Below, one piece after another: positions 1-64,000 of a stretch of 64,000 bases of DNA. The translations under genes and the position numbers were made by a program. This DNA comes from Flammeovirgaceae bacterium 311 (lineage in GTDB: Bacteria > Bacteroidota > Bacteroidia > Cytophagales > Cyclobacteriaceae). Position 1 is the first letter of the stretch. The number at the start of each line of letters is the position of its first letter. Below the pieces are notes generated by a model. That model did not search any database. It was not told the origin of the DNA and saw only the letters and a list, made by a program, of their open reading frames with translations. The stretch covers positions 372,001 through 436,000 of the forward strand of contig CP004371.1 of the NCBI GenBank assembly GCA_000597885.1, given 5' to 3'.

Positions 1-2105
1 CAGGTGTTAACTATGCAACTCAACAGGTACAGGTAGAGTGGGACCCACAGCAGACAAGTCTGCCTGATCTTCAAAAAGCTGTGCAGGATGTGGGTTATGA
101 CCTGATCATTGCAGAAGAAAAAGGTGAGGAACTACAGAAAGAGGCGCAGGCGGAACATCTGACAGCCCTGCGCTCTAAAACCATCTGGTCTGTAGTGCTG
201 TCGGTACCTGTAGTGATTATTGGGATGTTCCTGATGGATATGCCCTATGCCAATTACATCATGCTGGCACTGACTGCACCAGTACTGTTCCTGTTTGGCC
301 GTAATTTCTTTGTAAATGCTTTTAAGCAGGCCCGTCATGGCAGGGCCAATATGGATACTTTGGTAGCCCTAAGTACGGGTATTGCATTTTTCTACAGTGC
401 ATTTAATACCTTTTTTCCACAGGTGCTGCAGCGGCAGGGGCTTGTTCCGCATGTTTACTACGAAGCAGCAGCGGTTATTGTAGCCTTTATCCTACTGGGA
501 AAAATGCTGGAGGAGAGGGCCAAAGCACATACCTCTACCGCTATTAAAAAACTGATGGGCCTTCAGCCTAAAACTGTTCGCCTGCTGATGGATGGTTTAG
601 AGCAGGAGGTGCCACTGGAGAGTGTTGCTGTAGGCGATAGTATACTGGTGCGTCCGGGAGATAAAATTCCTGTAGATGGCAGTGTACTGGAAGGCAGCTC
701 ATATATTGATGAAAGCATGATCAGCGGAGAGCCACTGCCTGTAGAAAAGAAGCAGGGAGAGCCTGTATTTGCAGGTACTCTCAATGGCAGGGGAAGCTTT
801 GTATTCAAGGCTGAAAAAGTAGGCGCGGATACCATGCTGGCCAATATTGTACGCATGGTTCAGCAGGCACAGGGCAGCAAAGCGCCGGTACAAAAACTTG
901 CCGATAAGATTGCTGGTATTTTTGTGCCTGTTGTCATTGTAATTGCGCTGTTGGCATTCGCAGTTTGGCTGATTGCAGGAGGAACCCTGGCACAAGCCAT
1001 ACTGGCGCTGGTAACGGTGCTGGTAATAGCCTGCCCCTGTGCGTTAGGCCTTGCCACCCCAACTGCCTTGATGGTTGGTATTGGCAAGGGTGCAGAAGCT
1101 GGTATACTGATCAAAGATGCTGAAAGCCTCGAAAGGTCCTTTAAAGTAAATACGGTGGTGCTGGATAAAACAGGCACCATCACCCAGGGCAAACCTGTGG
1201 TAACAGACTGGCAGTGGTTGCGTCCGCAGGAAGCACCTATTCTAAAAGAAATTCTCTTAGGGCTGGAGCAGCGTTCTGAACATCCCCTGGCGGAAGCCGT
1301 GGTAAAGAGCCTTTACGAAGAAGGCACAAACGCATTACTTGTTTCGCGATTTGAAAGTATTACTGGTCGGGGAGCTACTGCTCTGCATGGTAAAGAAAAG
1401 TACCTGGTGGGCAATTTAAAGCTGATGCAGGAGAAAAATATTGTGCTGGATTCAAAACTGGAAGGGCAGGCACAGCAATTGCGTAATGAAGCTAAAACTG
1501 ATATTTACTTTGCCAACAGCAAAGAAGTACTGGGCGTACTGGCAATTGCTGACTCTATTAAAGAAACTTCTGCCGAAGCCATTCAGAAACTCCGCTCACA
1601 GGGAATTGAGGTACACATGCTCACTGGTGATAATGTAAATACTGCAGCCGCCGTTGCAAAAAAAGTAGGACTGCAGCACTTTAAAGCTGAAGTCCTGCCT
1701 GGAGAGAAAGCGGCCTATATAACAGAGCTGCAACAGCAGGGCAGGGTAGTGGCCATGGTTGGTGATGGAATTAACGACTCGCAGGCACTGGCGCAGGCAG
1801 ATGTGAGCATCGCCATGGGCAAAGGCTCAGATATCGCCATGGATGTGGCCAAAATGACACTGATCTCTTCTGACCTGAATCATGTGCCCAAAGCTTTCTT
1901 ACTTTCCAGAAAGACCGTAAAAACTATCCGTGAAAATCTGTTCTGGGCATTTATTTATAATCTGATCGGTATACCCATTGCAGCCGGATTGCTGTATCCG
2001 TTTACAGGATTTTTACTTAACCCTATGATAGCAGGAGCAGCAATGGCACTTAGTTCAGTTTCTGTAGTATTAAACAGTCTAAGGCTGAAAAACGTAAAAC
2101 TATAA
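1..2105 (+). CDS. copA: Copper-translocating P1B-type ATPase CopA (5' end outside window)
   Basis: Exports copper(I) across the inner membrane using ATP. The frame is open from base 3, so the gene begins upstream of the window. The first visible residues are the end of an HMA metal-binding domain, and its CxxC would lie outside. A GTG at 81 is only an internal codon. Visible P-type ATPase signatures in order: SGEP actuator loop near 723-734, the membrane CPC copper motif near 1030-1040, the DKTGT phosphorylation site near 1164-1178, the SEHP motif near 1272-1283 and the GDGIND hinge near 1764-1781. Hydrophobic helix pairs flank them. About 700 residues are visible, close to the family length. 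A CopZ-like chaperone follows 175 bases downstream, which supports copper as substrate. The CPC motif argues against zinc/cadmium exporters only moderately. Confidence 0.93.
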
Positions 2106-2280
2106 CGGGCTCAGATATCAGAAATCAAGCTGCAGGAGGGCCGATAGTTGTGCAGCGCTTAATCGGCAGATTAGCTTAAACATCATCAGGCAACTGTGTG
2201 CTAACTATTTTGTATGATTTTCAGCAATGGCAGTTCACTGTGGTTGGTCATGATATCCGGCTCCATAAATCACACTTAAA

Positions 2281-2490
2281 ATGAAAAAAATAGAATTCAA
2301 GACAAATATCATGTGCGGTAACTGCATTGAAAAAGTTACCCCTTACCTGCAAAAAGCAGATTCTGTTGAGCAGTGGAAAGTCGATACCTCTACTAAAGAA
2401 AAAGTTCTCACTGTAGAAGGTGATAAAGTAAATGAAAAGCAGGTAGTACAGGCAGTGCAGGATGCCGGCTACAAAATTGAAAGAAAATAG
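2281..2490 (+). CDS. HMA-domain copper chaperone (CopZ-like)
   Basis: A 69-residue single-domain heavy-metal-associated protein that probably carries copper(I) to CopA. The metal site MCGNC lies at residues 11-15, and the rest fits the short beta-alpha-beta-beta-alpha-beta ferredoxin-like fold, ending in the usual DAGY segment. The usual GMxCxxC is changed to IMCGNC, so the glycine before the methionine is missing. The gene follows copA on the same strand after 175 bases and ends at a strong hairpin terminator, so it may have its own promoter or be the last gene of a copA transcript. The copper role is inferred from the neighbour; the domain also binds other soft metals. Confidence 0.85.
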   Translation: MKKIEFKTNIMCGNCIEKVTPYLQKADSVEQWKVDTSTKEKVLTVEGDKVNEKQVVQAVQDAGYKIERK

Positions 2491-2507
2491 CCTGCAGAAA
2501 GCAAAAA

Positions 2508-2540
2508 AAAAGGACTGCTCGTAAGAGTAGTCCTTTTTTT
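2508..2540. terminator. Bidirectional Rho-independent terminator between the chaperone gene and tRNA-Tyr
   Basis: A ten-base stem (AGGACTGCTC paired with GAGTAGTCCT, including G-T pairs) around a GTAA loop has an A run on its left and a T run on its right. It can therefore stop the plus-strand copper genes and the minus-strand tRNA-Tyr transcript. Confidence 0.85.
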
Positions 2541-2541
2541 G

Positions 2542-2624
2542 TGGGGAGAGAAGGATTCGAACCTTCGAAGTCGTAAGACAACGGATTTACAGTCCGTCCC
2601 ATTTGGCCGCTCTGGAATCTCCCC
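2542..2624 (-). tRNA. tRNA-Tyr (anticodon GTA)
   Basis: Read on the minus strand, an 83-base class II tRNA with acceptor GGGGAGA paired with TCTCCCC, discriminator A, T arm GGTTCGAATCC, a long variable arm as expected for tyrosine, and anticodon GTA in the loop CTGTAAA. CCA is not encoded. A consensus promoter lies about 40 bases upstream and a hairpin terminator directly downstream. Confidence 0.95.
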
Positions 2625-2663
2625 CTTGCCTTTGGCCTCTGTTTTATTGTACAGAAGCGGATG

Positions 2664-2694
2664 CAAAACTATTGTTTTTCATCTAAGCTGCAAA
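2664..2694 (-). promoter_or_regulatory. Bacteroidota-type promoter of tRNA-Tyr
   Basis: On the minus strand TTTG (2691-2694) is followed after exactly 19 bases by TAGTTTTG (2664-2671). This is a full match to the Bacteroidota -33 TTTG / -7 TAnnTTTG consensus. Transcription should start near 2657, giving a leader of about 33 bases. Confidence 0.75.
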
Positions 2695-2752
2695 CACTTT
2701 TGGGGCTTTTGTGAGAGATTCCTGCTAAGTTATTAATAAACAGATAGTTGTT

Positions 2753-4405
2753 TTAATAAACTTTTTTGCCTCCAACTACTGTATGCAATACTTTTGTGTC
2801 GCGTGTTTCCCGCACAGGTATCTGCATTATGTCTTTTTCCAGTACCACAAAATCTGCCACTTTGCCTGGTTCCAGGCTGCCTTTTTCCTGCTCCTCAAAA
2901 TTGGCATAGGCAGCCCAGATGGTCATTCCCTTCAGGGCTTGCTCCCTGCTCAGTTTGTTTTCCGTCTGGTAACCTCCTTCCGGCCAGTTATTTTCGTCCT
3001 GGCGTGCTACTGCAGCATAAAACCCAAAAAGGGGATTGATGTCTTCAATCGGAAAATCACTTCCCAGGGCCAGGAGCCCAGCCTGTTTCAGCAGATCCTG
3101 GTAAGCATAAGCAGTACGTACACGCTCTTCACCCAGGCGGTCGCCTGCCCAATACATATCTGAGGTGGCATGCGTTGGCTGAACAGAGGGGATAATGGCA
3201 TATCTGCCATATTTCTGCTGATCTTCTGTAGTCACCACCTGGGCATGCTCTATGCGCCAGCGGCGGTCGTTTCCTTCGCCCAGCACATTGGCATAGGTGT
3301 CAAGCACCAGTCTGTTGGCTGAATCGCCTATGCAGTGGGTGTTCATCTGAAAACCATTGGCATGGATCTTCTTGGCCATATCTTCAAAATAAAAAGGCTG
3401 GCTTAGCAATAGTCCATAGTTATGTGGATCATCTGCATAGGGGTTGAGGAGCAGCGCACCCCTGCTGCCCAGGGCACCATCGCTGTAAATTTTAAAGGAG
3501 CTTACGTGCAGGCGGTCCTTTTTCAGCGAACCTGATTCAAAAAAGCGCAGCATGTTCTCCTCTGTAGGGTTCAGCATGGCATACACCCTGATGTACATTG
3601 CACCGGCTTCCTGCATGGAATCAATCAGGTTAATGGTAGAAAGGTCTAGGCCGGCATCAGCCACCGTAGTTAAGCCAACCCTGAATACATTACTTTGTGC
3701 TCCCAGCAAAGCATCTGTCTGCTCCTGCCTGTCGGGTGCCGGTATTTTGTTGCTCACCAGGTCTACGGCATTATCTATCAGCAAACCTGTTGGATTGCCT
3801 CCCTGCAGTACAACCCTGCCTCCTGCTACCTTAGAGGCAGCAGTTACGCCAGAGAGCACCAGTGCCTTACTATTTGCCAGTGCGGCATGTCCATCTACAC
3901 GGGTAATCAGTACCGGTACATTCGGGAACAGCTTGTCCAGCTCTGCACGGGTAGGAAACTCCTTTACCGGCCAGTCATTCTGATCCCAGCCCCTGCCAAG
4001 CAGCCAGTCGGCATGCGGGTATTTCTGTCGGTGGTCCTGCAAGCTTTGCAATACTTCTTCCCAGGTGCTGGTGCCTGTCAGATCAGCCCATTGCAGGCCT
4101 AGCCCATAGCGATAAAAGTGGCAGTGTGCATCAATAAATCCCGGATAAACGGCCTGTCCCTTCAGGTCAACGAGGCTATCGGTGATAAACCGCCTGCTGA
4201 TTTCCTGTGCAGTACCGGTGGCAACAACAATGCCGCTGCTAACAGCCAAGGCTTCATGAACTGCAAAGCTGCTGTCTACCGTATAAATGGTGCCATTGGT
4301 GAGGATGTAATCTACACGCTGAGATTGTGCTGATTCGGGCAGAGAGGTGCAGGCTGTAAAAATTGCTCCGGGCAGGAGCAGTAAAAGCGTAAACAGTTTT
4401 TTCAT
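2753..4405 (-). CDS. Amidohydrolase lipoprotein (YtcJ-like, metal-dependent)
   Basis: A 550-residue metal-dependent hydrolase of the amidohydrolase superfamily, YtcJ/exoenzyme-like group, of unknown natural substrate. The start at 4405 (MKKLFTLLLLLPG) is chosen over an upstream ATG at 4456 because it begins a lipoprotein signal with cysteine 19 (FTAC). Metal-site motifs: HCH at residues 94-96, the SDGALGSRGA segment, THCIGDSA, EHAQ and GSDFPIEDINP near the C terminus. The protein is probably anchored on the periplasmic or outer-membrane side. It is divergent from the gamma-glutamylcyclotransferase-like gene with 42 bases between starts. The family is large and includes amidases and cyclic ureidases, so no substrate is assigned. 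Confidence 0.85.
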   Translation of the reverse strand: MKKLFTLLLLLPGAIFTACTSLPESAQSQRVDYILTNGTIYTVDSSFAVHEALAVSSGIVVATGTAQEISRRFITDSLVDLKGQAVYPGFIDAHCHFYRYGLGLQWADLTGTSTWEEVLQSLQDHRQKYPHADWLLGRGWDQNDWPVKEFPTRAELDKLFPNVPVLITRVDGHAALANSKALVLSGVTAASKVAGGRVVLQGGNPTGLLIDNAVDLVSNKIPAPDRQEQTDALLGAQSNVFRVGLTTVADAGLDLSTINLIDSMQEAGAMYIRVYAMLNPTEENMLRFFESGSLKKDRLHVSSFKIYSDGALGSRGALLLNPYADDPHNYGLLLSQPFYFEDMAKKIHANGFQMNTHCIGDSANRLVLDTYANVLGEGNDRRWRIEHAQVVTTEDQQKYGRYAIIPSVQPTHATSDMYWAGDRLGEERVRTAYAYQDLLKQAGLLALGSDFPIEDINPLFGFYAAVARQDENNWPEGGYQTENKLSREQALKGMTIWAAYANFEEQEKGSLEPGKVADFVVLEKDIMQIPVRETRDTKVLHTVVGGKKVY

Positions 4406-4447
4406 GTAATGATTTAGAATGCAGGAAAGATAAGTCAGATTTACCAT

Positions 4448-4792
4448 ATGCACCAACTATTCGTATACGGAACCCTGCGCAAAGGGGGGGGGTCGCACCA
4501 TATGCTGAAAAATGCCAGGGTGGTAAAAGAAGGGATATGGCTGAACGGATTCTCCCTTTACAGTGCCGGCTGGTATCCATTGGCGGTGCGGGATGCTGCC
4601 GCTAAAATCATTGGCGATGTTGTTATGGTTCCTGATGCAATATGGCCGCAGTTAGATGCTTATGAGGGGGAAGATTATAAGCGGGTGTACCTGGAGCAGG
4701 AGGGAGTCTGGATCTATTTATTCAGGCATGATCCTACAGCCTTTCCTAAAATTGCTGCAGGAGACTGGTTAACATGGTGGGCTCAGCAATAG
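4448..4792 (+). CDS. Gamma-glutamylcyclotransferase-like (AIG2/GGCT family) protein
   Basis: A 114-residue cytosolic protein of the GGCT-like fold, whose members release 5-oxoproline from gamma-glutamyl compounds. The substrate-loop motif YGTLRKGG lies at residues 7-14 and the expected acidic residue in YEGEDY near residue 75. Length fits the compact bacterial form (YtfP-like). Codons 14-17 contain a run of nine G residues (4484-4492), an unusual slippery tract so close to the start. Upstream is the divergent amidohydrolase; downstream lies tRNA-Met on the other strand. The actual substrate is unknown. Confidence 0.85.
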   Translation: MHQLFVYGTLRKGGGSHHMLKNARVVKEGIWLNGFSLYSAGWYPLAVRDAAAKIIGDVVMVPDAIWPQLDAYEGEDYKRVYLEQEGVWIYLFRHDPTAFPKIAAGDWLTWWAQQ

Positions 4793-4852
4793 TCTTTACA
4801 GAAAAAAGCCTTGCAAATGGCTGCTGAACAGCTTGTTGCAAGGCTTGAATAG

Positions 4853-4926
4853 TAGCGAGGACGAGAGTTGAACTCGTGACCTCAGGGTTATGAATCCTGC
4901 GCTCTAACCGACTGAGCTACCTCGCC
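4853..4926 (-). tRNA. tRNA-Met (anticodon CAT)
   Basis: Read on the minus strand, a 74-base cloverleaf with acceptor GGCGAGG paired with CCTCGCT (one G-T pair), D arm AGCTCAGTCGGTTAGAGC, anticodon CAT in GATTCATAACC, T arm GAGTTCAACTC and discriminator A. G1 pairs with U72, so it is an elongator-like methionine tRNA; a CAT isoleucine tRNA modified by TilS cannot be excluded by eye. A degenerate copy of its 5' half lies between it and the promoter. Confidence 0.92.
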
Positions 4927-4947
4927 AGAGGTTTTGCCGGCTTAGCG

Positions 4948-5004
4948 TAGGGTATGAATCCTGCGCTCTGGCCGACCGGGGCGCGTAGCCTGAGCTACCT
5001 CGCC
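4948..5004 (-). pseudogene. Degenerate 5'-half copy of tRNA-Met
   Basis: On the minus strand this repeats the tRNA-Met 5' half (GGCGAGGTAGCTCAG, then AGAGCGCAGGATTCAT). It has an extra segment of about 13 GC-rich bases (GCTACGCGCCCCG) in the D loop, a TT to CC change, and one base lost just after the anticodon. The variable and T arms are absent. It lies inside the transcribed leader of the intact tRNA. Confidence 0.8.
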
Positions 5005-5051
5005 AGAAGTTCTCCAATCAAATCCACCTGTTGTGTTTCTGAATTGGAGTG

Positions 5052-5083
5052 CAAATATATAACGCTTGTTTTTATTTTGCCAA
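5052..5083 (-). promoter_or_regulatory. Bacteroidota-type promoter of tRNA-Met
   Basis: On the minus strand TTG (5081-5083), 21 bases, then TATATTTG (5052-5059), an exact TAnnTTTG -7 element. Start expected near 5045, so the broken tRNA copy is transcribed before the intact one. Confidence 0.7.
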
Positions 5084-5139
5084 TGACCTGAACGAAAATA
5101 TTTGTTGCACCACAAAACAAAACTTCTTATATTGATGTG

Positions 5140-5181
5140 CAGCCTATATATTCATCTGAACAGCCTATATATTCATTGTTT
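5140..5181 (+). repeat. Two 21-base tandem units upstream of the START-like gene
   Basis: CAGCCTATATATTCAT occurs at 5140-5155 and again at 5161-5176, offset by 21 bases (two helical turns). It lies just before the chosen ATG at 5188. It could be an operator or a local duplication. If translated from a GTG at 5137 it would encode a repeated QPIYS. Confidence 0.6.
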
Positions 5182-5187
5182 CCTTCT

Positions 5188-5592
5188 ATGGCTAAGACTT
5201 GTTTCGAAAACGAATATGAGATCAATGCTTCACTGCGGATTTTATACCCTTACCTGAATACGGCCGGGGGACTCTCCCAATGGTATGCCGATAATGTTAC
5301 CATCGATTACGAAAAGAATTTCATCTTTCATGTTGACGGAGAAACGCATAAAGCGAAGATTGCGGCTACCCGTCGTGATCAGTACATTCGCTTTGAATAC
5401 CTGCCAGAAAACGGACATGACAATGGTGGTGGCGATCCAGATTTTATGGAGTTTTCTCTGGAGAAAAACGATTTTACGGATTCTACCTTTCTGCGTATCC
5501 GCGATTGCTCCTCAGAAGATATGGAAGAAGGAGAGTTAAGCGAAATATGGGATAGTCTGATCAACAACCTGCGCGAATTAGTAGGAGGTTAA
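5188..5592 (+). CDS. START-like domain protein
   Basis: A 134-residue soluble protein that I place in the START/SRPBCC-like superfamily, seen in Bacteroidota next to the LptF/LptG-type permease. The start at 5188 (MAKTCFENEYEIN) is preferred to a GTG at 5137 because the added 17 residues come from a short DNA repeat. The visible pattern is a helix-grip protein: an N-terminal EYEINAS strand, a helix with LRILYPYL, alternating strands with IRFEYL and FMEFSLE, and a C-terminal helix from about 108 to 134. No catalytic motif is seen. The permease starts 74 bases downstream on the same strand. A lipid- or ligand-binding role is inference from the fold only. Confidence 0.72.
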   Translation: MAKTCFENEYEINASLRILYPYLNTAGGLSQWYADNVTIDYEKNFIFHVDGETHKAKIAATRRDQYIRFEYLPENGHDNGGGDPDFMEFSLEKNDFTDSTFLRIRDCSSEDMEEGELSEIWDSLINNLRELVGG

Positions 5593-5666
5593 GCGAAATA
5601 AGCAAAAAACGTAGGGCTCATTAAATTTTCTGCATCATTTTTGCGTTCCTTTGCAGAGAAGTCCCT

Positions 5667-7376
5667 ATGAAGAAACTCGATAAATTTATACTAAAGGCTT
5701 TCCTGGGCCCTTTTGTCCTCACCTTTCTGGTAGTAGTTTTCATCCTGCTGATGCAGTATCTGCTCAAGTATTTCGATGAAATTGTAGGCAAAGGATTGGG
5801 TCCTATGGTTTATGCAGAGATGCTCTTTTATTTTGCAGTATCACTCACAACACTGGCGTTGCCCCTGGCAGTACTGCTTTCCAGCCTCATGACCTTTGGT
5901 AATCTGGGGGAGCATTTTGAGCTAACTGCTATTAAAAGTTCTGGCATTTCGCTGGTGCGCACCATGCTGCCAATCTTTGTTTTTACGCTCTTTCTTACTG
6001 CCTTTGCCTTTTATAACAATGATCGTATTGTACCAAAAGTAAACCTGAAGGCTTATAGTCTGCTGTACGATATCAGGCAAACCAAACCTTCTCTTTCTCT
6101 GGAAGAAGGCTCTTTTTACAATGGTATTCCAAATTACAGCATAAAGGTTAACAAAAAGTATCCTGACGAGGTATCGCTAAAGGGCCTCATCATTTATGAC
6201 CACTCCAAGGGCAGGGGTAATACAGATGTCATTCTGGCCGACAGTGGCCGTATGTACATGTTCGGCAACGACCGTTACCTGATGTTCGAGCTTTACAATG
6301 GCATCAATTACTCTGAACCCAAAGCTGAGCAGGGCGGATTTTCCCTCAATGATAAACCTGCTGAATTCATGCGCAATGAATTCAGTAAAACAAAACTGGT
6401 ATTCAGCATGGAGTCCTTTGGCATGAGCCAAACTCCGCAGGATTATTTTGCCGAGAATAAAATCATGAAGAATGTTAGCCAGCTAACGGCTGACATTGAC
6501 TCTATGGAAAACAAAATTATTGAGGCCCGCTATACGATATACAGTAATGTTCAGAACTATAACCCCTACATTAACAAAACAAGGGTAATGGTGCCGGAGC
6601 AGTTAAAGCAGCAGTACCGCATAGTTGATTCGCTGAACAAGGTAAAACTGATGCAGACCTATGGCATGGATTCCGTTAACGGGGGTCCTAATATGAGCGG
6701 CATGGCCTATACCAGGGAAAGCCTTATGTCGAGAAAACAGGTGATGGACCTGGAGGAATCGGGCTCTGAAAAAGCCATGAATTCCATAGGCGGCGGATCT
6801 AAGGAAAAAAAACAATTTGAACCAACCCTGGCCGACACTGTCTATCTGGAGCCCCTGGAAGCAGGGAATAAACACAAGCAGTTAGAGGCTTACAGATCGG
6901 CCGTTGGGCAGCTTCGTTATATTAAAAATAACTATGAAGTGTATGGCGGCCGTGCCGATGAATTACAGCGAAGCATTTACCAGTGGCAGATTGAAATACA
7001 TAAAAAGTGGGCACAGGCAGCTGCTTGTCTGGTTATGTTTATGATAGGGGCGCCTTTGGGCGCTATCATCAAAAAGGGTGGTTTAGGTGTGCCTGTAATT
7101 GTATCGATTGCCTTCTTCATTGTATACTACGTGCTTACAATGTTTGGCGATAAGTGGGCACGCGAAGGTATTGTAAGTCCTGAATTAGGCATCTGGTCTG
7201 CAAACCTGCTGCTACTGCCATTTGGCTTATTCTTTTTGCGCCAGGCCCGAAATGATGCACGTTTGTTTGAGTCAGATTTCTATAGTGTGATTATTGCCAA
7301 ATTCAGAACGGCAATAGGAGAAAAAGTGCGCAGACCAGATGTATTGAGAAGAGCTTTTCGCTGGCCACGCAACTAA
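5667..7376 (+). CDS. LptF/LptG (YjgP/YjgQ) family lipopolysaccharide export permease
   Basis: An inner-membrane permease of the lipopolysaccharide transport ABC complex that passes LPS from the membrane to the periplasmic bridge. It has 569 residues. N-terminal hydrophobic segments lie near residues 10-35, 55-80 and 100-115. A large periplasmic region covers roughly 120-450, and three more membrane segments lie near 455-475, 480-500 and 515-535. This is much longer than the roughly 360-residue proteobacterial LptF or LptG. The extra sequence is in the middle (about 265-420, rich in Met, Ser, Lys and Glu), as is common in Bacteroidota versions. Whether it is LptF or LptG cannot be told here. 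The preceding START-like gene and following rpsO are on the same strand. Confidence 0.88.
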   Translation: MKKLDKFILKAFLGPFVLTFLVVVFILLMQYLLKYFDEIVGKGLGPMVYAEMLFYFAVSLTTLALPLAVLLSSLMTFGNLGEHFELTAIKSSGISLVRTMLPIFVFTLFLTAFAFYNNDRIVPKVNLKAYSLLYDIRQTKPSLSLEEGSFYNGIPNYSIKVNKKYPDEVSLKGLIIYDHSKGRGNTDVILADSGRMYMFGNDRYLMFELYNGINYSEPKAEQGGFSLNDKPAEFMRNEFSKTKLVFSMESFGMSQTPQDYFAENKIMKNVSQLTADIDSMENKIIEARYTIYSNVQNYNPYINKTRVMVPEQLKQQYRIVDSLNKVKLMQTYGMDSVNGGPNMSGMAYTRESLMSRKQVMDLEESGSEKAMNSIGGGSKEKKQFEPTLADTVYLEPLEAGNKHKQLEAYRSAVGQLRYIKNNYEVYGGRADELQRSIYQWQIEIHKKWAQAAACLVMFMIGAPLGAIIKKGGLGVPVIVSIAFFIVYYVLTMFGDKWAREGIVSPELGIWSANLLLLPFGLFFLRQARNDARLFESDFYSVIIAKFRTAIGEKVRRPDVLRRAFRWPRN

Positions 7377-7385
7377 AAGAGTGAC

Positions 7386-7416
7386 TTGTAATTTAGAGTG
7401 AATTTCCCTAACTTTG
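7386..7416 (+). promoter_or_regulatory. Promoter of rpsO
   Basis: TTG (7386-7388), 20 bases, then TAACTTTG (7409-7416), a full TAnnTTTG match. Expected start near 7423 gives a leader of about 35 bases ahead of the ATG at 7458. Confidence 0.7.
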
Positions 7417-7457
7417 CCTCCGGTTTTTTATAAATTAATTATTTTATTCGACTAAGC

Positions 7458-7733
7458 ATGTATTTAACAACAGAGAAAAAACAAGAGCTGTTTGAAAATC
7501 ATGGTCGGTTGAGAGCAAAAAGCGATACTGGTTCTGCTGAGTCACAAATCGCCCTGTTTTCCTACCGCATCAATCATTTAACAGAACACCTTAAGCAGCA
7601 CAAGCATGATTTCAGCACTCGTCTGGGTCTGCTCAAACTGGTAGGTAAGCGCAGAAGACTCCTGAACTATCTTCATGATCGTGAAATTGAGCGTTACAGA
7701 GCTATTCTCGCAGAACTGAATCTTCGTAAATAA
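7458..7733 (+). CDS. rpsO: 30S ribosomal protein S15
   Basis: A 91-residue small-subunit protein that binds the central domain of 16S rRNA early in assembly. Characteristic features include FENHGRLRAKSDTGSAESQIAL near the start and HKHDFSTRLGLLKLVGKRRRLLNYL in the second half. The length equals the usual S15. The gene has its own promoter, ends in a strong hairpin terminator and is followed by pnp, the classical rpsO-pnp order. In other bacteria S15 represses its own messenger; nothing in the leader shows this directly. Confidence 0.97.
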   Translation: MYLTTEKKQELFENHGRLRAKSDTGSAESQIALFSYRINHLTEHLKQHKHDFSTRLGLLKLVGKRRRLLNYLHDREIERYRAILAELNLRK

Positions 7734-7740
7734 GCATTTA

Positions 7741-7780
7741 ATAAAAGAGGGGGCCCTGGGTTACCCTCTTTTATTTATTT
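7741..7780 (+). terminator. Rho-independent terminator after rpsO
   Basis: A perfect 11-base stem, ATAAAAGAGGG (7741-7751) paired with CCCTCTTTTAT (7764-7774), followed by TTATTT. It separates rpsO from pnp, though partial read-through is possible as in other rpsO-pnp operons. Confidence 0.85.
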
Positions 7781-7853
7781 TTATTCCCTCCCCTTTTTTA
7801 TCAAACAAAAACGCATCTGTCGTTTTCTATTTATAGTCATTTTGTCAAATTCT

Positions 7854-10100
7854 ATGCAATCAAATATTATTACCAAGTCTTTCCGGCTCGAAGACGGACG
7901 CGAGATAACAATCGAAACCGGAAAACTTGCCCGTCAGGCCGATGGCGCAGTTGTTGTACGCATGGGTAATACCATGCTGCTGGCTACTGTAGTTTCCAGT
8001 AAAGAAGCTAAAGCCGATGTGGATTTTCTTCCTATGTCGGTTGATTATCAGGAAAAATTTGCGTCTGCCGGACGTATACCGGGGGGCTTCCTGAAACGCG
8101 AAGGCAGACTTTCTGATCATGAGATCCTGATCAGCCGGCTGGTAGACCGTGCCCTTCGTCCGATGTTCCCCGATGATTATCATGCCGATACACAGATCAA
8201 CATCTCCCTGATCTCGGCAGATAAAACCGCATTGCCCGATGCCCTGGCTGCCCTGGCTGCCTCTGCTGCACTTGCAGTATCTGATATTCCATTCAATGGT
8301 CCGATTTCTGAAGTCCGCGTAATCAAGCTGGACGGACAATACCTGGTGAACCCTACTACAGTTCAGCGCGAAGCAGCTGAGCTGGACCTGATCGTAGCTG
8401 GCACCATCGATAACATCCTGATGGTGGAGGGTGAGTCAAAAGAAGTTTCTGAAGATGAAATGCTGGAGGCTATTGCAGTTGCTCACCGTGCCGTAAAGCA
8501 GCAGTGCCAGGTACAGGTAGAACTGATGCAGGAAGCTGGTAAAACCCAGAAGCGTGAGTATAAGCATGAGGACCACGATCCTGAATTGCGTCAATACCTG
8601 TTTGATACTTATTACAAGCGCATTTACGAGGCTATTGCTGATATATCAGATAATAAAAACGAGCGCAGCGAGAAATATAAGGCAATCAAAAACGAGTACT
8701 TTGAGAATTTACCTGAAGATACTACCGTAAGTAAATTTGTAGCCAACCGCTACTTTAAAGAAATGCACTGGAAGGCATCACGCGATTTCACACTGGATGC
8801 GAAGAAGCGTGTTGACGGCCGCCAGTATAATCAGATTCGCGATATCTGGTCTGAGGTAGATTACTTACCTGCGGCACACGGTTCTGCTGTGTTTACCCGC
8901 GGCGAAACCCAGTCGCTTACTACCGTTACCCTGGGTACAAAGCTCGATGAACAACTCATTGACAGCGCTATGCAGGTAGGTTCGCATAAATTTATACTGC
9001 ACTACAACTTCCCTGGTTTCTCTACCGGTGAGGTGAAAATTAACCGTGGCCCGGGCCGCCGCGAAGTTGGACATGGTAACCTGGCACTGCGTGCCCTTAA
9101 GGCCGTTATTCCGGCCCATGATCAGAACCCATACACCATTCGTATTGTGTCTGATATTTTGGAAAGCAACGGATCTTCTTCCATGGCTACTGTTTGTGCC
9201 GGTGCGCTGGCCCTGATGGATGCGGGTGTGCAGATTAAAGCTCCTGTATCAGGCATTGCCATGGGTATGATCTCAGATGCCGAAACCGGTCGCTATGCAA
9301 TCCTAAGCGATATTTTGGGCGATGAAGACCATCTTGGAGATATGGACTTTAAAGTAACCGGTACTGCCGAGGGTATTACAGCCTGCCAGATGGATATTAA
9401 GGTAGATGGTCTTTCGTTTGATGTACTGCGCGAAGCGCTGTTGCAGGCTAAAGAGGGCCGTTTGCACATCCTGAACAAAATGACGGAAACCCTGGCTGAG
9501 CCGCGCCCTGAATTCAAGCAGCATGCGCCTCGCTTTGTGGTACTAACCATTCCTAAGGATATGATTGGTGCTGTAATCGGACCAGGCGGTAAAGTGATCC
9601 AGGAAATTCAGCGTGAAACCGGTGCTACCATCATCATCGAAGAAAAAGATGATATGGGCCACGTAAGCATATTTGGTGCCGATGGTGAATCTGTTGAATC
9701 AGCACGCATGCGTGTGAGCAATATTGCCGCAGTGCCTGAAGTAGGCAGTGTGTACGAAGGCAAGGTAAAATCTATTATGCCATTTGGTGCCTTTGTAGAA
9801 TTTATGCCTGGCAAAGACGGTCTGCTTCATATTTCAGAAATTAAATGGGAGCGCCTCGAAAATATGGAGGGTGTTTTAGAACAAGGCGAAGACATATCTG
9901 TTAAGCTTATCGAAATTGATCGCAAAACTGGTAAATACCGCCTCTCCAGAAAAGTGTTACTCCCTAAGCCAGAGAGAACTGAAGGAAGCAGCGATAACGG
10001 CGGCGAAAGAGGAGAGAGAAGATCTGATCGTGGCGAAGGCAGAAATGATCGCAGAGATGACAGACGCGACGACAGATCTGATCGCAATAACCGCAGATAG
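7854..10100 (+). CDS. pnp: Polyribonucleotide nucleotidyltransferase (PNPase)
   Basis: A phosphorolytic 3'-5' exoribonuclease, trimeric in other bacteria, that degrades messenger and structured RNA in the cytosol. Domains: RNase PH 1 (about 5-140), helical linker (about 145-300), catalytic RNase PH 2 (about 320-540), KH domain with [12 protein letters not shown] near 570, and S1 domain near 620-690 ([18 protein letters not shown]). The ATG at 7854 is chosen over an in-frame TTG at 7842. The last 40 or so residues are a Gly/Glu/Arg then Asp-Arg repeat tail, a low-complexity RNA-binding type extension not found in the short enterobacterial form. Confidence 0.96.
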
Positions 10101-10126
10101 TGAAAAAAATATAAATGGAAATACAT

Positions 10127-10156
10127 CAGGGGCCGGAACTTTAGCTTTGGCCCCTG
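10127..10156 (+). promoter_or_regulatory. Stem-loop between pnp and rpoD
   Basis: CAGGGGCC (10127-10134) pairs fully with GGCCCCTG (10149-10156) around a 14-base loop. There is no T run, so it is not a standard terminator. TAGCTTTG at 10142-10149 matches a -7 element and overlaps the loop, but no TTG lies at the right distance. Role uncertain: messenger 3' stabiliser for pnp or part of an rpoD control region. Confidence 0.45.
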
Positions 10157-10224
10157 CTGTTACCCAAACATTGAACTTGATACCAGCTTATTAAAATTTT
10201 AGCTTATAAACCAGACTTTACTGA

Positions 10225-11088
10225 ATGAGACAGCTTAAGATCAGCAAACAGATTACCAACCGCGAAAGCCAGTCGCTGGACAAGTATCTGCAGGAGATCG
10301 GTAAGGTAGACTTGCTGACACCCGATGAGGAAGTGGAGTTAGCGAAACGCATTCGCTCCGGCGATCAGATGGCCCTGGAGAAATTAACCAAAGCCAACCT
10401 GCGTTTCGTAGTTTCCGTTGCCAAGCAGTACCAGAACCAGGGGCTTTCTTTAGGAGACCTTATCAACGAAGGTAATCTAGGATTGATCAAAGCCGCTCAG
10501 CGCTTTGACGAAACCCGTGGCTTTAAATTTATTTCTTATGCCGTATGGTGGATTCGTCAGTCTATTCTGCAGGCATTGGCTGAACAGTCCCGTATTGTTC
10601 GCCTTCCGCTAAACCGTGTAGGTTCACTGAATAAAATCTCCAAGACTTTTTCTGAGCTGGAGCAAAAGTTTGAGCGTGAGCCATCACCAGAGGAATTAGC
10701 CGAAAGCCTGGAAGTTTCTACCAATGAAGTAGTAGACACCATGCGTATCTCCGGCCGCCATGTTTCTATGGATGCTCCTTTTGTTCAGGGCGAAGAAAAT
10801 AGCCTGCTGGATGTGCTGGAAAATGACATGGAAGAAACTCCGGACGCGGAGCTGATGAACGACTCACTTCGTAGGGAAGTACAGCGTGCACTTTCTACCC
10901 TTACCCAGCGTGAAGCAGATGTAATTGCCCTCTATTTTGGCCTGAATGGCGAACACAGCATGACGCTGGAGGAAATAGGAGAGAAGTTTAACCTGACACG
11001 CGAGCGTGTGCGTCAGATCAAAGAAAAAGCAATACGCCGCCTGCGCCATACAAGTCGCAGTAAAGCGTTAAAACCTTACCTGGGCTGA
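10225..11088 (+). CDS. rpoD: Primary RNA polymerase sigma factor (RpoD/SigA)
   Basis: The 287-residue housekeeping sigma factor, of the short Bacteroidota type without the long region 1.1. Region 1.2 is at about 15-45, region 2 with [13 protein letters not shown] and [13 protein letters not shown] at about 65-115, region 3 at about 125-190, and region 4 with the helix-turn-helix [20 protein letters not shown]-like segment at about 245-275. The C-terminal helix is basic. This sigma lineage reads TTG/TAnnTTTG promoters, several of which occur in this window. A terminator follows 36 bases after the stop. Confidence 0.96.
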
Positions 11089-11123
11089 GCCCCAAAGCTT
11101 GCCTGGAAAATTAAAATTTGTTT

Positions 11124-11153
11124 AAAAAGGTCTCATCCGAGGCCTTTTTTTGT
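11124..11153 (+). terminator. Rho-independent terminator after rpoD
   Basis: AAAAAGGTCT (11124-11133) pairs with AGGCCTTTTT (11140-11149), one G-T pair, six-base loop, then T-rich sequence. Confidence 0.8.
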
Positions 11154-11163
11154 TTATTTACTA

Positions 11164-11171
11164 TAATTTTG
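11164..11171 (+). promoter_or_regulatory. Candidate -7 element of trxB
   Basis: TAATTTTG fits TAnnTTTG exactly and lies 35 bases ahead of the trxB ATG. No clear TTG is present 19-21 bases upstream, where the rpoD terminator T run lies, so the call is tentative. Confidence 0.45.
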
Positions 11172-11206
11172 CTGCTCCAAAACAGTTAAAGGTATAGGAT
11201 TCAGCC

Positions 11207-12154
11207 ATGACACAGGAACATATAAAACTATTAATTTTAGGCTCCGGACCGGCAGGTTATACTGCCGCCATATATGCAGCCCGCGCCGGCATGAAACCAG
11301 TGATGTATATGGGTGATCAGCCTGGCGGACAACTTACCATTACCAATGATGTTGAAAACTTCCCGGGTTATCCGGATGGCATCAACGGTCCGCAGATGAT
11401 GATCGATTTTCAGCAACAGGCAGAACGTTTTGGAACTGATGTACGCACTGGTCTGGCAACCAATGTAGATTTTAGCGGCTATCCGCATAAGGTGACTATT
11501 GATGACAAGCATGAAATAATTGCTGAGTCTGTAATTATTTGCACCGGTGCCTCTGCCAAGTGGCTGGGCCTTCCCAGCGAACAGCGCCTTAACGGCCGTG
11601 GTGTTTCGGCTTGTGCCGTATGCGATGGTTTCTTTTTCCGTAACCAGGAGGTTGTAGTAGTAGGGGGTGGCGATACCGCAGCAGAAGAGGCAACCTATTT
11701 AAGCAAGCTTTGTAAAAAAGTATACCTGTTGGTACGTCGCGATGAAATGCGTGCTTCCCGTATTATGCAGCAGCGTGTGTTAAATACCAAAAATATTGAA
11801 GTCATCTGGAATACTGAGACCTTAGAGATTCTGGGTGAAGAAGATGTGGAAGCTGTTAAAATAAGAAATATACTCACCGGCGAAGAAGCAGAAATCAAAG
11901 CTCAGGGATTTTTCGTGGCCATAGGCCATAAACCCAATACCGATATATTTAGCGGCTACCTGGATATGAACGAAAGTGGGTATATCCTAACCGTTCCCGG
12001 TACCAGCAGAACAAATATAGAGGGTGTATTTGCAGCAGGCGATGCACAGGACTTTATTTACAGACAGGCAGTTACCGCTGCCGGAACTGGTTGTATGGCG
12101 GCTCTGGATGCAGAACGCTTTTTGGCAAGTAAGGAAATTGCAGTAGCAGAGTGA
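11207..12154 (+). CDS. trxB: Thioredoxin reductase
   Basis: An NADPH-dependent FAD flavoprotein that reduces thioredoxin in the cytosol. It has 315 residues, the usual low-molecular-weight length. FAD-binding GSGPAGYTAAIYAARAG lies at about 12-28, the redox disulfide CAVC at residues 136-139, the NADPH-binding GGGDTAAEEA near 155, and the C-terminal FAD segment GVFAAGDAQD near 275. The next gene (M23 peptidase) starts at GTG 12151 inside its last codons, so the two are translationally coupled. A bacillithiol gene follows after that peptidase, giving a loose redox context. Confidence 0.96.
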   Translation: MTQEHIKLLILGSGPAGYTAAIYAARAGMKPVMYMGDQPGGQLTITNDVENFPGYPDGINGPQMMIDFQQQAERFGTDVRTGLATNVDFSGYPHKVTIDDKHEIIAESVIICTGASAKWLGLPSEQRLNGRGVSACAVCDGFFFRNQEVVVVGGGDTAAEEATYLSKLCKKVYLLVRRDEMRASRIMQQRVLNTKNIEVIWNTETLEILGEEDVEAVKIRNILTGEEAEIKAQGFFVAIGHKPNTDIFSGYLDMNESGYILTVPGTSRTNIEGVFAAGDAQDFIYRQAVTAAGTGCMAALDAERFLASKEIAVAE

Positions 12155-13203
12155 AGCAAATAGGGCTGGTAATTCTTATTCTGTTCATCAACCTGTTGGG
12201 ATGGCATGAGGCTGAAGCGCAAAGGCGTAAGAAGGGTGTTCTGAGGGATATCTTAAGGGTACGCGAGCCGGAAATGAATATTGCAAAGCCGGACACCGTT
12301 GCATTCGAGATGTTTGATAGTGTTTCCACAGCGCCTGCACCCAAATCCGAAATAAAGCAGCAAACGCAATCGCCGGAATTTCAGCCTAAGGATTTAAAAA
12401 AAGAATTATCGCTGGTAGCGGAAGATACTACCGGCATAGAGGCAGATTCTGCCAGCCTGGTAGAGATATCAGAGCAAATAATGATCAATAAGGAATGGTT
12501 CACCCTGCATGAGTATTATGCTGTGTGGGATAGCCGTAATATAAATCCTTACAACATAGACGCCCGCAAGTTTAAAGACACAGTATCATTGGTATTGTAT
12601 GTTCCGCCGGGAGAAAACTGGTCGCCGCCGCTGGAGAATATCCGCATTACCTCAAATTTTGGTTACCGTTCTCCCAGGTGGCATTATGGAACAGACATCG
12701 GGCTCAATACCGGCGACTCGGTCAGGTCTGTATTCGATGGCATTGTACGCATCAGGAAGAACGATCCAAGCGGATATGGCTTATACATTGTAGTAAGGCA
12801 CAAGAACGGACTGGAAACGCTCTACGGGCACCTAAGCAAACAGATCCTCGATGTAGGCGATGAAGTAAAGGCTGGTCAGGTATTAGGCTTAGGCGGCAGC
12901 ACAGGCCGTAGTTCTGGACCTCACCTGCATTTCGAAACGCGCTACATGGGCTCTGCCCTGAACCCCTCCGATGTTTATAATTTCTCTGAAAACACCTTAA
13001 AGGGCGAGACTGTAACAATCTCTTCTGCTAACTTTTCTTACCTGGCAGAAACCCAAAAGGTAGTTTATCACAGGGTGCGCTCAGGGGATACGCTATCCCG
13101 TATATCTGTAAAATACGGAGTGTCCGTAAGCCAGTTAAGGCGTATGAATAAAATGGGCAAAAGCTCCATGCTTAGGGTTGGTCAACGGCTCCGAGTACAC
13201 TGA
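12151..13203 (+). CDS. M23 family metallopeptidase with C-terminal LysM domain
   Basis: An exported peptidoglycan endopeptidase or an activator of amidases. 350 residues: signal peptide at about 1-23 ending in EAEAQ, a linker, an M23 domain near 165-275, and a LysM peptidoglycan-binding repeat near 305-350 (YHRVRSGDTLSRIS). Zinc-site motifs are present: HYGTDIG and PHLHFETR, with LYGHL between. With all zinc ligands kept it is probably an active enzyme, not an EnvC-type regulator. The GTG start overlaps the trxB stop by four bases. The LysM at the C terminus fits a murein-localised enzyme. Confidence 0.9.
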   Translation: MKQIGLVILILFINLLGWHEAEAQRRKKGVLRDILRVREPEMNIAKPDTVAFEMFDSVSTAPAPKSEIKQQTQSPEFQPKDLKKELSLVAEDTTGIEADSASLVEISEQIMINKEWFTLHEYYAVWDSRNINPYNIDARKFKDTVSLVLYVPPGENWSPPLENIRITSNFGYRSPRWHYGTDIGLNTGDSVRSVFDGIVRIRKNDPSGYGLYIVVRHKNGLETLYGHLSKQILDVGDEVKAGQVLGLGGSTGRSSGPHLHFETRYMGSALNPSDVYNFSENTLKGETVTISSANFSYLAETQKVVYHRVRSGDTLSRISVKYGVSVSQLRRMNKMGKSSMLRVGQRLRVH

Positions 13204-13210
13204 ATTAATC

Positions 13211-13936
13211 ATGAAAAAACTTGATCTTTTAGTTATAACCGCCCATCCCGATGATGCTGAACTTTGCTGCAGTGGTACAGTAGCAGCTGAGATTGCTGCC
13301 GGGAAAAAAGTCGGATTTATTGATCTTACCCGCGGTGAGCTGGGTACCAGGGGTACTCCTGAACTTCGGGAGCAGGAAGCTGCAGCCTCTGCAAAACTGA
13401 TGGGCATTGAGGTGCGTGAAAATCTGGAGATGGCCGACGGCTTTTTTCAGGTAGACCGCGCACATGTAATGCAGGTAGTACAGAAGATCAGGCAGTACCG
13501 CCCGGATATGGTGATTACGAATGCGGTTACAGACAGACATCCGGACCACGGACGTGCTGCAGCACTGGTGAAGGAAGCTTTTTTTATTGCAGGCCTGCGT
13601 AAGGTAGAAAGTCAGCTGAATGGAGAACTTCAGCAGGAGTGGAGGCCCAGGTTGCTGCTGCATTTCATCCAGAGCAATTATATACAGCCAGATGTGGTCA
13701 TTGATATATCAGAACACTGGGAAACAAAGCTGGCTTCTATCCGCGCCTTTGGATCGCAGTTTTACAACCCCGAAACTGATCGTGATGAGCCGCAGACCTT
13801 TATCTCTTCAGAAAATTTCTGGAAGTTTGTAGAAGCACGTGCACGAGAATTTGGCCAGTCAATAGGGGTGAGCTATGGTGAGGGTTTTACTGTAACCCGG
13901 CAAATAGGGTTAAAAAGACTGGATGACCTTTTATAA
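13211..13936 (+). CDS. bshB1: Bacillithiol biosynthesis deacetylase BshB1
   Basis: A zinc deacetylase of the PIG-L/LmbE family that removes acetate from N-acetylglucosaminyl-malate, the second step of bacillithiol synthesis. The start at 13211 (MKKLDLLVITAHPDDAE) is preferred over an earlier in-frame GTG at 13178. That leaves 241 residues, the typical BshB1 length. Metal motifs: AHPDD at 11-15 and RHPDHGRA near 110. The distinctive TRGELGTRGTPE segment is also present. It implies that the cell uses bacillithiol as its low-molecular-weight thiol. bshA and bshC are not in the window. Confidence 0.9.
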   Translation: MKKLDLLVITAHPDDAELCCSGTVAAEIAAGKKVGFIDLTRGELGTRGTPELREQEAAASAKLMGIEVRENLEMADGFFQVDRAHVMQVVQKIRQYRPDMVITNAVTDRHPDHGRAAALVKEAFFIAGLRKVESQLNGELQQEWRPRLLLHFIQSNYIQPDVVIDISEHWETKLASIRAFGSQFYNPETDRDEPQTFISSENFWKFVEARAREFGQSIGVSYGEGFTVTRQIGLKRLDDLL

Positions 13937-13942
13937 AACAAA

Positions 13943-13966
13943 TGCCACTGCTACATAACAGTGGCG
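13943..13966 (+). terminator. Weak hairpin after bshB1
   Basis: TGCCACTG pairs with CAGTGGCG around a CTACATAA loop, followed by GTAGTTTTATAA. The stem is good but the T run is short. It sits between convergent bshB1 and pdxH. Confidence 0.5.
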
Positions 13967-13983
13967 TGTAGTTTTATAACCAT

Positions 13984-14628
13984 TCAGGGTGCTAAACGCT
14001 TTCGTTCCCAGCCTCCGCCAGTCTGCTGCTGATACACAATACGGTCGTGGAGGCGGCTGGCACGTCCCTGCCAGAATTCTATGCGCTCTGGTTTAACAGC
14101 ATAACCACCCCAATGATCCGGAAGAGGTACCTCTCCGTCATCGAAACGCTCAATAAAGTCACGCTCGCGGGTTTCCAGTATGCCCCTGTTTGGAATCTCC
14201 TGGCTCTGTGGAGAAGCCCAGGCACCTATCTGGCTTCTACGGGGCCGGCTGTTAAAATATTTTTTACTGGTAGCCTGATCGACCTTTTCTACAGAACCCT
14301 CTATGCGTACCTGCCTCTCTAGCTCCGGCCAGTAAAAAGTAAGGGCTGCATAAGGATGATTTTCGAGTTCTTTTCCTTTACGGCTTTCGTAATTAGTGAA
14401 AAAAGTAAATCCCTCCTCATCCACATCTTTCACCAGCACAATACGGGCATCCGGACGGCCCTCTGCCGTAACTGTGCTTAAGGTCATGGCATTAGGCTCC
14501 AGCACCTGTGCCTCCTGTGCCTCCTTAAACCATTTCTGAAATTGCTGTATTGGATCAGAAAGGGTGTCAGAAACATCCAGGGAAGCTTGTGTGTAATCCT
14601 TGCGTAAATCGGCGTAATTGGTACTCAT
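13984..14628 (-). CDS. pdxH: Pyridoxamine 5'-phosphate oxidase
   Basis: An FMN enzyme that oxidises pyridoxamine or pyridoxine phosphate to pyridoxal phosphate in the cytosol. 214 residues, full family length. Diagnostic segments: ARIVLVKDVDEEGFTFFTNY, SRKGKEL, RPRRSQIGAWASPQSQ, and the C-terminal EFWQGRASRLHDRI with the FMN and substrate contacts. The ATG at 14628 lies four bases after the TonB receptor stop, so both are probably cotranscribed. That link between cofactor synthesis and a receptor may be chance. Confidence 0.95.
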   Translation of the reverse strand: MSTNYADLRKDYTQASLDVSDTLSDPIQQFQKWFKEAQEAQVLEPNAMTLSTVTAEGRPDARIVLVKDVDEEGFTFFTNYESRKGKELENHPYAALTFYWPELERQVRIEGSVEKVDQATSKKYFNSRPRRSQIGAWASPQSQEIPNRGILETRERDFIERFDDGEVPLPDHWGGYAVKPERIEFWQGRASRLHDRIVYQQQTGGGWERKRLAP

Positions 14629-14632
14629 AGCA

Positions 14633-17053
14633 TTATAAATAACTTCTAAGGCTTATGTAGAGATTTCGGCCTGCAGCACTAATACCACTGGAGTAAGTGC
14701 GGTAGTGGGTATCTGTTATGTTCTCCAGTCCGCTGCTTATTTCCAGGTAGTCCAGTGGCTTCCAGTTGGCCCTAATATCGGCAACAATCCATGCTTTAGC
14801 GCCTTCAGGCGCATATATATTTCCCTTGCTTTGCTCTTCCAGTGGTAAATTCTGCCAGGCTATCTTACCATTATAACGCAACTGCAAAATAGCCGACCAT
14901 GTTTTGCGCTGGTAGGTGAGGCTGGTCTGGCCAAAAAGGGGAGGGATATGGCGGAGGCGTTCACCACTATCCCGGTCCTCTCCCCAGGTATAGGTAAGCA
15001 CCGAACTTAGGAGCAAATGTTCTGCAGCTTTGTATCTGATGTTAAAGCTGGCGCCGGCAACCCTGCCGCTCCCGGTATTCACCAGTGCTTCCACAGCTTT
15101 CTGATCGCCCTGGTACAGTAGGGAGTCCTGCCCGTTAAACAGAAAAGGCCGGCGCACAATAACATTCTTAAGCAGGCTGGCATAAGCTGTAACACTGGCC
15201 CTGAACCTGTTGCCTTCGTAGCCAATGCTGCTTTCTGCATTGTAGCTGTTTTCTGGCTGCAGGTCCGGATTTGGAACAGTAACTGTATTGGGAGCCGGAT
15301 CAAATATTTTAGATACATCATCAATGTTGGGGGCCCTGAAGCCTGTAGAAACAAGCAAATCGAAGCGAAGTCCTTCTTTCGCATAGGCAATCCCGGCATT
15401 TCCGTTCAGGGCAGCGGTACGCAGCTTTATCTCTTCAAAAGGAAAACTGTAGTAGATATTGCTGAACCTGCTCAATAACTGATAGTAGGTTACCCTGGCA
15501 CCTGCATTTAGCATCAGGTACTGGTTGATGGGATGCTGCATACTGGCATAGGCTGAAAAAGATTGGGTATCATTGCCCTGATCTCCGTAGCGCGGTGCAA
15601 TAGCATTCTCAGCCCCGCTTAGGATGTTCTGTTCTCTGGCAGTAGAATTTACAAAATTAAGAGCTGTTTCAGCGCCATAAAACAGCCTTGTACCGGCCGG
15701 CAGGGGCTTGTCGAAATCTGCATTAAGAGTAAGTACATCTACGGCCTCAAACTGGTTTTCCCGCCAGTCCTGACCTTGCCTGCGGCTATGCCGGCTTTCG
15801 TGGTATTGCTGATAGGCAGTGGTAATCCGCAGCTGCTCAAACCATCTTCTTTTTTTATAGAAATTAGCCTGCAGGCTGTGCAGCATCCATTTCTGCGGAC
15901 CATAATACCACTCTGCAAATCGCAATTCACCAGTACGTCCATTGTTCTGGCTGCGCTGGGTAAGGCGGTCGTAGCGGGGTATGTTAGAGGAGGTGCTGTA
16001 GTGGAAACTATAAAGCAGGTCTGTATTTTCAGTGGGTGTGTAGCGTATTTTCTGCAACAGGTTTAGCTGCTCATAACCACTGCCCAGCTGTAGTTCGGGA
16101 TCTGGATTAAGAACCATTACATCTCTACCCTCAATCCGCTCCACATAATCAGGACGTAAAAAATAAGCCGGATAATTTTCCATTCCCTGCTTTCCGGCAC
16201 GTAAATCATCAAAATCACTAAGGGTAATACTGCTCAAAGCAGCTATTTTGCTGAAGCCGAGCGATACATCTGCATGGGCTGTTTTTTCTCTGTTAGCAGT
16301 GGCATAGCGGGCCATTGCACTACCTTCTGTGCGTAAACCTTTTCCTGTATTCAGCAGTGGACTTTTGGTATGAAAATCGATTACACCACCCAGGGCATCG
16401 CTTCCATACATCACACTGCCCGGACCAAAAATCACTTCGGCACCTTCCAGCACATTGGCATCCAGGTTGATGATGTTCTGCAGGTTTCCGCTCCGGTAAA
16501 TCGCATTGTTCATGCGCACCCCATCTACCACCAGCAGCACCGAGTTGGCAGCAAAACCCCTGAGCATGGGACTACCGCCACCCTGCTGGCTTTTCTGTAC
16601 AAATACCTCACCGCTCTGGTGCAGCATGTCTGCCGTAGTCTGTGGGTTTTGCAGGGCTATGTCTCTTGCACTGATGGATACGATATCATGGGGAATATCT
16701 TCCTGGCGCTGCTCCCAGCGGTTGGCCGAAACCACAACTTCCTGGATCTGAACTACATTTTCTGCAAGTTCAACAATTCCGTTTGAATCCTGAATTTCCT
16801 TCCTGCTCATACGTTTTTCCAGGTAGGAGGAGTGACGGAATATAAGTGTTCCTCTTCCTGGTAACTGGCTCAGGTCAGCTTTACCATCAGCATCGGTGAG
16901 TATCCCTCTGCTTTTGCTTTCATTTAAGATTGTAACACCAGGTATGGAGACGCGTGTGTTTATATCGATTACCTGAATTTGCTGTGCGAATGCAAAAACA
17001 GGTAGGGTGAACAGGAGACATATAAGGAGTATATGTTGAATAAACATTTTCAT
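14633..17053 (-). CDS. TonB-dependent outer-membrane receptor, heme/hemoglobin-receptor-like
   Basis: An outer-membrane beta-barrel receptor for a bulky ligand, powered by TonB. 806 residues: signal peptide at about 1-23 (AFAQ), a carboxypeptidase-regulatory-like domain near 25-100, the plug domain near 110-235 and the barrel to the end. The plug stretch with GGSPMLRGFAANSVLLVVDG and MNNAIYRSGNLQN resembles hemoglobin/transferrin-type receptors, so a heme or porphyrin ligand is plausible but not proved. The C terminus has the usual terminal strand ending in YISLRSYL. Start at 17053; an ATG at 17047 is possible. No heme uptake partners are in the window. Confidence 0.88.
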   Translation of the reverse strand: MKMFIQHILLICLLFTLPVFAFAQQIQVIDINTRVSIPGVTILNESKSRGILTDADGKADLSQLPGRGTLIFRHSSYLEKRMSRKEIQDSNGIVELAENVVQIQEVVVSANRWEQRQEDIPHDIVSISARDIALQNPQTTADMLHQSGEVFVQKSQQGGGSPMLRGFAANSVLLVVDGVRMNNAIYRSGNLQNIINLDANVLEGAEVIFGPGSVMYGSDALGGVIDFHTKSPLLNTGKGLRTEGSAMARYATANREKTAHADVSLGFSKIAALSSITLSDFDDLRAGKQGMENYPAYFLRPDYVERIEGRDVMVLNPDPELQLGSGYEQLNLLQKIRYTPTENTDLLYSFHYSTSSNIPRYDRLTQRSQNNGRTGELRFAEWYYGPQKWMLHSLQANFYKKRRWFEQLRITTAYQQYHESRHSRRQGQDWRENQFEAVDVLTLNADFDKPLPAGTRLFYGAETALNFVNSTAREQNILSGAENAIAPRYGDQGNDTQSFSAYASMQHPINQYLMLNAGARVTYYQLLSRFSNIYYSFPFEEIKLRTAALNGNAGIAYAKEGLRFDLLVSTGFRAPNIDDVSKIFDPAPNTVTVPNPDLQPENSYNAESSIGYEGNRFRASVTAYASLLKNVIVRRPFLFNGQDSLLYQGDQKAVEALVNTGSGRVAGASFNIRYKAAEHLLLSSVLTYTWGEDRDSGERLRHIPPLFGQTSLTYQRKTWSAILQLRYNGKIAWQNLPLEEQSKGNIYAPEGAKAWIVADIRANWKPLDYLEISSGLENITDTHYRTYSSGISAAGRNLYISLRSYL

Positions 17054-17112
17054 TGAACAAAAATAAGCTTATGGACTGTTAAGCCTTTACCGTTTGTATA
17101 ATTTCGTTTACT

Positions 17113-18081
17113 ATGCCACTTCTGAAATCCTCTAATTATAAAGCACCGTTTTACCTGTTTAACCGGCACCTGGAGACTATTGTACCCAGCACACTTCGGA
17201 AAGTAGCACTCCCACCTTATCAGCGGGAGCGGCTGAAAACACCAGATGAGGATTTTTTGGATCTTGACTGGCTGCGAAAAGGGGCTGCAGACCTTGTTAT
17301 TCTTTCTCATGGACTGGAGGGCAGCTCCGACAGACCATATGTAAAAGGAATGGCAAAAGCTTTCTGGGAACATGGATGGGATGTGCTTGCCTGGAACTGC
17401 CGCAGCTGCAGCGGCGAAATGAACCTGGCCCGCCGTATGTACCACCATGGCGCTACCGATGATGTTGAAGCTGTTGTAAACCATGCATTAACCAAGGAGG
17501 GGTACAAACGTATTGCACTGGTTGGTTTTAGCATGGGCGGGAGCTTAACACTCAAATACCTGGGGGAAGGAGGTCGGGTATTACCCAAAGAACTCTATCG
17601 GGCAGCAGTTTTTTCAGTACCATGTGATCTTGGCAGCTCATCCAGGGCCTTGTCATCCTGGGACAACACCATTTACCGCAGGCGCTTTATGGGCAAATTG
17701 TATAAAAAACTGCAGGCCAAGCTGGAACAGCAGCCCGACTTGCCCATAGACCTGAGCCGTTTTAGCCAGATCAGGGATTTTGCGGAGTTTGACACCTGCT
17801 ATACAGCACCGCTGCATGGCTTTAAAGATTCTGATGATTTTTACGCACAGGCCAGTGCCGGACAATACATTACCGGCATCAAAGTACCTACACTCCTGGT
17901 AAATGCCCAGAATGATCCCATGCTGCCCATCAGCTGTTTTCCGGTAGAGGCAGTGCGCAACCATCCCTTTGTATACCTGGAAATGCCTGCCCGTGGCGGC
18001 CATGTGGGCTTCTGGCAAGGCAAACACAAACCCACCTGGGCAGAGGAAAGGGCTGTTGCCTGGATGGAGGAGAAAGTTTAA
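17113..18081 (+). CDS. Alpha/beta-fold hydrolase, YheT family
   Basis: A 322-residue cytosolic hydrolase related to E. coli YheT and eukaryotic ABHD1/3 lipases. The family signature NRHLETI occurs at residues 17-23. The nucleophile elbow GFSMGG puts the catalytic serine at 140, and the C-terminal GGHVGF supplies the likely histidine. LSHGLEGSS near 64-72 is the oxyanion region. Substrate unknown; esterase on lipid or small esters is the family expectation. It is divergent from the TonB receptor with 59 bases between. Confidence 0.88.
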   Translation: MPLLKSSNYKAPFYLFNRHLETIVPSTLRKVALPPYQRERLKTPDEDFLDLDWLRKGAADLVILSHGLEGSSDRPYVKGMAKAFWEHGWDVLAWNCRSCSGEMNLARRMYHHGATDDVEAVVNHALTKEGYKRIALVGFSMGGSLTLKYLGEGGRVLPKELYRAAVFSVPCDLGSSSRALSSWDNTIYRRRFMGKLYKKLQAKLEQQPDLPIDLSRFSQIRDFAEFDTCYTAPLHGFKDSDDFYAQASAGQYITGIKVPTLLVNAQNDPMLPISCFPVEAVRNHPFVYLEMPARGGHVGFWQGKHKPTWAEERAVAWMEEKV

Positions 18082-18094
18082 TGTGCCAGTTCTA

Positions 18095-18255
18095 AATGTG
18101 CTAATGTGTCAATGAATGTAAGGGCAGATAATTCTGTGAGTTGTCCAACATTCATACACATGAATCTAATTCCGGTAAAATCAAAACAGCAGTATGATTG
18201 AACTACTATTGGCAAACCCAACTACTGCAAGCAAGTAGCACATTAACACATTGAT
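18095..18255. repeat. Inverted pair of TGTGCTAATGTG-type repeats
   Basis: AATGTGCTAATGTGTCAATG at 18095-18114 and the near reverse complement GCACATTAACACATTGAT at 18238-18255 bracket about 120 bases between convergent yheT-like and lhgO genes. No reading frame is seen between them. It may be a dispersed intergenic repeat or a long stem. Confidence 0.5.
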
Positions 18256-18266
18256 AAATGAGTACA

Positions 18267-19469
18267 TCACCTTCCCAATTGTTTCTCCGCCAGCTCCGCT
18301 ACTGTTAAACCTATGGAGAGCGAGGAGGTGGCGGCCGGAGAAGGGGCATTGCAGACGTTTACCACACCTTTGCTTTCCAGGATCAGGAAATCATCGATCA
18401 GGCCACCGTTGCGATCGCAGGCCTGTGCGCGGACTCCCGCACCACCGGGCATCAGATCCTGCTCCTGAATGGCTGGCATTAACTTCTGAAGTGCTCTGGT
18501 AAAAGCAGCCTTGGAGAAGGAGCGGTAATACTCCCCAAGCCCGGTGCGCCAGTACTTACCCGCAACTTTTCGGAATCCGGGCCAGCGCAATGTTTCCAGT
18601 AATTCCCCCGGATGAAAATGAAATTTCTTATAACCCTCCCTGCGGAAAGCCAGCACGGCATTAGGTCCTGCTTCTATACCACCGCCAATCATACGGGTAA
18701 AGTGCACACCCAGAAATGGAAAGTTAGGATCCGGTACAGGATAGATCAGGTTTCTTACCAGGTACTGTTTTTCCGGTTTCACCTCATAGTATTCGCCGCG
18801 GAAAGGCACTATCTGCAAGTCCAGCTGCTGGCCGGTCATTTTAGCAACCTTATCAGAATACAGTCCTGCACAATTAATGAGCAGCTGGGTTTCGAATGAT
18901 CCCTTTGCAGTAATGATGCGGGTGCTTTTACCGTTAGGCGTAATGCTTATTACCTTTTGGTTCAGCAGTATTTCTCCGCCTGCATCACGGATTTTTTCAG
19001 CGTACTTACCAGCAACAATTTTGTAGTCGATTATGCCAGCCTGGGGAACAAATATGCCCGCAATACCTGCTACATGAGGTTCGAGCTCCCTAAGCTCCTG
19101 CTGATTCAGCTTTTTCAGACCCTCCAGTCCGTTTTGTATGCCACGCTGATAAATCATGTCCAGTTGCGGAAGTTCAGCAGGAGAGGTGGCTACAATGATC
19201 TTTCCGCATAACTCATGCGGTATGTGCTCCTGCCGGCAAAACTCCAGCAGCATGTTATACCCCCTGATGCAATTCAGAGCTTTCAGGCTACCCGGTTTGT
19301 AGTATATACCAGAATGAATGACCCCACTATTGTGCCCAGTCTGATGGGCAGCAAGGATATTTTCTTTTTCCAGCAGCCGTAGTTGCAGGCCGGGATTACG
19401 ACGCAGCAGTTGTAAACCTGTAGCCAGGCCCACAATACCGCCGCCTATAATTGTTACTTGCCCTTTCAT
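18267..19469 (-). CDS. lhgO: L-2-hydroxyglutarate oxidase
   Basis: An FAD-dependent oxidase/dehydrogenase that converts L-2-hydroxyglutarate to 2-oxoglutarate, a metabolite-repair step, probably membrane-associated. 400 residues, the normal LhgO length. The N-terminal GGGIVGLATGLQLL FAD-binding loop is at 8-21. The family-specific HNSGVIHSGIYYKPGS follows at about 46-61, and the C terminus has the GGAGVRAQ and NAPSPAATSSLSIG segments. The gene is monocistronic, facing a terminator shared with msrB. Confidence 0.92.
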   Translation of the reverse strand: MKGQVTIIGGGIVGLATGLQLLRRNPGLQLRLLEKENILAAHQTGHNSGVIHSGIYYKPGSLKALNCIRGYNMLLEFCRQEHIPHELCGKIIVATSPAELPQLDMIYQRGIQNGLEGLKKLNQQELRELEPHVAGIAGIFVPQAGIIDYKIVAGKYAEKIRDAGGEILLNQKVISITPNGKSTRIITAKGSFETQLLINCAGLYSDKVAKMTGQQLDLQIVPFRGEYYEVKPEKQYLVRNLIYPVPDPNFPFLGVHFTRMIGGGIEAGPNAVLAFRREGYKKFHFHPGELLETLRWPGFRKVAGKYWRTGLGEYYRSFSKAAFTRALQKLMPAIQEQDLMPGGAGVRAQACDRNGGLIDDFLILESKGVVNVCNAPSPAATSSLSIGLTVAELAEKQLGR

Positions 19470-19566
19470 ATTAGGGCAAAGATAGTAGTTTGTGCATAGC
19501 CCCTCATGACCTGTGTCAGGTTTTTATACTTTACTCCCCGGATCCTGGAAAGCAGGACATGCTGAA

Positions 19567-19601
19567 AAAATAGAGAGCAGCCATCAGCTGCTCTCTATTT
19601 T
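19567..19601. terminator. Strong symmetric hairpin between lhgO and msrB
   Basis: AAAATAGAGAGCAGC (19567-19581) pairs perfectly with GCTGCTCTCTATTTT (19587-19601), loop CATCA. On the minus strand it lies just after msrB and just before lhgO, so it ends the msrB transcript and insulates lhgO. Confidence 0.88.
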
Positions 19602-19646
19602 CTTCATTATAAGATTTTTTATCAGGGCAAAACCTGCTCTTTTTTA

Positions 19647-20156
19647 CTACTGGTCTTTCTTTACAAAGTTCAGGGAAACTGAGTTTAAGCAGTAACGCAA
19701 ACCGGTAGGTTTGGGTCCATCATTGAATACGTGCCCCAGGTGACCACCGCAGTTGCTGCAGAGTACTTCGGTGCGTAGCATACCATATTCGCGATCGGTT
19801 TCTTCAGCTACTGCTTCTTTGCTGATAGGCTTATAATAGCTGGGCCAGCCGGTACCGCTCTCAAATTTGGTTTCCGAACTGAAAAGCTCCTGCCCGCAGG
19901 CTGCACAGGTATAGACGCCTTCTTCCTTATGTTTATTGTATTTTCCTGAAAACGCACGTTCTGTGCCTTTCTGACGCAATACTTTAAATTGTTCAGGAGT
20001 TAATTCTTTGCGCCACTCGGCTTCTGTCTTTTGAATGTTATAGATCATATTGGCTTTGGCTTTTGGTATGTCTCCCTCTTTAGCGCCCGGCTGGCAGGCG
20101 CCCAGGGTGCTGATCAGAAGCATTGCCACCAGTAGTAAAAGTTTTGATTGTGCCAT
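19647..20156 (-). CDS. msrB: Peptide-methionine (R)-S-oxide reductase, lipoprotein form
   Basis: Repairs R-methionine sulfoxide in oxidised proteins using thiol reductant. 169 residues. A lipoprotein signal with cysteine 21 (TLGAC) places it in the cell envelope. The MsrB domain spans about 42-165: two zinc CxxC pairs (CAAC and CSNC), the [11 protein letters not shown] segment, and the catalytic cysteine in [11 protein letters not shown]. It lacks an MsrA partner in the window. An envelope-anchored MsrB suggests repair of periplasmic or surface proteins. Confidence 0.94.
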
Positions 20157-20277
20157 GTTTGTTGTTTTATATTAAACAATATTTATGTAATGATAGGTTC
20201 ACTGCTATCGATTGTAATACAGAAACATTGGTCATGACGGGCTTTTTTCCTTTCTTTAAGCTACGAATAAAGCTGCT

Positions 20278-20400
20278 ATGACGGATTCTTCCGATACTGA
20301 GAAAAATCGTTACCCCTGGCGAACCCTTTACCTGCTGGTACTGGGCTTTCTGCTGGTGCAAATTATAGTCTATTACTGGTTAACGATCCACTGGCAATAA
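20278..20400 (+). CDS. Small single-pass membrane protein upstream of the symporter
   Basis: A 40-residue reading frame starting MTDSSDTEKNRYPWRTLY and ending in ITIHWQ-type polar residues before a TAA at 20398-20400. Residues 17-36 form one hydrophobic helix rich in Leu, Val and aromatic residues, after a charged N terminus. The symporter ATG follows only 7 bases later, on the same strand. That fits the pattern of small membrane subunits encoded next to sodium/solute symporters (for example YhdT with PanF, or DUF4212 proteins), but I cannot assign it to either. Codon use looks coding. Function as an accessory subunit is inference. Confidence 0.7.
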   Translation: MTDSSDTEKNRYPWRTLYLLVLGFLLVQIIVYYWLTIHWQ

Positions 20401-20407
20401 GGGCATT

Positions 20408-22072
20408 ATGAATCTACTGGACTGGTTCGTGCTTTTTGGCACGCTGCTATTCATTGTTGCTTTTGGTATCTATAAAACACGCGGAAGCCAGAACATACAG
20501 TCTTACCTGATGGGCGACAACAGCCTTAAATGGTGGACGATCGGGCTATCTGTAATGGCCACACAGGCAAGCGCCATTACTTTTCTCTCCACCCCCGGAC
20601 AGGCTTACGAAAGTGGAATGGGCTTTATTCAGTTCTATTTTGGCCTGCCCCTGGCCATGGTGGTGCTCTGTATCTGGGTTATTCCGCTCTACTATCGGCT
20701 AAAGGTTTACACTGCCTATGAGTTTCTGGAAAAACGCTTTGATCTTAAAACACGTTTACTGGCAGCATTCCTGTTTCTGATACAGCGCGGCCTTGCTGCG
20801 GGTATCACCATTTACGCTCCTTCCATCATTCTGAGTACCATCTTAGGCTGGAGCCTGAATCTTACCATTCTTGTTATTGGAGCGCTGGTAATTCTCTACA
20901 CGGTATCGGGTGGTACTCGGGCAGTAAGCCAAACCCAAAAGCAGCAAATGGCTGTAATGATGGGGGGAATGGTAGTTGCCCTGCTGGTGTTGCTGGCTAA
21001 ACTGCCTGAAGATGTAGACTTTGGCGATGCTGTAGCAGTAGCGGGTAACATGGGCAAGCTGAACCTTATCGATACCAGTTTTGATCTGAATAACCGCTAT
21101 ACCTTGTGGAGTGGTCTTTTAGGCGGGTTCTTTCTGTCCATGAGCTATTTTGGAACTGACCAGAGCCAGGTACAGCGCTACCTGGGAGGGCGATCTATCG
21201 CAGAAAGCCGTTTGGGGCTGCTCATGAATGGCCTGATCAAGGTGCCTATGCAGTTTCTGATTCTTTTTATTGGTGCCATGGTATTTGTGTTTTATCAGTT
21301 TTACCAACCACCTGTATATTATAACCAGCCCCAGCTGCAGCTGGTACAGAGCCCGGAGGCACAGCAGCAATTAGCTGACTATCAGCAGCAGTTTGACCAG
21401 CTTTTTGAACAAAAAAAGAGCGCGATAGATGCTGCCCTGGCAGGAGAAGAGAACTGGGAGCCTGTACAAAAGCTGCAGCAGGAAGAGAAACAGCTACGGC
21501 AATCTGTACGGGGAGTTATTACCACTGCCAGCCCTGATGCCGAGGTTAAAGATTCCGACTATGTTTTTATCACCTTTGTGCTGAACTACCTGCCCCATGG
21601 GTTGATTGGTTTATTACTGGCTGTAATATTTTCTGCTGCCATGTCTTCTTCGGCAGGGGAATTAAATGCACTGGCCTCTACCACAGTTGTTGATTTTTAC
21701 AAAAGAGTAGTTAAACCTGAGGCTAGCGATAGCCACTATCTGCTGGCATCAAAAGGATTTACCCTGGCCTGGGGCATGCTGGCACTGATATTTGCACTAA
21801 CAGCCAGGCAGTTCGAGAACCTTATCGAATTTATCAATATCATTGGTTCTCTCTTTTATGGTACCATCCTGGGCATATTCCTGGTGGGCTTTTTCTTAAA
21901 GCGCATTGTTGGTGCTAAGGTTTTTTACGCGGCTCTAATTTCAGAAGCGGCGGTGCTGGCTGTGCACTTTTTTGGCGATATCGAATACCTGTGGTATAAC
22001 TTCAGTTGTATACTGGTAATTATGCTAAGCTGGATATTTCAGAATGCCGGGATATTCAGCAGCAAAAAGTAA
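20408..22072 (+). CDS. Sodium:solute symporter (SSS family)
   Basis: A 554-residue inner-membrane transporter that uses the sodium gradient to import a solute. About 13 hydrophobic helices are visible. Family segments include SVMATQASAITFLSTPGQAY near 56-75 and GGTRAVSQTQKQQM near 171-184. Between helices near 310 and 390 there is a soluble insertion rich in Gln and Glu (QLADYQQQFDQLFEQKKSA), longer than in sugar or proline symporters. Substrate is unknown; similar Bacteroidota proteins are annotated for sialic acid, sugars or organic acids. It follows a 40-residue membrane protein by 7 bases and likely forms an operon with it. Confidence 0.88.
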   Translation: MNLLDWFVLFGTLLFIVAFGIYKTRGSQNIQSYLMGDNSLKWWTIGLSVMATQASAITFLSTPGQAYESGMGFIQFYFGLPLAMVVLCIWVIPLYYRLKVYTAYEFLEKRFDLKTRLLAAFLFLIQRGLAAGITIYAPSIILSTILGWSLNLTILVIGALVILYTVSGGTRAVSQTQKQQMAVMMGGMVVALLVLLAKLPEDVDFGDAVAVAGNMGKLNLIDTSFDLNNRYTLWSGLLGGFFLSMSYFGTDQSQVQRYLGGRSIAESRLGLLMNGLIKVPMQFLILFIGAMVFVFYQFYQPPVYYNQPQLQLVQSPEAQQQLADYQQQFDQLFEQKKSAIDAALAGEENWEPVQKLQQEEKQLRQSVRGVITTASPDAEVKDSDYVFITFVLNYLPHGLIGLLLAVIFSAAMSSSAGELNALASTTVVDFYKRVVKPEASDSHYLLASKGFTLAWGMLALIFALTARQFENLIEFINIIGSLFYGTILGIFLVGFFLKRIVGAKVFYAALISEAAVLAVHFFGDIEYLWYNFSCILVIMLSWIFQNAGIFSSKK

Positions 22073-22154
22073 CCACAGGCCTAAGCATAGACTATCACAA
22101 AACAAAACTGCATAACCTTTTGTAATATTTAGAGGCACACTTAAACAGACAATA

Positions 22155-22625
22155 ATGAAAACCATAAAGAATATATTAGGAGTATTGATTTCAGGTGCTC
22201 TACTGTTATCCTGCGATAGCAGTACCACCAACCAGGAAACACCCAGCGATATAGTAACAGAAAACAGGGTAGAGCAGCTGGAACAACTGCAGGAGGAGCC
22301 AGTAGGGAATACAGGTGCGGATGATGAGGAAAACAGTACGCCAAAGTTTGAGGTAGTGGCACAAAATCTGCAGTTCAGTCCTAAAGAACTACAGGTTAAG
22401 GCTGGCCAGCGAATTCAGGTAACGCTGGTTAACAGGGGAGATGTAGACTATAGTTTAAAGTTTGAACTACCCGACGGAGAACAGGAACTGAGAACGCCGG
22501 TACCCCCAGGCAGAAGAGCCGGTCTGGTATTTACGGCGCCTGAAAAGCCAGGCACCTATTCCTTTTTCAGCCCTTTACAAAACCACAGAGGCCGCGGCAT
22601 GGTAGGCACGCTGGTGGTTGAATAA
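22155..22625 (+). CDS. Cupredoxin-like domain lipoprotein
   Basis: A 156-residue exported lipoprotein, signal peptide with lipid cysteine 20 (LLLSC). An acidic, low-complexity linker covers about 21-65. A cupredoxin-type beta sandwich follows at about 68-156, with NLQFSPKELQVKAGQRIQV and a final HRGRGMVGTLVV strand. Copper sites of this fold need His, Cys, His and Met. Here only one His and one Met near the C terminus are seen and the Cys is absent, so a standard blue-copper site is unlikely. It could bind copper differently or act structurally. It lies 82 bases after the symporter, same strand. Confidence 0.75.
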   Translation: MKTIKNILGVLISGALLLSCDSSTTNQETPSDIVTENRVEQLEQLQEEPVGNTGADDEENSTPKFEVVAQNLQFSPKELQVKAGQRIQVTLVNRGDVDYSLKFELPDGEQELRTPVPPGRRAGLVFTAPEKPGTYSFFSPLQNHRGRGMVGTLVVE

Positions 22626-22656
22626 TCAGGCAGCCAGTGAATTGGCAGCTGTTTGC

Positions 22657-23118
22657 TTACTTAAATAATCGTTCATTAAAATTAAAGGGGAGTACCTCCA
22701 GCAATTTTATCTGCTTAAAGTCAGGATGTAAAGGATTGATCAGGTAATTATGTTCGTCCTGTACCATGGCAGATGGCACTTTCAGCAGCAGGTACTTTTG
22801 CTCCTTAAGCAAGCTGTCGCCAATTGCTTTGGTTTCTTTGCCATGTGGATATCTGTTCCAGCCAGCAGGGAGAGAATCATGGGTGATGGTATGGGTGAAA
22901 CTAGCTCTATCAGGTGCTTCTATGATATTTAATACATAGCCTTCAGGAATAAAGCCGGGTGGGGTATAGGCAATTATTTCTGTGATGGCCAGAGCACGGG
23001 TTTCGGAGCAATAAAGTGCAGGTACACCCTTGCTGTTCCAGCGGCCGCCATAGAGTTCTGCTCCTTTGCCAGAGAGATCACCGCCCCATTCCTTTCGGCT
23101 AAAGCGGTAAAGGATCAT
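22657..23118 (-). CDS. RES-domain toxin (NAD+-degrading type)
   Basis: A 153-residue toxin of the RES family, whose members attack NAD+ (phosphorolysis or hydrolysis) or ADP-ribosylate a target. Conserved features: Arg 5 in YRFSR, GGRWN at 24-28, the SETRALAITEI helix with its glutamate, and the VPSAMVQDEHNYLINPLHPD block with the catalytic serine. All key residues are present, so the toxin looks intact. The ATG overlaps the stop of the upstream antitoxin gene by four bases (ATGA), the usual antitoxin-first order. Confidence 0.9.
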   Translation of the reverse strand: MILYRFSRKEWGGDLSGKGAELYGGRWNSKGVPALYCSETRALAITEIIAYTPPGFIPEGYVLNIIEAPDRASFTHTITHDSLPAGWNRYPHGKETKAIGDSLLKEQKYLLLKVPSAMVQDEHNYLINPLHPDFKQIKLLEVLPFNFNERLFK

Positions 23119-23513
23119 GCAAAAACACCAAACTCAATCTGTCCAAGGGTATCGTTAACCAGCTCCAGTCCAAAGCTGGTGTCGAGCAGCGATTTAGGTG
23201 CAACACCGCCTACTGCCATAATGCGGGCATTCAGCCACTGGCAAAATTTCTGTTCATCCCTGAATACATCGGTGCCTTTCTGGTACAGCTGAGTAATTCT
23301 GATCACTTTATCAGAGGCAGAAGTACCCAGCGATTTATTTTCCTTCCTTACCCGTATCAGCGTTCGTTCTGAAACACCCAGAAACTGGGCCCATTCCTGC
23401 AGGCTGAAAGGCAGCCGTTCTACAATCTCCTCAAAGGTTTGTGCATCCAGGCCCTCACGGCTTAGCTGTATGAGCTCGTCTAATGATCTGTTTTTAAAAA
23501 GAGGTAGTCCCAT
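23115..23513 (-). CDS. Xre/MbcA/ParS-type antitoxin (DUF2384)
   Basis: A 132-residue antitoxin that binds the RES toxin and represses the pair. The ATG at 23513 is preferred over a TTG at 23543, because the predicted promoter would start transcription near 23522. N-terminal Xre-like helix-turn-helix at about 30-75 (SLQEWAQFLGVSERTLIRVRKE). The C-terminal toxin-binding DUF2384 domain at about 85-130 has FCQWLNARIMAVGGVAPKSLLDT. Two CTGACAA direct repeats overlap the promoter and are a likely operator. Confidence 0.88.
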   Translation of the reverse strand: MGLPLFKNRSLDELIQLSREGLDAQTFEEIVERLPFSLQEWAQFLGVSERTLIRVRKENKSLGTSASDKVIRITQLYQKGTDVFRDEQKFCQWLNARIMAVGGVAPKSLLDTSFGLELVNDTLGQIEFGVFA

Positions 23514-23515
23514 GG

Positions 23516-23558
23516 CTGACAAATTTCCTAAATTTACTGACAATTTACATTATAACAA
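23516..23558 (-). promoter_or_regulatory. Promoter and candidate operator of the RES/Xre pair
   Basis: On the minus strand TTG (23556-23558), 19 bases, then TAAATTTA (23529-23536), one mismatch to TAnnTTTG. On the plus strand CTGACAA occurs at 23516-23522 and 23537-23543, 21 bases apart, one copy in the spacer and one at the expected start. That geometry suits autorepression by the antitoxin. Confidence 0.55.
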
Positions 23559-23704
23559 GCAGTCTGCCCGTATAGTTTAGCGGCAGTCAGGAGCAAAAGA
23601 GCAACATACACCTAAACCACCCGCAGATATATATAGGTTGAGTCTTGAATAACTAACGCATGAGCAGCTACAGGTTTACATAATTATATTTATTGTAACA
23701 TGTG

Positions 23705-23748
23705 GGCCGAAAAAGAAAATCCCCGGTCAGCATGTGCTGATCGGGGAT
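23705..23748 (-). terminator. Rho-independent terminator after the DUF2911 gene
   Basis: ATCCCCGATCAGCA and TGCTGACCGGGGAT pair (14 bases, one G-T) around two bases at 23719-23748. The downstream minus-strand tail reads TTTTCTTTTTCGGCC, identical to the tail of the terminator at 61412-61454. Confidence 0.85.
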
Positions 23749-23771
23749 CTAGTTCTGAAACTTAATAAGAC

Positions 23772-24650
23772 CTATTTTCTTTTGGTGCCGTTTGACTTAC
23801 CCAGGCGAGCAATCAGCTCATCATTCATTTTTACATATTCTGGGTTGTTACCTGTTTTGGCAAGTTCTTTAGAGCGCTCGGCTGCCTTGATGGCATCTTT
23901 TGGCTTATTCATATCTGCCAGGATAAGTGCTTTCAGATAATGGATATAGTAGCGATCTTCTTTTTCAAGCGCTTTATCAACCCACTCCAGGGCTTGCTGT
24001 TTGTCCTTACCATTGCGATAGTAATAGTTGGCAGCCTGAAAATAAGTGCCGCCATTATCTACCGGCTTCGACATGGTAGACTGGATTTGTGCCATTACCT
24101 TTGAATCTACTTCGGTCTCTATCGGAACACTTACTTTGGTAAAGTCCCACATGATATTCATGTTGGCGCTGTTATTAGTGAAATTGCTGAAATTAATGGT
24201 GAAGGTTTCAGCTGGTTCACCAGTATTAACAGGTTTTACTTTTACCCTTAAGGCATCTTCCTCCTGCTTGTAACCCATAGAACCCCAAAGTTCAAGGTTT
24301 TTATTAAAGATCACAGTCCACTCGTCCTGGCCTGGAATTGTATAAAGGGCATAGGTGCCACCGGGCAGCCACTGGCCACTTACTTTTACGCTATCAGAAA
24401 AAGTTACTTTAGTAGATGCGTTAGCACCTGTACGCCATACCTCACCATAGGGAAGCATACCACCAAAGATGTTGCGCTCGCGGCCTTTAACACCAGGACG
24501 TGAGTATTCCAGGGTAACATCAGTAAGCCCAATGGTAGTGCTTGTTTTTTCAGCAGGACTGGCCTGGGGCATTTTTATTTGTGCAAATGCGATGGAAGCA
24601 CTGAACATCAGGCAAATAAGCATGCCATAACGCATAACAGGGTATTTCAT
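23772..24650 (-). CDS. DUF2911 domain exported protein
   Basis: A 292-residue secreted protein. Signal peptide at about 1-24 (SIAFAQ). The DUF2911 domain, common in Bacteroidota and of unknown function, spans about 30-185. It contains EYSRPGVKGRERNIFGG, VWRTGANASTKVTFS and GGTYALYTIPG-type strands. The last 80 residues are helical and TPR-like (YYRNGKDKQQALEWVDKALE), probably for protein contacts. It ends at a strong terminator and is divergent from the thioesterase gene. No enzyme motif is visible. Confidence 0.85.
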   Translation of the reverse strand: MKYPVMRYGMLICLMFSASIAFAQIKMPQASPAEKTSTTIGLTDVTLEYSRPGVKGRERNIFGGMLPYGEVWRTGANASTKVTFSDSVKVSGQWLPGGTYALYTIPGQDEWTVIFNKNLELWGSMGYKQEEDALRVKVKPVNTGEPAETFTINFSNFTNNSANMNIMWDFTKVSVPIETEVDSKVMAQIQSTMSKPVDNGGTYFQAANYYYRNGKDKQQALEWVDKALEKEDRYYIHYLKALILADMNKPKDAIKAAERSKELAKTGNNPEYVKMNDELIARLGKSNGTKRK

Positions 24651-24744
24651 ATTTACGAAAAGTTAAAGAAGTAACCGAATAATGTGGCAATTTAAGTTGA
24701 TTTTGGATTATCTTGATCTTTTAACTACAATTTTCTTGCCGCTT

Positions 24745-25170
24745 ATGTTTAATGTTCCCAACTACCGAAATATCATGGAGAAAGTAATTCCTTTCCATCA
24801 GGTATTGGGACTGAAACTGATTGAAATGCGGGAGGGATATGCTGCCATAAAAATTCCTTTCAAGCAGGAGCTGGTGGGTGATCCAAGAACCAACAGCATT
24901 CATGGAGGGGTGATCAGTACGGCACTCGATGCTGCAGGTGGGGCAGCAGGCATTACCACCTTAACGGGTTCCGAAGATCAGATAGCCACCGTTGATATTC
25001 ATATAGACTATTTAGATGCTGGCAGACCGGAAGATATCATCGTGGAAGGGCAGATTGTCAGAAACGGGAGTTCCCTGGTATATACCCAAATGAAGGCCCA
25101 CCATGAGGGTGACAATAAAATAATTGTACAGGCACGGGCCGTTTACCGGGTAAAAAGACAGGCTAAATGA
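24745..25170 (+). CDS. Hotdog-fold thioesterase (PaaI family)
   Basis: A 141-residue acyl-CoA thioesterase of the hotdog fold. The start at 24745 (MFNVPNYRNI) is chosen, since the 21 residues added by an ATG at 24682 look non-coding; an ATG at 24775 is also possible. The PaaI-type signature HGGVISTALDAAGGAAG is present, and the central helix is followed by TVDIHIDYLDAGR strands. The acyl substrate is unknown. The last codons overlap the start of the glycosylase gene by four bases, so they are coupled. Confidence 0.85.
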   Translation: MFNVPNYRNIMEKVIPFHQVLGLKLIEMREGYAAIKIPFKQELVGDPRTNSIHGGVISTALDAAGGAAGITTLTGSEDQIATVDIHIDYLDAGRPEDIIVEGQIVRNGSSLVYTQMKAHHEGDNKIIVQARAVYRVKRQAK

Positions 25171-25802
25171 GCAAACTGCCGCAAAATTTTTATACACGAG
25201 AAGATCCGGTACTCATTGGCCGGGAGCTGCTGGGAAAATACCTGTTCACCAAAACAGATAATATTATTACCGGAGGTATTATTGTTGAAACCGAGGCCTA
25301 TAATGGTCGGACAGATAAAGCCTGTCATGCGCACCTGGGCAGGCGTACCAAGCGTACAGAAATTATGTACAGGCAGGGTGGAGTGGCCTATGTATACTTT
25401 ACCTATGGCATGCACCATCTTTTTAACATAGTAACGAACGAAGAGGGTTACGCCGATGCTGTTTTGATAAGAGCCATTGAGCCTACTGAAGGCATAGCAG
25501 AAATGATGCTCCGCAGAGGGCTTAACAAACAGGAATACAGGCTTACTGCCGGACCCGGTGTTTTGTGCCAGGCCCTAGATATTAGCCGTGATCAGTATGG
25601 CGAAGATTTGCAGGGAGATAAAATATGGCTCGAAGATCGAAACCTATTCATTCCCGATCAGGATATAATAACAGGGCCACGCATAGGGATTGCGTATGCT
25701 AAGGAAGATGCCTTATTGCCCTGGCGATTTAGCATCAGGAACAATCACTGGGTAAGCAGAGCAAAAGCAAATTATGAGTTTAGTAATAATAGCACCAAGT
25801 AA
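25167..25802 (+). CDS. DNA-3-methyladenine glycosylase (AAG/MPG family)
   Basis: A base-excision repair enzyme that removes alkylated purines such as 3-methyladenine and hypoxanthine. 211 residues. Family features: LLGKYL, the catalytic glutamate in IVETEAY, DKACHAHLGRRTKRTEIMY, the YVYFTYGMHHLFNIV stretch and VLIRAIEPTEG. TAGPGVLCQALDI is also present. The ATG overlaps the thioesterase stop, and the dehydrogenase gene begins 29 bases before its end, so the three are one operon. The other members are metabolic, so the repair role is not reflected in its neighbours. Confidence 0.94.
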   Translation: MSKLPQNFYTREDPVLIGRELLGKYLFTKTDNIITGGIIVETEAYNGRTDKACHAHLGRRTKRTEIMYRQGGVAYVYFTYGMHHLFNIVTNEEGYADAVLIRAIEPTEGIAEMMLRRGLNKQEYRLTAGPGVLCQALDISRDQYGEDLQGDKIWLEDRNLFIPDQDIITGPRIGIAYAKEDALLPWRFSIRNNHWVSRAKANYEFSNNSTK

Positions 25803-26715
25803 AAATAACACAGATTTTTGGCAGAGGCGTTTACAGGAGGAGCTAAAGGCAAAAGGCGAAGATGTAAAAGTTGAAATATGGCCTGAGGTAGAAAATCCGG
25901 ATAAAGTGCTGATGGCTGTTACCTGGAAGCATCCGCAGGAAAGTCTTTATGCTTATCCTCATTTAAAAGTAGTTTCCTCTATGGGCGCTGGGGTAGATCA
26001 TATTCTGAAAGACCAGCACCTGCCCCTGCACTGGCACATTGTGCGAATTGTTGATGAGCAGCTTACCCGCGGCATGAGCAACTACCTGCTGGCTGCGGTG
26101 CTGAACTACCATAAGCAGATGCTCCATTTCTACAAGCTGCAGCAAGCGCATCGCTGGGGTTATTCAGAAACACCTGAAATAGCGCTTCAGCCGGGTATAC
26201 TGGGTTTGGGGGAACTTGGAAGAGATATTGCCCTTAAATTAAAAGCACTGGGCTTTCAGGTATCGGGTTTCAGCCGTACTTCTAAGGCAATTATGGGCGT
26301 TAACACCTTCTCCGGAGAAGATGAACTGGAATCTTTTCTGCAGCAATCGAATCTGTTGATTTGCCTGCTGCCGCTCACCCAAGATACCAGGAACTATTTA
26401 AATCTTGAATTCTTCAGAAAATGTAAAAAAGGCAGTTATCTGATTAATGTTGCCAGGGGCAGCCACCTGGTAGAAGAAGATCTGATCACAGCTTTGGATG
26501 AAGGGCAGCTTGCCGGAGCCACACTGGATGTTTTCCGGCAGGAGCCCCTGCCAAAGGAGCATCCGTTCTGGGATCACCCAAAAGTTTTTATTACCCCCCA
26601 TATAGCGAGTGTAACCAATCCTGATGCCGCTATCCCGCAGGTTGCAGAAAATTATATCAGAATGTTGCAGGACAAACCTCTTTTGAATAAAATTGACCGT
26701 ACAGCCGGCTATTAA
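25774..26715 (+). CDS. D-isomer-specific 2-hydroxyacid dehydrogenase (GhrA-like)
   Basis: A 313-residue NAD(P)H-dependent reductase of glyoxylate, hydroxypyruvate or related 2-oxoacids. The nucleotide-binding loop is GLGELGRDIALKLKALG near 146-162. The catalytic Arg is in NVARGSHLVEEDL, the Glu in TLDVFRQEPLP, and the His in FITPHIAS. Length and the MGAGVDHIL segment match the GhrA subgroup. It overlaps the glycosylase by 29 bases and is followed after 3 bases by the stress-protein gene. Exact substrate not determinable. Confidence 0.9.
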   Translation: MSLVIIAPSKNNTDFWQRRLQEELKAKGEDVKVEIWPEVENPDKVLMAVTWKHPQESLYAYPHLKVVSSMGAGVDHILKDQHLPLHWHIVRIVDEQLTRGMSNYLLAAVLNYHKQMLHFYKLQQAHRWGYSETPEIALQPGILGLGELGRDIALKLKALGFQVSGFSRTSKAIMGVNTFSGEDELESFLQQSNLLICLLPLTQDTRNYLNLEFFRKCKKGSYLINVARGSHLVEEDLITALDEGQLAGATLDVFRQEPLPKEHPFWDHPKVFITPHIASVTNPDAAIPQVAENYIRMLQDKPLLNKIDRTAGY

Positions 26716-26718
26716 AAA

Positions 26719-27567
26719 ATGGAAAAAATTTTATGTCCTGTTGACCTCAGGCCAGATACCCTGAATGCGCTGGAAGCTGCAGCACATCTGGCTTCTGCCC
26801 ATCAGGCACAGTTGGTGCTCCTGCATGTGTTTACTAAACAGGAGTATGAGGCTGCACTTGGCGATGGTGATCTTGCCGATGTTGATGCTGTGGAACTAAG
26901 CCAGCAAATGGCTATGGATTCTCTTTGCGATACACTTAGGCAGGATTTTCCAAACTTAAATTGTTCTTCTGTTATCAGGTATGGAAGCACAATTACCTCC
27001 ATACTGGAAGAAGCTACTGCTATAAAAAGTAATTTAATTGTAATGGGTTCTCATGGGGTGCATTCTATCACAGAGGCAATGGATGGAAATCACCCGGTAA
27101 AAGTAATCGGGCAGGCACCATGTCCGGTTCTTTGTGTGCCTGAAGGAGCTGTTTTTGAGTTTCCCGATAGAGTAGTGTATGGCAGCCGGATGAAGCAGGA
27201 AGATCCTGACTGCCTGCAGCGCCTTATTACCATACTACACCCGTTTAACAGCAGGCTGGATGTTGTATACGTGGGTGAGGCCGCAACAGCAACGAGAGAA
27301 AAGTGGCTAGCACACGAACAGATGATCCGAAGCTATGTACTCTATGAACATATGCGCTTTCACATCTTTCACTGGGAGGATAAAGCTTACCCGGGGCTGG
27401 ATGAATTTATGCAGCGTATGGATGGCAAACTATTGGTATTGCTGACTCACCAGCGCAATTACCTGCAACGCCTCTTTCAGAAAAGTGTATTCAAGCAAAT
27501 TACCTACTTTAGTGATTACCCGATGCTGGTATTCCTGGAGGATCACCTGTCAACAGCAGAACGTTAA
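26719..27567 (+). CDS. Universal stress protein (UspA family, tandem domain)
   Basis: A 282-residue cytosolic protein. The first 150 residues are a clear Usp domain: CPVDLRPDTLNALEAAAHLA at the start, then IVMGSHGVHS and the usual CPVLCVP strand near 135-141. The second half (about 150-280) is a weaker, diverged Usp-like domain. The ATP-binding GxxG(S/T) pattern is incomplete in the first domain (MGSHG...KVIGQAP), so nucleotide binding is uncertain. It is the last gene of the four-gene run from the thioesterase. Confidence 0.85.
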   Translation: MEKILCPVDLRPDTLNALEAAAHLASAHQAQLVLLHVFTKQEYEAALGDGDLADVDAVELSQQMAMDSLCDTLRQDFPNLNCSSVIRYGSTITSILEEATAIKSNLIVMGSHGVHSITEAMDGNHPVKVIGQAPCPVLCVPEGAVFEFPDRVVYGSRMKQEDPDCLQRLITILHPFNSRLDVVYVGEAATATREKWLAHEQMIRSYVLYEHMRFHIFHWEDKAYPGLDEFMQRMDGKLLVLLTHQRNYLQRLFQKSVFKQITYFSDYPMLVFLEDHLSTAER

Positions 27568-27751
27568 TATGGCAGCTAATTAAACAGTTGCTGTATCTGT
27601 TGAAGGTATAGGATCGCCCCAGTCAAAAGCCAGTGAATATTTTGTTTGTTAAGGATTTACAACCGAGAAGAAGCTTTTTTATTCCAATTATTAAACCCTT
27701 TGTTTCAGCTTTCGTATAGTGAAACTGGATCGTTCCTCCTCATGCCTTCTC

Positions 27752-28522
27752 ATGAAGCTCAGCATTATTATTCCAACATGTAACGAAGAGGATTACCTGC
27801 AGAAAACGTTGAATGCTGCATCTAATCATGCTTCAGGAAAACATGGAATTGAAATTCTGGTGATCGATTGTGGATCAACAGACGGCACCACTGATATCAT
27901 CAGGCAAAAGTCTGTTGTAGTGGTCACCAACCCAATGCTGGCCGGAAAAAAATGGGCTTCTTTACGCATGGGCGCCCGCCTTGCCCAGGGAGACGTTTTT
28001 CTTTTTTTAGATGCTGACACACTATTACCGCCCGACTATGATGTTGCTATTGCCAATGTGTTGCAAAATGAACGCATCATAGGGGGTGCTTTTGAATTTT
28101 CGTTTGTAGAAAAGTCACCTCTTTTAAGCCTGGTTACTTATATAAACAGAATTCGCTATCGTTTCAGAAAGCGGTTCTATGGTGATCAGGGCATTTTTGT
28201 TCGCAGAACTGCCTATGTTATCAGCGGGGGCTGGCCGGAGCGCCAGCTGATGGAGGCAGCCTATTTTTGTAAAAAGCTACAGGAGCATGGCAAACTGGCT
28301 TTGATACAGCCGGCGGTGCGCACCTCTGCCCGCAGATTTATTCAGGGAGGAGTACTAAAAGTATTTTTTAAGGATATCCGCATCTGGTGGGAAGATCTTA
28401 TCGGGAAAGATGTGGAGAGATATGGTGAACAGTACTGGCAGCACAACCAAAAAAAGTCCGGTAAACTTAGCAGAAAAAACCAGCCCTCCCAGGAAGAAAA
28501 GCGAGCTTATCACCGGCATTGA
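27752..28522 (+). CDS. Family 2 glycosyltransferase
   Basis: A 256-residue GT-A fold glycosyltransferase that transfers a sugar from a nucleotide donor. The start at 27752 (MKLSIIIPTCNEEDYL) is preferred over a GTG at 27719. Motifs: IIPTCNEE at 5-12, ILVIDCGSTDGT near 33-44, and the metal-binding DAD in FLFLDADTLLP near 85-95. No membrane helix is seen. It resembles the TagA/Cyanobacterial SpsA-like soluble group, often in polysaccharide or glycolipid synthesis. It stands alone here, 184 bases after the stress-protein gene. Confidence 0.85.
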   Translation: MKLSIIIPTCNEEDYLQKTLNAASNHASGKHGIEILVIDCGSTDGTTDIIRQKSVVVVTNPMLAGKKWASLRMGARLAQGDVFLFLDADTLLPPDYDVAIANVLQNERIIGGAFEFSFVEKSPLLSLVTYINRIRYRFRKRFYGDQGIFVRRTAYVISGGWPERQLMEAAYFCKKLQEHGKLALIQPAVRTSARRFIQGGVLKVFFKDIRIWWEDLIGKDVERYGEQYWQHNQKKSGKLSRKNQPSQEEKRAYHRH

Positions 28523-28961
28523 CCATCTCTTTTTGATATTGCTTTTTTTTACATGCCCTACACTGTATGTTGCATCGGGTGAAGTTACCATCCGGCAAAT
28601 ACCTCATAGAGCTGATCCTCTATTGATGAAAGCACCCCATAAAAAGCTGCTGCCTTACAGGAGCATAGGTAACAAATAATAATTGATTACGCTGAAAGAA
28701 ACTCGCTTTGTGATTACATAGAATAATAATATTTTTGTTACTATATCACTCCTTCCATCTATAGCCCCCAACGGCAGAAATCAGTTTATATCAGCAAAAA
28801 AATCATACGAGCTCCACAGGCTGTGGTCTAATATTAAATTAATCAAATATTACAAAATGTATTGTTAAATATGATTCATTGTACGATTTGCAATATTTAT
28901 TGAAGTAATTTCTTTTAAATTCAGCTATCTATATTAAAAAAGGAGATTGTTTTCTTCGTAC
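28523..28961. other. AT-rich intergenic region upstream of the propeller sensor kinase
   Basis: 439 bases without a supported gene. It holds a short GC palindrome (CCACAGGCTGTGG near 28815) and AT-rich sequence with TAATATT/AATATTA arms. An AGGAG at 28941-28945 lies 16 bases before the kinase ATG, too far for normal spacing. I see no exact TAnnTTTG with a TTG at the right distance. Confidence 0.6.
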
Positions 28962-31900
28962 ATGAGTACAATTCAACAGAAAATAAGCTTTATTGCTTCG
29001 TTAGTTCTGCGTTTAATGCTATTGCTATTTGTGCCTGCAGTCTTATCATTTTCCGCGAATGGAAGCCAGGGGCAAATGCTGCAGGCGCTCGATACGGCCA
29101 AAGCATTAAGCCAGTTTACACTGGATAAGTGGCAAATGGAGGATGGGCTGCCAAGTAACGCAATCATGGCCCAGTTAAAGGCAAGGAACGGATATTTCTG
29201 GCTGGCCACATATGATGGCTTATCCCGTTTCGATGGCTACAGGTTTAAAAATTACAATCAGCGTACCCACCCTCAGATACCCACCAATAGTTTTTTTGAT
29301 TTACTGGAGGATAAAGCAGGTAATCTTTGGATTGCCACCAATGGTGGGGGTGTATTGAAGATGACTGGCGAAACCTTTACTGTTATACCGGCAAATGAGT
29401 ATGCACCAAACCAATCTGTTACTTCCTTAGCCGAAGACAAAGAGGGCCAGATCTGGGTGGGAACCCGCGGTGGACTGGGCCTGATAAAAAATGGGGAATT
29501 TGTTTCCTTTCCAGAACTGGATAGACTGCGCAACCAGCAGATCTTCTGCCTTTATTTTGATACCAAGGGAAGTTTGTGGATAGGAACCGTGGGTGATGGG
29601 CTTTGGGAACTGCAAAATGGTTTGCTGCGCCACTATTCTAACATGCAGGGTTTATCCAACAATTCTGTCAGGTCTTTGTACGAAGATAATAAAGGCCGTT
29701 TATGGATAGGTACCGAAGAGGGAATCAACCTGATGCAATATGGCCGTATTCGTGAGATTCCGGTATTCGGAAATAGCTTTGCAGCTTTTATCAACGATAT
29801 ACACCAGGATACCTATGGTACCTACTGGTTTGCCACCAGCGATGGACTTCTGCGGTATGTTAAAGGAGAATTTGAGTTACTGCAGACCGATCCGGATGGT
29901 GGTGCAAATGAGCTGCAGCAATTGTATTCTGATGGGGAAGGAAGCTTATGGATAGGCACCTACTATAAAGGACTGCTGCGCCTTCGCGATGGAAAATTCA
30001 GCAATTACTCACGTGCAGAAGGCTTGCCCAATGAAGTGGTAAATATAGTATGGCCCGAGAAGGATGCAGTATGGGTAGGCACCAATGGTGGCTTAGCTTT
30101 TATCAGGCAGGGCGTTGAACACGTGTACCTGATGGACGATCATTCTGCTGCTAACCGTATTAGAGACGTATTCAGAGATTCCCGTGGAGTGCTGTGGGTG
30201 GGGACTAACGATGGTATCTTTAAGCTGAAGGGGCAAAAATTTGAGCGAGCATTCAGAAAAGGCTCTGGCTTATCATCCGATAAAATCCGCAGAATTGTAG
30301 AAGATAACAAAGGCCGGCTGTGGATTGGAACCCGTAATGGATTATTTGTGAGAAATCCTGATAAGCCGGAAGAGGTTGCTGTGGTTGATGAGCTTTCAGG
30401 TGTTTTTATACTTTCTCTTTTCCCTGATTCTAAAGGTAATATCTGGGTTGCAACCAACGGAAAGGGATTATATTGCTATAAAGGCGGGTTATTCAGGCAA
30501 TACAGTGCTGAAGACGGTCTCTCCAGTAATGTTTTATTTGGTATCTGGGAGGATAGAGAAGGTAACATATGGGTAGGCAGCAACGATGGTCTGCACATTT
30601 ACAATAACAATAAATGGCACAGCATCAATGAAAAGCAAGGGCTTTTTGTTAATACTATTTTTCAGATAATAGAAGATAGCCAGGATCAGCTGTGGCTTAC
30701 CACTAACAGGGGTGTGTTTATGGCGAAGAGAAAAGAGCTGCTATCGTTACTTGATGGAAAAAATTCACAGCTTAAAGCCTTTAAGCAATTTACGGCCTCA
30801 GATGGAATGCGCAGCAGTGAAATAACGGCTGTTTCTTTGAGCACTGCCTCATCAAATGGTCGGCTTTGGTTTGCAACACTTAATGGTGTAAGCGCCATCG
30901 ACCCGAAACGCATCAGTACCAACAGGCACCGACCAGTAGTGAAAATAGAAAAAGTTGCAGGTGATAAATATGAATATCCATTGAATGAACAGGTACGGTT
31001 TGCTGCAGGTACCAAGCAATACGAAATTCAATATACCGGATTTAGTTATTATGCTCCTAAAGCAACAAGTTTCTACTACCTGCTGGAGGGTTTTGACAAA
31101 GAATGGCAGGAAGCTGGCAACAGGAGAGTAGCCTATTATACAAACTTACCAGCTGGTAACTATACATTTAAGGTCAGGGCAACAAATGAAGATGGTATCT
31201 GGAGCAGGGAAGAAGCCTCGCAGGGGTTTGTTCAAGAAGCCTATCTATACGAAAATGCTTGGTTCAGGGCAATCATTATTGCCTTGGTTTTACTTGCCAT
31301 AGTGCTGTTGTACGCTTGGCGCACACGCCAATTGCGGCTGGAAAATCTTAAACTGGAACGGCTGGTAAATGAGCGTACAGATGATATTACCAACCAGAAA
31401 GAAGCCATAGAATATCAGAAAGAGGAGCTTAGCAAGCTCAATCAGTTAAAGGATAAACTGCTTTCGGTATTATCGCATGATCTCAGGCAGCCCTTCAGCT
31501 CTATATCTGGTTTGCTTGCCCTTTTGCGCGAAAGACAGATTGACCAGCATGAGTTTCAGGAGTTTTCAAAAGAACTGAATCAGCAGGTAAAATGGCAGGT
31601 ACATATGCTTGATAATGTGCTGCTCTGGACGCGCAACCAGCTGAAGGGGCTGGAAGTTATGCCGGTCTCGCTGAACCTTTATCAGTTGGCAGAGGAAATC
31701 CTGATGCTTTACCGCACACAGGCCAGCTCTAAAAATATTACGATTGAAAATAACATACTGCATGATACTACAATTGTGGCAGATGCTGACATTCTGCATT
31801 TGATACTGCGTAACCTGGTCGGAAATGCAGTAAAATTTACCCAACTCAACGGAATGATCAGTATCAGTGCCAGTTTTATGAGTGGATACTACCGAATAGA

Positions 31901-32168
31901 AGTAACTGACAACGGTATTGGCATTGAAAGAGAAAAGCTGGAAAAACTTTTTGATTCGTTCCAGCACATACCGGAAAGAGGTACTTCTAATGAAAAAGGT
32001 TCCGGCCTTGGCCTCACGCTCTGCCGTGAATTTATAGAAGCCTGCGGAGGTAGAATATGGGCAGAAAGCAAGGCGGGAATAGGTAGCAATTTTATAATTA
32101 TACTACCGGAAAAAGGAAGTATAATTACCAGAACAGGCCAAAATAAACAGCATGCAGTTATATATTAA
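28962..32168 (+). CDS. Propeller-type sensor histidine kinase (Reg_prop, Y_Y_Y, HisKA, HATPase)
   Basis: A membrane sensor kinase of about 1068 residues. The ATG at 28962 gives an N-terminal hydrophobic segment (about 8-30). A periplasmic sensor follows with roughly 14 Reg_prop blades (repeats such as GNLWIATNGGG, GRLWIGTEEG, GVLWVGTNDG), enough for two seven-bladed propellers, to about 650. Then come a Y_Y_Y domain at about 680-755, one membrane helix near 770-790, a coiled coil, HisKA with the phospho-accepting His near 838 (LSHDLRQPF), and an HATPase with DNGIGIE and GSGLGL. It lacks the receiver and AraC domains of hybrid two-component systems, so a separate response regulator is needed; none is adjacent. 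Its end overlaps the convergent amidohydrolase gene by 11 bases. Confidence 0.93.
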   Translation: MSTIQQKISFIASLVLRLMLLLFVPAVLSFSANGSQGQMLQALDTAKALSQFTLDKWQMEDGLPSNAIMAQLKARNGYFWLATYDGLSRFDGYRFKNYNQRTHPQIPTNSFFDLLEDKAGNLWIATNGGGVLKMTGETFTVIPANEYAPNQSVTSLAEDKEGQIWVGTRGGLGLIKNGEFVSFPELDRLRNQQIFCLYFDTKGSLWIGTVGDGLWELQNGLLRHYSNMQGLSNNSVRSLYEDNKGRLWIGTEEGINLMQYGRIREIPVFGNSFAAFINDIHQDTYGTYWFATSDGLLRYVKGEFELLQTDPDGGANELQQLYSDGEGSLWIGTYYKGLLRLRDGKFSNYSRAEGLPNEVVNIVWPEKDAVWVGTNGGLAFIRQGVEHVYLMDDHSAANRIRDVFRDSRGVLWVGTNDGIFKLKGQKFERAFRKGSGLSSDKIRRIVEDNKGRLWIGTRNGLFVRNPDKPEEVAVVDELSGVFILSLFPDSKGNIWVATNGKGLYCYKGGLFRQYSAEDGLSSNVLFGIWEDREGNIWVGSNDGLHIYNNNKWHSINEKQGLFVNTIFQIIEDSQDQLWLTTNRGVFMAKRKELLSLLDGKNSQLKAFKQFTASDGMRSSEITAVSLSTASSNGRLWFATLNGVSAIDPKRISTNRHRPVVKIEKVAGDKYEYPLNEQVRFAAGTKQYEIQYTGFSYYAPKATSFYYLLEGFDKEWQEAGNRRVAYYTNLPAGNYTFKVRATNEDGIWSREEASQGFVQEAYLYENAWFRAIIIALVLLAIVLLYAWRTRQLRLENLKLERLVNERTDDITNQKEAIEYQKEELSKLNQLKDKLLSVLSHDLRQPFSSISGLLALLRERQIDQHEFQEFSKELNQQVKWQVHMLDNVLLWTRNQLKGLEVMPVSLNLYQLAEEILMLYRTQASSKNITIENNILHDTTIVADADILHLILRNLVGNAVKFTQLNGMISISASFMSGYYRIEVTDNGIGIEREKLEKLFDSFQHIPERGTSNEKGSGLGLTLCREFIEACGGRIWAESKAGIGSNFIIILPEKGSIITRTGQNKQHAVIY

Positions 32169-32850
32169 GTTGTTTTAATTCTTTTACAGATCTGTAAATG
32201 ATATCATTGGCCTGCTGATCGTTTGCCCATTCCTGGTTGAGTTCAAATTCTATGCCTGCGTAGTGAACAGTAAACTGAGTGCGCAGATATGTAGTAAAAC
32301 CATCATCAGTACCCTTATAAGGATAGTTAAATCGTAGCCGAACCTCGGGAATTAATTTTTGAAAAATGCTTTTCCAGTAGTTACACAAATCTTTCTCAAG
32401 CTGTCTTGCAGGATCATAGAGCAGGCCAATGTCGGCATTGCGCACTTTGCCCGCTAATACAGGTGTAAAGCTATGGATACTCAGGTGGTACACCTTATGC
32501 CCCTCTTCGATGAACTGCTTGATGGCAGACTCTACTTTTTTGCGGTAGGGAGTATAGTACTTCTCCAGCACCAGTGCCTTTTCCTTGTCAGATAAGCCCC
32601 CGGTAAATTTCGAAAACAGTTCAGGATGATGCAGGGAACGGTTCAGTTCTACAAGCAGCCTGCTTACTGTGGCAGCATGAGAAAAGTCTGCCATTGGCGC
32701 TAAGAGATGATACAGCTCCAGGGCACCTGGATCCCACCCTCGATGAGAGTCAAGGGCACGTTGTGCCTCTGCATCATAAAACATAGGAGCAAATGCGCCG
32801 GGTATATCGTTGCCTCCATGCTCGCAGGTAATAACCCACCGTGCACTCAT
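32158..32850 (-). CDS. N-formylglutamate amidohydrolase-like protein
   Basis: A 230-residue zinc-dependent hydrolase of the N-formylglutamate amidohydrolase fold (HutG-like), which cleaves an amide on a glutamate derivative. Family blocks: ITCEHGGNDIPG at about 8-19, DSHRGWDPGAL, LLVELNRSLHH and YHLSIHSFTPVL near 98-109 with the metal histidines, then IGLLYDP. No histidine-degradation (hut) genes are near. Instead it is the last gene of a four-gene operon with a GCS2 ligase, a RimK-like ligase and a C39-like peptidase, overlapping the GCS2 stop by four bases. Its substrate is more likely a glutamyl conjugate made by that operon than formylglutamate (inference). Confidence 0.85.
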   Translation of the reverse strand: MSARWVITCEHGGNDIPGAFAPMFYDAEAQRALDSHRGWDPGALELYHLLAPMADFSHAATVSRLLVELNRSLHHPELFSKFTGGLSDKEKALVLEKYYTPYRKKVESAIKQFIEEGHKVYHLSIHSFTPVLAGKVRNADIGLLYDPARQLEKDLCNYWKSIFQKLIPEVRLRFNYPYKGTDDGFTTYLRTQFTVHYAGIEFELNQEWANDQQANDIIYRSVKELKQLNI

Positions 32851-34067
32851 ATAAACTGTTGGTTAGTTACCAGACTATGACTTAACTGCCTGTACACCTC
32901 ACGAATGGCTTCAGGCCTGTAATCATGATTCAGTGAAGCCAGAATACGCGTGCTTAAAGTGCCCCGCTGCAAAATCGTATTAATTACAGCTTTGTAAGGA
33001 GCATCTATTCTGTCGGTCACTTTTTCCAGCAGGTGTTGCCAGAGTTCTCCGGCAGAGAGCGATGCCTCCTGAAGGCCAAAGAGCTGCAGGTATTGCTTGT
33101 TATCAATTATGGTATTCTCCCCGTTTTTGATCACCGCCAGAAATATCGAAGCTAAACTATCCTCACTCCAGCCTGTTTGCTCCTCTAAACCAGCCCATTC
33201 CTGGTTAACCAGGGCCATTAGGCATTCTTTGATGATAGAGAGAATGGCTATATCTGCCAGGGGGCACTCCTGTATGTCTATGATTCTGATTTCGATGGCA
33301 CCACGATCGAAGCGGGCAATAGCACCACGTGAATTTAGAAAGTGCTTGTCTAAAACGCCTTCGGTATCGTATGGTGCAATGGCTTTGCTGATGGGGTAGA
33401 AAATTTGATCATAATACGCCTGTTTGGAAAATACAGGTTCAGGGATAACCTTACCCGCAATCACAGGGATTTTCTTTTGATTATGGCGATAGGTCTCCAG
33501 CCTGGTATCAAGGTAGCCGGTGCTTTTACCATCCAGCAGGGGGGTGCTGGCACTTAGGGCAGGTATAATGGGCAGCAGCAGCCTGATTGCTGCATGCAGC
33601 TGTTTAAATTCATCATCGCCGGCAAAAGGCAGGTTAATATGGGTGCTCTGCAGGTTAGACCAGCCATGGCCTCTGCAGTCGAATATACGGTTGTAAAGGT
33701 TGTAGATGTCTTTTGACTCGTGCTCCCATAAGCGGGTTTCGGTAAAAGGATCCATGAGGGGGTGCGCGCCCGTAGGCAGTAACATGGCTCCCAGGCTTTC
33801 CAGTTGTTTGTTGATCTCCAGCACATTGGCATGGAAATGCTTTTCAAGCCCGCTTAAGCTGGCAGCTGGCTTGTGTGTTTTTATTTCCAGAACATGGTTT
33901 ACCAGCTCATTAGACCAGTCGATGGTCCCATTTTCATAATCCCCCACATACTGGCCCGCCATTTTCCTTAGCAGTTCATCTGCCACTGCTTTTACAGAAA
34001 GGGTGGTTTGGTCTACAATCATGTATTCCATTTCCACACCATAAACTTCAAACAGAGAGTAAGCCAT
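32847..34067 (-). CDS. GCS2-family glutamate-amine ligase (carboxylate-amine ligase)
   Basis: A 406-residue ligase of the glutamate-cysteine ligase type 2 family (YbdK/EgtA-like), which activates a glutamate carboxyl with ATP and joins it to an amine. The ATG at 34067 (MAYSLFEVYGVEMEYMI) is chosen; a TTG at 34073 would only add two residues. Visible active-site segments: VEMEYM with the metal glutamates, STHINLPF near 150, and EIRIIDIQECPLADIAI near 270. The cell shows bacillithiol synthesis, so this is unlikely to serve glutathione. It sits 2 bases after the RimK-like stop and overlaps the following amidohydrolase. Amine partner unknown. Confidence 0.87.
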   Translation of the reverse strand: MAYSLFEVYGVEMEYMIVDQTTLSVKAVADELLRKMAGQYVGDYENGTIDWSNELVNHVLEIKTHKPAASLSGLEKHFHANVLEINKQLESLGAMLLPTGAHPLMDPFTETRLWEHESKDIYNLYNRIFDCRGHGWSNLQSTHINLPFAGDDEFKQLHAAIRLLLPIIPALSASTPLLDGKSTGYLDTRLETYRHNQKKIPVIAGKVIPEPVFSKQAYYDQIFYPISKAIAPYDTEGVLDKHFLNSRGAIARFDRGAIEIRIIDIQECPLADIAILSIIKECLMALVNQEWAGLEEQTGWSEDSLASIFLAVIKNGENTIIDNKQYLQLFGLQEASLSAGELWQHLLEKVTDRIDAPYKAVINTILQRGTLSTRILASLNHDYRPEAIREVYRQLSHSLVTNQQFI

Positions 34068-34069
34068 TA

Positions 34070-35521
34070 TCAAGCAAGCAACTTTTCTATTCTTTTCTTA
34101 AATGATTTCATGATACGGTCGTAGAGCTCATCTTTTAAGACCTTATCTTCCACTCCAGAATCAAGACTGGGGTTATCGTTTATTTCTATCACGTAAATCT
34201 TTCCACCAGATTCTTTGATGTCTACCCCATACAGGCCGTTACCAATTAGCTTGGTAGCCTTCAAAGCAACGTCTATTACCTGCTGGGGTACGTTAGTAGG
34301 ATCAAGGGTTTCGTACCTGCCGGTTGTCTCTTTTTTATTATCCCAGTTATAGATCTGCCAGTGCCCCTTAGCCATAAAATATTTACAGGTATACAATACC
34401 TGCTCATCCAGTACGCCTATACGCCAGTCGAAATCGGTTGGTAAAAACTCCTGTGCAATAACCAGCTCTGACTGATTGAGCATATTGTTTAACTGCTGGC
34501 TTAGCTCTTTTTCGTCTTTTGCCTTGGTTACTCCCTGTGAGAAAGAGGAGTCTGGCAGCTTTAATACGCAGGGAAACCCAAGCTTTTTGCCTACCTCTTT
34601 TTTGTTCTCGCTATGCACCACCATTGTTTTGGGTGTCGGCACCTTATTAAGCTCCATCAGCTCGGCCAGATAAACCTTATTGGTACACTTCAAAATGGAG
34701 TTGGGGTCGTCGATCACAACAAGCCCTTCTGTCTGTGCACGGCTGGCAAAGCGATAGGTGTGGTGGTTTACCGTAGTGGTTTCCCTGATGAAAAGAGCAT
34801 CGAATTCCGCCAGCCGGTCATAGTCTTCCTTGGTGATCAGTTCAGCATAAAAGCCATTCTTTTCTGCAGCTTCTACAAACTTCTGGAGTGCTCTTTTATC
34901 TGATGGAGGAGATTGTTCCGCAGGGTTGTGCAAAATAGCAAGATCGTAGAGGTAGCGGGTATTGCGCACACTCTCATACCGTTTTTTACTGAAGTAGTTT
35001 TTGGCGAACTCCTGCACATAAGGCAGGTGTTCCTCCGGAATCTCCGAGAGCGAAATAGGCTTTATACTTTGCAGCAACCACTTTTTATTATAGGTAAAGC
35101 GGGCCCTGAGAAAGGGTGCCTGAAACTGGCGGTGCAGCTCACGGCACAGCTTTTCGTATTGCTTGGCTACGTTGTGGCCAAAATAGATACTCAGTGTAAA
35201 TTCCTCGGACTTCAGGTTCTTGAGGGTCTTCTGTATAATATCATCCAGCTCTTCAGAAACAATCCTTACAAGCGCAGGCGCTTTCAGGTCCTGGATACTC
35301 TTTACGCTGGGTATGGGTTTGTGTCCCCGGGCTTCAGCAAGCAGCGATACATAGTATCCTTTAGACTGGTAACGATAATCGTTACAAAGATTAAAGACCC
35401 TGGTATTTTGTAACTTGTTGAGCTCTGCCTGTGTGAGGTATGCTTTAGGAGTAAGTACTTGTATCTCATTCAGATCCATCTGAAAGAGATTAGGAGTATT
35501 AGTAACGATTATTTTCTTCAT
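34070..35521 (-). CDS. RimK-like ATP-grasp ligase with RLAN-type N-terminal domain
   Basis: A 483-residue ligase predicted to add amino acids (RimK adds glutamates) to a peptide or protein end. The N-terminal 150 or so residues fit the RLAN domain found before RimK-like ATP-grasp modules (FNLCNDYRYQSKGYYVSLLAEARG). The ATP-grasp fold covers about 280-483: CVLKLPDSSFSQGV, the VIAQEFLPTDFDWRIGVLD strand and the magnesium-binding VIEINDNPSLDSG. All nucleotide- and metal-binding elements look intact. Its ATG overlaps the C39-like stop (ATGA), and the GCS2 gene follows 2 bases after its own stop. A role in peptide conjugation is inferred from the operon. Confidence 0.88.
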   Translation of the reverse strand: MKKIIVTNTPNLFQMDLNEIQVLTPKAYLTQAELNKLQNTRVFNLCNDYRYQSKGYYVSLLAEARGHKPIPSVKSIQDLKAPALVRIVSEELDDIIQKTLKNLKSEEFTLSIYFGHNVAKQYEKLCRELHRQFQAPFLRARFTYNKKWLLQSIKPISLSEIPEEHLPYVQEFAKNYFSKKRYESVRNTRYLYDLAILHNPAEQSPPSDKRALQKFVEAAEKNGFYAELITKEDYDRLAEFDALFIRETTTVNHHTYRFASRAQTEGLVVIDDPNSILKCTNKVYLAELMELNKVPTPKTMVVHSENKKEVGKKLGFPCVLKLPDSSFSQGVTKAKDEKELSQQLNNMLNQSELVIAQEFLPTDFDWRIGVLDEQVLYTCKYFMAKGHWQIYNWDNKKETTGRYETLDPTNVPQQVIDVALKATKLIGNGLYGVDIKESGGKIYVIEINDNPSLDSGVEDKVLKDELYDRIMKSFKKRIEKLLA

Positions 35522-36228
35522 ATCAGATTCTTCGGCGATACAATCAGAATGTTGGCATCGTACGTAAGAATACCCAGGTGAATGGCATTGATTACCCGAT
35601 TAGTTTCAATTTTATAATAATTGGTGCTGGATATCGGATTCTCCTTGTAAGGATCGGCCACCCAGAGGTATTCCCCTTCCAGCTTGGTAAGTACAACAAA
35701 GTGTCCCATTGGTTCCCCTCTAAGGTCATCAAAAATAGAGCGATCCTGCTCATCGGCGTATTCCCGTTTGGTTTGGTACAAATAGGTAGCGCTTAGGCCA
35801 GCCAGGATAGGGATATTCCTGGAAAGATAGCTTTTCAGCAGTGCCTCATCCAGCATTTCCATATTTATCTCACCACCCTTCAGCAAAAATTGCTTGTAGG
35901 CCGCAGTGGCGAGCGTAAACTTTCGTCCTTTTTTGTACTTTAGCTGGGCATCCAGCTTTTTAAGCAACTCTTCCTTAGGCAGCTCCCGCCAGCTTGGATC
36001 AAACATGGTGAGGTTAGAAGTATACATTCTTGCACTGAAGCCTTTGCTCAGGGCATCTAACCCAAGAAATACCGCCAAGGTGCCACCACCTTCCAGGTAG
36101 TTTACGCTTCTGATAACCTCATCAAGGCCAAGGTCATACTTAAAATAATTATAAACAGCATGTAAACTGGTAGGCCCGCAGGTGGAATCGTCCGGCTGGG
36201 CAAGTATCGATAATTTTTTCAACCTCAA
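35518..36228 (-). CDS. C39-like papain-fold cysteine peptidase
   Basis: A 236-residue peptidase_C39-like domain protein with no ABC transporter attached. The catalytic set is complete: Gln 11 and Cys 17 (LAQPDDSTCGPTSLHA), His 176 (GHFVVL) and Asp 192 (VADPY). No signal peptide is seen, so it likely works in the cytosol. The only possible starts are TTG codons (36228 or 36222), because an in-frame stop lies 12 bases upstream and no ATG precedes the catalytic region. First gene of the operon C39-like / RimK-like / GCS2 / amidohydrolase; C39-like and RimK-RLAN genes are often paired in bacteria. Substrate unknown; double-glycine leader cleavage is only the classical C39 activity. Confidence 0.86.
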   Translation of the reverse strand: MRLKKLSILAQPDDSTCGPTSLHAVYNYFKYDLGLDEVIRSVNYLEGGGTLAVFLGLDALSKGFSARMYTSNLTMFDPSWRELPKEELLKKLDAQLKYKKGRKFTLATAAYKQFLLKGGEINMEMLDEALLKSYLSRNIPILAGLSATYLYQTKREYADEQDRSIFDDLRGEPMGHFVVLTKLEGEYLWVADPYKENPISSTNYYKIETNRVINAIHLGILTYDANILIVSPKNLI

Positions 36229-36409
36229 TGGTCTGCGCTTTTAGTAGATAACAGCAGAGTCTGGTGCAATTGTTTTCAACAACAGCTGCTAAACGGAAAT
36301 AGGTGCATATTACAGAATATGTGTCTTGATGAGGTGATTAACTCAAAAATTATTTTTACATTTTACTTAATGTTCATACATCATTCATTTTTCACTTAAA
36401 CTATTTTTT

Positions 36410-37276
36410 ATGGCTACCGCTGATATACTGGTCATTGGTGCTACCGGCACAATTGGAAGGCATCTGCTTGAAGAATTGCAGAAGCATAAGGCTGGCTTCC
36501 GTGCGTTGGTACGGAATACTGAAAAAGCCCGTTTACTGGAACAAAATGGCTATAAAGTTGCTATGGGCGATCTGAGTGATCTTGCATCTCTTAAACGGGC
36601 CATGTATGGTATCAACAAAGTCTTTCTGGTAAGTGCACCCTCTGAGCAGCAGGTTGCCCTGCAGCAGAATGCCGTCGAAGCAGCCAAAGCTACAGGTGTA
36701 AAGCACATTGTAAAAGTATCGGCACTGGGTAGCTATCCCGACTCACCTTTGCAAATAGGCCGTATGCATGCCGAAACTGAAGATTATATTCGCAACAGCG
36801 GCATTTCCTGGACTTTTCTGCATCCGCACAGCATGATGCAAAACTGGCTGGCACATGTAAATCAGGTACGTACCTTGGGTGTATTATATTCTTTTACCAA
36901 AGAGGGGCGCTATGCACCGATCGATGCACGGGATATAGCAGAAGTGTCAGCTAAAATTCTGACAGAAGAGGGGCATAGGGGCAAAACTTATATATTAACT
37001 GGTCCGGAAGCGGTAAGCATGAAAGATGTGGCAGTTGCCCTGGAACTGGCGCTTGATCGTGATATAAAACTGGTAGCAGTGGATCCTGAAACAAGCTATG
37101 AAGCACTGCTGCATGCAGGTGTACCAGACTGGCTGGCTAAAGACCTCTCACACCTAAACCTGATCTACGCCCAGAGCATGGGAAGTGATATCACCACCGA
37201 TGTAGAAGCTATTACCGGTCACAGACCCATTACCGTCAAGCAGTTTGCCAAAGATCATGCCCGGGTATTTCGTTAA
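36410..37276 (+). CDS. NmrA-like NAD(P)-binding SDR protein
   Basis: A 288-residue atypical short-chain dehydrogenase. The nucleotide-binding loop is IGATGTIGRHLLEEL at about 9-23, with ALVRN following the second strand. The motif YxxxK of classical SDRs is missing, as usual for the NmrA/QOR2-like group, whose members are redox sensors or quinone reductases. HPHSMMQNWL near 138 and ITGHRPITVKQFAKDH at the C terminus match that group. It diverges from the C39-like operon with 181 bases between. Substrate unknown. Confidence 0.87.
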   Translation: MATADILVIGATGTIGRHLLEELQKHKAGFRALVRNTEKARLLEQNGYKVAMGDLSDLASLKRAMYGINKVFLVSAPSEQQVALQQNAVEAAKATGVKHIVKVSALGSYPDSPLQIGRMHAETEDYIRNSGISWTFLHPHSMMQNWLAHVNQVRTLGVLYSFTKEGRYAPIDARDIAEVSAKILTEEGHRGKTYILTGPEAVSMKDVAVALELALDRDIKLVAVDPETSYEALLHAGVPDWLAKDLSHLNLIYAQSMGSDITTDVEAITGHRPITVKQFAKDHARVFR

Positions 37277-37421
37277 AACAGGCTAAGGGGATTATTTAGA
37301 GGATGAGTCAGAAGCGCAGACACCGGGCAAAGTGCATCAGAAACAATTGAAGCAAAATTATGTGACAAGTGCTGTTAAAAATAAATCTTTTTGCTAAAAA
37401 CTGCTTCTAAGAACTAGCTCA

Positions 37422-38075
37422 TCACATACTTTCCTGCAGTTTCTGTTGCAGTTTTGGTATGTCGGTTAGCATAAAGTTGCCGGCAGGAAATATGAAATAA
37501 AGCTTATTGTTTTTTCTCCACCAGCTGATCTGCGATTCTGTTAAATAGTACCACTCCTCATGGCTTAGTTGTTTAAGCTGAATGGCCACTTTCTCTGCAG
37601 ACAGATCTTCATCAAAAGTCCATTCTTCTACCGTTGCACGGGGAAAGTTGTTCTCCTGGATTTTATAATCTGCCCTTAGAGCGCAGGATTTTATCTCCAG
37701 GAGTCCTCCCATGTTAATGGGCGCTAATTCTATTTCAGGCTGGATGGACAGATTTCCTGAATCAAAATCATTGTTAACAGCATCTATGGCCTTGCTGATG
37801 GCATTTTCAGCCGGAGGAATCAGGCAGTAGCTGCCATTTTCGGTGGGGTAGTTGCAGTTTTGTTTTTGCAGATAATATCCAATTTCTGTCAGCTGACTGA
37901 TGAGCACCACAAAAGGTTCCATTTCCGATGCCGACACATTATTGTACGGAGGTTGAGCAGCATCAGTATATGTTATATCATTTGTTACAGCCGTTTCTTC
38001 TACTGTGTAAAGACAGGAGGTGAGCCCCAGCAACCCTGTTATAAGCGGGACTAATATTACATAGCGAAGTAGCAT
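37422..38075 (-). CDS. Hypothetical lipoprotein
   Basis: A 217-residue exported lipoprotein: hydrophobic signal at 1-20 and lipid cysteine 21 (LLGLTSC). The mature part is soluble, with a Thr/Asp-rich start, a cysteine pair near residues 75-85 (KQNCNYPTENGSYCL), and mixed strands and helices. I do not recognise a family. It lies between convergent-facing genes and is on the same strand as the GroES paralogue, 48 bases downstream of it, so it may be cotranscribed. No function is proposed. Confidence 0.7.
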   Translation of the reverse strand: MLLRYVILVPLITGLLGLTSCLYTVEETAVTNDITYTDAAQPPYNNVSASEMEPFVVLISQLTEIGYYLQKQNCNYPTENGSYCLIPPAENAISKAIDAVNNDFDSGNLSIQPEIELAPINMGGLLEIKSCALRADYKIQENNFPRATVEEWTFDEDLSAEKVAIQLKQLSHEEWYYLTESQISWWRKNNKLYFIFPAGNFMLTDIPKLQQKLQESM

Positions 38076-38123
38076 ACTTTTCTGTACGCTAAATTAGATT
38101 ATTTAGATGTGTGAAGTGGGTAA

Positions 38124-38519
38124 TTATTCAAACAAATCTTCCTCTCTTTCGAGCATCAGAATATTTGCCTGCGGAACTATATAGTATTTTTCTCCACTGA
38201 TGAGTACCTCATAGCTGCCTTTTTGCAGGTAAATTGCCAGATCACCCACCCGTGCCTGAAGTGGAATGTAGCTTACCTTTTCATCAGATTCTTTCCAGGG
38301 CTCATCCTCTGTATCTGCCGGAAAAGGAATAGCATACCCGGGTCCGGTTTTCATCACCCAGCCTGTGCGTACCACTTCTTTTTCCTGTACACCAGGAGGT
38401 AGGTACAAACCGCTGTCAGTACGTTCATTCTCCTTCTTGGGACGAATCAATACCCTGTCTCCAATAATTATAATCTTTTTGAGCTTGTTGTCTGGCGTCA
38501 GCATGGTTTGCGACTTCAT
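38124..38519 (-). CDS. GroES/Cpn10-like co-chaperonin paralogue
   Basis: A 131-residue protein with the GroES beta-barrel pattern: IIIIGDRVLIRPKKENERTDSG at the start, LYLPPGVQEKEVVRTGWVMKTGPG as the mobile-loop and roof region, and the final EKYYIVPQANILM strand. It is longer than the usual 90-100 residues, with an acidic insertion near 75-90 (ADTEDEPWKESDE) and an acidic tail. No groEL is adjacent, so this is a standalone paralogue; the canonical groES is expected elsewhere. A 24-base near-perfect palindrome covers its promoter, which suggests regulated expression. Confidence 0.85.
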   Translation of the reverse strand: MKSQTMLTPDNKLKKIIIIGDRVLIRPKKENERTDSGLYLPPGVQEKEVVRTGWVMKTGPGYAIPFPADTEDEPWKESDEKVSYIPLQARVGDLAIYLQKGSYEVLISGEKYYIVPQANILMLEREEDLFE

Positions 38520-38534
38520 CGTACTCCAGTTAAT

Positions 38535-38568
38535 GCTGCAAATTTATAAAATTGCAGCGGCTGGTAAA
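38535..38568 (-). promoter_or_regulatory. Promoter with overlapping 24-base palindrome (GroES paralogue)
   Basis: On the minus strand TAAATTTG (38539-38546) is an exact -7 element, with TTT at about 38566-38568 as a weak -33 element 19 bases away. The stretch 38535-38558 is a palindrome, arms GCTGCAA/TTGCAGC, with 11 of 12 base pairs symmetric. It covers the -7 box and is a likely repressor site. Confidence 0.6.
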
Positions 38569-38595
38569 TTAATGCCGGTACAATTCCCGACTTAT

Positions 38596-39777
38596 TTATT
38601 TTTTTTTCAATGCCCCTACAGCAGCTTCCAATCCTCTTAGGGTAAGCGGGTGCATCTGGCCTTCAAACAGTTTATGGACAAGGGCGATGGTTTCTGTAGA
38701 TTTCCACTCCCTTTCCTGTACGGGATTCAGCCAGACAGTGTGCTTAAAATGCTCTCTAAGCCGCTGTAGCCAGAGGGCACCAGGTTCTTCATTAACATGT
38801 TCCACGCTTCCTCCCTTGTACAGGAGCTCGTATGGCGACATACTGGCATCGCCTATCACAATAACCCGATAGGCAGAGGAGTACGTATTGAAAAGGGTTT
38901 CGGTACTAATGTAATCGTAACGGCGGCGTTTCGGGTCCTTCCATATCTTTTCATACAGGCAGTTATGGAAATAGAAGTATTCCAGGTGCTGAAATTCGTG
39001 TTTTGCAGCTGAAAAAAGCTGTTCGCAGAGGTAAATGTATTCGTCCATTGAGCCGCCAACATCCAGCAGGAGCAGCAGCCTGGTGCCATTGCTTCGTTCC
39101 GGACGGTAAACCTCCCTGAGCAGCCCTGCATTATGGCAGGTCTGGCGCACGGTTTCTTCTACATCAAAAATAAGGGGGCTGCCTTCACGGCTTAAGAGGC
39201 GAAGGCTGCGCAGTGCCAGCTGAAACTGCCTGGTATCCAGCTGCTGGTTATCATCAAGAGCTTTAAACTCACGCTGGTCCCACACTTTAACAGCTTTGCC
39301 TTGCCTGCCTTCGGTCTGGCCCAGCCGGTAACCCTGCTGGTGATAGCCCCAGGCACCAAAAGAAGATTTGCCACCGGTTCCAATCCACTTGTTGCCCCCT
39401 TCATGTCTTTCTTTCTGGTCATTGAGTAGTTCGTGAAAGCGCTCTTGAAGCTCCTGCAACATCTCCTTTTGGTAATCAGAAGCGGCCTCATCGGGTGCAC
39501 CCGGCAATATCTGGTTTTTCATTAGCCACTCTTCAGGTATGGCAGCCAGTGGATCGAAATCCAGACTGGTTAATGCTCCAAAAGCTGCAGAAAAGCTCCG
39601 GTCAAACTTATCGAGGTGCTGCTCCCGCTTTACAAAAAGGCTGCGGCACAGGTAGTAAAAATCTTCTGTACTATGCTGCACCACTCCATGCTGCAGTGCT
39701 TCCTGAAGGTGCAGCAGTTCACGGGTGCCCACAGGCAGTCCGGCCTCTTTAAGGGTAATCAGAAACTGAATGAACAT
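38596..39777 (-). CDS. VWA-domain protein of the CoxE family
   Basis: A 393-residue cytosolic protein with a von Willebrand A domain in the C-terminal half (about 215-390), preceded by an N-terminal helical region. The MIDAS loop reads LDVGGSMDEY near 227: the first aspartate and the last serine are kept but the first serine of DxSxS is glycine. Such proteins work with MoxR AAA+ ATPases as a chaperone pair that inserts metals or assembles complexes. The MoxR-type gene lies directly upstream and its stop overlaps this ATG by one base (TGATG). The client protein is not apparent here. Confidence 0.88.
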   Translation of the reverse strand: MFIQFLITLKEAGLPVGTRELLHLQEALQHGVVQHSTEDFYYLCRSLFVKREQHLDKFDRSFSAAFGALTSLDFDPLAAIPEEWLMKNQILPGAPDEAASDYQKEMLQELQERFHELLNDQKERHEGGNKWIGTGGKSSFGAWGYHQQGYRLGQTEGRQGKAVKVWDQREFKALDDNQQLDTRQFQLALRSLRLLSREGSPLIFDVEETVRQTCHNAGLLREVYRPERSNGTRLLLLLDVGGSMDEYIYLCEQLFSAAKHEFQHLEYFYFHNCLYEKIWKDPKRRRYDYISTETLFNTYSSAYRVIVIGDASMSPYELLYKGGSVEHVNEEPGALWLQRLREHFKHTVWLNPVQEREWKSTETIALVHKLFEGQMHPLTLRGLEAAVGALKKK

Positions 39778-40622
39778 CAGGAGTAATAGCTACTGCGGTG
39801 ACGCGAACCAAAAAGAACTGCCTGCAGGTCCTGTTCGTTTTTAAGCAGTGCTCCGGCATAGGGGGGCAGCTGCTCTTGCAGGTCAATATCTTCCAGATCA
39901 TTGGTGTCGATGCTGCCTGCCAGCAATAGTTTTATCCAGTCGATCAGCTCACTTGTAGAGGGGCGTTTTTTCAGCTGTCGCTTTTCCCTGATCTCTAAAA
40001 AAAGCTCAATTGCCCTGCTGATCAGCTGCTCCTGCAGCCCAGGATAATGTACCTCCACAATCTGGCGAAGGGTATCAGCATCAGGAAAATTTATATAATG
40101 AAAAAAGCAACGGCGTAGAAATGCATCCGGCAACTCCTTTTCGTTGTTAGAGGTAATAATTACAACTGGCCTTTGCCTGGCACAAATGGTTTCGTTAAGC
40201 TCATAGCAGTAAAATTCCATTCTGTCCAGCTCCTGCAGCAGGTCGTTGGGAAACTCAAGATCTGCTTTGTCAATTTCATCGATGAGCAACACAGGAGCCT
40301 CTTCTGCCACAAAGGCTTCCCAAAGTTTACCTTTGCGTATGTAGTGGCGAATATCGTTTACGCGCTCACTGTTCAGTTGAGCATCACGCAGACGGCTGAT
40401 TGCATCGTATTCATAAAGCCCCTGCTGAGCAGAGGTTGTCGACTTTATGTTCCAGGTGATCAGCTTTTTGCCAAGAGAGCTGGCAATCTCATAAGCGAGC
40501 AGTGTTTTGCCGGTACCGGGCTCACCTTTGATCAGCAGGGGTTTCTGCAGGGTAATGGCAGCTTCTACTGCTATCTGTAAATCGCGTGGCGCTATATATG
40601 AATCTGTTCCTGTAAACTTCAT
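39777..40622 (-). CDS. MoxR family AAA+ ATPase
   Basis: A 281-residue AAA+ chaperone ATPase. The ATG at 40622 (MKFTGTDSYIAPRDLQIAV) is preferred over an upstream in-frame ATG at 40673. Walker A is GEPGTGKTLLAYEIA, Walker B VLLIDEIDKAD, sensor 1 VIITSNN, and the arginine finger region is DAFLRRCFFHYI. It is paired with a VWA/CoxE-type protein, as is typical. A GAACTTTG box with a TTG 20 bases upstream on the minus strand (about 40645-40675) could be its promoter, one mismatch from consensus. Partner complexes include carbon monoxide or methanol dehydrogenases in other bacteria; no such genes are nearby. Confidence 0.9.
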   Translation of the reverse strand: MKFTGTDSYIAPRDLQIAVEAAITLQKPLLIKGEPGTGKTLLAYEIASSLGKKLITWNIKSTTSAQQGLYEYDAISRLRDAQLNSERVNDIRHYIRKGKLWEAFVAEEAPVLLIDEIDKADLEFPNDLLQELDRMEFYCYELNETICARQRPVVIITSNNEKELPDAFLRRCFFHYINFPDADTLRQIVEVHYPGLQEQLISRAIELFLEIREKRQLKKRPSTSELIDWIKLLLAGSIDTNDLEDIDLQEQLPPYAGALLKNEQDLQAVLFGSRHRSSYYS

Positions 40623-40747
40623 AGATCTGGCTAGGTATAACTCAAAGTTCGGGAATCCGGAGTCGGTAAACAATCAATTTTATCTGTAACAGTTTGGCAG
40701 CTACCACAATATTAGGAACACGCCATCATTAATAAGTAGTAAATAGG

Positions 40748-40776
40748 TTGTGATATACTGGATATGTTTATTTTTG
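40748..40776 (+). promoter_or_regulatory. Promoter of the PD40-OmpA gene
   Basis: TTG (40748-40750), 18 bases, then TATTTTTG (40769-40776), a full -7 match. Start expected near 40783, leader about 13 bases. Confidence 0.65.
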
Positions 40777-40795
40777 GGGATCAATTTTACAAGAA

Positions 40796-42421
40796 ATGAA
40801 GCTGTTTAAAGCAAAACATACAAAATTCTGGTTAGCTGCCCTGGCAATGGGTATGGTGGCAACTACCGCCCCGGCACAAAGCAAAAAGGCTCCCATTCTC
40901 TCGGCAGATACCAGCCTGAATACGAAATATAATGAGCTGAAGCCGGTTGTTTCTCCCGATGGCAGCCGCCTTTATTTTGGCAGAAGCAACCACCCAAGCA
41001 GTACCGGCGGCCGTAAAGACAGGGCCGATGCCTGGGTTGCCACCGCTACAACAGGAGATATGTTTGGCAATGTACAACGTCTTAGTGCCATGCTGAACTC
41101 AGCACAGGCCGATATGGTAGTGGGGTTTGCCGATGAGGGATCGCAGCTGTACCTGATGCGGAATAACACGGAAAGCAACCATAAGGCCGATGCCGGTTTG
41201 TACCTGATGAGCGCTGATGGCAGCAGCTCTGCCAGACCTGTTACTGTAAAATATTTTCTGAATAAAGCCCGTCACCAGGATATCAATATCTCGCACGATG
41301 GCCATTATATGCTGATCTCCATGGAGTCATACAGCACATACGGGCTTGAAGACCTTTATGTGAGTGTACGCCAGTCTGATGGCAGCTGGGGAGAACCTCT
41401 GAACCTTGGTCCCGAGATTAATACCTCCATGCAGGAAATGAGTGCTTTTCTGGCTCCTGATGGCCGAACCCTCTATTTTACCAGCAATCGTCCGGGTGGT
41501 AAAGGCAGCATGGATATCTGGGTGAGTACCCGGCTTGATAACAGCTGGAAACGCTGGAGCACCCCTCAAAATGTTAGCAGTATTAATACACCAGGCTCTG
41601 AAATGTATTACTATGAGCCTGTTGCCGGCCAGTGGTCTTATTATACCTCTACGCAAAACAGCGAAGGTTTTGGAGATATACGCCGCATTCGTAAGCCTGA
41701 GCCTCCAACACCGCCTGCACTGGAAACAACACCAGAGGTTGTAACGGCTGCTGTTCCTTTGCAGCCACAGCAAACAGCAACGCCCGCTGAAATCAGGGAT
41801 GAGGTGGTGGAAATAGTAGAAAATGCGCAGTCGGAGATTACACTAAACGGACAGGTAACAGGTGCCGATGGTAAAACTCCGCTTGCCAGACTGATAGTCA
41901 GAAGAGAGAATTTCCTGGATTCGGTTTCTGCTGCCAGTACATACTACATGGCTCTGCCTGCTTCAGGTCAGTACCAGGTGCAGGCAAAAGCAAGAGGATA
42001 TCTCACTGTTGATACACTAATCAATATCACTGAAAATACCAATCAGCTGAATATAGCCTTAAGACCTTTAGCAGTGGGTACTACCGTTCGCCTGGATAAT
42101 GTGATGTTCCAGCAGAGTACAGCTGTACTGGTGGAAGAAAGTGCTGCATCGCTGGATAAGGTGGTGCAGATGTTAAAGGAAAATCCAAGCATGGAAATCA
42201 TGCTGACCGGCCACACCGATAACCAGGGCAGCAGCCGTGCAAATATCAGGCTTTCGCAGGAGCGTGTAGATGCTGTAAAAAGTTACCTGGTTAGCCGCGG
42301 AGTTGACCAGAAACGGATAAAGGGCAAAGGCTACGGAGGTACCCGCCCCATTGCCAGCAACGCTAATCCGGAAACGCGACAGTTAAACAGAAGGGTTGAA
42401 TTCACAATCCTGAAAGAGTAA
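40796..42421 (+). CDS. OmpA-family envelope protein with PD40 (WD40-like) repeats
   Basis: A 541-residue envelope protein. Signal peptide at about 1-27 (TTAPAQ). PD40/WD40-like beta-propeller repeats follow at about 35-300 (PVVSPDGSRLYFG, INISHDGHYMLIS, AFLAPDGRTLYFTSNRPGG). A proline-rich spacer leads to a carboxypeptidase-regulatory-like domain at about 350-420, then the peptidoglycan-binding OmpA domain at about 430-541 (LTGHTDNQGS, LSQERVDAVKSYL, RQLNRRVEF). This architecture is common in Bacteroidota and links the outer membrane or surface to murein. A strong terminator follows. Confidence 0.93.
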   Translation: MKLFKAKHTKFWLAALAMGMVATTAPAQSKKAPILSADTSLNTKYNELKPVVSPDGSRLYFGRSNHPSSTGGRKDRADAWVATATTGDMFGNVQRLSAMLNSAQADMVVGFADEGSQLYLMRNNTESNHKADAGLYLMSADGSSSARPVTVKYFLNKARHQDINISHDGHYMLISMESYSTYGLEDLYVSVRQSDGSWGEPLNLGPEINTSMQEMSAFLAPDGRTLYFTSNRPGGKGSMDIWVSTRLDNSWKRWSTPQNVSSINTPGSEMYYYEPVAGQWSYYTSTQNSEGFGDIRRIRKPEPPTPPALETTPEVVTAAVPLQPQQTATPAEIRDEVVEIVENAQSEITLNGQVTGADGKTPLARLIVRRENFLDSVSAASTYYMALPASGQYQVQAKARGYLTVDTLINITENTNQLNIALRPLAVGTTVRLDNVMFQQSTAVLVEESAASLDKVVQMLKENPSMEIMLTGHTDNQGSSRANIRLSQERVDAVKSYLVSRGVDQKRIKGKGYGGTRPIASNANPETRQLNRRVEFTILKE

Positions 42422-42459
42422 CGGCAGCAGCTGCCATCTTGAAATTTATTGAAGACAGA

Positions 42460-42520
42460 CACTTTAATTTCCAGCAAAAGCCGCAGATTATTCTGTGGCT
42501 TTTGCTTTTCTTTAAAGTGC
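42460..42520 (+). terminator. Large Rho-independent terminator after the PD40-OmpA gene
   Basis: GCAAAAGCCGCAG (42474-42486) pairs with CTGTGGCTTTTGC (42493-42505), one G-T pair, followed by TTTTC. Outer arms CACTTTAA and TTAAAGTG extend the structure. Confidence 0.88.
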
Positions 42521-42566
42521 AATACCACATACATTTCTATCAGCTTATGAAAAGAGGAGCTGTCAT

Positions 42567-43424
42567 ATGGGGAAAGTAGCAGACTGGAGCGAAATTGAGG
42601 TTGCAAGGGTACAGGGAAAGTCTGTGCTGACAAGTTGTAAAAGTCTGCAGCCTTTAAAAATATTGAATCCCCGGACCCATTCTTCCTGCTGCCATGTGGT
42701 GCTATCGAACTATGGTGGTGGCATGGTGGCCGGCGACACCATTCAGCTTAGGATTAAGGGCGCCGCCGATACCCGGCTGGCCATTACCACACAGGCAAAT
42801 TCCCGGATTTTCAAAACGCTAAATGGCAGCGGCGCTACTCAAACATTAGAAGGCGAGCTGGAAAAAGGAGGAGTGGCCGTTGTATTTTCAGATCCTGTAG
42901 TAATGCAGGAGGAAAGCCAGTACAGGCAGTACCAGCGCTGGCAAATTGCCCCTGAGGCCCTTCTTTTTGTAGCAGACTGGCTTAGCTCCGGCCGGGCTGA
43001 CCTGGGGGAGCAGTTTAAATTCAGAAGTTACTCTTCAGAGCTGCAGGTAAAGCAGGGGGAGAAAATGGTACTGCTGGATCGTTTTCAGTTCAGCCCCGGG
43101 GATCATATAGCCGGTTCACCAGCTAATTTTAGCCACTACCAGACTGTTCTTTCCGCCTACATGGTAGGTGATCCTGCTGATCAGCGTTTCCAGTTATTAG
43201 CTGAAGCTTTAAATAAGCTAAAAGAGCAGGAGCAGCCGGAATTAGGATCAGATTTATCAGCGAATGAATGTGTTGTGGCCATCACCAAAGCCCGTGAGGG
43301 GGTGTATGTTTTAAGAGCAGGTGCAAAAAGCCGTTCTGCCATGCAGCCTGTGGTAGACGCTATGATGAATGCCTTGTCCACAGCTGATATCCTTGATTTT
43401 AACCCTTTCAAACGAAAATTTTAG
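42567..43424 (+). CDS. ureD: Urease accessory protein UreD
   Basis: A 285-residue chaperone that binds urease and helps UreF/UreG deliver nickel. Recognisable features: HSSCCHVVLSNYGGGMVAGDTI at about 36-57, TRLAITTQANSRIFKT near 68-83 and the DPVVMQEESQYRQYQRW segment. The ATG at 42567 is preceded by an AGAGGAGCTG Shine-Dalgarno-like stretch at good spacing, which is uncommon in this window. It lies on the opposite strand, convergent with ureG and separated from it by 84 bases, instead of inside the ureAB-C-F-G operon. Confidence 0.93.
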   Translation: MGKVADWSEIEVARVQGKSVLTSCKSLQPLKILNPRTHSSCCHVVLSNYGGGMVAGDTIQLRIKGAADTRLAITTQANSRIFKTLNGSGATQTLEGELEKGGVAVVFSDPVVMQEESQYRQYQRWQIAPEALLFVADWLSSGRADLGEQFKFRSYSSELQVKQGEKMVLLDRFQFSPGDHIAGSPANFSHYQTVLSAYMVGDPADQRFQLLAEALNKLKEQEQPELGSDLSANECVVAITKAREGVYVLRAGAKSRSAMQPVVDAMMNALSTADILDFNPFKRKF

Positions 43425-43508
43425 AGTTTGGCAGTTCTCCTGGTAATAATCAGTCTATGGTATTCAGCATCAGCCTTTTTTTTTCTAAAAAGTTGAGAGG
43501 GGATTTTT

Positions 43509-44261
43509 CTAGCGCCTGTCTTCACGTACAGCCAACAGAGCTTTATCCCTTGCCGTTTTGATGTGGCCGATAATTTCGTCAAGTCCATATCCATCTAGAG
43601 CGCGGGCAAACAGGAAAGGGCCTTCGCCCCGCATTTTCCTGGAATCGCGTTCCATCACTCCCAGATCGGCACGCACCAGATCTTTCAAATCAATTTTATT
43701 GATAACCAGCAGATCGGATTGAGTAATGCCAGGACCGCCTTTACGGGGTATTTTATCGCCACCGGAAACATCGATCACGTAGATGGAATAATCTACCAGC
43801 TCCCTGCTGAAATGTGCAGCAAGGTTATCACCGCCGCTTTCTACAAAAAGATACTCCAGCTTATTGTTGAAGCGGATCATCAGCTCTTCCAGGGCATTCA
43901 TATTCAGTGAAATATCCTCGCGTATGGCAGCATGCGGACATCCACCAGTTTCAACACCAACAATCCTGTCTTCGCTAAGAGCGCTGTTCCTGATGAGGAA
44001 TTCTGCATCCTCACGTGTAAAAATATCGTTGGTAACCACCCCCAGCTGATGCTCGCTGCGCATACGTTCACACAGCGCTTTCAGCAGGGCAGTTTTACCT
44101 GTACCGACAGGGCCGCCAATACCTACGGTAAATGCTCTTTTCCTGAAGTTACGGTAAGATGGCAGCTTACGGGTTTCCCGCTCGTTATAATCGCCCGGAG
44201 TGTCGTACTGCTCGTGGCTATGGCCGTGCAGCAGCAGCGCCAGTTTATCGATCAAAGGCAT
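43509..44261 (-). CDS. ureG: Urease accessory GTPase UreG
   Basis: A 250-residue SIMIBI GTPase whose hydrolysis drives nickel insertion into urease. The P loop is [17 protein letters not shown] at about 48-64, the CPH metal motif is in [20 protein letters not shown] follows, and the guanine-specificity motif is NKIDL. The N terminus carries a short His-containing stretch ([11 protein letters not shown]), longer than the usual start; it may hold nickel in the absence of ureE. It follows ureF by three bases. Confidence 0.95.
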
Positions 44262-44264
44262 ATG

Positions 44265-44945
44265 TTAATTCTGGAATAGTTTGGAGTACACATTTTCATG
44301 AAAAATCTGGGCAGTGTCCAGCATAAATGCAGATCTGGAGGCATCGCCATAAAATTTATTACAATGAATACCTATCAGGTCTTCAAAAACTGAATAAAAT
44401 TGATGCTGCAGCCCATTGCCCTCAATAGCGCCGATAAAACCCAGCCGAATAGCTGCACTTACCTGATCTCTCAGGGCCATGTGCAGGTACATGCTCCTGA
44501 TTTCCTCCAGCGTAAACCCCATTTGCTTCAGCGCCAGTGTATAAACAGGCACAAAATGCAGCGGTAGTTTTTGTGCTGCAAACCAGGCACTAATGGCATG
44601 TATATCTCCACCAGGGTAGAAAGAGTGCAACAGGCTGATCCAGTTTTTTCCCTGCGCCAGACTTGATTTTAGAACCACTGGCACCAGCATCATGGCATCG
44701 TAAGTTTTTACTATCTGCTTTAATTCTTCATCCACATAGGGAAAAGAGTGCACAAAGCAGGAGTTTATAAAAGGTATTTCCATACTTGCCGCCTGCTGCA
44801 GGTAAGCATATAGATAATTTCTTAATTGAAATTGATTACTGATCAGCCCAAAAGTGATGCTGCTCTCCAGTCCGTAAGAGTAGGCAAAAGAACCAGTTGG
44901 AATGGAGGAATCAACCAGGTGAAGCAGGCGGGCAAATTTACTCAT
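44265..44945 (-). CDS. ureF: Urease accessory protein UreF
   Basis: A 226-residue all-helical chaperone that with UreD acts on the UreG GTPase. Family features: the N-terminal LLHLVDSSIPTGSFAYSYGLESS at about 7-29 and the conserved Y near the C terminus (HCNKFYGDASRSAFMLD). Its ATG overlaps the ureC stop by one base (TGATG), and ureG follows three bases after its stop, showing a tight operon. Confidence 0.93.
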   Translation of the reverse strand: MSKFARLLHLVDSSIPTGSFAYSYGLESSITFGLISNQFQLRNYLYAYLQQAASMEIPFINSCFVHSFPYVDEELKQIVKTYDAMMLVPVVLKSSLAQGKNWISLLHSFYPGGDIHAISAWFAAQKLPLHFVPVYTLALKQMGFTLEEIRSMYLHMALRDQVSAAIRLGFIGAIEGNGLQHQFYSVFEDLIGIHCNKFYGDASRSAFMLDTAQIFHENVYSKLFQN

Positions 44946-46666
44946 CAGAAAAGATTATATAATTGTGCCAGTGGTAATTTTGTAGCGGGTTCACAAGTTA
45001 AGTGTACACCATCAACAGTTACCTGGTAAGTTTCCGGATCTACTGCAATATTGGGCAGGTAATCGTTCAGTGCCATATCTTTTTTGCCTATGTTCCGGCA
45101 GCCTTTTACAGCAACCACCTTTTTGGTAAGGCCGTAATGCTCTTTTACATATGCCAGAGAAGCCCCCGATACAAAGGCAACAGAACTTTTGCCAATGGCA
45201 CTTCCCAGAGCTCCGAACATAGGTCTGGAAATATAAGGCTGTGGGGTAGGGATGGAGGCATTGGCATCACCCATTTGCGACTGCACAATAATTCCACCCT
45301 TAATGATCATTTCAGGCCTGGAGCCAAAGAAGGCAGGCTTCCATAAGACCAGGTCTGCCAGTTTACCCTTTTCCACAGAGCCTACCACTTCTGATAATCC
45401 GTGGGCACGGGCGGGGTTAATGGTATATTTGGCTACATAGCGCTTTACCCTGAAATTATCGGCTTGTGCGACACCAGCGGCATCTTCTTGTAATAAGCCC
45501 CTCTGCTCTTTCATTTTATGTGCCGTTTGCCAGGTACGCGTTATTACTTCCCCCACACGGCCCATGGCCTGCGAATCGGAAGCCATAATGGAGAGTGCAC
45601 CCATATCATGCAGGATGTCTTCTGCTGCAATGGTTTCCCCGCGGATACGGCTTTCTGCAAAGGCAACATCTTCTGGTATGTTTTTATCAAGGTGATGGCA
45701 CACCATGAGCATATCGAGGTGCTCGTCGATGGTATTAACTGTAAAAGGTCTTGTAGGATTGGTCGAAGATGGGATTACGTTGGGTTCTCCGCAAATTTTG
45801 ATGATATCCGGAGCATGGCCACCTCCGGCACCTTCTGTATGATAGGTATGAATTGTTCTGCCTTTGAATGCTTTAACAGATAGTTCTACAAATCCGCTTT
45901 CGTTCAGAGTATCAGTATGGATACACACTTGTACATCGTACTGATCGGCGAGGGACAGGCAGTTATCGATGGCAGCAGGAGTGGTTCCCCAGTCTTCATG
46001 AAGTTTCAGACCCAAAGCACCTGCTTCTATCTGTTCCACCAGACCCTCGGTTTTAGATGAGTTTCCTTTGCCCAGGAAGCCGAAGTTCAGTGGGTAAGCT
46101 TCCGTAGATTTCAGCATCATTTCAATATAGAAAGCACCCGGGGTGCAGGTAGTGGCATTTGATCCCGCTGAAGGTCCTGTGCCGCCCCCCAGCATGGTGG
46201 TTATACCAGACGCCAGTGCTTCTGGAATTTGCTGTGGACTGATGAAGTGAATGTGAGAATCGATCGCACCGGCTGTTAAGATCAGGCCTTCGCCAGCCAC
46301 CACTTCGGTTGTTACGCCTACAATCATATGGGGGGAGGTTCCGGGCATGATATGTGGATTTCCTCCTTTTCCTATACCACAAATATATCCATTCTTGATG
46401 CCTATGTCAGCTTTGTAAATACCTGTATAATCAATTACCAGTGCATTGGTGATGATCAGATCCAGTGCATCGGCCTGGGCAACACCGGCAGCCTGCCCCA
46501 TGCCATCGCGCAAAACCTTACCACCGCCAAATTTACATTCTTCACCATATACGGCATAATCCTTTTCCACTTCTACCACAAGTGCTGTATCGCCCAGTCG
46601 TACTTTATCACCAACGGTTGGTCCGTACATATCGGCATAAGCCCTGCGATCAATTTTATAGCTCAT
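44945..46666 (-). CDS. ureC: Urease alpha subunit (catalytic)
   Basis: The nickel-containing catalytic subunit that hydrolyses urea to ammonia and carbamate. 573 residues, standard length. Nickel ligands and catalytic residues are all visible: the HIH pair in [10 protein letters not shown], the carbamylated lysine in [15 protein letters not shown], the [12 protein letters not shown] loop, the flap cysteine and histidines in LMVCHHLD, and the aspartate in [10 protein letters not shown]. It follows the fused ureAB gene by 32 bases and overlaps ureF by one base. Confidence 0.97.
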
Positions 46667-46698
46667 TTGTTTTTCGGAAACAGATTTGTAAAGTTGTA

Positions 46699-47460
46699 CT
46701 ATTGCTCAGTGTGGAAAAAATTCTGGTCTCTCATAGACTGGAGGGCATTAGCTTTGTTGGCATTATCAAGGGTTCCGTCTATAAGTCCACTGCCTCCATA
46801 CACTTTTCTTTCGCCTGCCAGTGCTACCAGCTCAACCTGTTTGCGTTCCCCAGGCTCAAAGCGTACAGCAGTGCCGGCTGGTATGTTCAGCCGGTACCCA
46901 TATGCCAATTCACGGTTAAAAAGAAGCATGGGATTGGTTTCGAAAAATGGATAATGAGAGCCCACCTGTACAGGTCGGTCGCCCATGTTAGATACTTCTA
47001 ATGAAATTACTTGCCTTCCGCTGTTCAGCTCCAGTGCAGCATCCTGCAGGGTGTATTCTCCGGGAATGGCGGTGATGAAATTATCGGGCTGTGCTGTTTT
47101 TACAGCAGCTTGGCTTAATCCAGAGGCATAAAGCGCCAGTTCGGCAATGCCTTTCTGCCTGCAAACTGGATTGTGCACTGTTACTAATTTTGTACCGTCG
47201 GGGAAGGTACCTTCTACCTGCACTTCATCTATCATGCCAGCAACTCCTTCCATCAAATCGTCATGTCCAAGAATTTTTTTTCCTTTGTCCATCAGCTCAG
47301 CAACGCTTTCGCCGTCCCTTATAAATTCCAGCAGCTGAGTAGCAATAAGGGCTACTGCTTCTGGATAATTGAGCTTCAAGCCACGTGCATAACGCTTTTG
47401 AGCAAGAAAGCCTGCATTATGCAACACAAGTTTATCAATGTCTTTGGGAGAAAGGTGCAT
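46699..47460 (-). CDS. Urease gamma-beta fusion subunit
   Basis: A 253-residue fusion of the two small urease subunits. Residues 1-100 are gamma ([42 protein letters not shown]). After a linker at about 102-125, residues 127-245 are beta (IPGEYTL start, [30 protein letters not shown]). In most bacteria these are separate ureA and ureB. A gamma-beta fusion is known as UreA of Helicobacter. It is the first gene of the operon. A stem-loop lies in the leader region upstream. Confidence 0.93.
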
Positions 47461-47827
47461 AGTAAAGAAGCGTCTACTAAATGTAATTTAACACTGCAGG
47501 CAGCATCGGCCTTTTGGCTGACTGACTGCCCTGCATCTACAGTTCATCAGAGAAAAGCTCCATTTACTGTGTATGCTGCTTCTAATTTAAAGCTATTATG
47601 AAATAAAAGAATAAAAATTCAAGAGTGAAGCTCAAAATTTTACCTTATATACTGAAAAAATTAAAATTATATTTCCTGAAGCTTCAATATACTACTGTTT
47701 AGCTACTGAACTGTGCTTAAAAAATTTGAACCTGCGGTAGGTTGATGCTATCAAAACCGATTCAGTTATGTATGGAATGGAAGTTACCATGTTTTACACA
47801 AAAGCCCTATGAAGCATGAGAGCTGAT
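47461..47827. other. Intergenic region upstream of ureAB
   Basis: 367 bases between the ureAB start and the end of the UreH-like gene, both on the minus strand. A stem-loop lies at 47496-47534; the rest is AT-rich with no supported gene, tRNA or exact promoter match. TACATTTA on the minus strand near 47475-47490 is one base off a -7 box. Confidence 0.6.
47496..47534 (-). promoter_or_regulatory. Stem-loop in the putative ureAB leader
   Basis: Arms GCAGGCAG and CTGCCCTGC pair with one bulge, and an inner GGCC/GGCT stem closes a TTTT loop. It lies 36-74 bases before the ureAB ATG. It is not a terminator (no T run after it). It could be a leader control element or protein site; it resembles no riboswitch that I know. 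Confidence 0.35.
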
Positions 47828-48427
47828 TTAGCCTATGTTGGTGTAGAACATCCAGCCTCCGTACATTATGCAAAGCAGTGAAGAGAGGCTGACGGCCAAT
47901 TCACGAATTTTTCGGTTAATATTCATACGGGGTGTAAATGGGATGCTAAATAAACTTGCAGCTATCAACATCCCTGCGATTGATCCAAATCCGAAAATCA
48001 GCAGGTAAATGACCCCCAGGTAAAAATCACTGATTTCACTCATGACCAGTAATACCAGTGCTCCGCTGCCGGCTAAGCCATGGGCCAGGCCTATCATATA
48101 GGCATAGTTGTATTTATTTCGACCGGGGGTATAGCGATTCTTTTTTTTAGTGCTCAGGCGTAAAATTCCTACAAGTATCAACATTACACCTATGGCAGCT
48201 TCAAAATAACCGGAGTTGAATACCAGTGTTTTGCTTAGCATTATAATGACACCTACTACTACAATGGTGGTTGTATGACCAAGTCCCCAGAAAAGACCGT
48301 CGCGGGCTGCCAGCAACATACTGTCACGTTTGTTCACAATAGCGCTCATGGCCATAAGATGATCAGCTTCGAAAGCATGGCCCATGCCCACTATGGCTGC
48401 AAATAGAATTGGTAAAATTTCTTCCAT
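47828..48427 (-). CDS. UreH-type nickel permease / urease accessory transporter
   Basis: A 199-residue membrane protein with six hydrophobic helices. The HxxxAD metal motif of NiCoT-like transporters is in GMGHAFEADHLMAMSAIV at about 14-31, followed by GLGHTTTIVVVG with a second conserved histidine, and GLAHGLAGSGAL near 113. It most likely brings nickel to urease. Same strand as the urease operon, 367 bases upstream of the ureAB start, so it may have its own promoter. Confidence 0.87.
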   Translation of the reverse strand: MEEILPILFAAIVGMGHAFEADHLMAMSAIVNKRDSMLLAARDGLFWGLGHTTTIVVVGVIIMLSKTLVFNSGYFEAAIGVMLILVGILRLSTKKKNRYTPGRNKYNYAYMIGLAHGLAGSGALVLLVMSEISDFYLGVIYLLIFGFGSIAGMLIAASLFSIPFTPRMNINRKIRELAVSLSSLLCIMYGGWMFYTNIG

Positions 48428-48559
48428 GCGCTCTGGTTCAGCAGGTATTGCAAATACTTTTTATCAAGAGAAAGAGCTAATTAACAGAATTTTCAGAATT
48501 AAACTGCTGACTTTTCACCTTTGCAACATCACTGATCGGGCAGCAGCTTAATGTTATCA

Positions 48560-50932
48560 TCATTCTGCCGCTTTGGTACCGGCAGGGCCAATGGTTTCCT
48601 CAAATAGTTTTAAGATTCTTCTGTACTCATCAGTCCAGCTGCTGGGTTCAACAAAGCCGTGATCTTCCAGCGGATACACTGCAAGCTCCCAGTCTTCTTT
48701 ACCCAGTTCTATCAGTCTTTGCGAGAGCCGTACAACATCCTGGAAATGAACATTGGTGTCGATCATGCCATGTGCTATGAGCAGGTGACCTTTCAATCCT
48801 TCGGCATAATAAATGGGTGAGCTGCGGGCATAAGCCAGGCTGTCGGTATAGGGCTCGTTCAGAATATTTGCTGTATAGGGGTGGTTGTAGTGTGCCCAGT
48901 CGGTAACTGAACGAAGGGCTGCGCCAGCTTTGAATACATCCGGCTCGGTGAACATCGCCATGAGCGTAATAAAACCTCCATAGGAGCCACCGTAAATACC
49001 CATTCTGCTACTGTCTACGCCAAGCTCCTGAACCAGCCACTGAGCGCCGTCTATGTGGTCGCTAAGGTCTTTTCCTCCCATATGCCTGTAGATGCCTGTG
49101 CGCCAGTCACGGCCATACCCGGCACTTCCACGATAATCAATGTCAAGTACAGTATAACCTTTATCAGCCAGTAAATTATGGAACATATATTCACGGAAGT
49201 AGCTGCTCCACCATTTATGCGCATTTTGCAGATAACCAGCGCCATGCACAAATATCACTGCAGGGCTATTCTGACTGCCGCTGGCAGGCCTGTACAGCCT
49301 GGCAGGCACTTTAGCCCCATCACGTGCAGTGATGGTAACATATTCGGGCATACGCCAGGGATAGGACTGCCATTCTTCTGTTAAGCTTTGGGTCAGTTTT
49401 TTGGGTGTGCTTCCGCTGCGGTTTGCCTGCAGAAAAAGTTCTGGTGGTGTATTAGCTGTTGAAAAAAGCAGTGCGATTGTTTTTTCATCAGGAGAAAGGG
49501 TAGCATCCCATCTTCCTTCTCCTTTTGTAAGCTGCACCATTTCACCCCCCTGAACCGGCATGCGGTAGAAGTGACGTACCCCCGGGTGAACCTTATTGGA
49601 ATGAAAATACCAGTACTTGCCATTGCTGCTTATCCTGGGCTCGTATATTTCAAAGTTGCCACTGGTGAGCTGTTTCTTTTTTTTACCTGCAACTTCCAGG
49701 GTGTACAGGTGTGCATAGCCCGAGGCTTCAGACTGATACCAGATGTGTTTGCCATCGGGCAGCCAGCCAAGCTCACCGGGGCTAAACAGCCAGCCGATAC
49801 CAGGACCACCGATCCAGGCTTCATCCCGCTGATGATCAAGCACCTCAAAATTACCAGTTGATAAGTCTGTCAGACCAATCCATCGGTCTTTGTTGTCTAC
49901 ACTCCTGATTTCCAGCAGGGCATTGCTGCCATTGTTTTCAGGATAAAAAGGTCCGTGGACCACCACATCTGTATTTCTTTTCAGGTCTTTACCTGGATAA
50001 TCGGCAGCAAAATCGGGCATTTTATCCAGACCTGGCAACGCATTGGTTTGCAGGTAAAAAACAGTATCCTTGCTGGTGTCGTAAATACCAAACCTGGTGG
50101 AAATCTGTCGTCCTCCAACTTTTGCGCGTGCTTTAAGTAATTCAGTAAAACCGCTCTCTGTTACAAATGCCGGCACCTGGGTTTCCTCATCGGCAGGCGA
50201 CTGGATGAGCCTGAAGGTAATGTACCTGCCATCTGGGCTGGGAGTTTGGTTATCCACCCGTGCATCGCTGATGTAAATGGGCAGCGGGCGCGGAGATTGC
50301 TGCTGTGCCCTATTCCGCCTGCTTTCTTCCTGCTTTTGTTTGCGCTGCTGCAGTACCTCAAAAAAGGCCAACTGGTCTTGTTTCAGCCATGCATTTTGCT
50401 TGGTGGACTCAACCTCAGTTGGCTTGTTTCCCTTTTTAAAATCAGTCAGTTGCTGCAGAGAGCCAGTAGCACGGTCAAGTAGTATTAGGTTATTGTCAAG
50501 GGTGAAATATACATCTCTGCCGTTAGCCGCATAACGTACATTATCTATGCCGCTGATGTTACGGGTAATCTGCTGTGCCTTTCCATTTTTTGTCTCCTCT
50601 TCATAGAGATCACCATTACGGAGGTACAGCTTTCTGGCTTTCTGAGCATTAAAGTAAGGATTTTCGTCTGGAAAACCAGTTGCTGATCTGGAGGCCTTCT
50701 GTATACTTCCTGATTTAAGATCATATACATAAAGAGAATCACCAGGGGCCTTTTCAGGATTCCATTTAAAAAACAATTGCCTGCCATTGTCCTCCCAAAT
50801 GGGAGCAGAGGGAGAGGTACCCATCCACTGGGCAGGCTCCTGCATAATTTGCTGCACCGTAAGTTGCTGTGTCTGTGCTGTAACTTGTAGTGAAACCGTT
50901 AATGAAATAAAACAGAATAATTTATTGATCAT
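48560..50932 (-). CDS. S9 family peptidase (DPP IV / acyl-aminoacyl peptidase type)
   Basis: A 790-residue exported serine peptidase. Signal peptide at about 1-19 (QVTAQ). An N-terminal beta-propeller with PD40-like repeats spans about 40-520, and an alpha/beta hydrolase domain about 545-790. The catalytic triad is visible: Ser in GIYGGSYGGFITL, Asp in AHGMIDTNVHFQD and His in PLEDHGFVEPSSW. It likely removes dipeptides or cleaves oligopeptides in the periplasm. Monocistronic, with a 338-base AT-rich region upstream shared with the PAS kinase gene. Confidence 0.93.
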   Translation of the reverse strand: MINKLFCFISLTVSLQVTAQTQQLTVQQIMQEPAQWMGTSPSAPIWEDNGRQLFFKWNPEKAPGDSLYVYDLKSGSIQKASRSATGFPDENPYFNAQKARKLYLRNGDLYEEETKNGKAQQITRNISGIDNVRYAANGRDVYFTLDNNLILLDRATGSLQQLTDFKKGNKPTEVESTKQNAWLKQDQLAFFEVLQQRKQKQEESRRNRAQQQSPRPLPIYISDARVDNQTPSPDGRYITFRLIQSPADEETQVPAFVTESGFTELLKARAKVGGRQISTRFGIYDTSKDTVFYLQTNALPGLDKMPDFAADYPGKDLKRNTDVVVHGPFYPENNGSNALLEIRSVDNKDRWIGLTDLSTGNFEVLDHQRDEAWIGGPGIGWLFSPGELGWLPDGKHIWYQSEASGYAHLYTLEVAGKKKKQLTSGNFEIYEPRISSNGKYWYFHSNKVHPGVRHFYRMPVQGGEMVQLTKGEGRWDATLSPDEKTIALLFSTANTPPELFLQANRSGSTPKKLTQSLTEEWQSYPWRMPEYVTITARDGAKVPARLYRPASGSQNSPAVIFVHGAGYLQNAHKWWSSYFREYMFHNLLADKGYTVLDIDYRGSAGYGRDWRTGIYRHMGGKDLSDHIDGAQWLVQELGVDSSRMGIYGGSYGGFITLMAMFTEPDVFKAGAALRSVTDWAHYNHPYTANILNEPYTDSLAYARSSPIYYAEGLKGHLLIAHGMIDTNVHFQDVVRLSQRLIELGKEDWELAVYPLEDHGFVEPSSWTDEYRRILKLFEETIGPAGTKAAE

Positions 50933-51270
50933 GAAGCTCTGTGTAAATAGAAACAGCTAATTCATTTCTGAATACATAATTACAAATAGGTAATCTTTGT
51001 TTCCTGCTAAAAATGCAGTGAAAAGGTACGTAAATATTACCTTAATGCTCAAATAAGAATTTAAGAGATTTTTTACTCTTTATTGAAGAGATTAAAAAAT
51101 TAAAGCTATAGAATTCTACAAAGGCTGGAAAATTCTAAAATCAATTCAATATTAATTTAAATAAAAACTAATTATAGTTTAAATCATTTAGCTTAACTTA
51201 CATTTACAACAGATACCCCTTGTTCGGGTGAAGAATTTTAATACGAATGCTTAATCCCTGAAAATTGCTG
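50933..51270. other. AT-rich divergent promoter region
   Basis: 338 bases between the divergent S9 peptidase and PAS kinase genes. It is very AT-rich. No gene, tRNA or exact TTG/TAnnTTTG pair was found on either strand. It presumably holds both promoters. Confidence 0.6.
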
Positions 51271-51663
51271 ATGATGACTGACTGGTTGTCTTCGATCGAT
51301 GCAGTGGTAATTTTTACCGGCAGTGAAATGCTTCATTGTAATGAGGCTGCAGTGCGTCTGTTCTCTTATCCCAATCAACAGCAATTATTATCCCAAACGC
51401 CTGCTGCATTATTGCTCAGCCAGCAACCCGACAGCCTGAGTGCCACAGAGCGCCTGCTGATGCTGATCATAGAAGCACAGCAAGAGGGGGTGAGTAAAGG
51501 TGCAGTAGCAGCACGCAGTGCAGATGGCAAAGGTTTCTTTGCTCGTTTGGTGATCCTAAGCGAAACCGGTAATGAGGGTGAAGCAAAGCGTTATTATACA
51601 AAGTGGCTGCGAATGCGCAGCTCGGAAACAAACCTGACCGTGCAGAAAAACAGCTCTTTATAG
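51271..51663 (+). CDS. N-terminal PAS piece of a histidine kinase, split by a frameshift
   Basis: 131 residues from the ATG at 51271, ending at a TAG at 51661-51663. It has a PAS-like fold: IDAVVIFTGSEMLHCNEAAV, and then a C-terminal FFARLVILSET strand. The last sensible residues NLTVQK precede an A5 run (51646-51650). Shifting by one base there continues as KQLFIDLPLPEEKGRG in the frame of the 51603 gene. That gives a natural PAC-like junction (LTVQKKQ). So this is probably the start of the same kinase, with the frame broken by loss of one A, or by programmed slippage, or by a sequencing error. Confidence 0.7.
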   Translation: MMTDWLSSIDAVVIFTGSEMLHCNEAAVRLFSYPNQQQLLSQTPAALLLSQQPDSLSATERLLMLIIEAQQEGVSKGAVAARSADGKGFFARLVILSETGNEGEAKRYYTKWLRMRSSETNLTVQKNSSL

Positions 51664-54332
51664 ACTTGCCGTTACCTGAAGAGAAGGGTAGGGGTCTGCT
51701 ACAGCTAAACTCCTGCGGCGAAATTTTAAACGTGAACGAAACCCTAAGCAGCTGGTTAGGCTATGAGCCACAAGAGCTCCTGAGAGGTGTAGCCCTGCAG
51801 GAAATATTGCAGGATCCATCTGCCTTTACCTGCCAGTATCTACAAGAGGGGCAAACCACTGATCTTTCGGAGCATACACTTTTATTACGTGCCAAAGATA
51901 AAACCATTGTAAAACTACAGGCTACGTTTAAGGAACAGGCACGGCAGGGGGTGTTGCAGCTGGTACTCAGGCCTTTTCCGGCCCTGCCTCAAGAAAGCAG
52001 TTTTTACCAGATAGAATTAGACCATCTAAAGCAGGAAAATAAAGGTTTAAAGCAGGTTCAGCGGGTATTACGCAGGAGCATGGAAAAATTCAGGGTCTTG
52101 GCAGAATACAGCCCTGACGTAATTATGCAGTTTGACAGGCAACACCGGCACTTGTTTGTAAATACTCAGGTTGAAAATTTCTTAGCTTATAGGGTAGAGG
52201 ATTTTCTGGGTAAAACCCATGAAGAAATAGGCTTTCCATCCTATTTTTCGTCTATCTGTCATAATGCACTGGAGCAGGTTTTTACCACCGGAGAACGCCT
52301 GCGGCTGGAGCTGGAATTACCTAATGGCATTTGGTTAGACTGGTTTCTGATTCCCGAGTTTAGTCCAACTCGGGAGGTTGTTACCATTGTTACCAATGCC
52401 AGGGATATTACCGAACAGAAAAAGACCAGCCATGAGCTTCAGAAGAGCCAGCAGAAACTGAAAGATGCCTTTGAGGTGACAAAACTCAGCAGCTGGGAAT
52501 ATGGGGTCCGAGAGGACTGTTTACTGCTGAATGAGGAGCTGCGCGATCTGCTGGGCATCCATGAAAAACCAGATTTAATTTCAGGCAAACAATTCTGGGA
52601 AAAATTTTTACTGCCTGAAGAACATGGAAAGCTACTTTATATCATCCGTGAGGCCAGTGAACATAAGTATAATAACTTTAAAGAAGTTACTGACTACCGC
52701 ATCAGGCGTTTAGATGGAGATATCATTCATGTATTAAGCAGCATCAGGCTTGAGGTTACAGCTGCCGGTGAAGTGTTACGTGCATTTGGAACAGCACAGG
52801 ACATTACGCAGCTCCGCCTCACAGAGCAGGAACTGGAGGAATATCGCACCGGCCTGGAGAGGCTGGTTGAAACACGAACACTGGAGCTTAAGAAAAGCGA
52901 AGAAAAGCTGGCCGATGCACTGCGTCTGGCAAACCTTGGTACCTGGGAATTCGATCCGGTGGCAGAATGTTTTATGGTAAGCGATAATGTACTGGAAATA
53001 TTTGGTACCACCAGAGAAATAGAGGGTGGCAACATGATTCCTATATCAAGAATGCGGGATAGCATTTATCCGGATGACCAGGTAAAATACCTGAAATCTG
53101 TTGAGCGGGTAACGCATGCTGTAGATGACTTTTTTTCTGACCACCTGGAGTTACGCATCAGCCGGAGCGATGGAGAAATTCGTCACCTGTACGTGAGCAT
53201 CAAAATTGCCAAAACCAGAAATTTCATCAAATACTACGGCACCCTGCAGGATATATCTACTATTCGTTTCACCGAGCATGAAAAAAACCGCCTGACAGCG
53301 ATTATTGAAACCACTTCAGATATTGTGAGTATTGCCGGTGTGGATGGCCGTATTCAATACCTGAATAAAGCAGGCAGGGAATTCTTTGGCATCAGGAATG
53401 ATGAAGCCCTGGCGCAAAAAACCATTTTCAACTTAACTTCTGCCAGATTTACCAAAGTTTTAAGCCGTAAAGAACTAAGGCATGCAGATAAATGGGGCAC
53501 CTGGAGCGGACAAAACCGCTACGTGCGGCATGATGGCCGTGAGGTCCATGTATCGCAGGTAATTGTATCGCATAAAAGTCCTGAAGGACAGGTGCAGTGC
53601 TACTCCGCAATTCTGCGTGATATGTCGGAACAGAAAAAGATTGAGCAGGACCTGATCTTCAAAAACAATGAACTGGATACTTTTATTTACCGTGCCTCTC
53701 ATGATTTACGGGGCCCGATAGCAACCATGATGGGCCTGAATCAGATTGTGAAGTATGAAATAGAAGATGCAGCAGCCCTGAAATACTTTGAACTGTACAA
53801 CAGCCAGATTTTGCGTCTGCATAATATTACTGTTTCCCTGATAGAGCTCACCAAAATCAAAGACCGCAACTGCGAGATTTCTACAATTGATTTTAGGAAT
53901 ATATGGAGTGCTGTTCAAACTAATATTGCCAAACTGTCGGAAAGTGCAGGCGTAATGCTGCAGGACTGTATTGAGGATTTAGCTGATTTCAGGAGTGATG
54001 CACATCTTATAGAAATTGTGCTTTATAATCTTGTGGAAAATTCCATTCGCTACAGGCGCAGTGAAGTGGAAGCTTTTGTTCGTTTAGAAATTCAGGCGTC
54101 AAAAGAAAGAGACCAGGTGATCATCAAAGTTTCTGATAATGGCATTGGTATAGACAGCCAGCTGCAGCACAAAATTTACAATATGTTCTTCAGGGGTACC
54201 GATCGCTCCAAAGGGCCAGGCCTGGGCCTGTACATTCTGAAAAATGCAGTAGAAAAGATTGGCGGACGCACTACACTTTACAGCGTTCCTTATAAAGGCA
54301 CCACATTCAAGATTGAACTGCCCTCCCTGTAG
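51603..54332 (+). CDS. Multi-PAS sensor histidine kinase
   Basis: 909 residues if read from GTG 51603. This frame is open from 51582, and its first ATG is only at 52080, inside the protein, so no convincing own start exists; it most likely continues from the 51271 piece. Five PAS/PAC modules follow: about 28-120, 165-285, 290-410, 435-560 and 575-690. Then come HisKA with the phospho-accepting His near 700 (YRASHDLRGPIATMMG) and HATPase (SDNGIGIDS, GPGLGLYILKN). No membrane helix is seen, so it is a cytosolic sensor of unknown signal. No response regulator is adjacent. It converges on the TPR gene with 12 bases between. Confidence 0.9.
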   Translation: MAANAQLGNKPDRAEKQLFIDLPLPEEKGRGLLQLNSCGEILNVNETLSSWLGYEPQELLRGVALQEILQDPSAFTCQYLQEGQTTDLSEHTLLLRAKDKTIVKLQATFKEQARQGVLQLVLRPFPALPQESSFYQIELDHLKQENKGLKQVQRVLRRSMEKFRVLAEYSPDVIMQFDRQHRHLFVNTQVENFLAYRVEDFLGKTHEEIGFPSYFSSICHNALEQVFTTGERLRLELELPNGIWLDWFLIPEFSPTREVVTIVTNARDITEQKKTSHELQKSQQKLKDAFEVTKLSSWEYGVREDCLLLNEELRDLLGIHEKPDLISGKQFWEKFLLPEEHGKLLYIIREASEHKYNNFKEVTDYRIRRLDGDIIHVLSSIRLEVTAAGEVLRAFGTAQDITQLRLTEQELEEYRTGLERLVETRTLELKKSEEKLADALRLANLGTWEFDPVAECFMVSDNVLEIFGTTREIEGGNMIPISRMRDSIYPDDQVKYLKSVERVTHAVDDFFSDHLELRISRSDGEIRHLYVSIKIAKTRNFIKYYGTLQDISTIRFTEHEKNRLTAIIETTSDIVSIAGVDGRIQYLNKAGREFFGIRNDEALAQKTIFNLTSARFTKVLSRKELRHADKWGTWSGQNRYVRHDGREVHVSQVIVSHKSPEGQVQCYSAILRDMSEQKKIEQDLIFKNNELDTFIYRASHDLRGPIATMMGLNQIVKYEIEDAAALKYFELYNSQILRLHNITVSLIELTKIKDRNCEISTIDFRNIWSAVQTNIAKLSESAGVMLQDCIEDLADFRSDAHLIEIVLYNLVENSIRYRRSEVEAFVRLEIQASKERDQVIIKVSDNGIGIDSQLQHKIYNMFFRGTDRSKGPGLGLYILKNAVEKIGGRTTLYSVPYKGTTFKIELPSL

Positions 54333-54344
54333 AATAAGCTTGTA

Positions 54345-55055
54345 TCAGCGGTCCGGGTGCTTTCCCAGCCAGAACTGCAGGAACTCCTGAAATCCTTTAC
54401 GAGTCGTAAAAATACTCTTGATGGTATTCCCCAGGTGAGAGGCTGTCATTTTTGATTTAGGTGTTGGAGAAACAACAGTGGGTTTCTTTTCCGCTGCTTT
54501 GGCTGGTTTATCCTGTTTTGCTGTCTGCTTTCCAGATATATTATTGCCGGTCTTTCTTCCCTCAATTTCATCTGCTTTTTCAAAATGTTGCCGGGCTTCT
54601 TTCTGGTAGCCAACTTTTTCAAGCAACAAGCCAAGGTTATTATAAGAAATAGCATCTTCAGGGTCCAGCTCCAGTGCTTTCTGATAATCTGCGATGGCAC
54701 CTTTTGTATCTCTGAAAGCATCCTTTACATAAGCCCTGCTGCTGTACCTGTAGGGGTTCTGCGGTTCCAGCTCTTGAGCTTTATTAAAATCGCGAAATGA
54801 GTTTTCACGGTCTCCCAGCATAAAATAGGAGATCCCCCTGTCGCTGTAAAGCTGTGCCTGATCTGGTGCAAGGGCTATTGCTTCAGTTAGTTCATCTGCA
54901 CTCTGTTTGAAATTACCGAGCCTGTAGTTGCAATGAGCCATGGTAGAAAGCAGCACAGCGTCGGAGCCACTCTGGGCCTTCTGCTGAAGTAATCTTAAAG
55001 CTTCCTGATATTTTTCCTGCTGAATCAGCTGTGTTATTTGCTCGCTATTCGTCAT
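54345..55055 (-). CDS. TPR-repeat protein
   Basis: A 236-residue protein. The ATG at 55055 (MTNSEQITQLIQQEKYQEAL) is preferred over an upstream in-frame ATG at 55130, which would add a non-coding-like segment. About four tetratricopeptide repeats cover residues 5-145 (for example AQLYSDRGISYFMLGDRENS and YNNLGLLLEKVGYQKEARQHF). A Lys/Ala/Pro-rich spacer is at about 155-190, and the tail is basic. No signal peptide. TPRs mediate protein binding; the partner is unknown. It sits directly downstream of the tRNA-Asp array, same strand. Confidence 0.85.
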   Translation of the reverse strand: MTNSEQITQLIQQEKYQEALRLLQQKAQSGSDAVLLSTMAHCNYRLGNFKQSADELTEAIALAPDQAQLYSDRGISYFMLGDRENSFRDFNKAQELEPQNPYRYSSRAYVKDAFRDTKGAIADYQKALELDPEDAISYNNLGLLLEKVGYQKEARQHFEKADEIEGRKTGNNISGKQTAKQDKPAKAAEKKPTVVSPTPKSKMTASHLGNTIKSIFTTRKGFQEFLQFWLGKHPDR

Positions 55056-55130
55056 CCTGTTTTTCTTCAAACCTAGAACACTAGTTTGGGATAGATGTTT
55101 GTGCAGATAAAACAACAAAATATGGGGCAC

Positions 55131-55165
55131 AAAAAAACCCTTAGAACTAAATCCAAGGGTTTTTG
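55131..55165 (-). terminator. Terminator following the degenerate tRNA-Asp copy
   Basis: AAAAACCCTT and AAGGGTTTTT pair around a 12-base loop. It is part of a 55-base direct repeat (55131-55185 and 55288-55342). Confidence 0.75.
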
Positions 55166-55262
55166 CGGAATGGACGGGACTCGAATGGCACCGGCCACCC
55201 GGCCGCGACCCCCTGCGTGACAGGCAGGTATTCTAACCATCCAACTCGCATAAGGTACCGCT
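55166..55262 (-). pseudogene. Degenerate tRNA-Asp copy
   Basis: On the minus strand the anticodon arm (ACCTGCCTGTCACGCAGGGGG) and the acceptor 3' half match the intact tRNA-Asp genes. The T arm is split by about 17 extra GC-rich bases (CCGGGTGGCCGGTGCCA) and the D arm and 5' acceptor are scrambled. It cannot fold as a tRNA. A normal terminator still follows. Confidence 0.8.
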
Positions 55263-55287
55263 CAACTTGCCTTAGATAATTTTAAAT

Positions 55288-55322
55288 AAAAAAACCCTTA
55301 GAACTAAATCCAAGGGTTTTTG
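55288..55322 (-). terminator. Terminator following the second tRNA-Asp
   Basis: The same hairpin as at 55131-55165, in the second copy of the 55-base repeat, directly after tRNA-Asp 55323-55396 on the minus strand. Confidence 0.75.
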
Positions 55323-55396
55323 CGGAATGGACGGGACTCGAACCCGCGACCCCCTGCGTGACAGGCAGGTATTCTAACCAACTGAACTACCACTCC
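55323..55396 (-). tRNA. tRNA-Asp (anticodon GTC), second copy
   Basis: A 74-base cloverleaf on the minus strand: acceptor GGAGTGG paired with CCATTCC (one G-T pair), D arm AGTTCAGTTGGTTAGAAT, anticodon GTC in CTGTCAC, T arm GCGGGTTCGAGTCCCGT, discriminator G as expected for aspartate. A terminator follows directly. Confidence 0.95.
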
Positions 55397-55468
55397 AGTA
55401 TTTTGAAACAATTTAGAGACAGCGACTCTATCTCATTAAAAGCCCTTTAAATTTCAGAGCTATTTCTG

Positions 55469-55542
55469 CGGAATGGACGGGACTCGAACCCGCGACCCCC
55501 TGCGTGACAGGCAGGTATTCTAACCAACTGAACTACCACTCC
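55469..55542 (-). tRNA. tRNA-Asp (anticodon GTC), first copy
   Basis: The same 74 bases as the copy at 55323-55396. It is nearest to the promoter at 55580-55611 and probably the first tRNA of the transcript. No hairpin terminator follows it before the next copy. Confidence 0.95.
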
Positions 55543-55579
55543 TAGTAAGTTTTTGCCCCTGTTGAGTAAAAACGTGATG

Positions 55580-55611
55580 CAAAAGTAATGTAGTTTACCC
55601 AACAACGCAAA
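55580..55611 (-). promoter_or_regulatory. Promoter of the tRNA-Asp array
   Basis: On the minus strand TTTG (55608-55611), 20 bases, then TACTTTTG (55580-55587), a full consensus match. Start expected near 55573, about 31 bases before the first tRNA-Asp. Confidence 0.7.
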
Positions 55612-55762
55612 TGTTGCCTGCTACATTTTTCAAGCAATAAATTAAAGAATTGATTTTCAAATCTAAATATCTGCTCTACTGCATTTATTTTAGGGTAGGG
55701 AGGAATGTTTAGGTGCTTTTTTCTAACTTTACACACCAATTTTATAGAATCAAAGGGAGCTC

Positions 55763-56710
55763 ATGCTATTGGAATTCGAAAAACCCATTGCCGAACTTGA
55801 GGCCAAGCTGAAAGAGATGAAAGATCTGGCCTCTGAGAGTAATGTGGATGTAAGTGATGCTGTAAAAAGCCTGGAAGAAAAAATAAGGCAACTGAAGATT
55901 GATACCTTCAGTAACCTAACCCGCTGGCAGCGTGTGCAGCTATCCAGGCATGCCAACAGGCCTTATACATTAGATTATATCTACAGCCTCACCGATGAGT
56001 TTATAGAACTGCATGGTGACAGAAACTTTGGCGACGATAAAGCCATGGTTGGCGGTTTTGGCCAGATAAAAGGGCAGACCTTTATGTTCATTGGTCATCA
56101 GAAGGGGAGGAATACCAAGCAGCGGCAGGTCAGAAACTTTGGGATGGCCAATCCGGAAGGGTACCGCAAAGCTTTACGCCTGATGAAACTGGCCGAGAAA
56201 TTCAATAAACCCATCGTTATCTTTATCGACACCCCCGGTGCTTTTCCGGGCATGGAAGCTGAAGAACGCGGCCAGGGCGAGGCCATTGCCCGCAACATCC
56301 GCGATATGTTTATGCTGAAGGTGCCGGTGATCTGCTTTATAATCGGAGAGGGTGCCTCTGGTGGTGCATTAGGTATTGCAGTAGGAGACAGGGTGCTGAT
56401 GCTGGAAAACACCTGGTATTCTGTTATTTCTCCTGAAAGCTGCTCTTCCATTCTATGGCATAGCTGGGAGTATAAGGAACAGGCTGCTGAAGCACTAAGG
56501 CTTACCGCACAGGATATGCACCATTTCAAAATGGTTGATGGCATTGTACAGGAGCCTCTTGGTGGTGCTCATGCAAATCCTGAAGCTATGTTTGCCGAAG
56601 TGAAGTCCCATATTTTTAAGTATTACAACGAACTGAAAGATATTGATACTGATACGCTCATTCAGCAAAGGATTGATAAGTTCTGCTCGATGGGTGTTTA
56701 CCAGGAATAA
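55763..56710 (+). CDS. accA: Acetyl-CoA carboxylase carboxyltransferase subunit alpha
   Basis: The 315-residue alpha subunit of the carboxyltransferase that makes malonyl-CoA for fatty-acid synthesis. Family features: the N-terminal coiled region ([20 protein letters not shown]), [35 protein letters not shown], the [25 protein letters not shown] oxyanion and carboxybiotin site (near 155-180) and [16 protein letters not shown] Shine-Dalgarno-like AAGGGAGCTC precedes the ATG. TAACTTTA at 55724-55731 is one base off a -7 element. A hairpin terminator follows, and then a run of lipid-related genes. Confidence 0.96.
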
Positions 56711-56730
56711 CAGAAAATACATTTTACCAG

Positions 56731-56760
56731 AACCACATAAACCTGTTTATGTGGTTTTTT
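56731..56760 (+). terminator. Rho-independent terminator after accA
   Basis: AACCACATAAA (56731-56741) pairs perfectly with TTTATGTGGTT (56746-56756), four-base loop, then TTTT. It lies 12 bases before the ATG of the MBL-fold gene. Confidence 0.85.
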
Positions 56761-56771
56761 ATTTAACAGCT

Positions 56772-57617
56772 ATGCAGTTACACACCATCAACACAGGATT
56801 TTTTAAGCTGGATGGGGGAGCCATGTTTGGCGTGGTTCCCAAGTCCCTCTGGCAGCGTACCAACCCTGCCGACGAAAAAAATCTTTGTACCTGGGCAATG
56901 CGCTGCCTGTTGATAGAAGACAATGACCGGCTCATGCTCATAGACAACGGCATCGGAAACAAGCAGGATGAAAAATTCTTTGGCCATTACTACCTGCACG
57001 GTGATACTACTTTGGAAGGCTCTCTCAAACTGGCAGGTTTTTCTGTTGATGAGGTAACGGATATGTACCTGACACATCTGCACTTTGATCATTGCGGGGG
57101 TGGCGTAAAATGGACTGACCATGAGCAGCAAATCCCTGAATTGACTTTCAAAAATGCACGGTACTGGAGCAATGAGGCGCACTGGAAGTGGGCCACTGAA
57201 CCAAATGTGCGTGAGAAAGCATCTTTCCTGAAGGAAAATATTATGCCCATGCAGGAAAGCGGACAACTAAATTTCATTCCGCTGGAGGGACCTTCACCCA
57301 TAAGTGGTATTGAAACCATATTTGTAGACGGACATACTGATAAGCAGATGCTGCCCAGGCTTCAGTATAAAGGAAGGACAGTGGTTTACGTGGCAGATCT
57401 TTTGCCATCTGTCGGGCATATTCCATTGCCCTATATCATGGGCTACGATACCCGCCCGTTGCTCACAATGGATGAAAAGGCAAAGATCTTGCAACAGGCT
57501 GCTGATGAACAATGGGTACTTTTCCTGGAGCATGACCCATTACATGAATGCTGCACCCTTAAAAACACAGAAAAAGGAGTAAGACTCAACGAAACATTCC
57601 GTTTGAAAGATTTATAG
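56772..57617 (+). CDS. MBL-fold metallohydrolase
   Basis: A 281-residue metallo-beta-lactamase-fold hydrolase of the AHL-lactonase/glyoxalase-II-like group. The ATG at 56772 (MQLHTINTGFFKLDGGAMFG) is chosen because the upstream 43 codons overlap accA and its terminator. The metal motif THLHFDHCGGG is near 107-117, with further ligand segments FVDGHTDKQ near 180 and LEHDPLHEC near the C terminus. Substrate not known; lactone, phosphorylcholine-like or thioester hydrolysis are options. The patatin gene starts one base after the stop. Confidence 0.88.
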   Translation: MQLHTINTGFFKLDGGAMFGVVPKSLWQRTNPADEKNLCTWAMRCLLIEDNDRLMLIDNGIGNKQDEKFFGHYYLHGDTTLEGSLKLAGFSVDEVTDMYLTHLHFDHCGGGVKWTDHEQQIPELTFKNARYWSNEAHWKWATEPNVREKASFLKENIMPMQESGQLNFIPLEGPSPISGIETIFVDGHTDKQMLPRLQYKGRTVVYVADLLPSVGHIPLPYIMGYDTRPLLTMDEKAKILQQAADEQWVLFLEHDPLHECCTLKNTEKGVRLNETFRLKDL

Positions 57618-57618
57618 T

Positions 57619-58386
57619 ATGTCGTTAGGCTTGGCTTTGTCTGGGGGAGGCATCAGGTGTGTAGCACACCTGGCGGTGGTAAAATGCCTGCAGGAGTGGG
57701 GGATTAGCCCTGCACATTATGCAGGTACCAGTGGTGGCGCGTTAATTGCAGCTTTACTGGCGGCTGGTGTGGATCCGGATAAAATATTATCTACCGTTAA
57801 AGAACTAAGTGTGCTGGGGCTGCTCAGGCCAAAGTTTAGCGGACAGGGCCTCATAGATGCCGAAGTAGCTTTGAAGATCTTTACAAATCTGTTGCCAGCC
57901 ACATTTGAAGATTTACAGCTGCCTGTAATCATTACAGCTACAAATATCAGGACCGGGTGCTGTGATCTGTTTTCAACCGGTGCACTGCTGCCTCCAGTAA
58001 TTGCCTCCTGCTGTATGCCGGTTTTCTTTTGCCCGGTGAAAATTGGCAATGATCTATATATAGATGGTGGAGTGGTTAACAACCTGCCATCAGATGCTTT
58101 GGTAGGTAAATGCAGCTACATCATGGGGGTGCATACCAATCCGGTAGACCCGGAGTACAGGAGTTCTTCTATAAAAACAATTCTGGAACGTACCTTCTTA
58201 CTTGCCATAAACGGTAATGTAAAGGCATCAAAAAGATTATGTAATGCGGTGCTGGAACCAGAGGTATTAAAATATATAAAAGTATTTGAGTGGAAGCGTA
58301 CCGATGAGATCTATAATAGAACAATTGAATGGCTAAGGCCACAAATGCCTGCTTTATCAGAACAAATTCTTGCAGCAGCGTATTAG
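57619..58386 (+). CDS. Patatin-like phospholipase
   Basis: A 255-residue lipid acyl hydrolase with the Ser-Asp dyad. The oxyanion loop is LSGGGIRCVAHL at 7-18, the nucleophile serine is in GTSGGALIAALL (GxSxG) near 37, and the aspartate in YIDGGVVNN near 150 (DGG/A motif). No signal peptide, so a cytosolic or membrane-surface enzyme. It starts one base after the MBL gene and is probably cotranscribed with it. The acyltransferase gene follows after 53 bases. Confidence 0.9.
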   Translation: MSLGLALSGGGIRCVAHLAVVKCLQEWGISPAHYAGTSGGALIAALLAAGVDPDKILSTVKELSVLGLLRPKFSGQGLIDAEVALKIFTNLLPATFEDLQLPVIITATNIRTGCCDLFSTGALLPPVIASCCMPVFFCPVKIGNDLYIDGGVVNNLPSDALVGKCSYIMGVHTNPVDPEYRSSSIKTILERTFLLAINGNVKASKRLCNAVLEPEVLKYIKVFEWKRTDEIYNRTIEWLRPQMPALSEQILAAAY

Positions 58387-58439
58387 TTTGTCACAATCGG
58401 GCATGAATAATTGTCTTTATAGTAGGATAGTTATGTACT

Positions 58440-59060
58440 ATGGGTAAACTGCTTGCACACTTATTATTCTGGATCACCGGCTGGAAGGTAGAGGGACAAT
58501 ACCCTGCCAATGTGCCTAAAAGCGTTATGATAGCTGCACCACATACCAGTAACTGGGATTTTGTATACGCCAGAGCTGCCTTTTTCATTATGGGAGTCCC
58601 CATTCGTTATACCATCAAAAAGGAGATGATGAAATTTGCTCCTTTGGGCTGGCTTTTAAAACAGCTGGGAGCAATACCGGTAGAACGTAACCGCGACCGT
58701 GCCCGGAAATTAGGGCAGAGCAGCCTTGTTCAGGGTATGATAGACCTGTTTGATCAGCATGATCAGCTCGTGATCATGGTGACACCGGAAGGTACCCGTA
58801 AGTTTGTAAACAAATGGAAAACAGGTTTCTATTACACTGCCTTACAGGCGGGAGTGCCAATTGTGCTGGGGTATCTGGATTATGAAAAGAAGCATGCCGG
58901 CATAGGACCTACTGTGTACCCCACCGGTAATCTGCAGGATGACATGCGTAAAATCCTGGGATTTTATGCTGGTGTTTCTGCTAAATTTCCCGAACAAGGT
59001 GTAGATCCTGCAAGAATGGATATGGATTACCCTGAACAGGGTACAGCAAAAGCAAGCTAG
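58440..59060 (+). CDS. Lysophospholipid acyltransferase (PlsC-like)
   Basis: A 206-residue acyltransferase that could make phosphatidic acid from a lysolipid or acylate another lipid. The HX4D motif is HTSNWDF near 33-39 and the phosphate-binding PEGTRKFVNKW near 116-126. The single hydrophobic region GKLLAHLLFWITGW at the start is a membrane anchor. It is shorter than classic PlsC and nearest to the glycerol-acyltransferase subgroup related to AGPAT. Its end overlaps the convergent lipid-kinase gene by four bases. Confidence 0.88.
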   Translation: MGKLLAHLLFWITGWKVEGQYPANVPKSVMIAAPHTSNWDFVYARAAFFIMGVPIRYTIKKEMMKFAPLGWLLKQLGAIPVERNRDRARKLGQSSLVQGMIDLFDQHDQLVIMVTPEGTRKFVNKWKTGFYYTALQAGVPIVLGYLDYEKKHAGIGPTVYPTGNLQDDMRKILGFYAGVSAKFPEQGVDPARMDMDYPEQGTAKAS

Positions 59061-59983
59061 GGCACTATTACCTGCAGATTGCCCGGTTTGATTGTGAAAT
59101 CCACTTTTCTTACTTTACGCGCAAATTCACCATCGTACTGCAGCGTTTTTTTCTTTTCACAGTAAACAGTTGCCCTTGTACATTGTATGATAATGCAGTG
59201 TGGTGAAAAATTTATCTTTTTTGTCAGCAGCCTGTAAAAGATCCTTATTGCTTCTTTTTTCGCAAAGCGCTTAATGATAATTACTTCAAACTTACCATCT
59301 CCCCAATGGCCATCAGGATTAATGGTAAGATTACTTCCGTACTGGTTTGAATTTGCCACCGTCACCATAAAGGCATTTCCCTTAAACTCTCCTTTATCTG
59401 TTACAATACGGTAGTAGTTTGTGGGATATTTAAAAAATTCCCGCAGTACAAAACGCATGTAGGTAATTAACCCTCTGCTGGAGCTTTTATTGAAAAGCTT
59501 TACAATGTGTGCATTGAAGCCAATATCGGCCAGGTGCATAAAAAAATATTCATTCGCCAGCAGCGTATCCATTTTAACAATGCGCCCGTGAATGAGCGAT
59601 TGTAAGGCTGCACTAAAGTTATTCTGCGGTATGCCCAGGTCTTTTGAAAATCCATTACCAGATCCGGCAGGTATAATGCCCAGTACCAGATCAGTGCCTT
59701 CAATCAGCTGTGCCACCAGGCTCACAGTGCCATCTCCTCCGGCTGCTACTACAATTTCAGGCCTGAATTCATTTAGCAACTCCCTGATCTGCTTTTTATC
59801 ATCCTGTCCGTTCGTATTATATACTTTATAGTTCCATTTATATGTAATAGCAAAGTCATCCAGCATTTCTGCCAGATCAGATTTATCTACCTCGCCTGAA
59901 ATCGGGTTAATTACAAAAAGGTATTTTTTTAATTTATGAAGCTGTTTCTGTTCCTGCTGCTTTAACTCCTTTATCTCATTCAT
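59057..59983 (-). CDS. Diacylglycerol kinase family lipid kinase (YegS/BmrU-like)
   Basis: A 308-residue lipid kinase. Family blocks: FVINPISGEVDKSDL near 24-38, the nucleotide-binding GGDGTVS near 81-87 and GSGNGFSKDLGIP near 107-119. The C-terminal beta domain has FEVIII and TVYCEKKKTLQYDGE. It phosphorylates diacylglycerol or a related lipid; the exact substrate is unknown. It has no signal or membrane segment. It converges on the acyltransferase gene, so with the patatin and MBL genes it completes a small lipid-metabolism region after accA. Confidence 0.9.
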   Translation of the reverse strand: MNEIKELKQQEQKQLHKLKKYLFVINPISGEVDKSDLAEMLDDFAITYKWNYKVYNTNGQDDKKQIRELLNEFRPEIVVAAGGDGTVSLVAQLIEGTDLVLGIIPAGSGNGFSKDLGIPQNNFSAALQSLIHGRIVKMDTLLANEYFFMHLADIGFNAHIVKLFNKSSSRGLITYMRFVLREFFKYPTNYYRIVTDKGEFKGNAFMVTVANSNQYGSNLTINPDGHWGDGKFEVIIIKRFAKKEAIRIFYRLLTKKINFSPHCIIIQCTRATVYCEKKKTLQYDGEFARKVRKVDFTIKPGNLQVIVP

Positions 59984-60059
59984 AGGCCTATGGGCTCGTA
60001 TGATATATAATACGGCTTTTTCAGGATTTGTTTGTCAGCATCTTTGGCTATTTGTTTGA

Positions 60060-60088
60060 AAATAATCCCGGACCAGCCGGAATTATTC
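60060..60088 (-). terminator. Terminator overlapping the tyrS stop codon
   Basis: On the minus strand AATAATTCCGG pairs with CCGGGATTATT (one G-T pair), loop CTGGT, followed by TTTC. The left arm contains the TAA of tyrS. Confidence 0.75.
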
Positions 60089-61354
60089 AACAGTTATCAG
60101 AAAATAACTTTTTTTACCCTTTTGAACCAAGAGGTATTTGTTCTGCAACAGCTCCCAATTGTTGGCAACCCCCGGATCTTCTACCTTTACTTTATTGATA
60201 CTAACGCCACCTCCCTGTATCATACGACGGGCCTCGCTTTTGGAAGAGAACACCAGGTTTGCCGTTGTGGCAGAAAGCAATTCAGTTACGTCGGCAGCTG
60301 CTCCCAGCTCATCCCGGCTGATGGTAGTCTGAGGCACACCTTCAAAAACCTGCAATAGGGTTCTTTCATCGATATCACGCAAATCCTCAAGGGCAGATTT
60401 ACCAAATAATATGTTAGAGGCTTTTACTGCTTTCTCAAGTTCTTTTCTGCCATGAATCCTTAAGGTAACATCTTCAGCAAGTGCCCGCTTGGCCTCATTT
60501 GGGTTAGCCTTACTCTCCAGCTCCCGGACTGTATTTTCATCGAAAAGGGTGAATACCCGCAGGAGCCTGGGCAGGTCTTCGTCGCGTACGTTGAGCCAGA
60601 ACTGGTAAAACTGGTAGGGAGAGGTGAACTCGGCATCCAGCCACACATTTCCCGATTCAGATTTCCCAAATTTAGTGCCATCGGCTTTGGTAACTAGTGG
60701 TGCGGTTAAGGCAAAAGCATCTCCACCGCCCATCCTGCGGATCAGCTCGGTACCGGTCGTAATATTTCCCCACTGATCGGAGCCCCCCATCTGCAGTTTG
60801 ATCCCTGCTGTTTTATTCAGATGGTAAAAATCATAACCCTGCAGTAGCTGGTATGAGAATTCTGTAAAAGATATGCCGGTTTCCAGGCGTTTTTTTACCG
60901 AGTCTTTCGACATCATGTAATTGATGGTTATGTGTTTGCCCACATCACGGATAAAATCAAGAAAGCTGAAATCCTTAAACCAGTCATAGTTATTTAACAT
61001 CACAGCAGAGTTGTTCCCGCTGTTGAAATCGAGAAATTTCTCCAGCTGGTTTTTGATGTCTGCCTGATTAATACGCAGGGTTTCCTCATTCAGGAGCCCG
61101 CGTTCTTCATTTTTGAAGGAAGGATCGCCCACCATACCCGTAGCGCCCCCTACCAGTGCATAAGGCTTATGGCCAGCCTGTTGCAGGTGCACCAGCAACA
61201 TCACGGTGGCTAGGTTTCCTATGTGCAGCGAAGAGGCAGTAGGATCAAAGCCAATATAGGCCGCCGTCATTTCTTTTTGAAGTTGCTCTTCAGTGCCCGG
61301 CGTCATATCATGGATCATGCCACGCCAGCGTAGTTCAGCTATCAGGTCTTTCAT
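60083..61354 (-). CDS. tyrS: Tyrosyl-tRNA synthetase
   Basis: A class I synthetase charging tRNA-Tyr. 423 residues, full length. The HIGH-like motif is [10 protein letters not shown] at about 41-50, the tyrosine pocket GSDQWGNIT near 194, the KMSKS-like motif KFGKSES near 230, and an S4 RNA-binding domain at the C terminus ([22 protein letters not shown]). A TATATTTG -7 element at 61387-61394 lies 33 bases upstream. The tRNA-Tyr gene is also in this window at 2542-2624, but not adjacent. Confidence 0.96.
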
Positions 61355-61386
61355 TTAAGTACAGTAAGGATAAAAGCAATTGCGGG

Positions 61387-61394
61387 CAAATATA
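61387..61394 (-). promoter_or_regulatory. Candidate -7 element of tyrS
   Basis: TATATTTG on the minus strand matches TAnnTTTG exactly. No TTG lies 19-21 bases upstream, where the DUF2383 terminator sits. Confidence 0.45.
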
Positions 61395-61411
61395 CTAAAA
61401 GAGCAGCAGTT

Positions 61412-61454
61412 GGCCGAAAAAGAAAAGATCCGGTCTGAAATTGACCGGATCTTT
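61412..61454 (-). terminator. Rho-independent terminator after the DUF2383 gene
   Basis: AAAGATCCGGTC (61424-61435) pairs perfectly with GACCGGATCTTT (61443-61454), seven-base loop. The minus-strand tail reads TTTTCTTTTTCGGCC, the same 15 bases as after the terminator at 23705-23748. Confidence 0.85.
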
Positions 61455-61498
61455 AAACTATATATTACCTAAAAAAGGTACTAATGATACCTTTTGGA

Positions 61499-61948
61499 TT
61501 AGAGGGTACGCTCTATTTGGTTCAGGCGGTTTACAGCAGCCTGTATTTTATCGTGCTGGCGCTGAATCACTTCACGGCTTGACGCCGATAATTCATTCTT
61601 TTTCAGCACATCCTCATAATCATCCAGGGCAGCCTTTTCACCACGGATACATTCTTCTACAACTGTTTCATCTTTATCAGACGAAAGAGCTGTTTTGATA
61701 TCGATCCAGGTACGGTGCAGAGAACTTGCAGTACTGCTGCCTTTTTCCGGATCACCACCCAGTCGGCGAATTTCAGACTTCAACTCGTGGCCAAATTCAT
61801 AACGCTGACTTGCATAGTCGCGGAAAAAGTCTTTCAGTACAGGGCTTTTGCTGTCTTCTGCAGCCTTTTTATAGCCTTTTTCTGCATCGTAATTTCTTTC
61901 CAGCAGATCATTCAAAAGATTTACTGCTTCTTTGTTTGTTGATTCCAT
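61499..61948 (-). CDS. DUF2383 four-helix-bundle protein (PA2169 family)
   Basis: A 149-residue cytosolic ferritin-like four-helix protein of the DUF2383/PA2169 group. Features: NLLNDLLERNYDAEKGYKKAAE near 9-30, FFRDYASQRYEFGHELKSEI near 42-61 and the EECIRGEKAALDDYEDVL helix near 98-115. The repeated Glu/His positions of ferritin-like metal sites are partly present (E, Y-x-x-x-H type), but metal binding is unproven. Often linked to stress responses. Monocistronic with a strong terminator. Confidence 0.88.
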   Translation of the reverse strand: MESTNKEAVNLLNDLLERNYDAEKGYKKAAEDSKSPVLKDFFRDYASQRYEFGHELKSEIRRLGGDPEKGSSTASSLHRTWIDIKTALSSDKDETVVEECIRGEKAALDDYEDVLKKNELSASSREVIQRQHDKIQAAVNRLNQIERTL

Positions 61949-62154
61949 AGTTTTAAAAATATTAGTTCAAAAAAAATATAAAGGTTCTCAGGCATGCGCC
62001 ACAATTAGCATGGCTAATACTTTATCGGGTTAGTTCCTGATCTGAAAAAGTTAATAGCCTGGTAGCATTGCTGCTAACCTGGTTACCATTGTATATAAAC
62101 GAGAATGTTTGGGGATGGTTTAGGGGCAGTATTCCTTGATCGTGAAAATTGTAT

Positions 62155-63039
62155 TTATTTCTGAATCGGAAATCCACTTTTCAGGTGCAGATCTGTCTGT
62201 GGAAATGGAATTTCAATATTGTGCTCTTTAAACTTTTTAAAGATGGCATAGTACAGCTGGCTCTTCAGCACAGTAGGCCTGTTAATATGCTTGATGGTCC
62301 AGACCCAGAGTTCAAAGTTCAGGGAGCTGTCCCCGAATTCTGTAAACAAAACATCTGCTGCCGGACTCTTGAGCACATTCTCGTTTTTGGCAGCTACTTC
62401 CAGCAGTAAACTTCGTATCTTCTCCGGGTCTTCTTTATAGGCAACACCCACAGGAATGCGAAAACGGACCATACGATCATTATGGCTCCAGTTAATGACC
62501 CTGTTAGAGACAAATTCTGAATTAGGAATGATGATGGAGATGTTGTCATTTGTAATGACGGTAGTAGCCCGTGCGGCGATACGTACTACATCTCCTGAAA
62601 TATCATCTACCTGTACCCGGTCGCCTACCTTGATAGGGCGCTCAAAAAGAATAATCAGCCCTGAAACAAAGTTATTAAAGATGTTCTGAAGGCCAAAGCC
62701 AATACCAACACCGACAGCACCTGCCAGTACACTTAATGCCCCAAGATCTAAACCCGCAGACTGGAAGATAATAATAAGGCCAAGAACAATAATTACATAG
62801 CGAACAATGGTACCAATGGACTGGGTCACACCCATATCCATCCTGGTTTTACTTAGTATACGATTTATTAAAATCTGCTTTGCCTTTTTAGCAACAACCA
62901 TCACCAGTATAATACTGAGGATCAGGTATAACAAAAAGGTGATGCTGATTTCGCTGCTACCAATATGGCCAAAGGGGGTGCTTAGGAAATCGTAAGCATC
63001 CCTAAACCAGTCTTTAATCTCTAACCATATATTGTTCAA
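62155..63039 (-). CDS. Mechanosensitive channel, MscS family
   Basis: A 294-residue MscS-type channel that opens on hypo-osmotic shock. Membrane helices lie near 28-50, 72-95 and 100-128. The third is the pore helix with LGALSVLAGAVGVGIGFGLQNIFNNFVSG near 95-123, the family signature. The beta and alpha-beta cytosolic vestibule follows (about 130-285). The only available start is a TTG at 63039, since the in-frame sequence upstream runs without an ATG into queA. It lies 14 bases after the queA stop, so the two are likely an operon. Confidence 0.9.
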   Translation of the reverse strand: MNNIWLEIKDWFRDAYDFLSTPFGHIGSSEISITFLLYLILSIILVMVVAKKAKQILINRILSKTRMDMGVTQSIGTIVRYVIIVLGLIIIFQSAGLDLGALSVLAGAVGVGIGFGLQNIFNNFVSGLIILFERPIKVGDRVQVDDISGDVVRIAARATTVITNDNISIIIPNSEFVSNRVINWSHNDRMVRFRIPVGVAYKEDPEKIRSLLLEVAAKNENVLKSPAADVLFTEFGDSSLNFELWVWTIKHINRPTVLKSQLYYAIFKKFKEHNIEIPFPQTDLHLKSGFPIQK

Positions 63040-63053
63040 GGGCCTATATTCTT

Positions 63054-64000
63054 CTAAATTGTTTCTGTGTAAGTACCTGGCAATAAGAGCGAAGAATCAC
63101 CATAACTTAAAAAACGATAATCATTTTCAAGTGCTTGTTTGTAAATCTGCCTCCAGTCTTTGCCAGTGAAAGCTGCTACCAGCAGCATCAGTGTGCTTTC
63201 AGGTTGATGAAAGTTTGTGATCAGGCCTTTGCATATCCTAAATATATAACCAGGAATGATAAAAATTTCAGTTTCGCCGGTAAGTTGTTGATTAGGGTTT
63301 TGTCTTACTCTTTGTAAAACTGCTTGCATTGCCTGTTTTGGATGGGGTAAAATGTTTTCCTGGTAGTTATAACACTCATTTTTACTGATAAAGAACGGTT
63401 CATCTGCATTCTTTAACAACTTTACCCCAAACCAGTAAATGCTTTCCAGGCTACGCATGCTGGTAGTACCTACTGCGATCACTGCTCCTTCGTGATTGAT
63501 GAGTTGTTCAATATTGGCTGCTGTTATCACCAGCTGTTCCCGGTGCATGGGGTGATCAGACAGGTTCTTTTCCTTGATTGGCTGAAAAGTGCCTGCACCG
63601 ACATGTAGTGTAAGCTGCTCAGTCTGGTGGCCGCTTTTTTTCAACTGATCGAGCACTGCTGGTGTAAAATGCAGGCCTGCAGTGGGTGCAGCAACAGCTC
63701 CTTTTTCTTTGCTGTAAACGGTCTGATAACGTTCTTTGTCTTCCAATTCTGCCCTGCGCTTTAAATAAGGGGGTAGGGGAATTTCACCGGCAGCTTCAAC
63801 TATTTCAGCAAAGCTGTATTCCGGGGGCGACCAGCTAAAACCAACCTCTGTGCCCTCTGCATTCTGCAGCTTAGCCTCCAGTAGTACCTCCTGCTGATTA
63901 AGGCTTAGCCGGAGTATGAGTGGTTTGCCATCGCGCCAGCGCTTACGATTTCCAATCATACACTGCCAGCTAGAAAAACCGCTTGTCCCCATTGCCAATT
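63054..64000 (-). CDS. queA: tRNA preQ1(34) S-adenosylmethionine ribosyltransferase-isomerase (5' end outside window)
   Basis: Makes epoxyqueuosine at tRNA wobble position 34 by transferring the ribosyl part of S-adenosylmethionine. About 315 residues are visible. The frame runs off the right end of the window; a TTG at 63998 is not a credible start. Family features: YQTVYSKEKGAVAAPTAGLHFTP, the LTLHVGAGTFQPIK block, IAVGTTSMRSLES and the C-terminal TNFHQPESTLMLLVAAFTG. The missing N terminus would hold the first strand region. The mscS gene follows by 14 bases. Confidence 0.94.
   Translation of the reverse strand, partial: LAMGTSGFSSWQCMIGNRKRWRDGKPLILRLSLNQQEVLLEAKLQNAEGTEVGFSWSPPEYSFAEIVEAAGEIPLPPYLKRRAELEDKERYQTVYSKEKGAVAAPTAGLHFTPAVLDQLKKSGHQTEQLTLHVGAGTFQPIKEKNLSDHPMHREQLVITAANIEQLINHEGAVIAVGTTSMRSLESIYWFGVKLLKNADEPFFISKNECYNYQENILPHPKQAMQAVLQRVRQNPNQQLTGETEIFIIPGYIFRICKGLITNFHQPESTLMLLVAAFTGKDWRQIYKQALENDYRFLSYGDSSLLLPGTYTETI

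Follow-up and report, generated by a model that had tools for sequence, protein, structure and literature searches.

Four tightly packed minus-strand open reading frames in a 64,000 nucleotide stretch of the Flammeovirgaceae bacterium 311 genome (hereafter the window) form one operon, which joins two amide ligases to two hydrolases (Table 1) and whose products belong to protein families that are already known. The operon may encode a cycle in the cytosol that makes a short glutamyl peptide, or a glutamylated small molecule, and breaks it down again, a reading which we favour tentatively and with some doubt. The gene order, coordinates and active-site residues given in a preliminary description of this sequence were borne out by the reading frames, their junctions and the Pfam matches, with all four proteins exceeding the Pfam gathering scores. 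The C39-like gene and the RLAN-RimK gene share an ATGA overlap of 4 bases, as do the GCS2 and FGase genes, and a gap of 2 bases separates RLAN-RimK from GCS2. The C39-like reading frame starts with TTG at 36228, with TTG at 36222 equally possible and an in-frame TAA just upstream; its protein (P0001, 234 residues) is counted here from position 36222. Promoter and terminator scans led no further, with 9 promoter-like sites (7.6 expected) and 6 terminator-like sites (4.4 expected).

Table 1. Genes of the operon, in window coordinates
Feature	Position	Strand	Basis
C39-like papain-fold cysteine peptidase	35518..36228	-	PF03412/PF13529 above cut-off; active site; AlphaFold2 model
RLAN-RimK: RLAN + pre-ATP-grasp + RimK-like ATP-grasp ligase	34070..35521	-	PF14401, PF08443
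GCS2-family carboxylate-amine ligase (glutamate-cysteine ligase family 2), ATG start	32847..34067	-	PF04107; distant YbdK 1r8g match
FGase: N-formylglutamate amidohydrolase family zinc hydrolase, Atu2144 type	32158..32850	-	PF05013; 2odf profile match

The RLAN-RimK protein contains an RLAN domain (PF14401, 173.4 vs 25 bits, residues 26-170) and an ATP-grasp domain (PF08443, 53.2 vs 21 bits, residues 281-455), and its gene is the only RLAN copy in the source genome. The ATP-grasp part of its structure model (483 residues, pLDDT 86.3, pTM 0.67) matches RimK, ArgX/LysX and Ddl; the best 50 PDB matches each align over some 300 to 334 columns of the model, and a match to the fold of the RLAN domain itself may be among them. 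Classical modification of RpsF by this protein was rejected, since it scores 19.8 vs 331 bits against the RpsF--glutamate ligase RimK family (NF007764) and lies outside it, while another gene of the same genome (L118, 399.1 bits) belongs to that family and to the genome's canonical RimB-RimK pair. The second ligase is a GCS2 protein (PF04107, 82.7 vs 21 bits), the only one encoded in the source genome, with G10, E12, E14, E259 and R261 invariant in an alignment with 43 relatives; these residues make up the GxExE and ExR motifs of the GCS2 family. This protein falls below every NCBIfam GshA/YbdK cut-off, including TIGR02050 (53.7 vs 176.4 bits), gshA_cyano (TIGR02048, 34 vs 249.05 bits) and the best PRK13517 form (52.2 vs 409), and was not assigned to the YbdK or glutathione type.

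The C39-like protein is a member of the peptidase C39 families (PF03412, 26.7 vs 22 bits; PF13529, 25.4 vs 24 bits, against gathering scores), and the residues Q11, C17, H176 and D192 of the preliminary description, numbered from 36228, correspond to Q9, C15, H174 and D190 of P0001, which are invariant in an alignment with 32 relatives. In a structure search, its AlphaFold2 model (pLDDT 93.5) matched the C39 peptidase domains of PCAT1 and ComA as well as the endoisopeptidase PeiR, and more weakly Alr0975 (E 1.8e-3) and CtaG. By sequence and structure together the nearest relatives are leader-peptide proteases, which would fit a ribosomally made peptide as substrate and counts against the proposed cycle, whereas the fold class also takes in enzymes for isopeptide and gamma-glutamyl substrates (PeiR and Alr0975), which counts for it. 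Bacteriocin-type leader processing by an ABC-exporter double-glycine protease was set aside, since the C39 protein stands alone without an ABC domain and no peptide gene (open reading frames of at least 60 aa) is conserved nearby. The FGase belongs to its family (PF05013, 74.4 vs 28.9 bits), matches the profile of Atu2144 (2odf, 4.1e-34) and lies outside the N-formylglutamate deformylase HutG family (TIGR02017, 16.3 vs 278.75 bits); E10, H11, H36, H122 and H126, putative zinc-site residues among them, are invariant in an alignment with 26 relatives.

The four genes were then followed across 296 Bacteroidota genomes, 24 of which contain a stand-alone RLAN-RimK, 10 a GNAT-RLAN-RimK fusion, and 261 no RLAN. 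GCS2 adjoins the stand-alone RLAN-RimK in all 24 genomes, a C39-like peptidase is present in 22 (7 of these 22 strong matches being flagged for one stop codon inside the aligned span), and FGase is present in 16 and absent genome-wide from 8. There was no strong match to GCS2, C39 or FGase in any of the 20 RLAN-negative genomes checked, a subset of the 261 negatives in which relatives of the window's genome are over-represented; where negative genomes matched the C39 and GCS2 profiles weakly (E 1e-7 to 1e-3), as some did, this was not counted as strong. Among 80 GTDB loci, the best of 351 relatives rather than a random sample, GCS2 was found in 77, C39 in 37 (L039 counted), FGase in 50 (a cut piece in L060 left out) and all four genes in 25, and one of the three loci without GCS2 runs to a contig end. 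Nafulsella turpanensis has the operon as well, with a ligase of 71% identity. The same gene order occurs in Planctomycetota, Nitrospirota, Hydrogenedentota, Sumerlaeota and others. The scattering without co-occurrence that would have spoken against a conserved unit was looked for and not seen, and chance clustering was rejected on the co-occurrence in whole genomes and the order kept in loci of many phyla.

RLAN-RimK and GCS2 are the constant core of this operon, and the system can do without the hydrolases, which counts against the proposed cycle: FGase is missing from 8/24 genomes and C39 from 2/24, with no strong C39 match in 7/7 further Flavobacteriaceae and 2/2 Uhrbacteria genomes. Four Fibrobacter genomes have RLAN-RimK and GCS2 together and C39 and FGase elsewhere, the latter two being 3 bases apart in one genome, overlapping by 4 bases in another and on different contigs in two, which makes the hydrolases a module of their own. 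Where FGase is missing, the genes 3' of GCS2 vary (a methyltransferase, a sodium:alanine symporter, an exo/endonuclease-phosphatase-family protein, or a protein with no Pfam match). In 81 neighbourhoods searched for open reading frames of at least 60 aa, no non-core family occurred in more than 11, no transporter was conserved, and the conserved small peptide gene envisaged beside the operon in the preliminary description was not found.

RLAN-RimK can have GNAT as its partner instead of GCS2. All three partners (GCS2, C39 and FGase) are missing from the 10/10 genomes with GNAT-RLAN-RimK fusions, and GCS2 from 0/24 with the stand-alone protein (Fisher p 8e-9); counted by genus, the contrast is 15/15 vs 0/4 (p 2.6e-4). 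GNAT is fused to C39 in an Azospirillum locus (L112) and in genome G155, and in both the fusion gene overlaps that of RLAN-RimK. A GNAT-DUF3335 fusion is reported in PMC10318531. In a tree of 49 rows, two of them with very long branches and with the bootstrap not settled, GNAT fusions appear in two places and a double origin is not required by any branch with strong support; the partners may have been swapped repeatedly, on tree branches without strong support. The functions of GCS2 and GNAT may also be unrelated.

In the proposed cycle, GCS2 would use ATP to activate the gamma-carboxylate of glutamate and so cap the amine of an amino-acid-like acceptor, after which RLAN-RimK would, again with ATP, activate the acceptor carboxylate and add a further amino acid, probably glutamate, to give a gamma-Glu-X-Y type peptide with glutathione-like topology. 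The two amide bonds would be split by the cysteine peptidase (C39-like) and the zinc hydrolase (FGase), so that the pool could be turned over. In the related systems with GNAT in the place of GCS2 the gamma-glutamyl cap would be replaced by an acetyl cap, as in the N-acetylaspartylglutamate that mammals make with NAT8L and RIMKLA. We infer a cytosolic site for these reactions; no signal sequence was seen by eye. The family matches, invariant motifs, tight junctions, constant ligase core, Fibrobacter split and GNAT alternation support this cycle, as does the lack of a conserved peptide gene nearby (open reading frames of at least 60 aa). That the ligases and the hydrolases are set apart as two pairs in Fibrobacter also fits the synthesis and trimming proposed in the preliminary description.

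It is also possible, although unlikely, that the operon tags proteins or peptides, with RLAN-RimK extending a protein C-terminus (as RimK does on RpsF), GCS2 branching or capping the tag, and C39 and FGase removing it. This would agree with the RimK-type fold of the ligase, with the peptide-cutting nearest relatives of C39, with the extra RLAN domain, which could recognise a protein, and with the ligase/peptidase pairs of the RimB-RimK and rlo operons described in PMC12239564. Against it, the surroundings of the operon hold no conserved substrate gene (open reading frames of at least 60 aa), and the genome already has a canonical RimB-RimK pair. To our knowledge, GCS2 enzymes take free glutamate as substrate in all known cases, which likewise disagrees with tagging. 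Glutathione is an unlikely product on sequence grounds, given the bacillithiol genes, the lack of an E. coli-type GshA (PF04262) in the genome and the GCS2 scores far below the glutathione-type cut-offs. The bshB1 gene named in the preliminary description does lie in the window (13148-13936, 285.6 vs 182.5 bits), and the genome also has a BshC gene; the conclusion drawn there against glutathione stands on these other grounds, but its argument of a missing gshB partner holds for the window only, as a GshB-like ATP-grasp gene (L117/L121, 403 bits vs the PRK12458 cut-off of 408) sits elsewhere in the genome, in a separate FGase/MATCAP cluster. Dependence of the operon on this gene was rejected, since strong GshB-like matches (at least 390 bits) occur in 3/24 operon genomes vs 4/20 RLAN-negative genomes (and in 0/10 fusion genomes and 0/1 for G155) and the gene is thus not tied to the operon.

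A route to glutathione or a close thiol analogue, with GCS2 making gamma-glutamylcysteine, RLAN-RimK or the distant GshB-like enzyme adding glycine and C39 acting as a primitive phytochelatin synthase-like enzyme, is improbable for the same reasons, despite GCS2 plus ATP-grasp being the enzyme pair of glutathione synthesis, the operon GCS2 being the genome's sole copy, the GshB-like gene and the weak Alr0975 match of the C39 model. We see equally little chance that the product is a compatible solute, an osmolyte di- or tripeptide akin to N-acetylglutaminylglutamine amide (NAGGN): GNAT plus ATP-grasp is also the plan of NAGGN synthetase, the names of several hosts suggest a marine or salt-loving way of life (Salegentibacter, Salinimicrobium) and turnover enzymes would suit an osmolyte, but rumen Fibrobacter and genomes from groundwater have the operon as well, and TIGR03103, which bears the NAGGN synthetase name, is not among the best 25 matches listed for RLAN-RimK. 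Finally, the operon could serve catabolism or salvage, with the ligases in a minor role and C39 and FGase breaking down glutamyl peptides taken up from outside. This would account for the two hydrolases and for their own gene pair in 2/4 Fibrobacter genomes, but is very improbable with two ligases rather than hydrolases as the constant core and no conserved transporter beside the operon.

We know of no settled function for YbdK-type GCS2 proteins, for RLAN-RimK or for FGase of the Atu2144 type, all of which are common. The present finding brings GCS2, RLAN-RimK and FGase together in one obligate unit, tells the synthetic half of that unit from the degradative one and names the substitute for GCS2. 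The question of the substrate thereby becomes open to direct test with four soluble proteins; should the product prove to be a new and abundant peptide, it would be an added metabolite for bacteria using bacillithiol rather than glutathione. Amidoligase-peptidase neighbourhoods, with ATP-grasp or other amide ligases beside unrelated peptidases, were reportedly predicted by Iyer et al. 2009 (Mol Biosyst), and the RLAN domain and the GNAT-DUF3335 fusions are said to stem from the same line of work. The operon is one of these clusters in the sense of a conserved neighbourhood of amide ligases and peptidases; our literature search, which did not cover Iyer et al. 2009 as the likeliest earlier treatment, found no description of the four-gene operon. 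As with the RimB-RimK and rlo operons, a RimK-type ATP-grasp ligase is combined with a peptidase, whereas in those operons, as described in PMC12239564, the peptidase is a retropepsin rather than C39, and GCS2, FGase and RLAN do not appear. GshA/GshB with Alr0975 offers a similar combination of a gamma-glutamyl ligase and an ATP-grasp ligase with a papain-fold enzyme that would act on the product, although the operon GCS2 is below the glutathione-type cut-offs and its C39 is nearer to PCAT1/ComA than to Alr0975.

The mammalian NAA/NAAG cycle has NAT8L and RIMKLA/B for synthesis, GCPII for hydrolysis (PMC8836185) and aspartoacylase as a further hydrolase (PMC5756261). The operon would resemble it in that one enzyme caps an amine, a RimK-like ATP-grasp enzyme adds glutamate and two hydrolases undo both steps, and the GNAT-RLAN-RimK fusions combine in one chain the same two domains as the NAT8L/RIMKLA pair. 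FGase does not accompany these fusions, and to that extent N-acetylaspartate recycling is only a partial parallel. The fuller proposal, a novel class of small gamma-Glu-X-Glu type peptides, like glutathione in topology but perhaps without a thiol, which is made and recycled across a dozen phyla as a bacterial counterpart of the N-acetylaspartylglutamate cycle with an exchangeable cap (gamma-glutamyl by GCS2, acetyl by GNAT), is rather doubtful. The operon differs from the mammalian cycle in having GCS2 in the place of the acetyltransferase and hydrolases of other families, and the likeness is drawn here as an analogy.

The four minus-strand genes of the operon encode a C39-like peptidase, RLAN-RimK (RLAN plus a RimK-like ATP-grasp ligase), a GCS2 carboxylate-amine ligase and an N-formylglutamate amidohydrolase family protein (FGase). 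The preliminary description had them overlapping by four bases or separated by two, and this was borne out by the junctions, as the C39-like peptidase/RLAN-RimK and GCS2/FGase junctions are both 4-base ATGA overlaps and a 2-base gap separates RLAN-RimK from GCS2. The peptidase residues it named (Q11, C17, H176 and D192) are invariant in 32 relatives. All four proteins exceed their Pfam gathering score, and none reaches an NCBIfam cut-off among the matches shown (RLAN-RimK: best 25 of 42). The convergent and divergent genes on either side limit the operon to these four genes. Elsewhere in the window, genes resembling a urease cluster were recognised by eye.

Positions of the features discussed (window positions unless a locus is named; L118 and L121 are loci of the window's own genome, L003 and L041 of relatives)
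Feature	Position	Strand	Remarks
Four-gene operon	32158-36228	minus	TTG start of first gene (C39-like) at 36228 or 36222
Flanking gene convergent with FGase	28947-32168	plus	ends overlap by 11 bases (32158-32168)
Divergent gene	starts at 36410		other side of operon
Urease-like cluster	42516-47487		
Second FGase gene, MATCAP/QEGLA metallopeptidase gene, GshB-like ATP-grasp gene and macro-domain gene, consecutive	L121 5134-9400 (genome C1 about 1780133-1784399)	minus	second ligase-hydrolase cluster
GshB-like ATP-grasp gene	L121 5676-6731		
Canonical RimB-RimK pair	L118 1402-2801		separate from operon; RimK 399 bits, over cut-off; RimB-like 80.7, under cut-off
GNAT-nitrilase fusion (Xanthomarina, a flavobacterium)	L041 6399-7928		directly upstream of RLAN-RimK, at C39's usual place
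268-residue protein (Adhaeribacter)	L003 10843-11649		no Pfam match; 3' of GCS2

A scan of GTDB species genomes with RLAN-RimK as the query gave 351 relatives, and in the best 80 of these 351 loci GCS2 lies downstream in 77/80 and FGase in 50/80, while C39 lies upstream in 37/80 (including one locus, L039, added by hand) and all four genes are present in 25/80. By record titles the loci belong to Bacteroidota, Fibrobacterota, Planctomycetota, Nitrospirota, Spirochaetota, Chlamydiota, Hydrogenedentota, Sumerlaeota, Omnitrophota, Auribacterota, Balneolota, Uhrbacteria and several 'Deltaproteobacteria', with the four genes in order in, for example, Nitrospiraceae (L052), Planctomycetota (L053, L058), Hydrogenedentota (L065) and Sumerlaeota (L076); a Parachlamydiaceae locus (L030) lacks C39 and has GCS2 split over two overlapping ORFs. 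Among ORFs of 60 aa and longer, additional gene families are each shared by at most 11 of the 81 neighbourhoods compared, the largest non-core clusters being mostly confined to a few closely related flavobacterial genera, and the operon is a self-contained cassette. In Legionella adelaidensis (L111, NZ_LR134436.1, 9073 bases) RimK-GCS2-FGase is annotated on a small circular 'plasmid'. Since fur, bamE, rnfH and a RatA-family gene are found there too, it looks like a piece of chromosome.

RLAN was found in 35 of 296 Bacteroidota genomes: 24 with stand-alone RLAN-RimK, ten with a GNAT-RLAN-RimK fusion and one (G155) in which a GNAT-C39 fusion adjoins an RLAN-RimK gene lying in two frames. Profile searches covered these 35 and 20 RLAN-negative genomes, counting strong matches (E <1e-70) and leaving out weaker matches to distant family members. 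Operon-type GCS2 was present in 24/24 stand-alone genomes, C39 in 22/24 and FGase in 16/24, each against 0/10 fusion genomes, 0/1 for G155 (whose weak C39 match is its GNAT-C39) and 0/20 RLAN-negative genomes. Wherever present, the genes are neighbours: GCS2 adjoins RLAN-RimK in 24/24, C39 does so in 22/22, and FGase adjoins GCS2 in 16/16. Counted by genus, GCS2 is present in 15/15 stand-alone versus 0/4 fusion genera (p 2.6e-4). RLAN-RimK and GCS2 each lie in two frames in G179 (L082, L135); there, and for the RLAN-RimK gene of G155 (L128), this reflects either decay or sequencing error.

GNAT also appears fused to a C39-like DUF3335 domain adjoining RLAN-RimK, both in Azospirillum (L112) and in G155, and the gene cluster of the Xanthomarina GNAT-nitrilase also occurs in Bizionia (L057). 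Amines can be acylated by members of both the GCS2 and the GNAT family, from which we infer that GCS2 is the capping enzyme of the operon. The RLAN-RimK tree divides the GNAT fusions between two groups, an arrangement that would require partners to have been exchanged repeatedly but that is not imposed by the branches with strong support.

Four Fibrobacter genomes carry an RLAN-RimK/GCS2 pair without hydrolases at the locus, and all four encode operon-type C39 and FGase elsewhere, separated by 3 bases in L122, overlapping by 4 bases in L139 and on different contigs in the remaining two, which supports the view of one pathway served by two halves, one of ligases and one of hydrolases. A strict need for the hydrolases is countered by the lack of a strong C39 match in 7/7 Flavobacteriaceae and 2/2 Uhrbacteria genomes searched, and of a strong FGase match in 10/15 genomes searched, the five positives being the four Fibrobacter genomes and Adhaeribacter (L003), where FGase lies away from the operon. 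The 268-residue protein at that FGase-less Adhaeribacter locus has a homologue in the same position in L004.

With regard to glutathione, the genome encodes the bacillithiol proteins BshC and BshB1 and a single GCS2, and E. coli-type GshA was not found in it. Its GshB-like protein scores just below the PRK12458 cut-off and well below the glutathione synthase cut-offs, and the gene is independent of the operon, as strong matches occur in 3/24 operon, 4/20 RLAN-negative and 0/10 fusion genomes and not in G155. Within this one genome FGase stands beside two different sets of ATP-grasp and peptidase genes, which suggests that the family may have a general role in undoing ATP-grasp products.

The C39 model (pLDDT 93.5) matches the PCAT1 and ComA peptidase domains and PeiR, a pseudomurein endoisopeptidase (4.4e-6); weaker matches are to Alr0975, a primitive phytochelatin synthase (1.8e-3), and to CtaG, an amide-forming enzyme (3.8e-3). 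The ATP-grasp part of the RLAN-RimK model (pLDDT 86.3, pTM 0.67) matches RimK, ArgX/LysX and Ddl; GCS2 is distantly related to YbdK, and the closest match of FGase is Atu2144 (2odf), itself uncharacterised.

The operon is a genuine enzyme system that is widely conserved and whose function is so far putative. PA1345 is presumably the RLAN gene of P. aeruginosa. One study lists PA1345 with a Cpx-type site (PMC12802237). A search on RLAN and RimK-family proteins listed a single paper, on pyomelanin. No description of the operon was found among the papers listed by full-text searches, the likeliest earlier treatment, on predicted amidoligase-peptidase gene neighbourhoods (Iyer et al. 2009), being known through citing papers only. 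The kind of system, amide ligases with peptidases, is already known; the obligate set, the alternation of capping enzymes and the two-module split are what this analysis adds. A make-and-break cycle is the best-supported reading, with putative substrates throughout: GCS2 would add a gamma-glutamyl cap, RLAN-RimK would then extend the capped product, and C39 and FGase would cleave it. Such a cycle would parallel in its logic that of mammalian N-acetylaspartylglutamate, a dipeptide which is made by Nat8l and Rimkla and broken by GCPII (PMC8836185).
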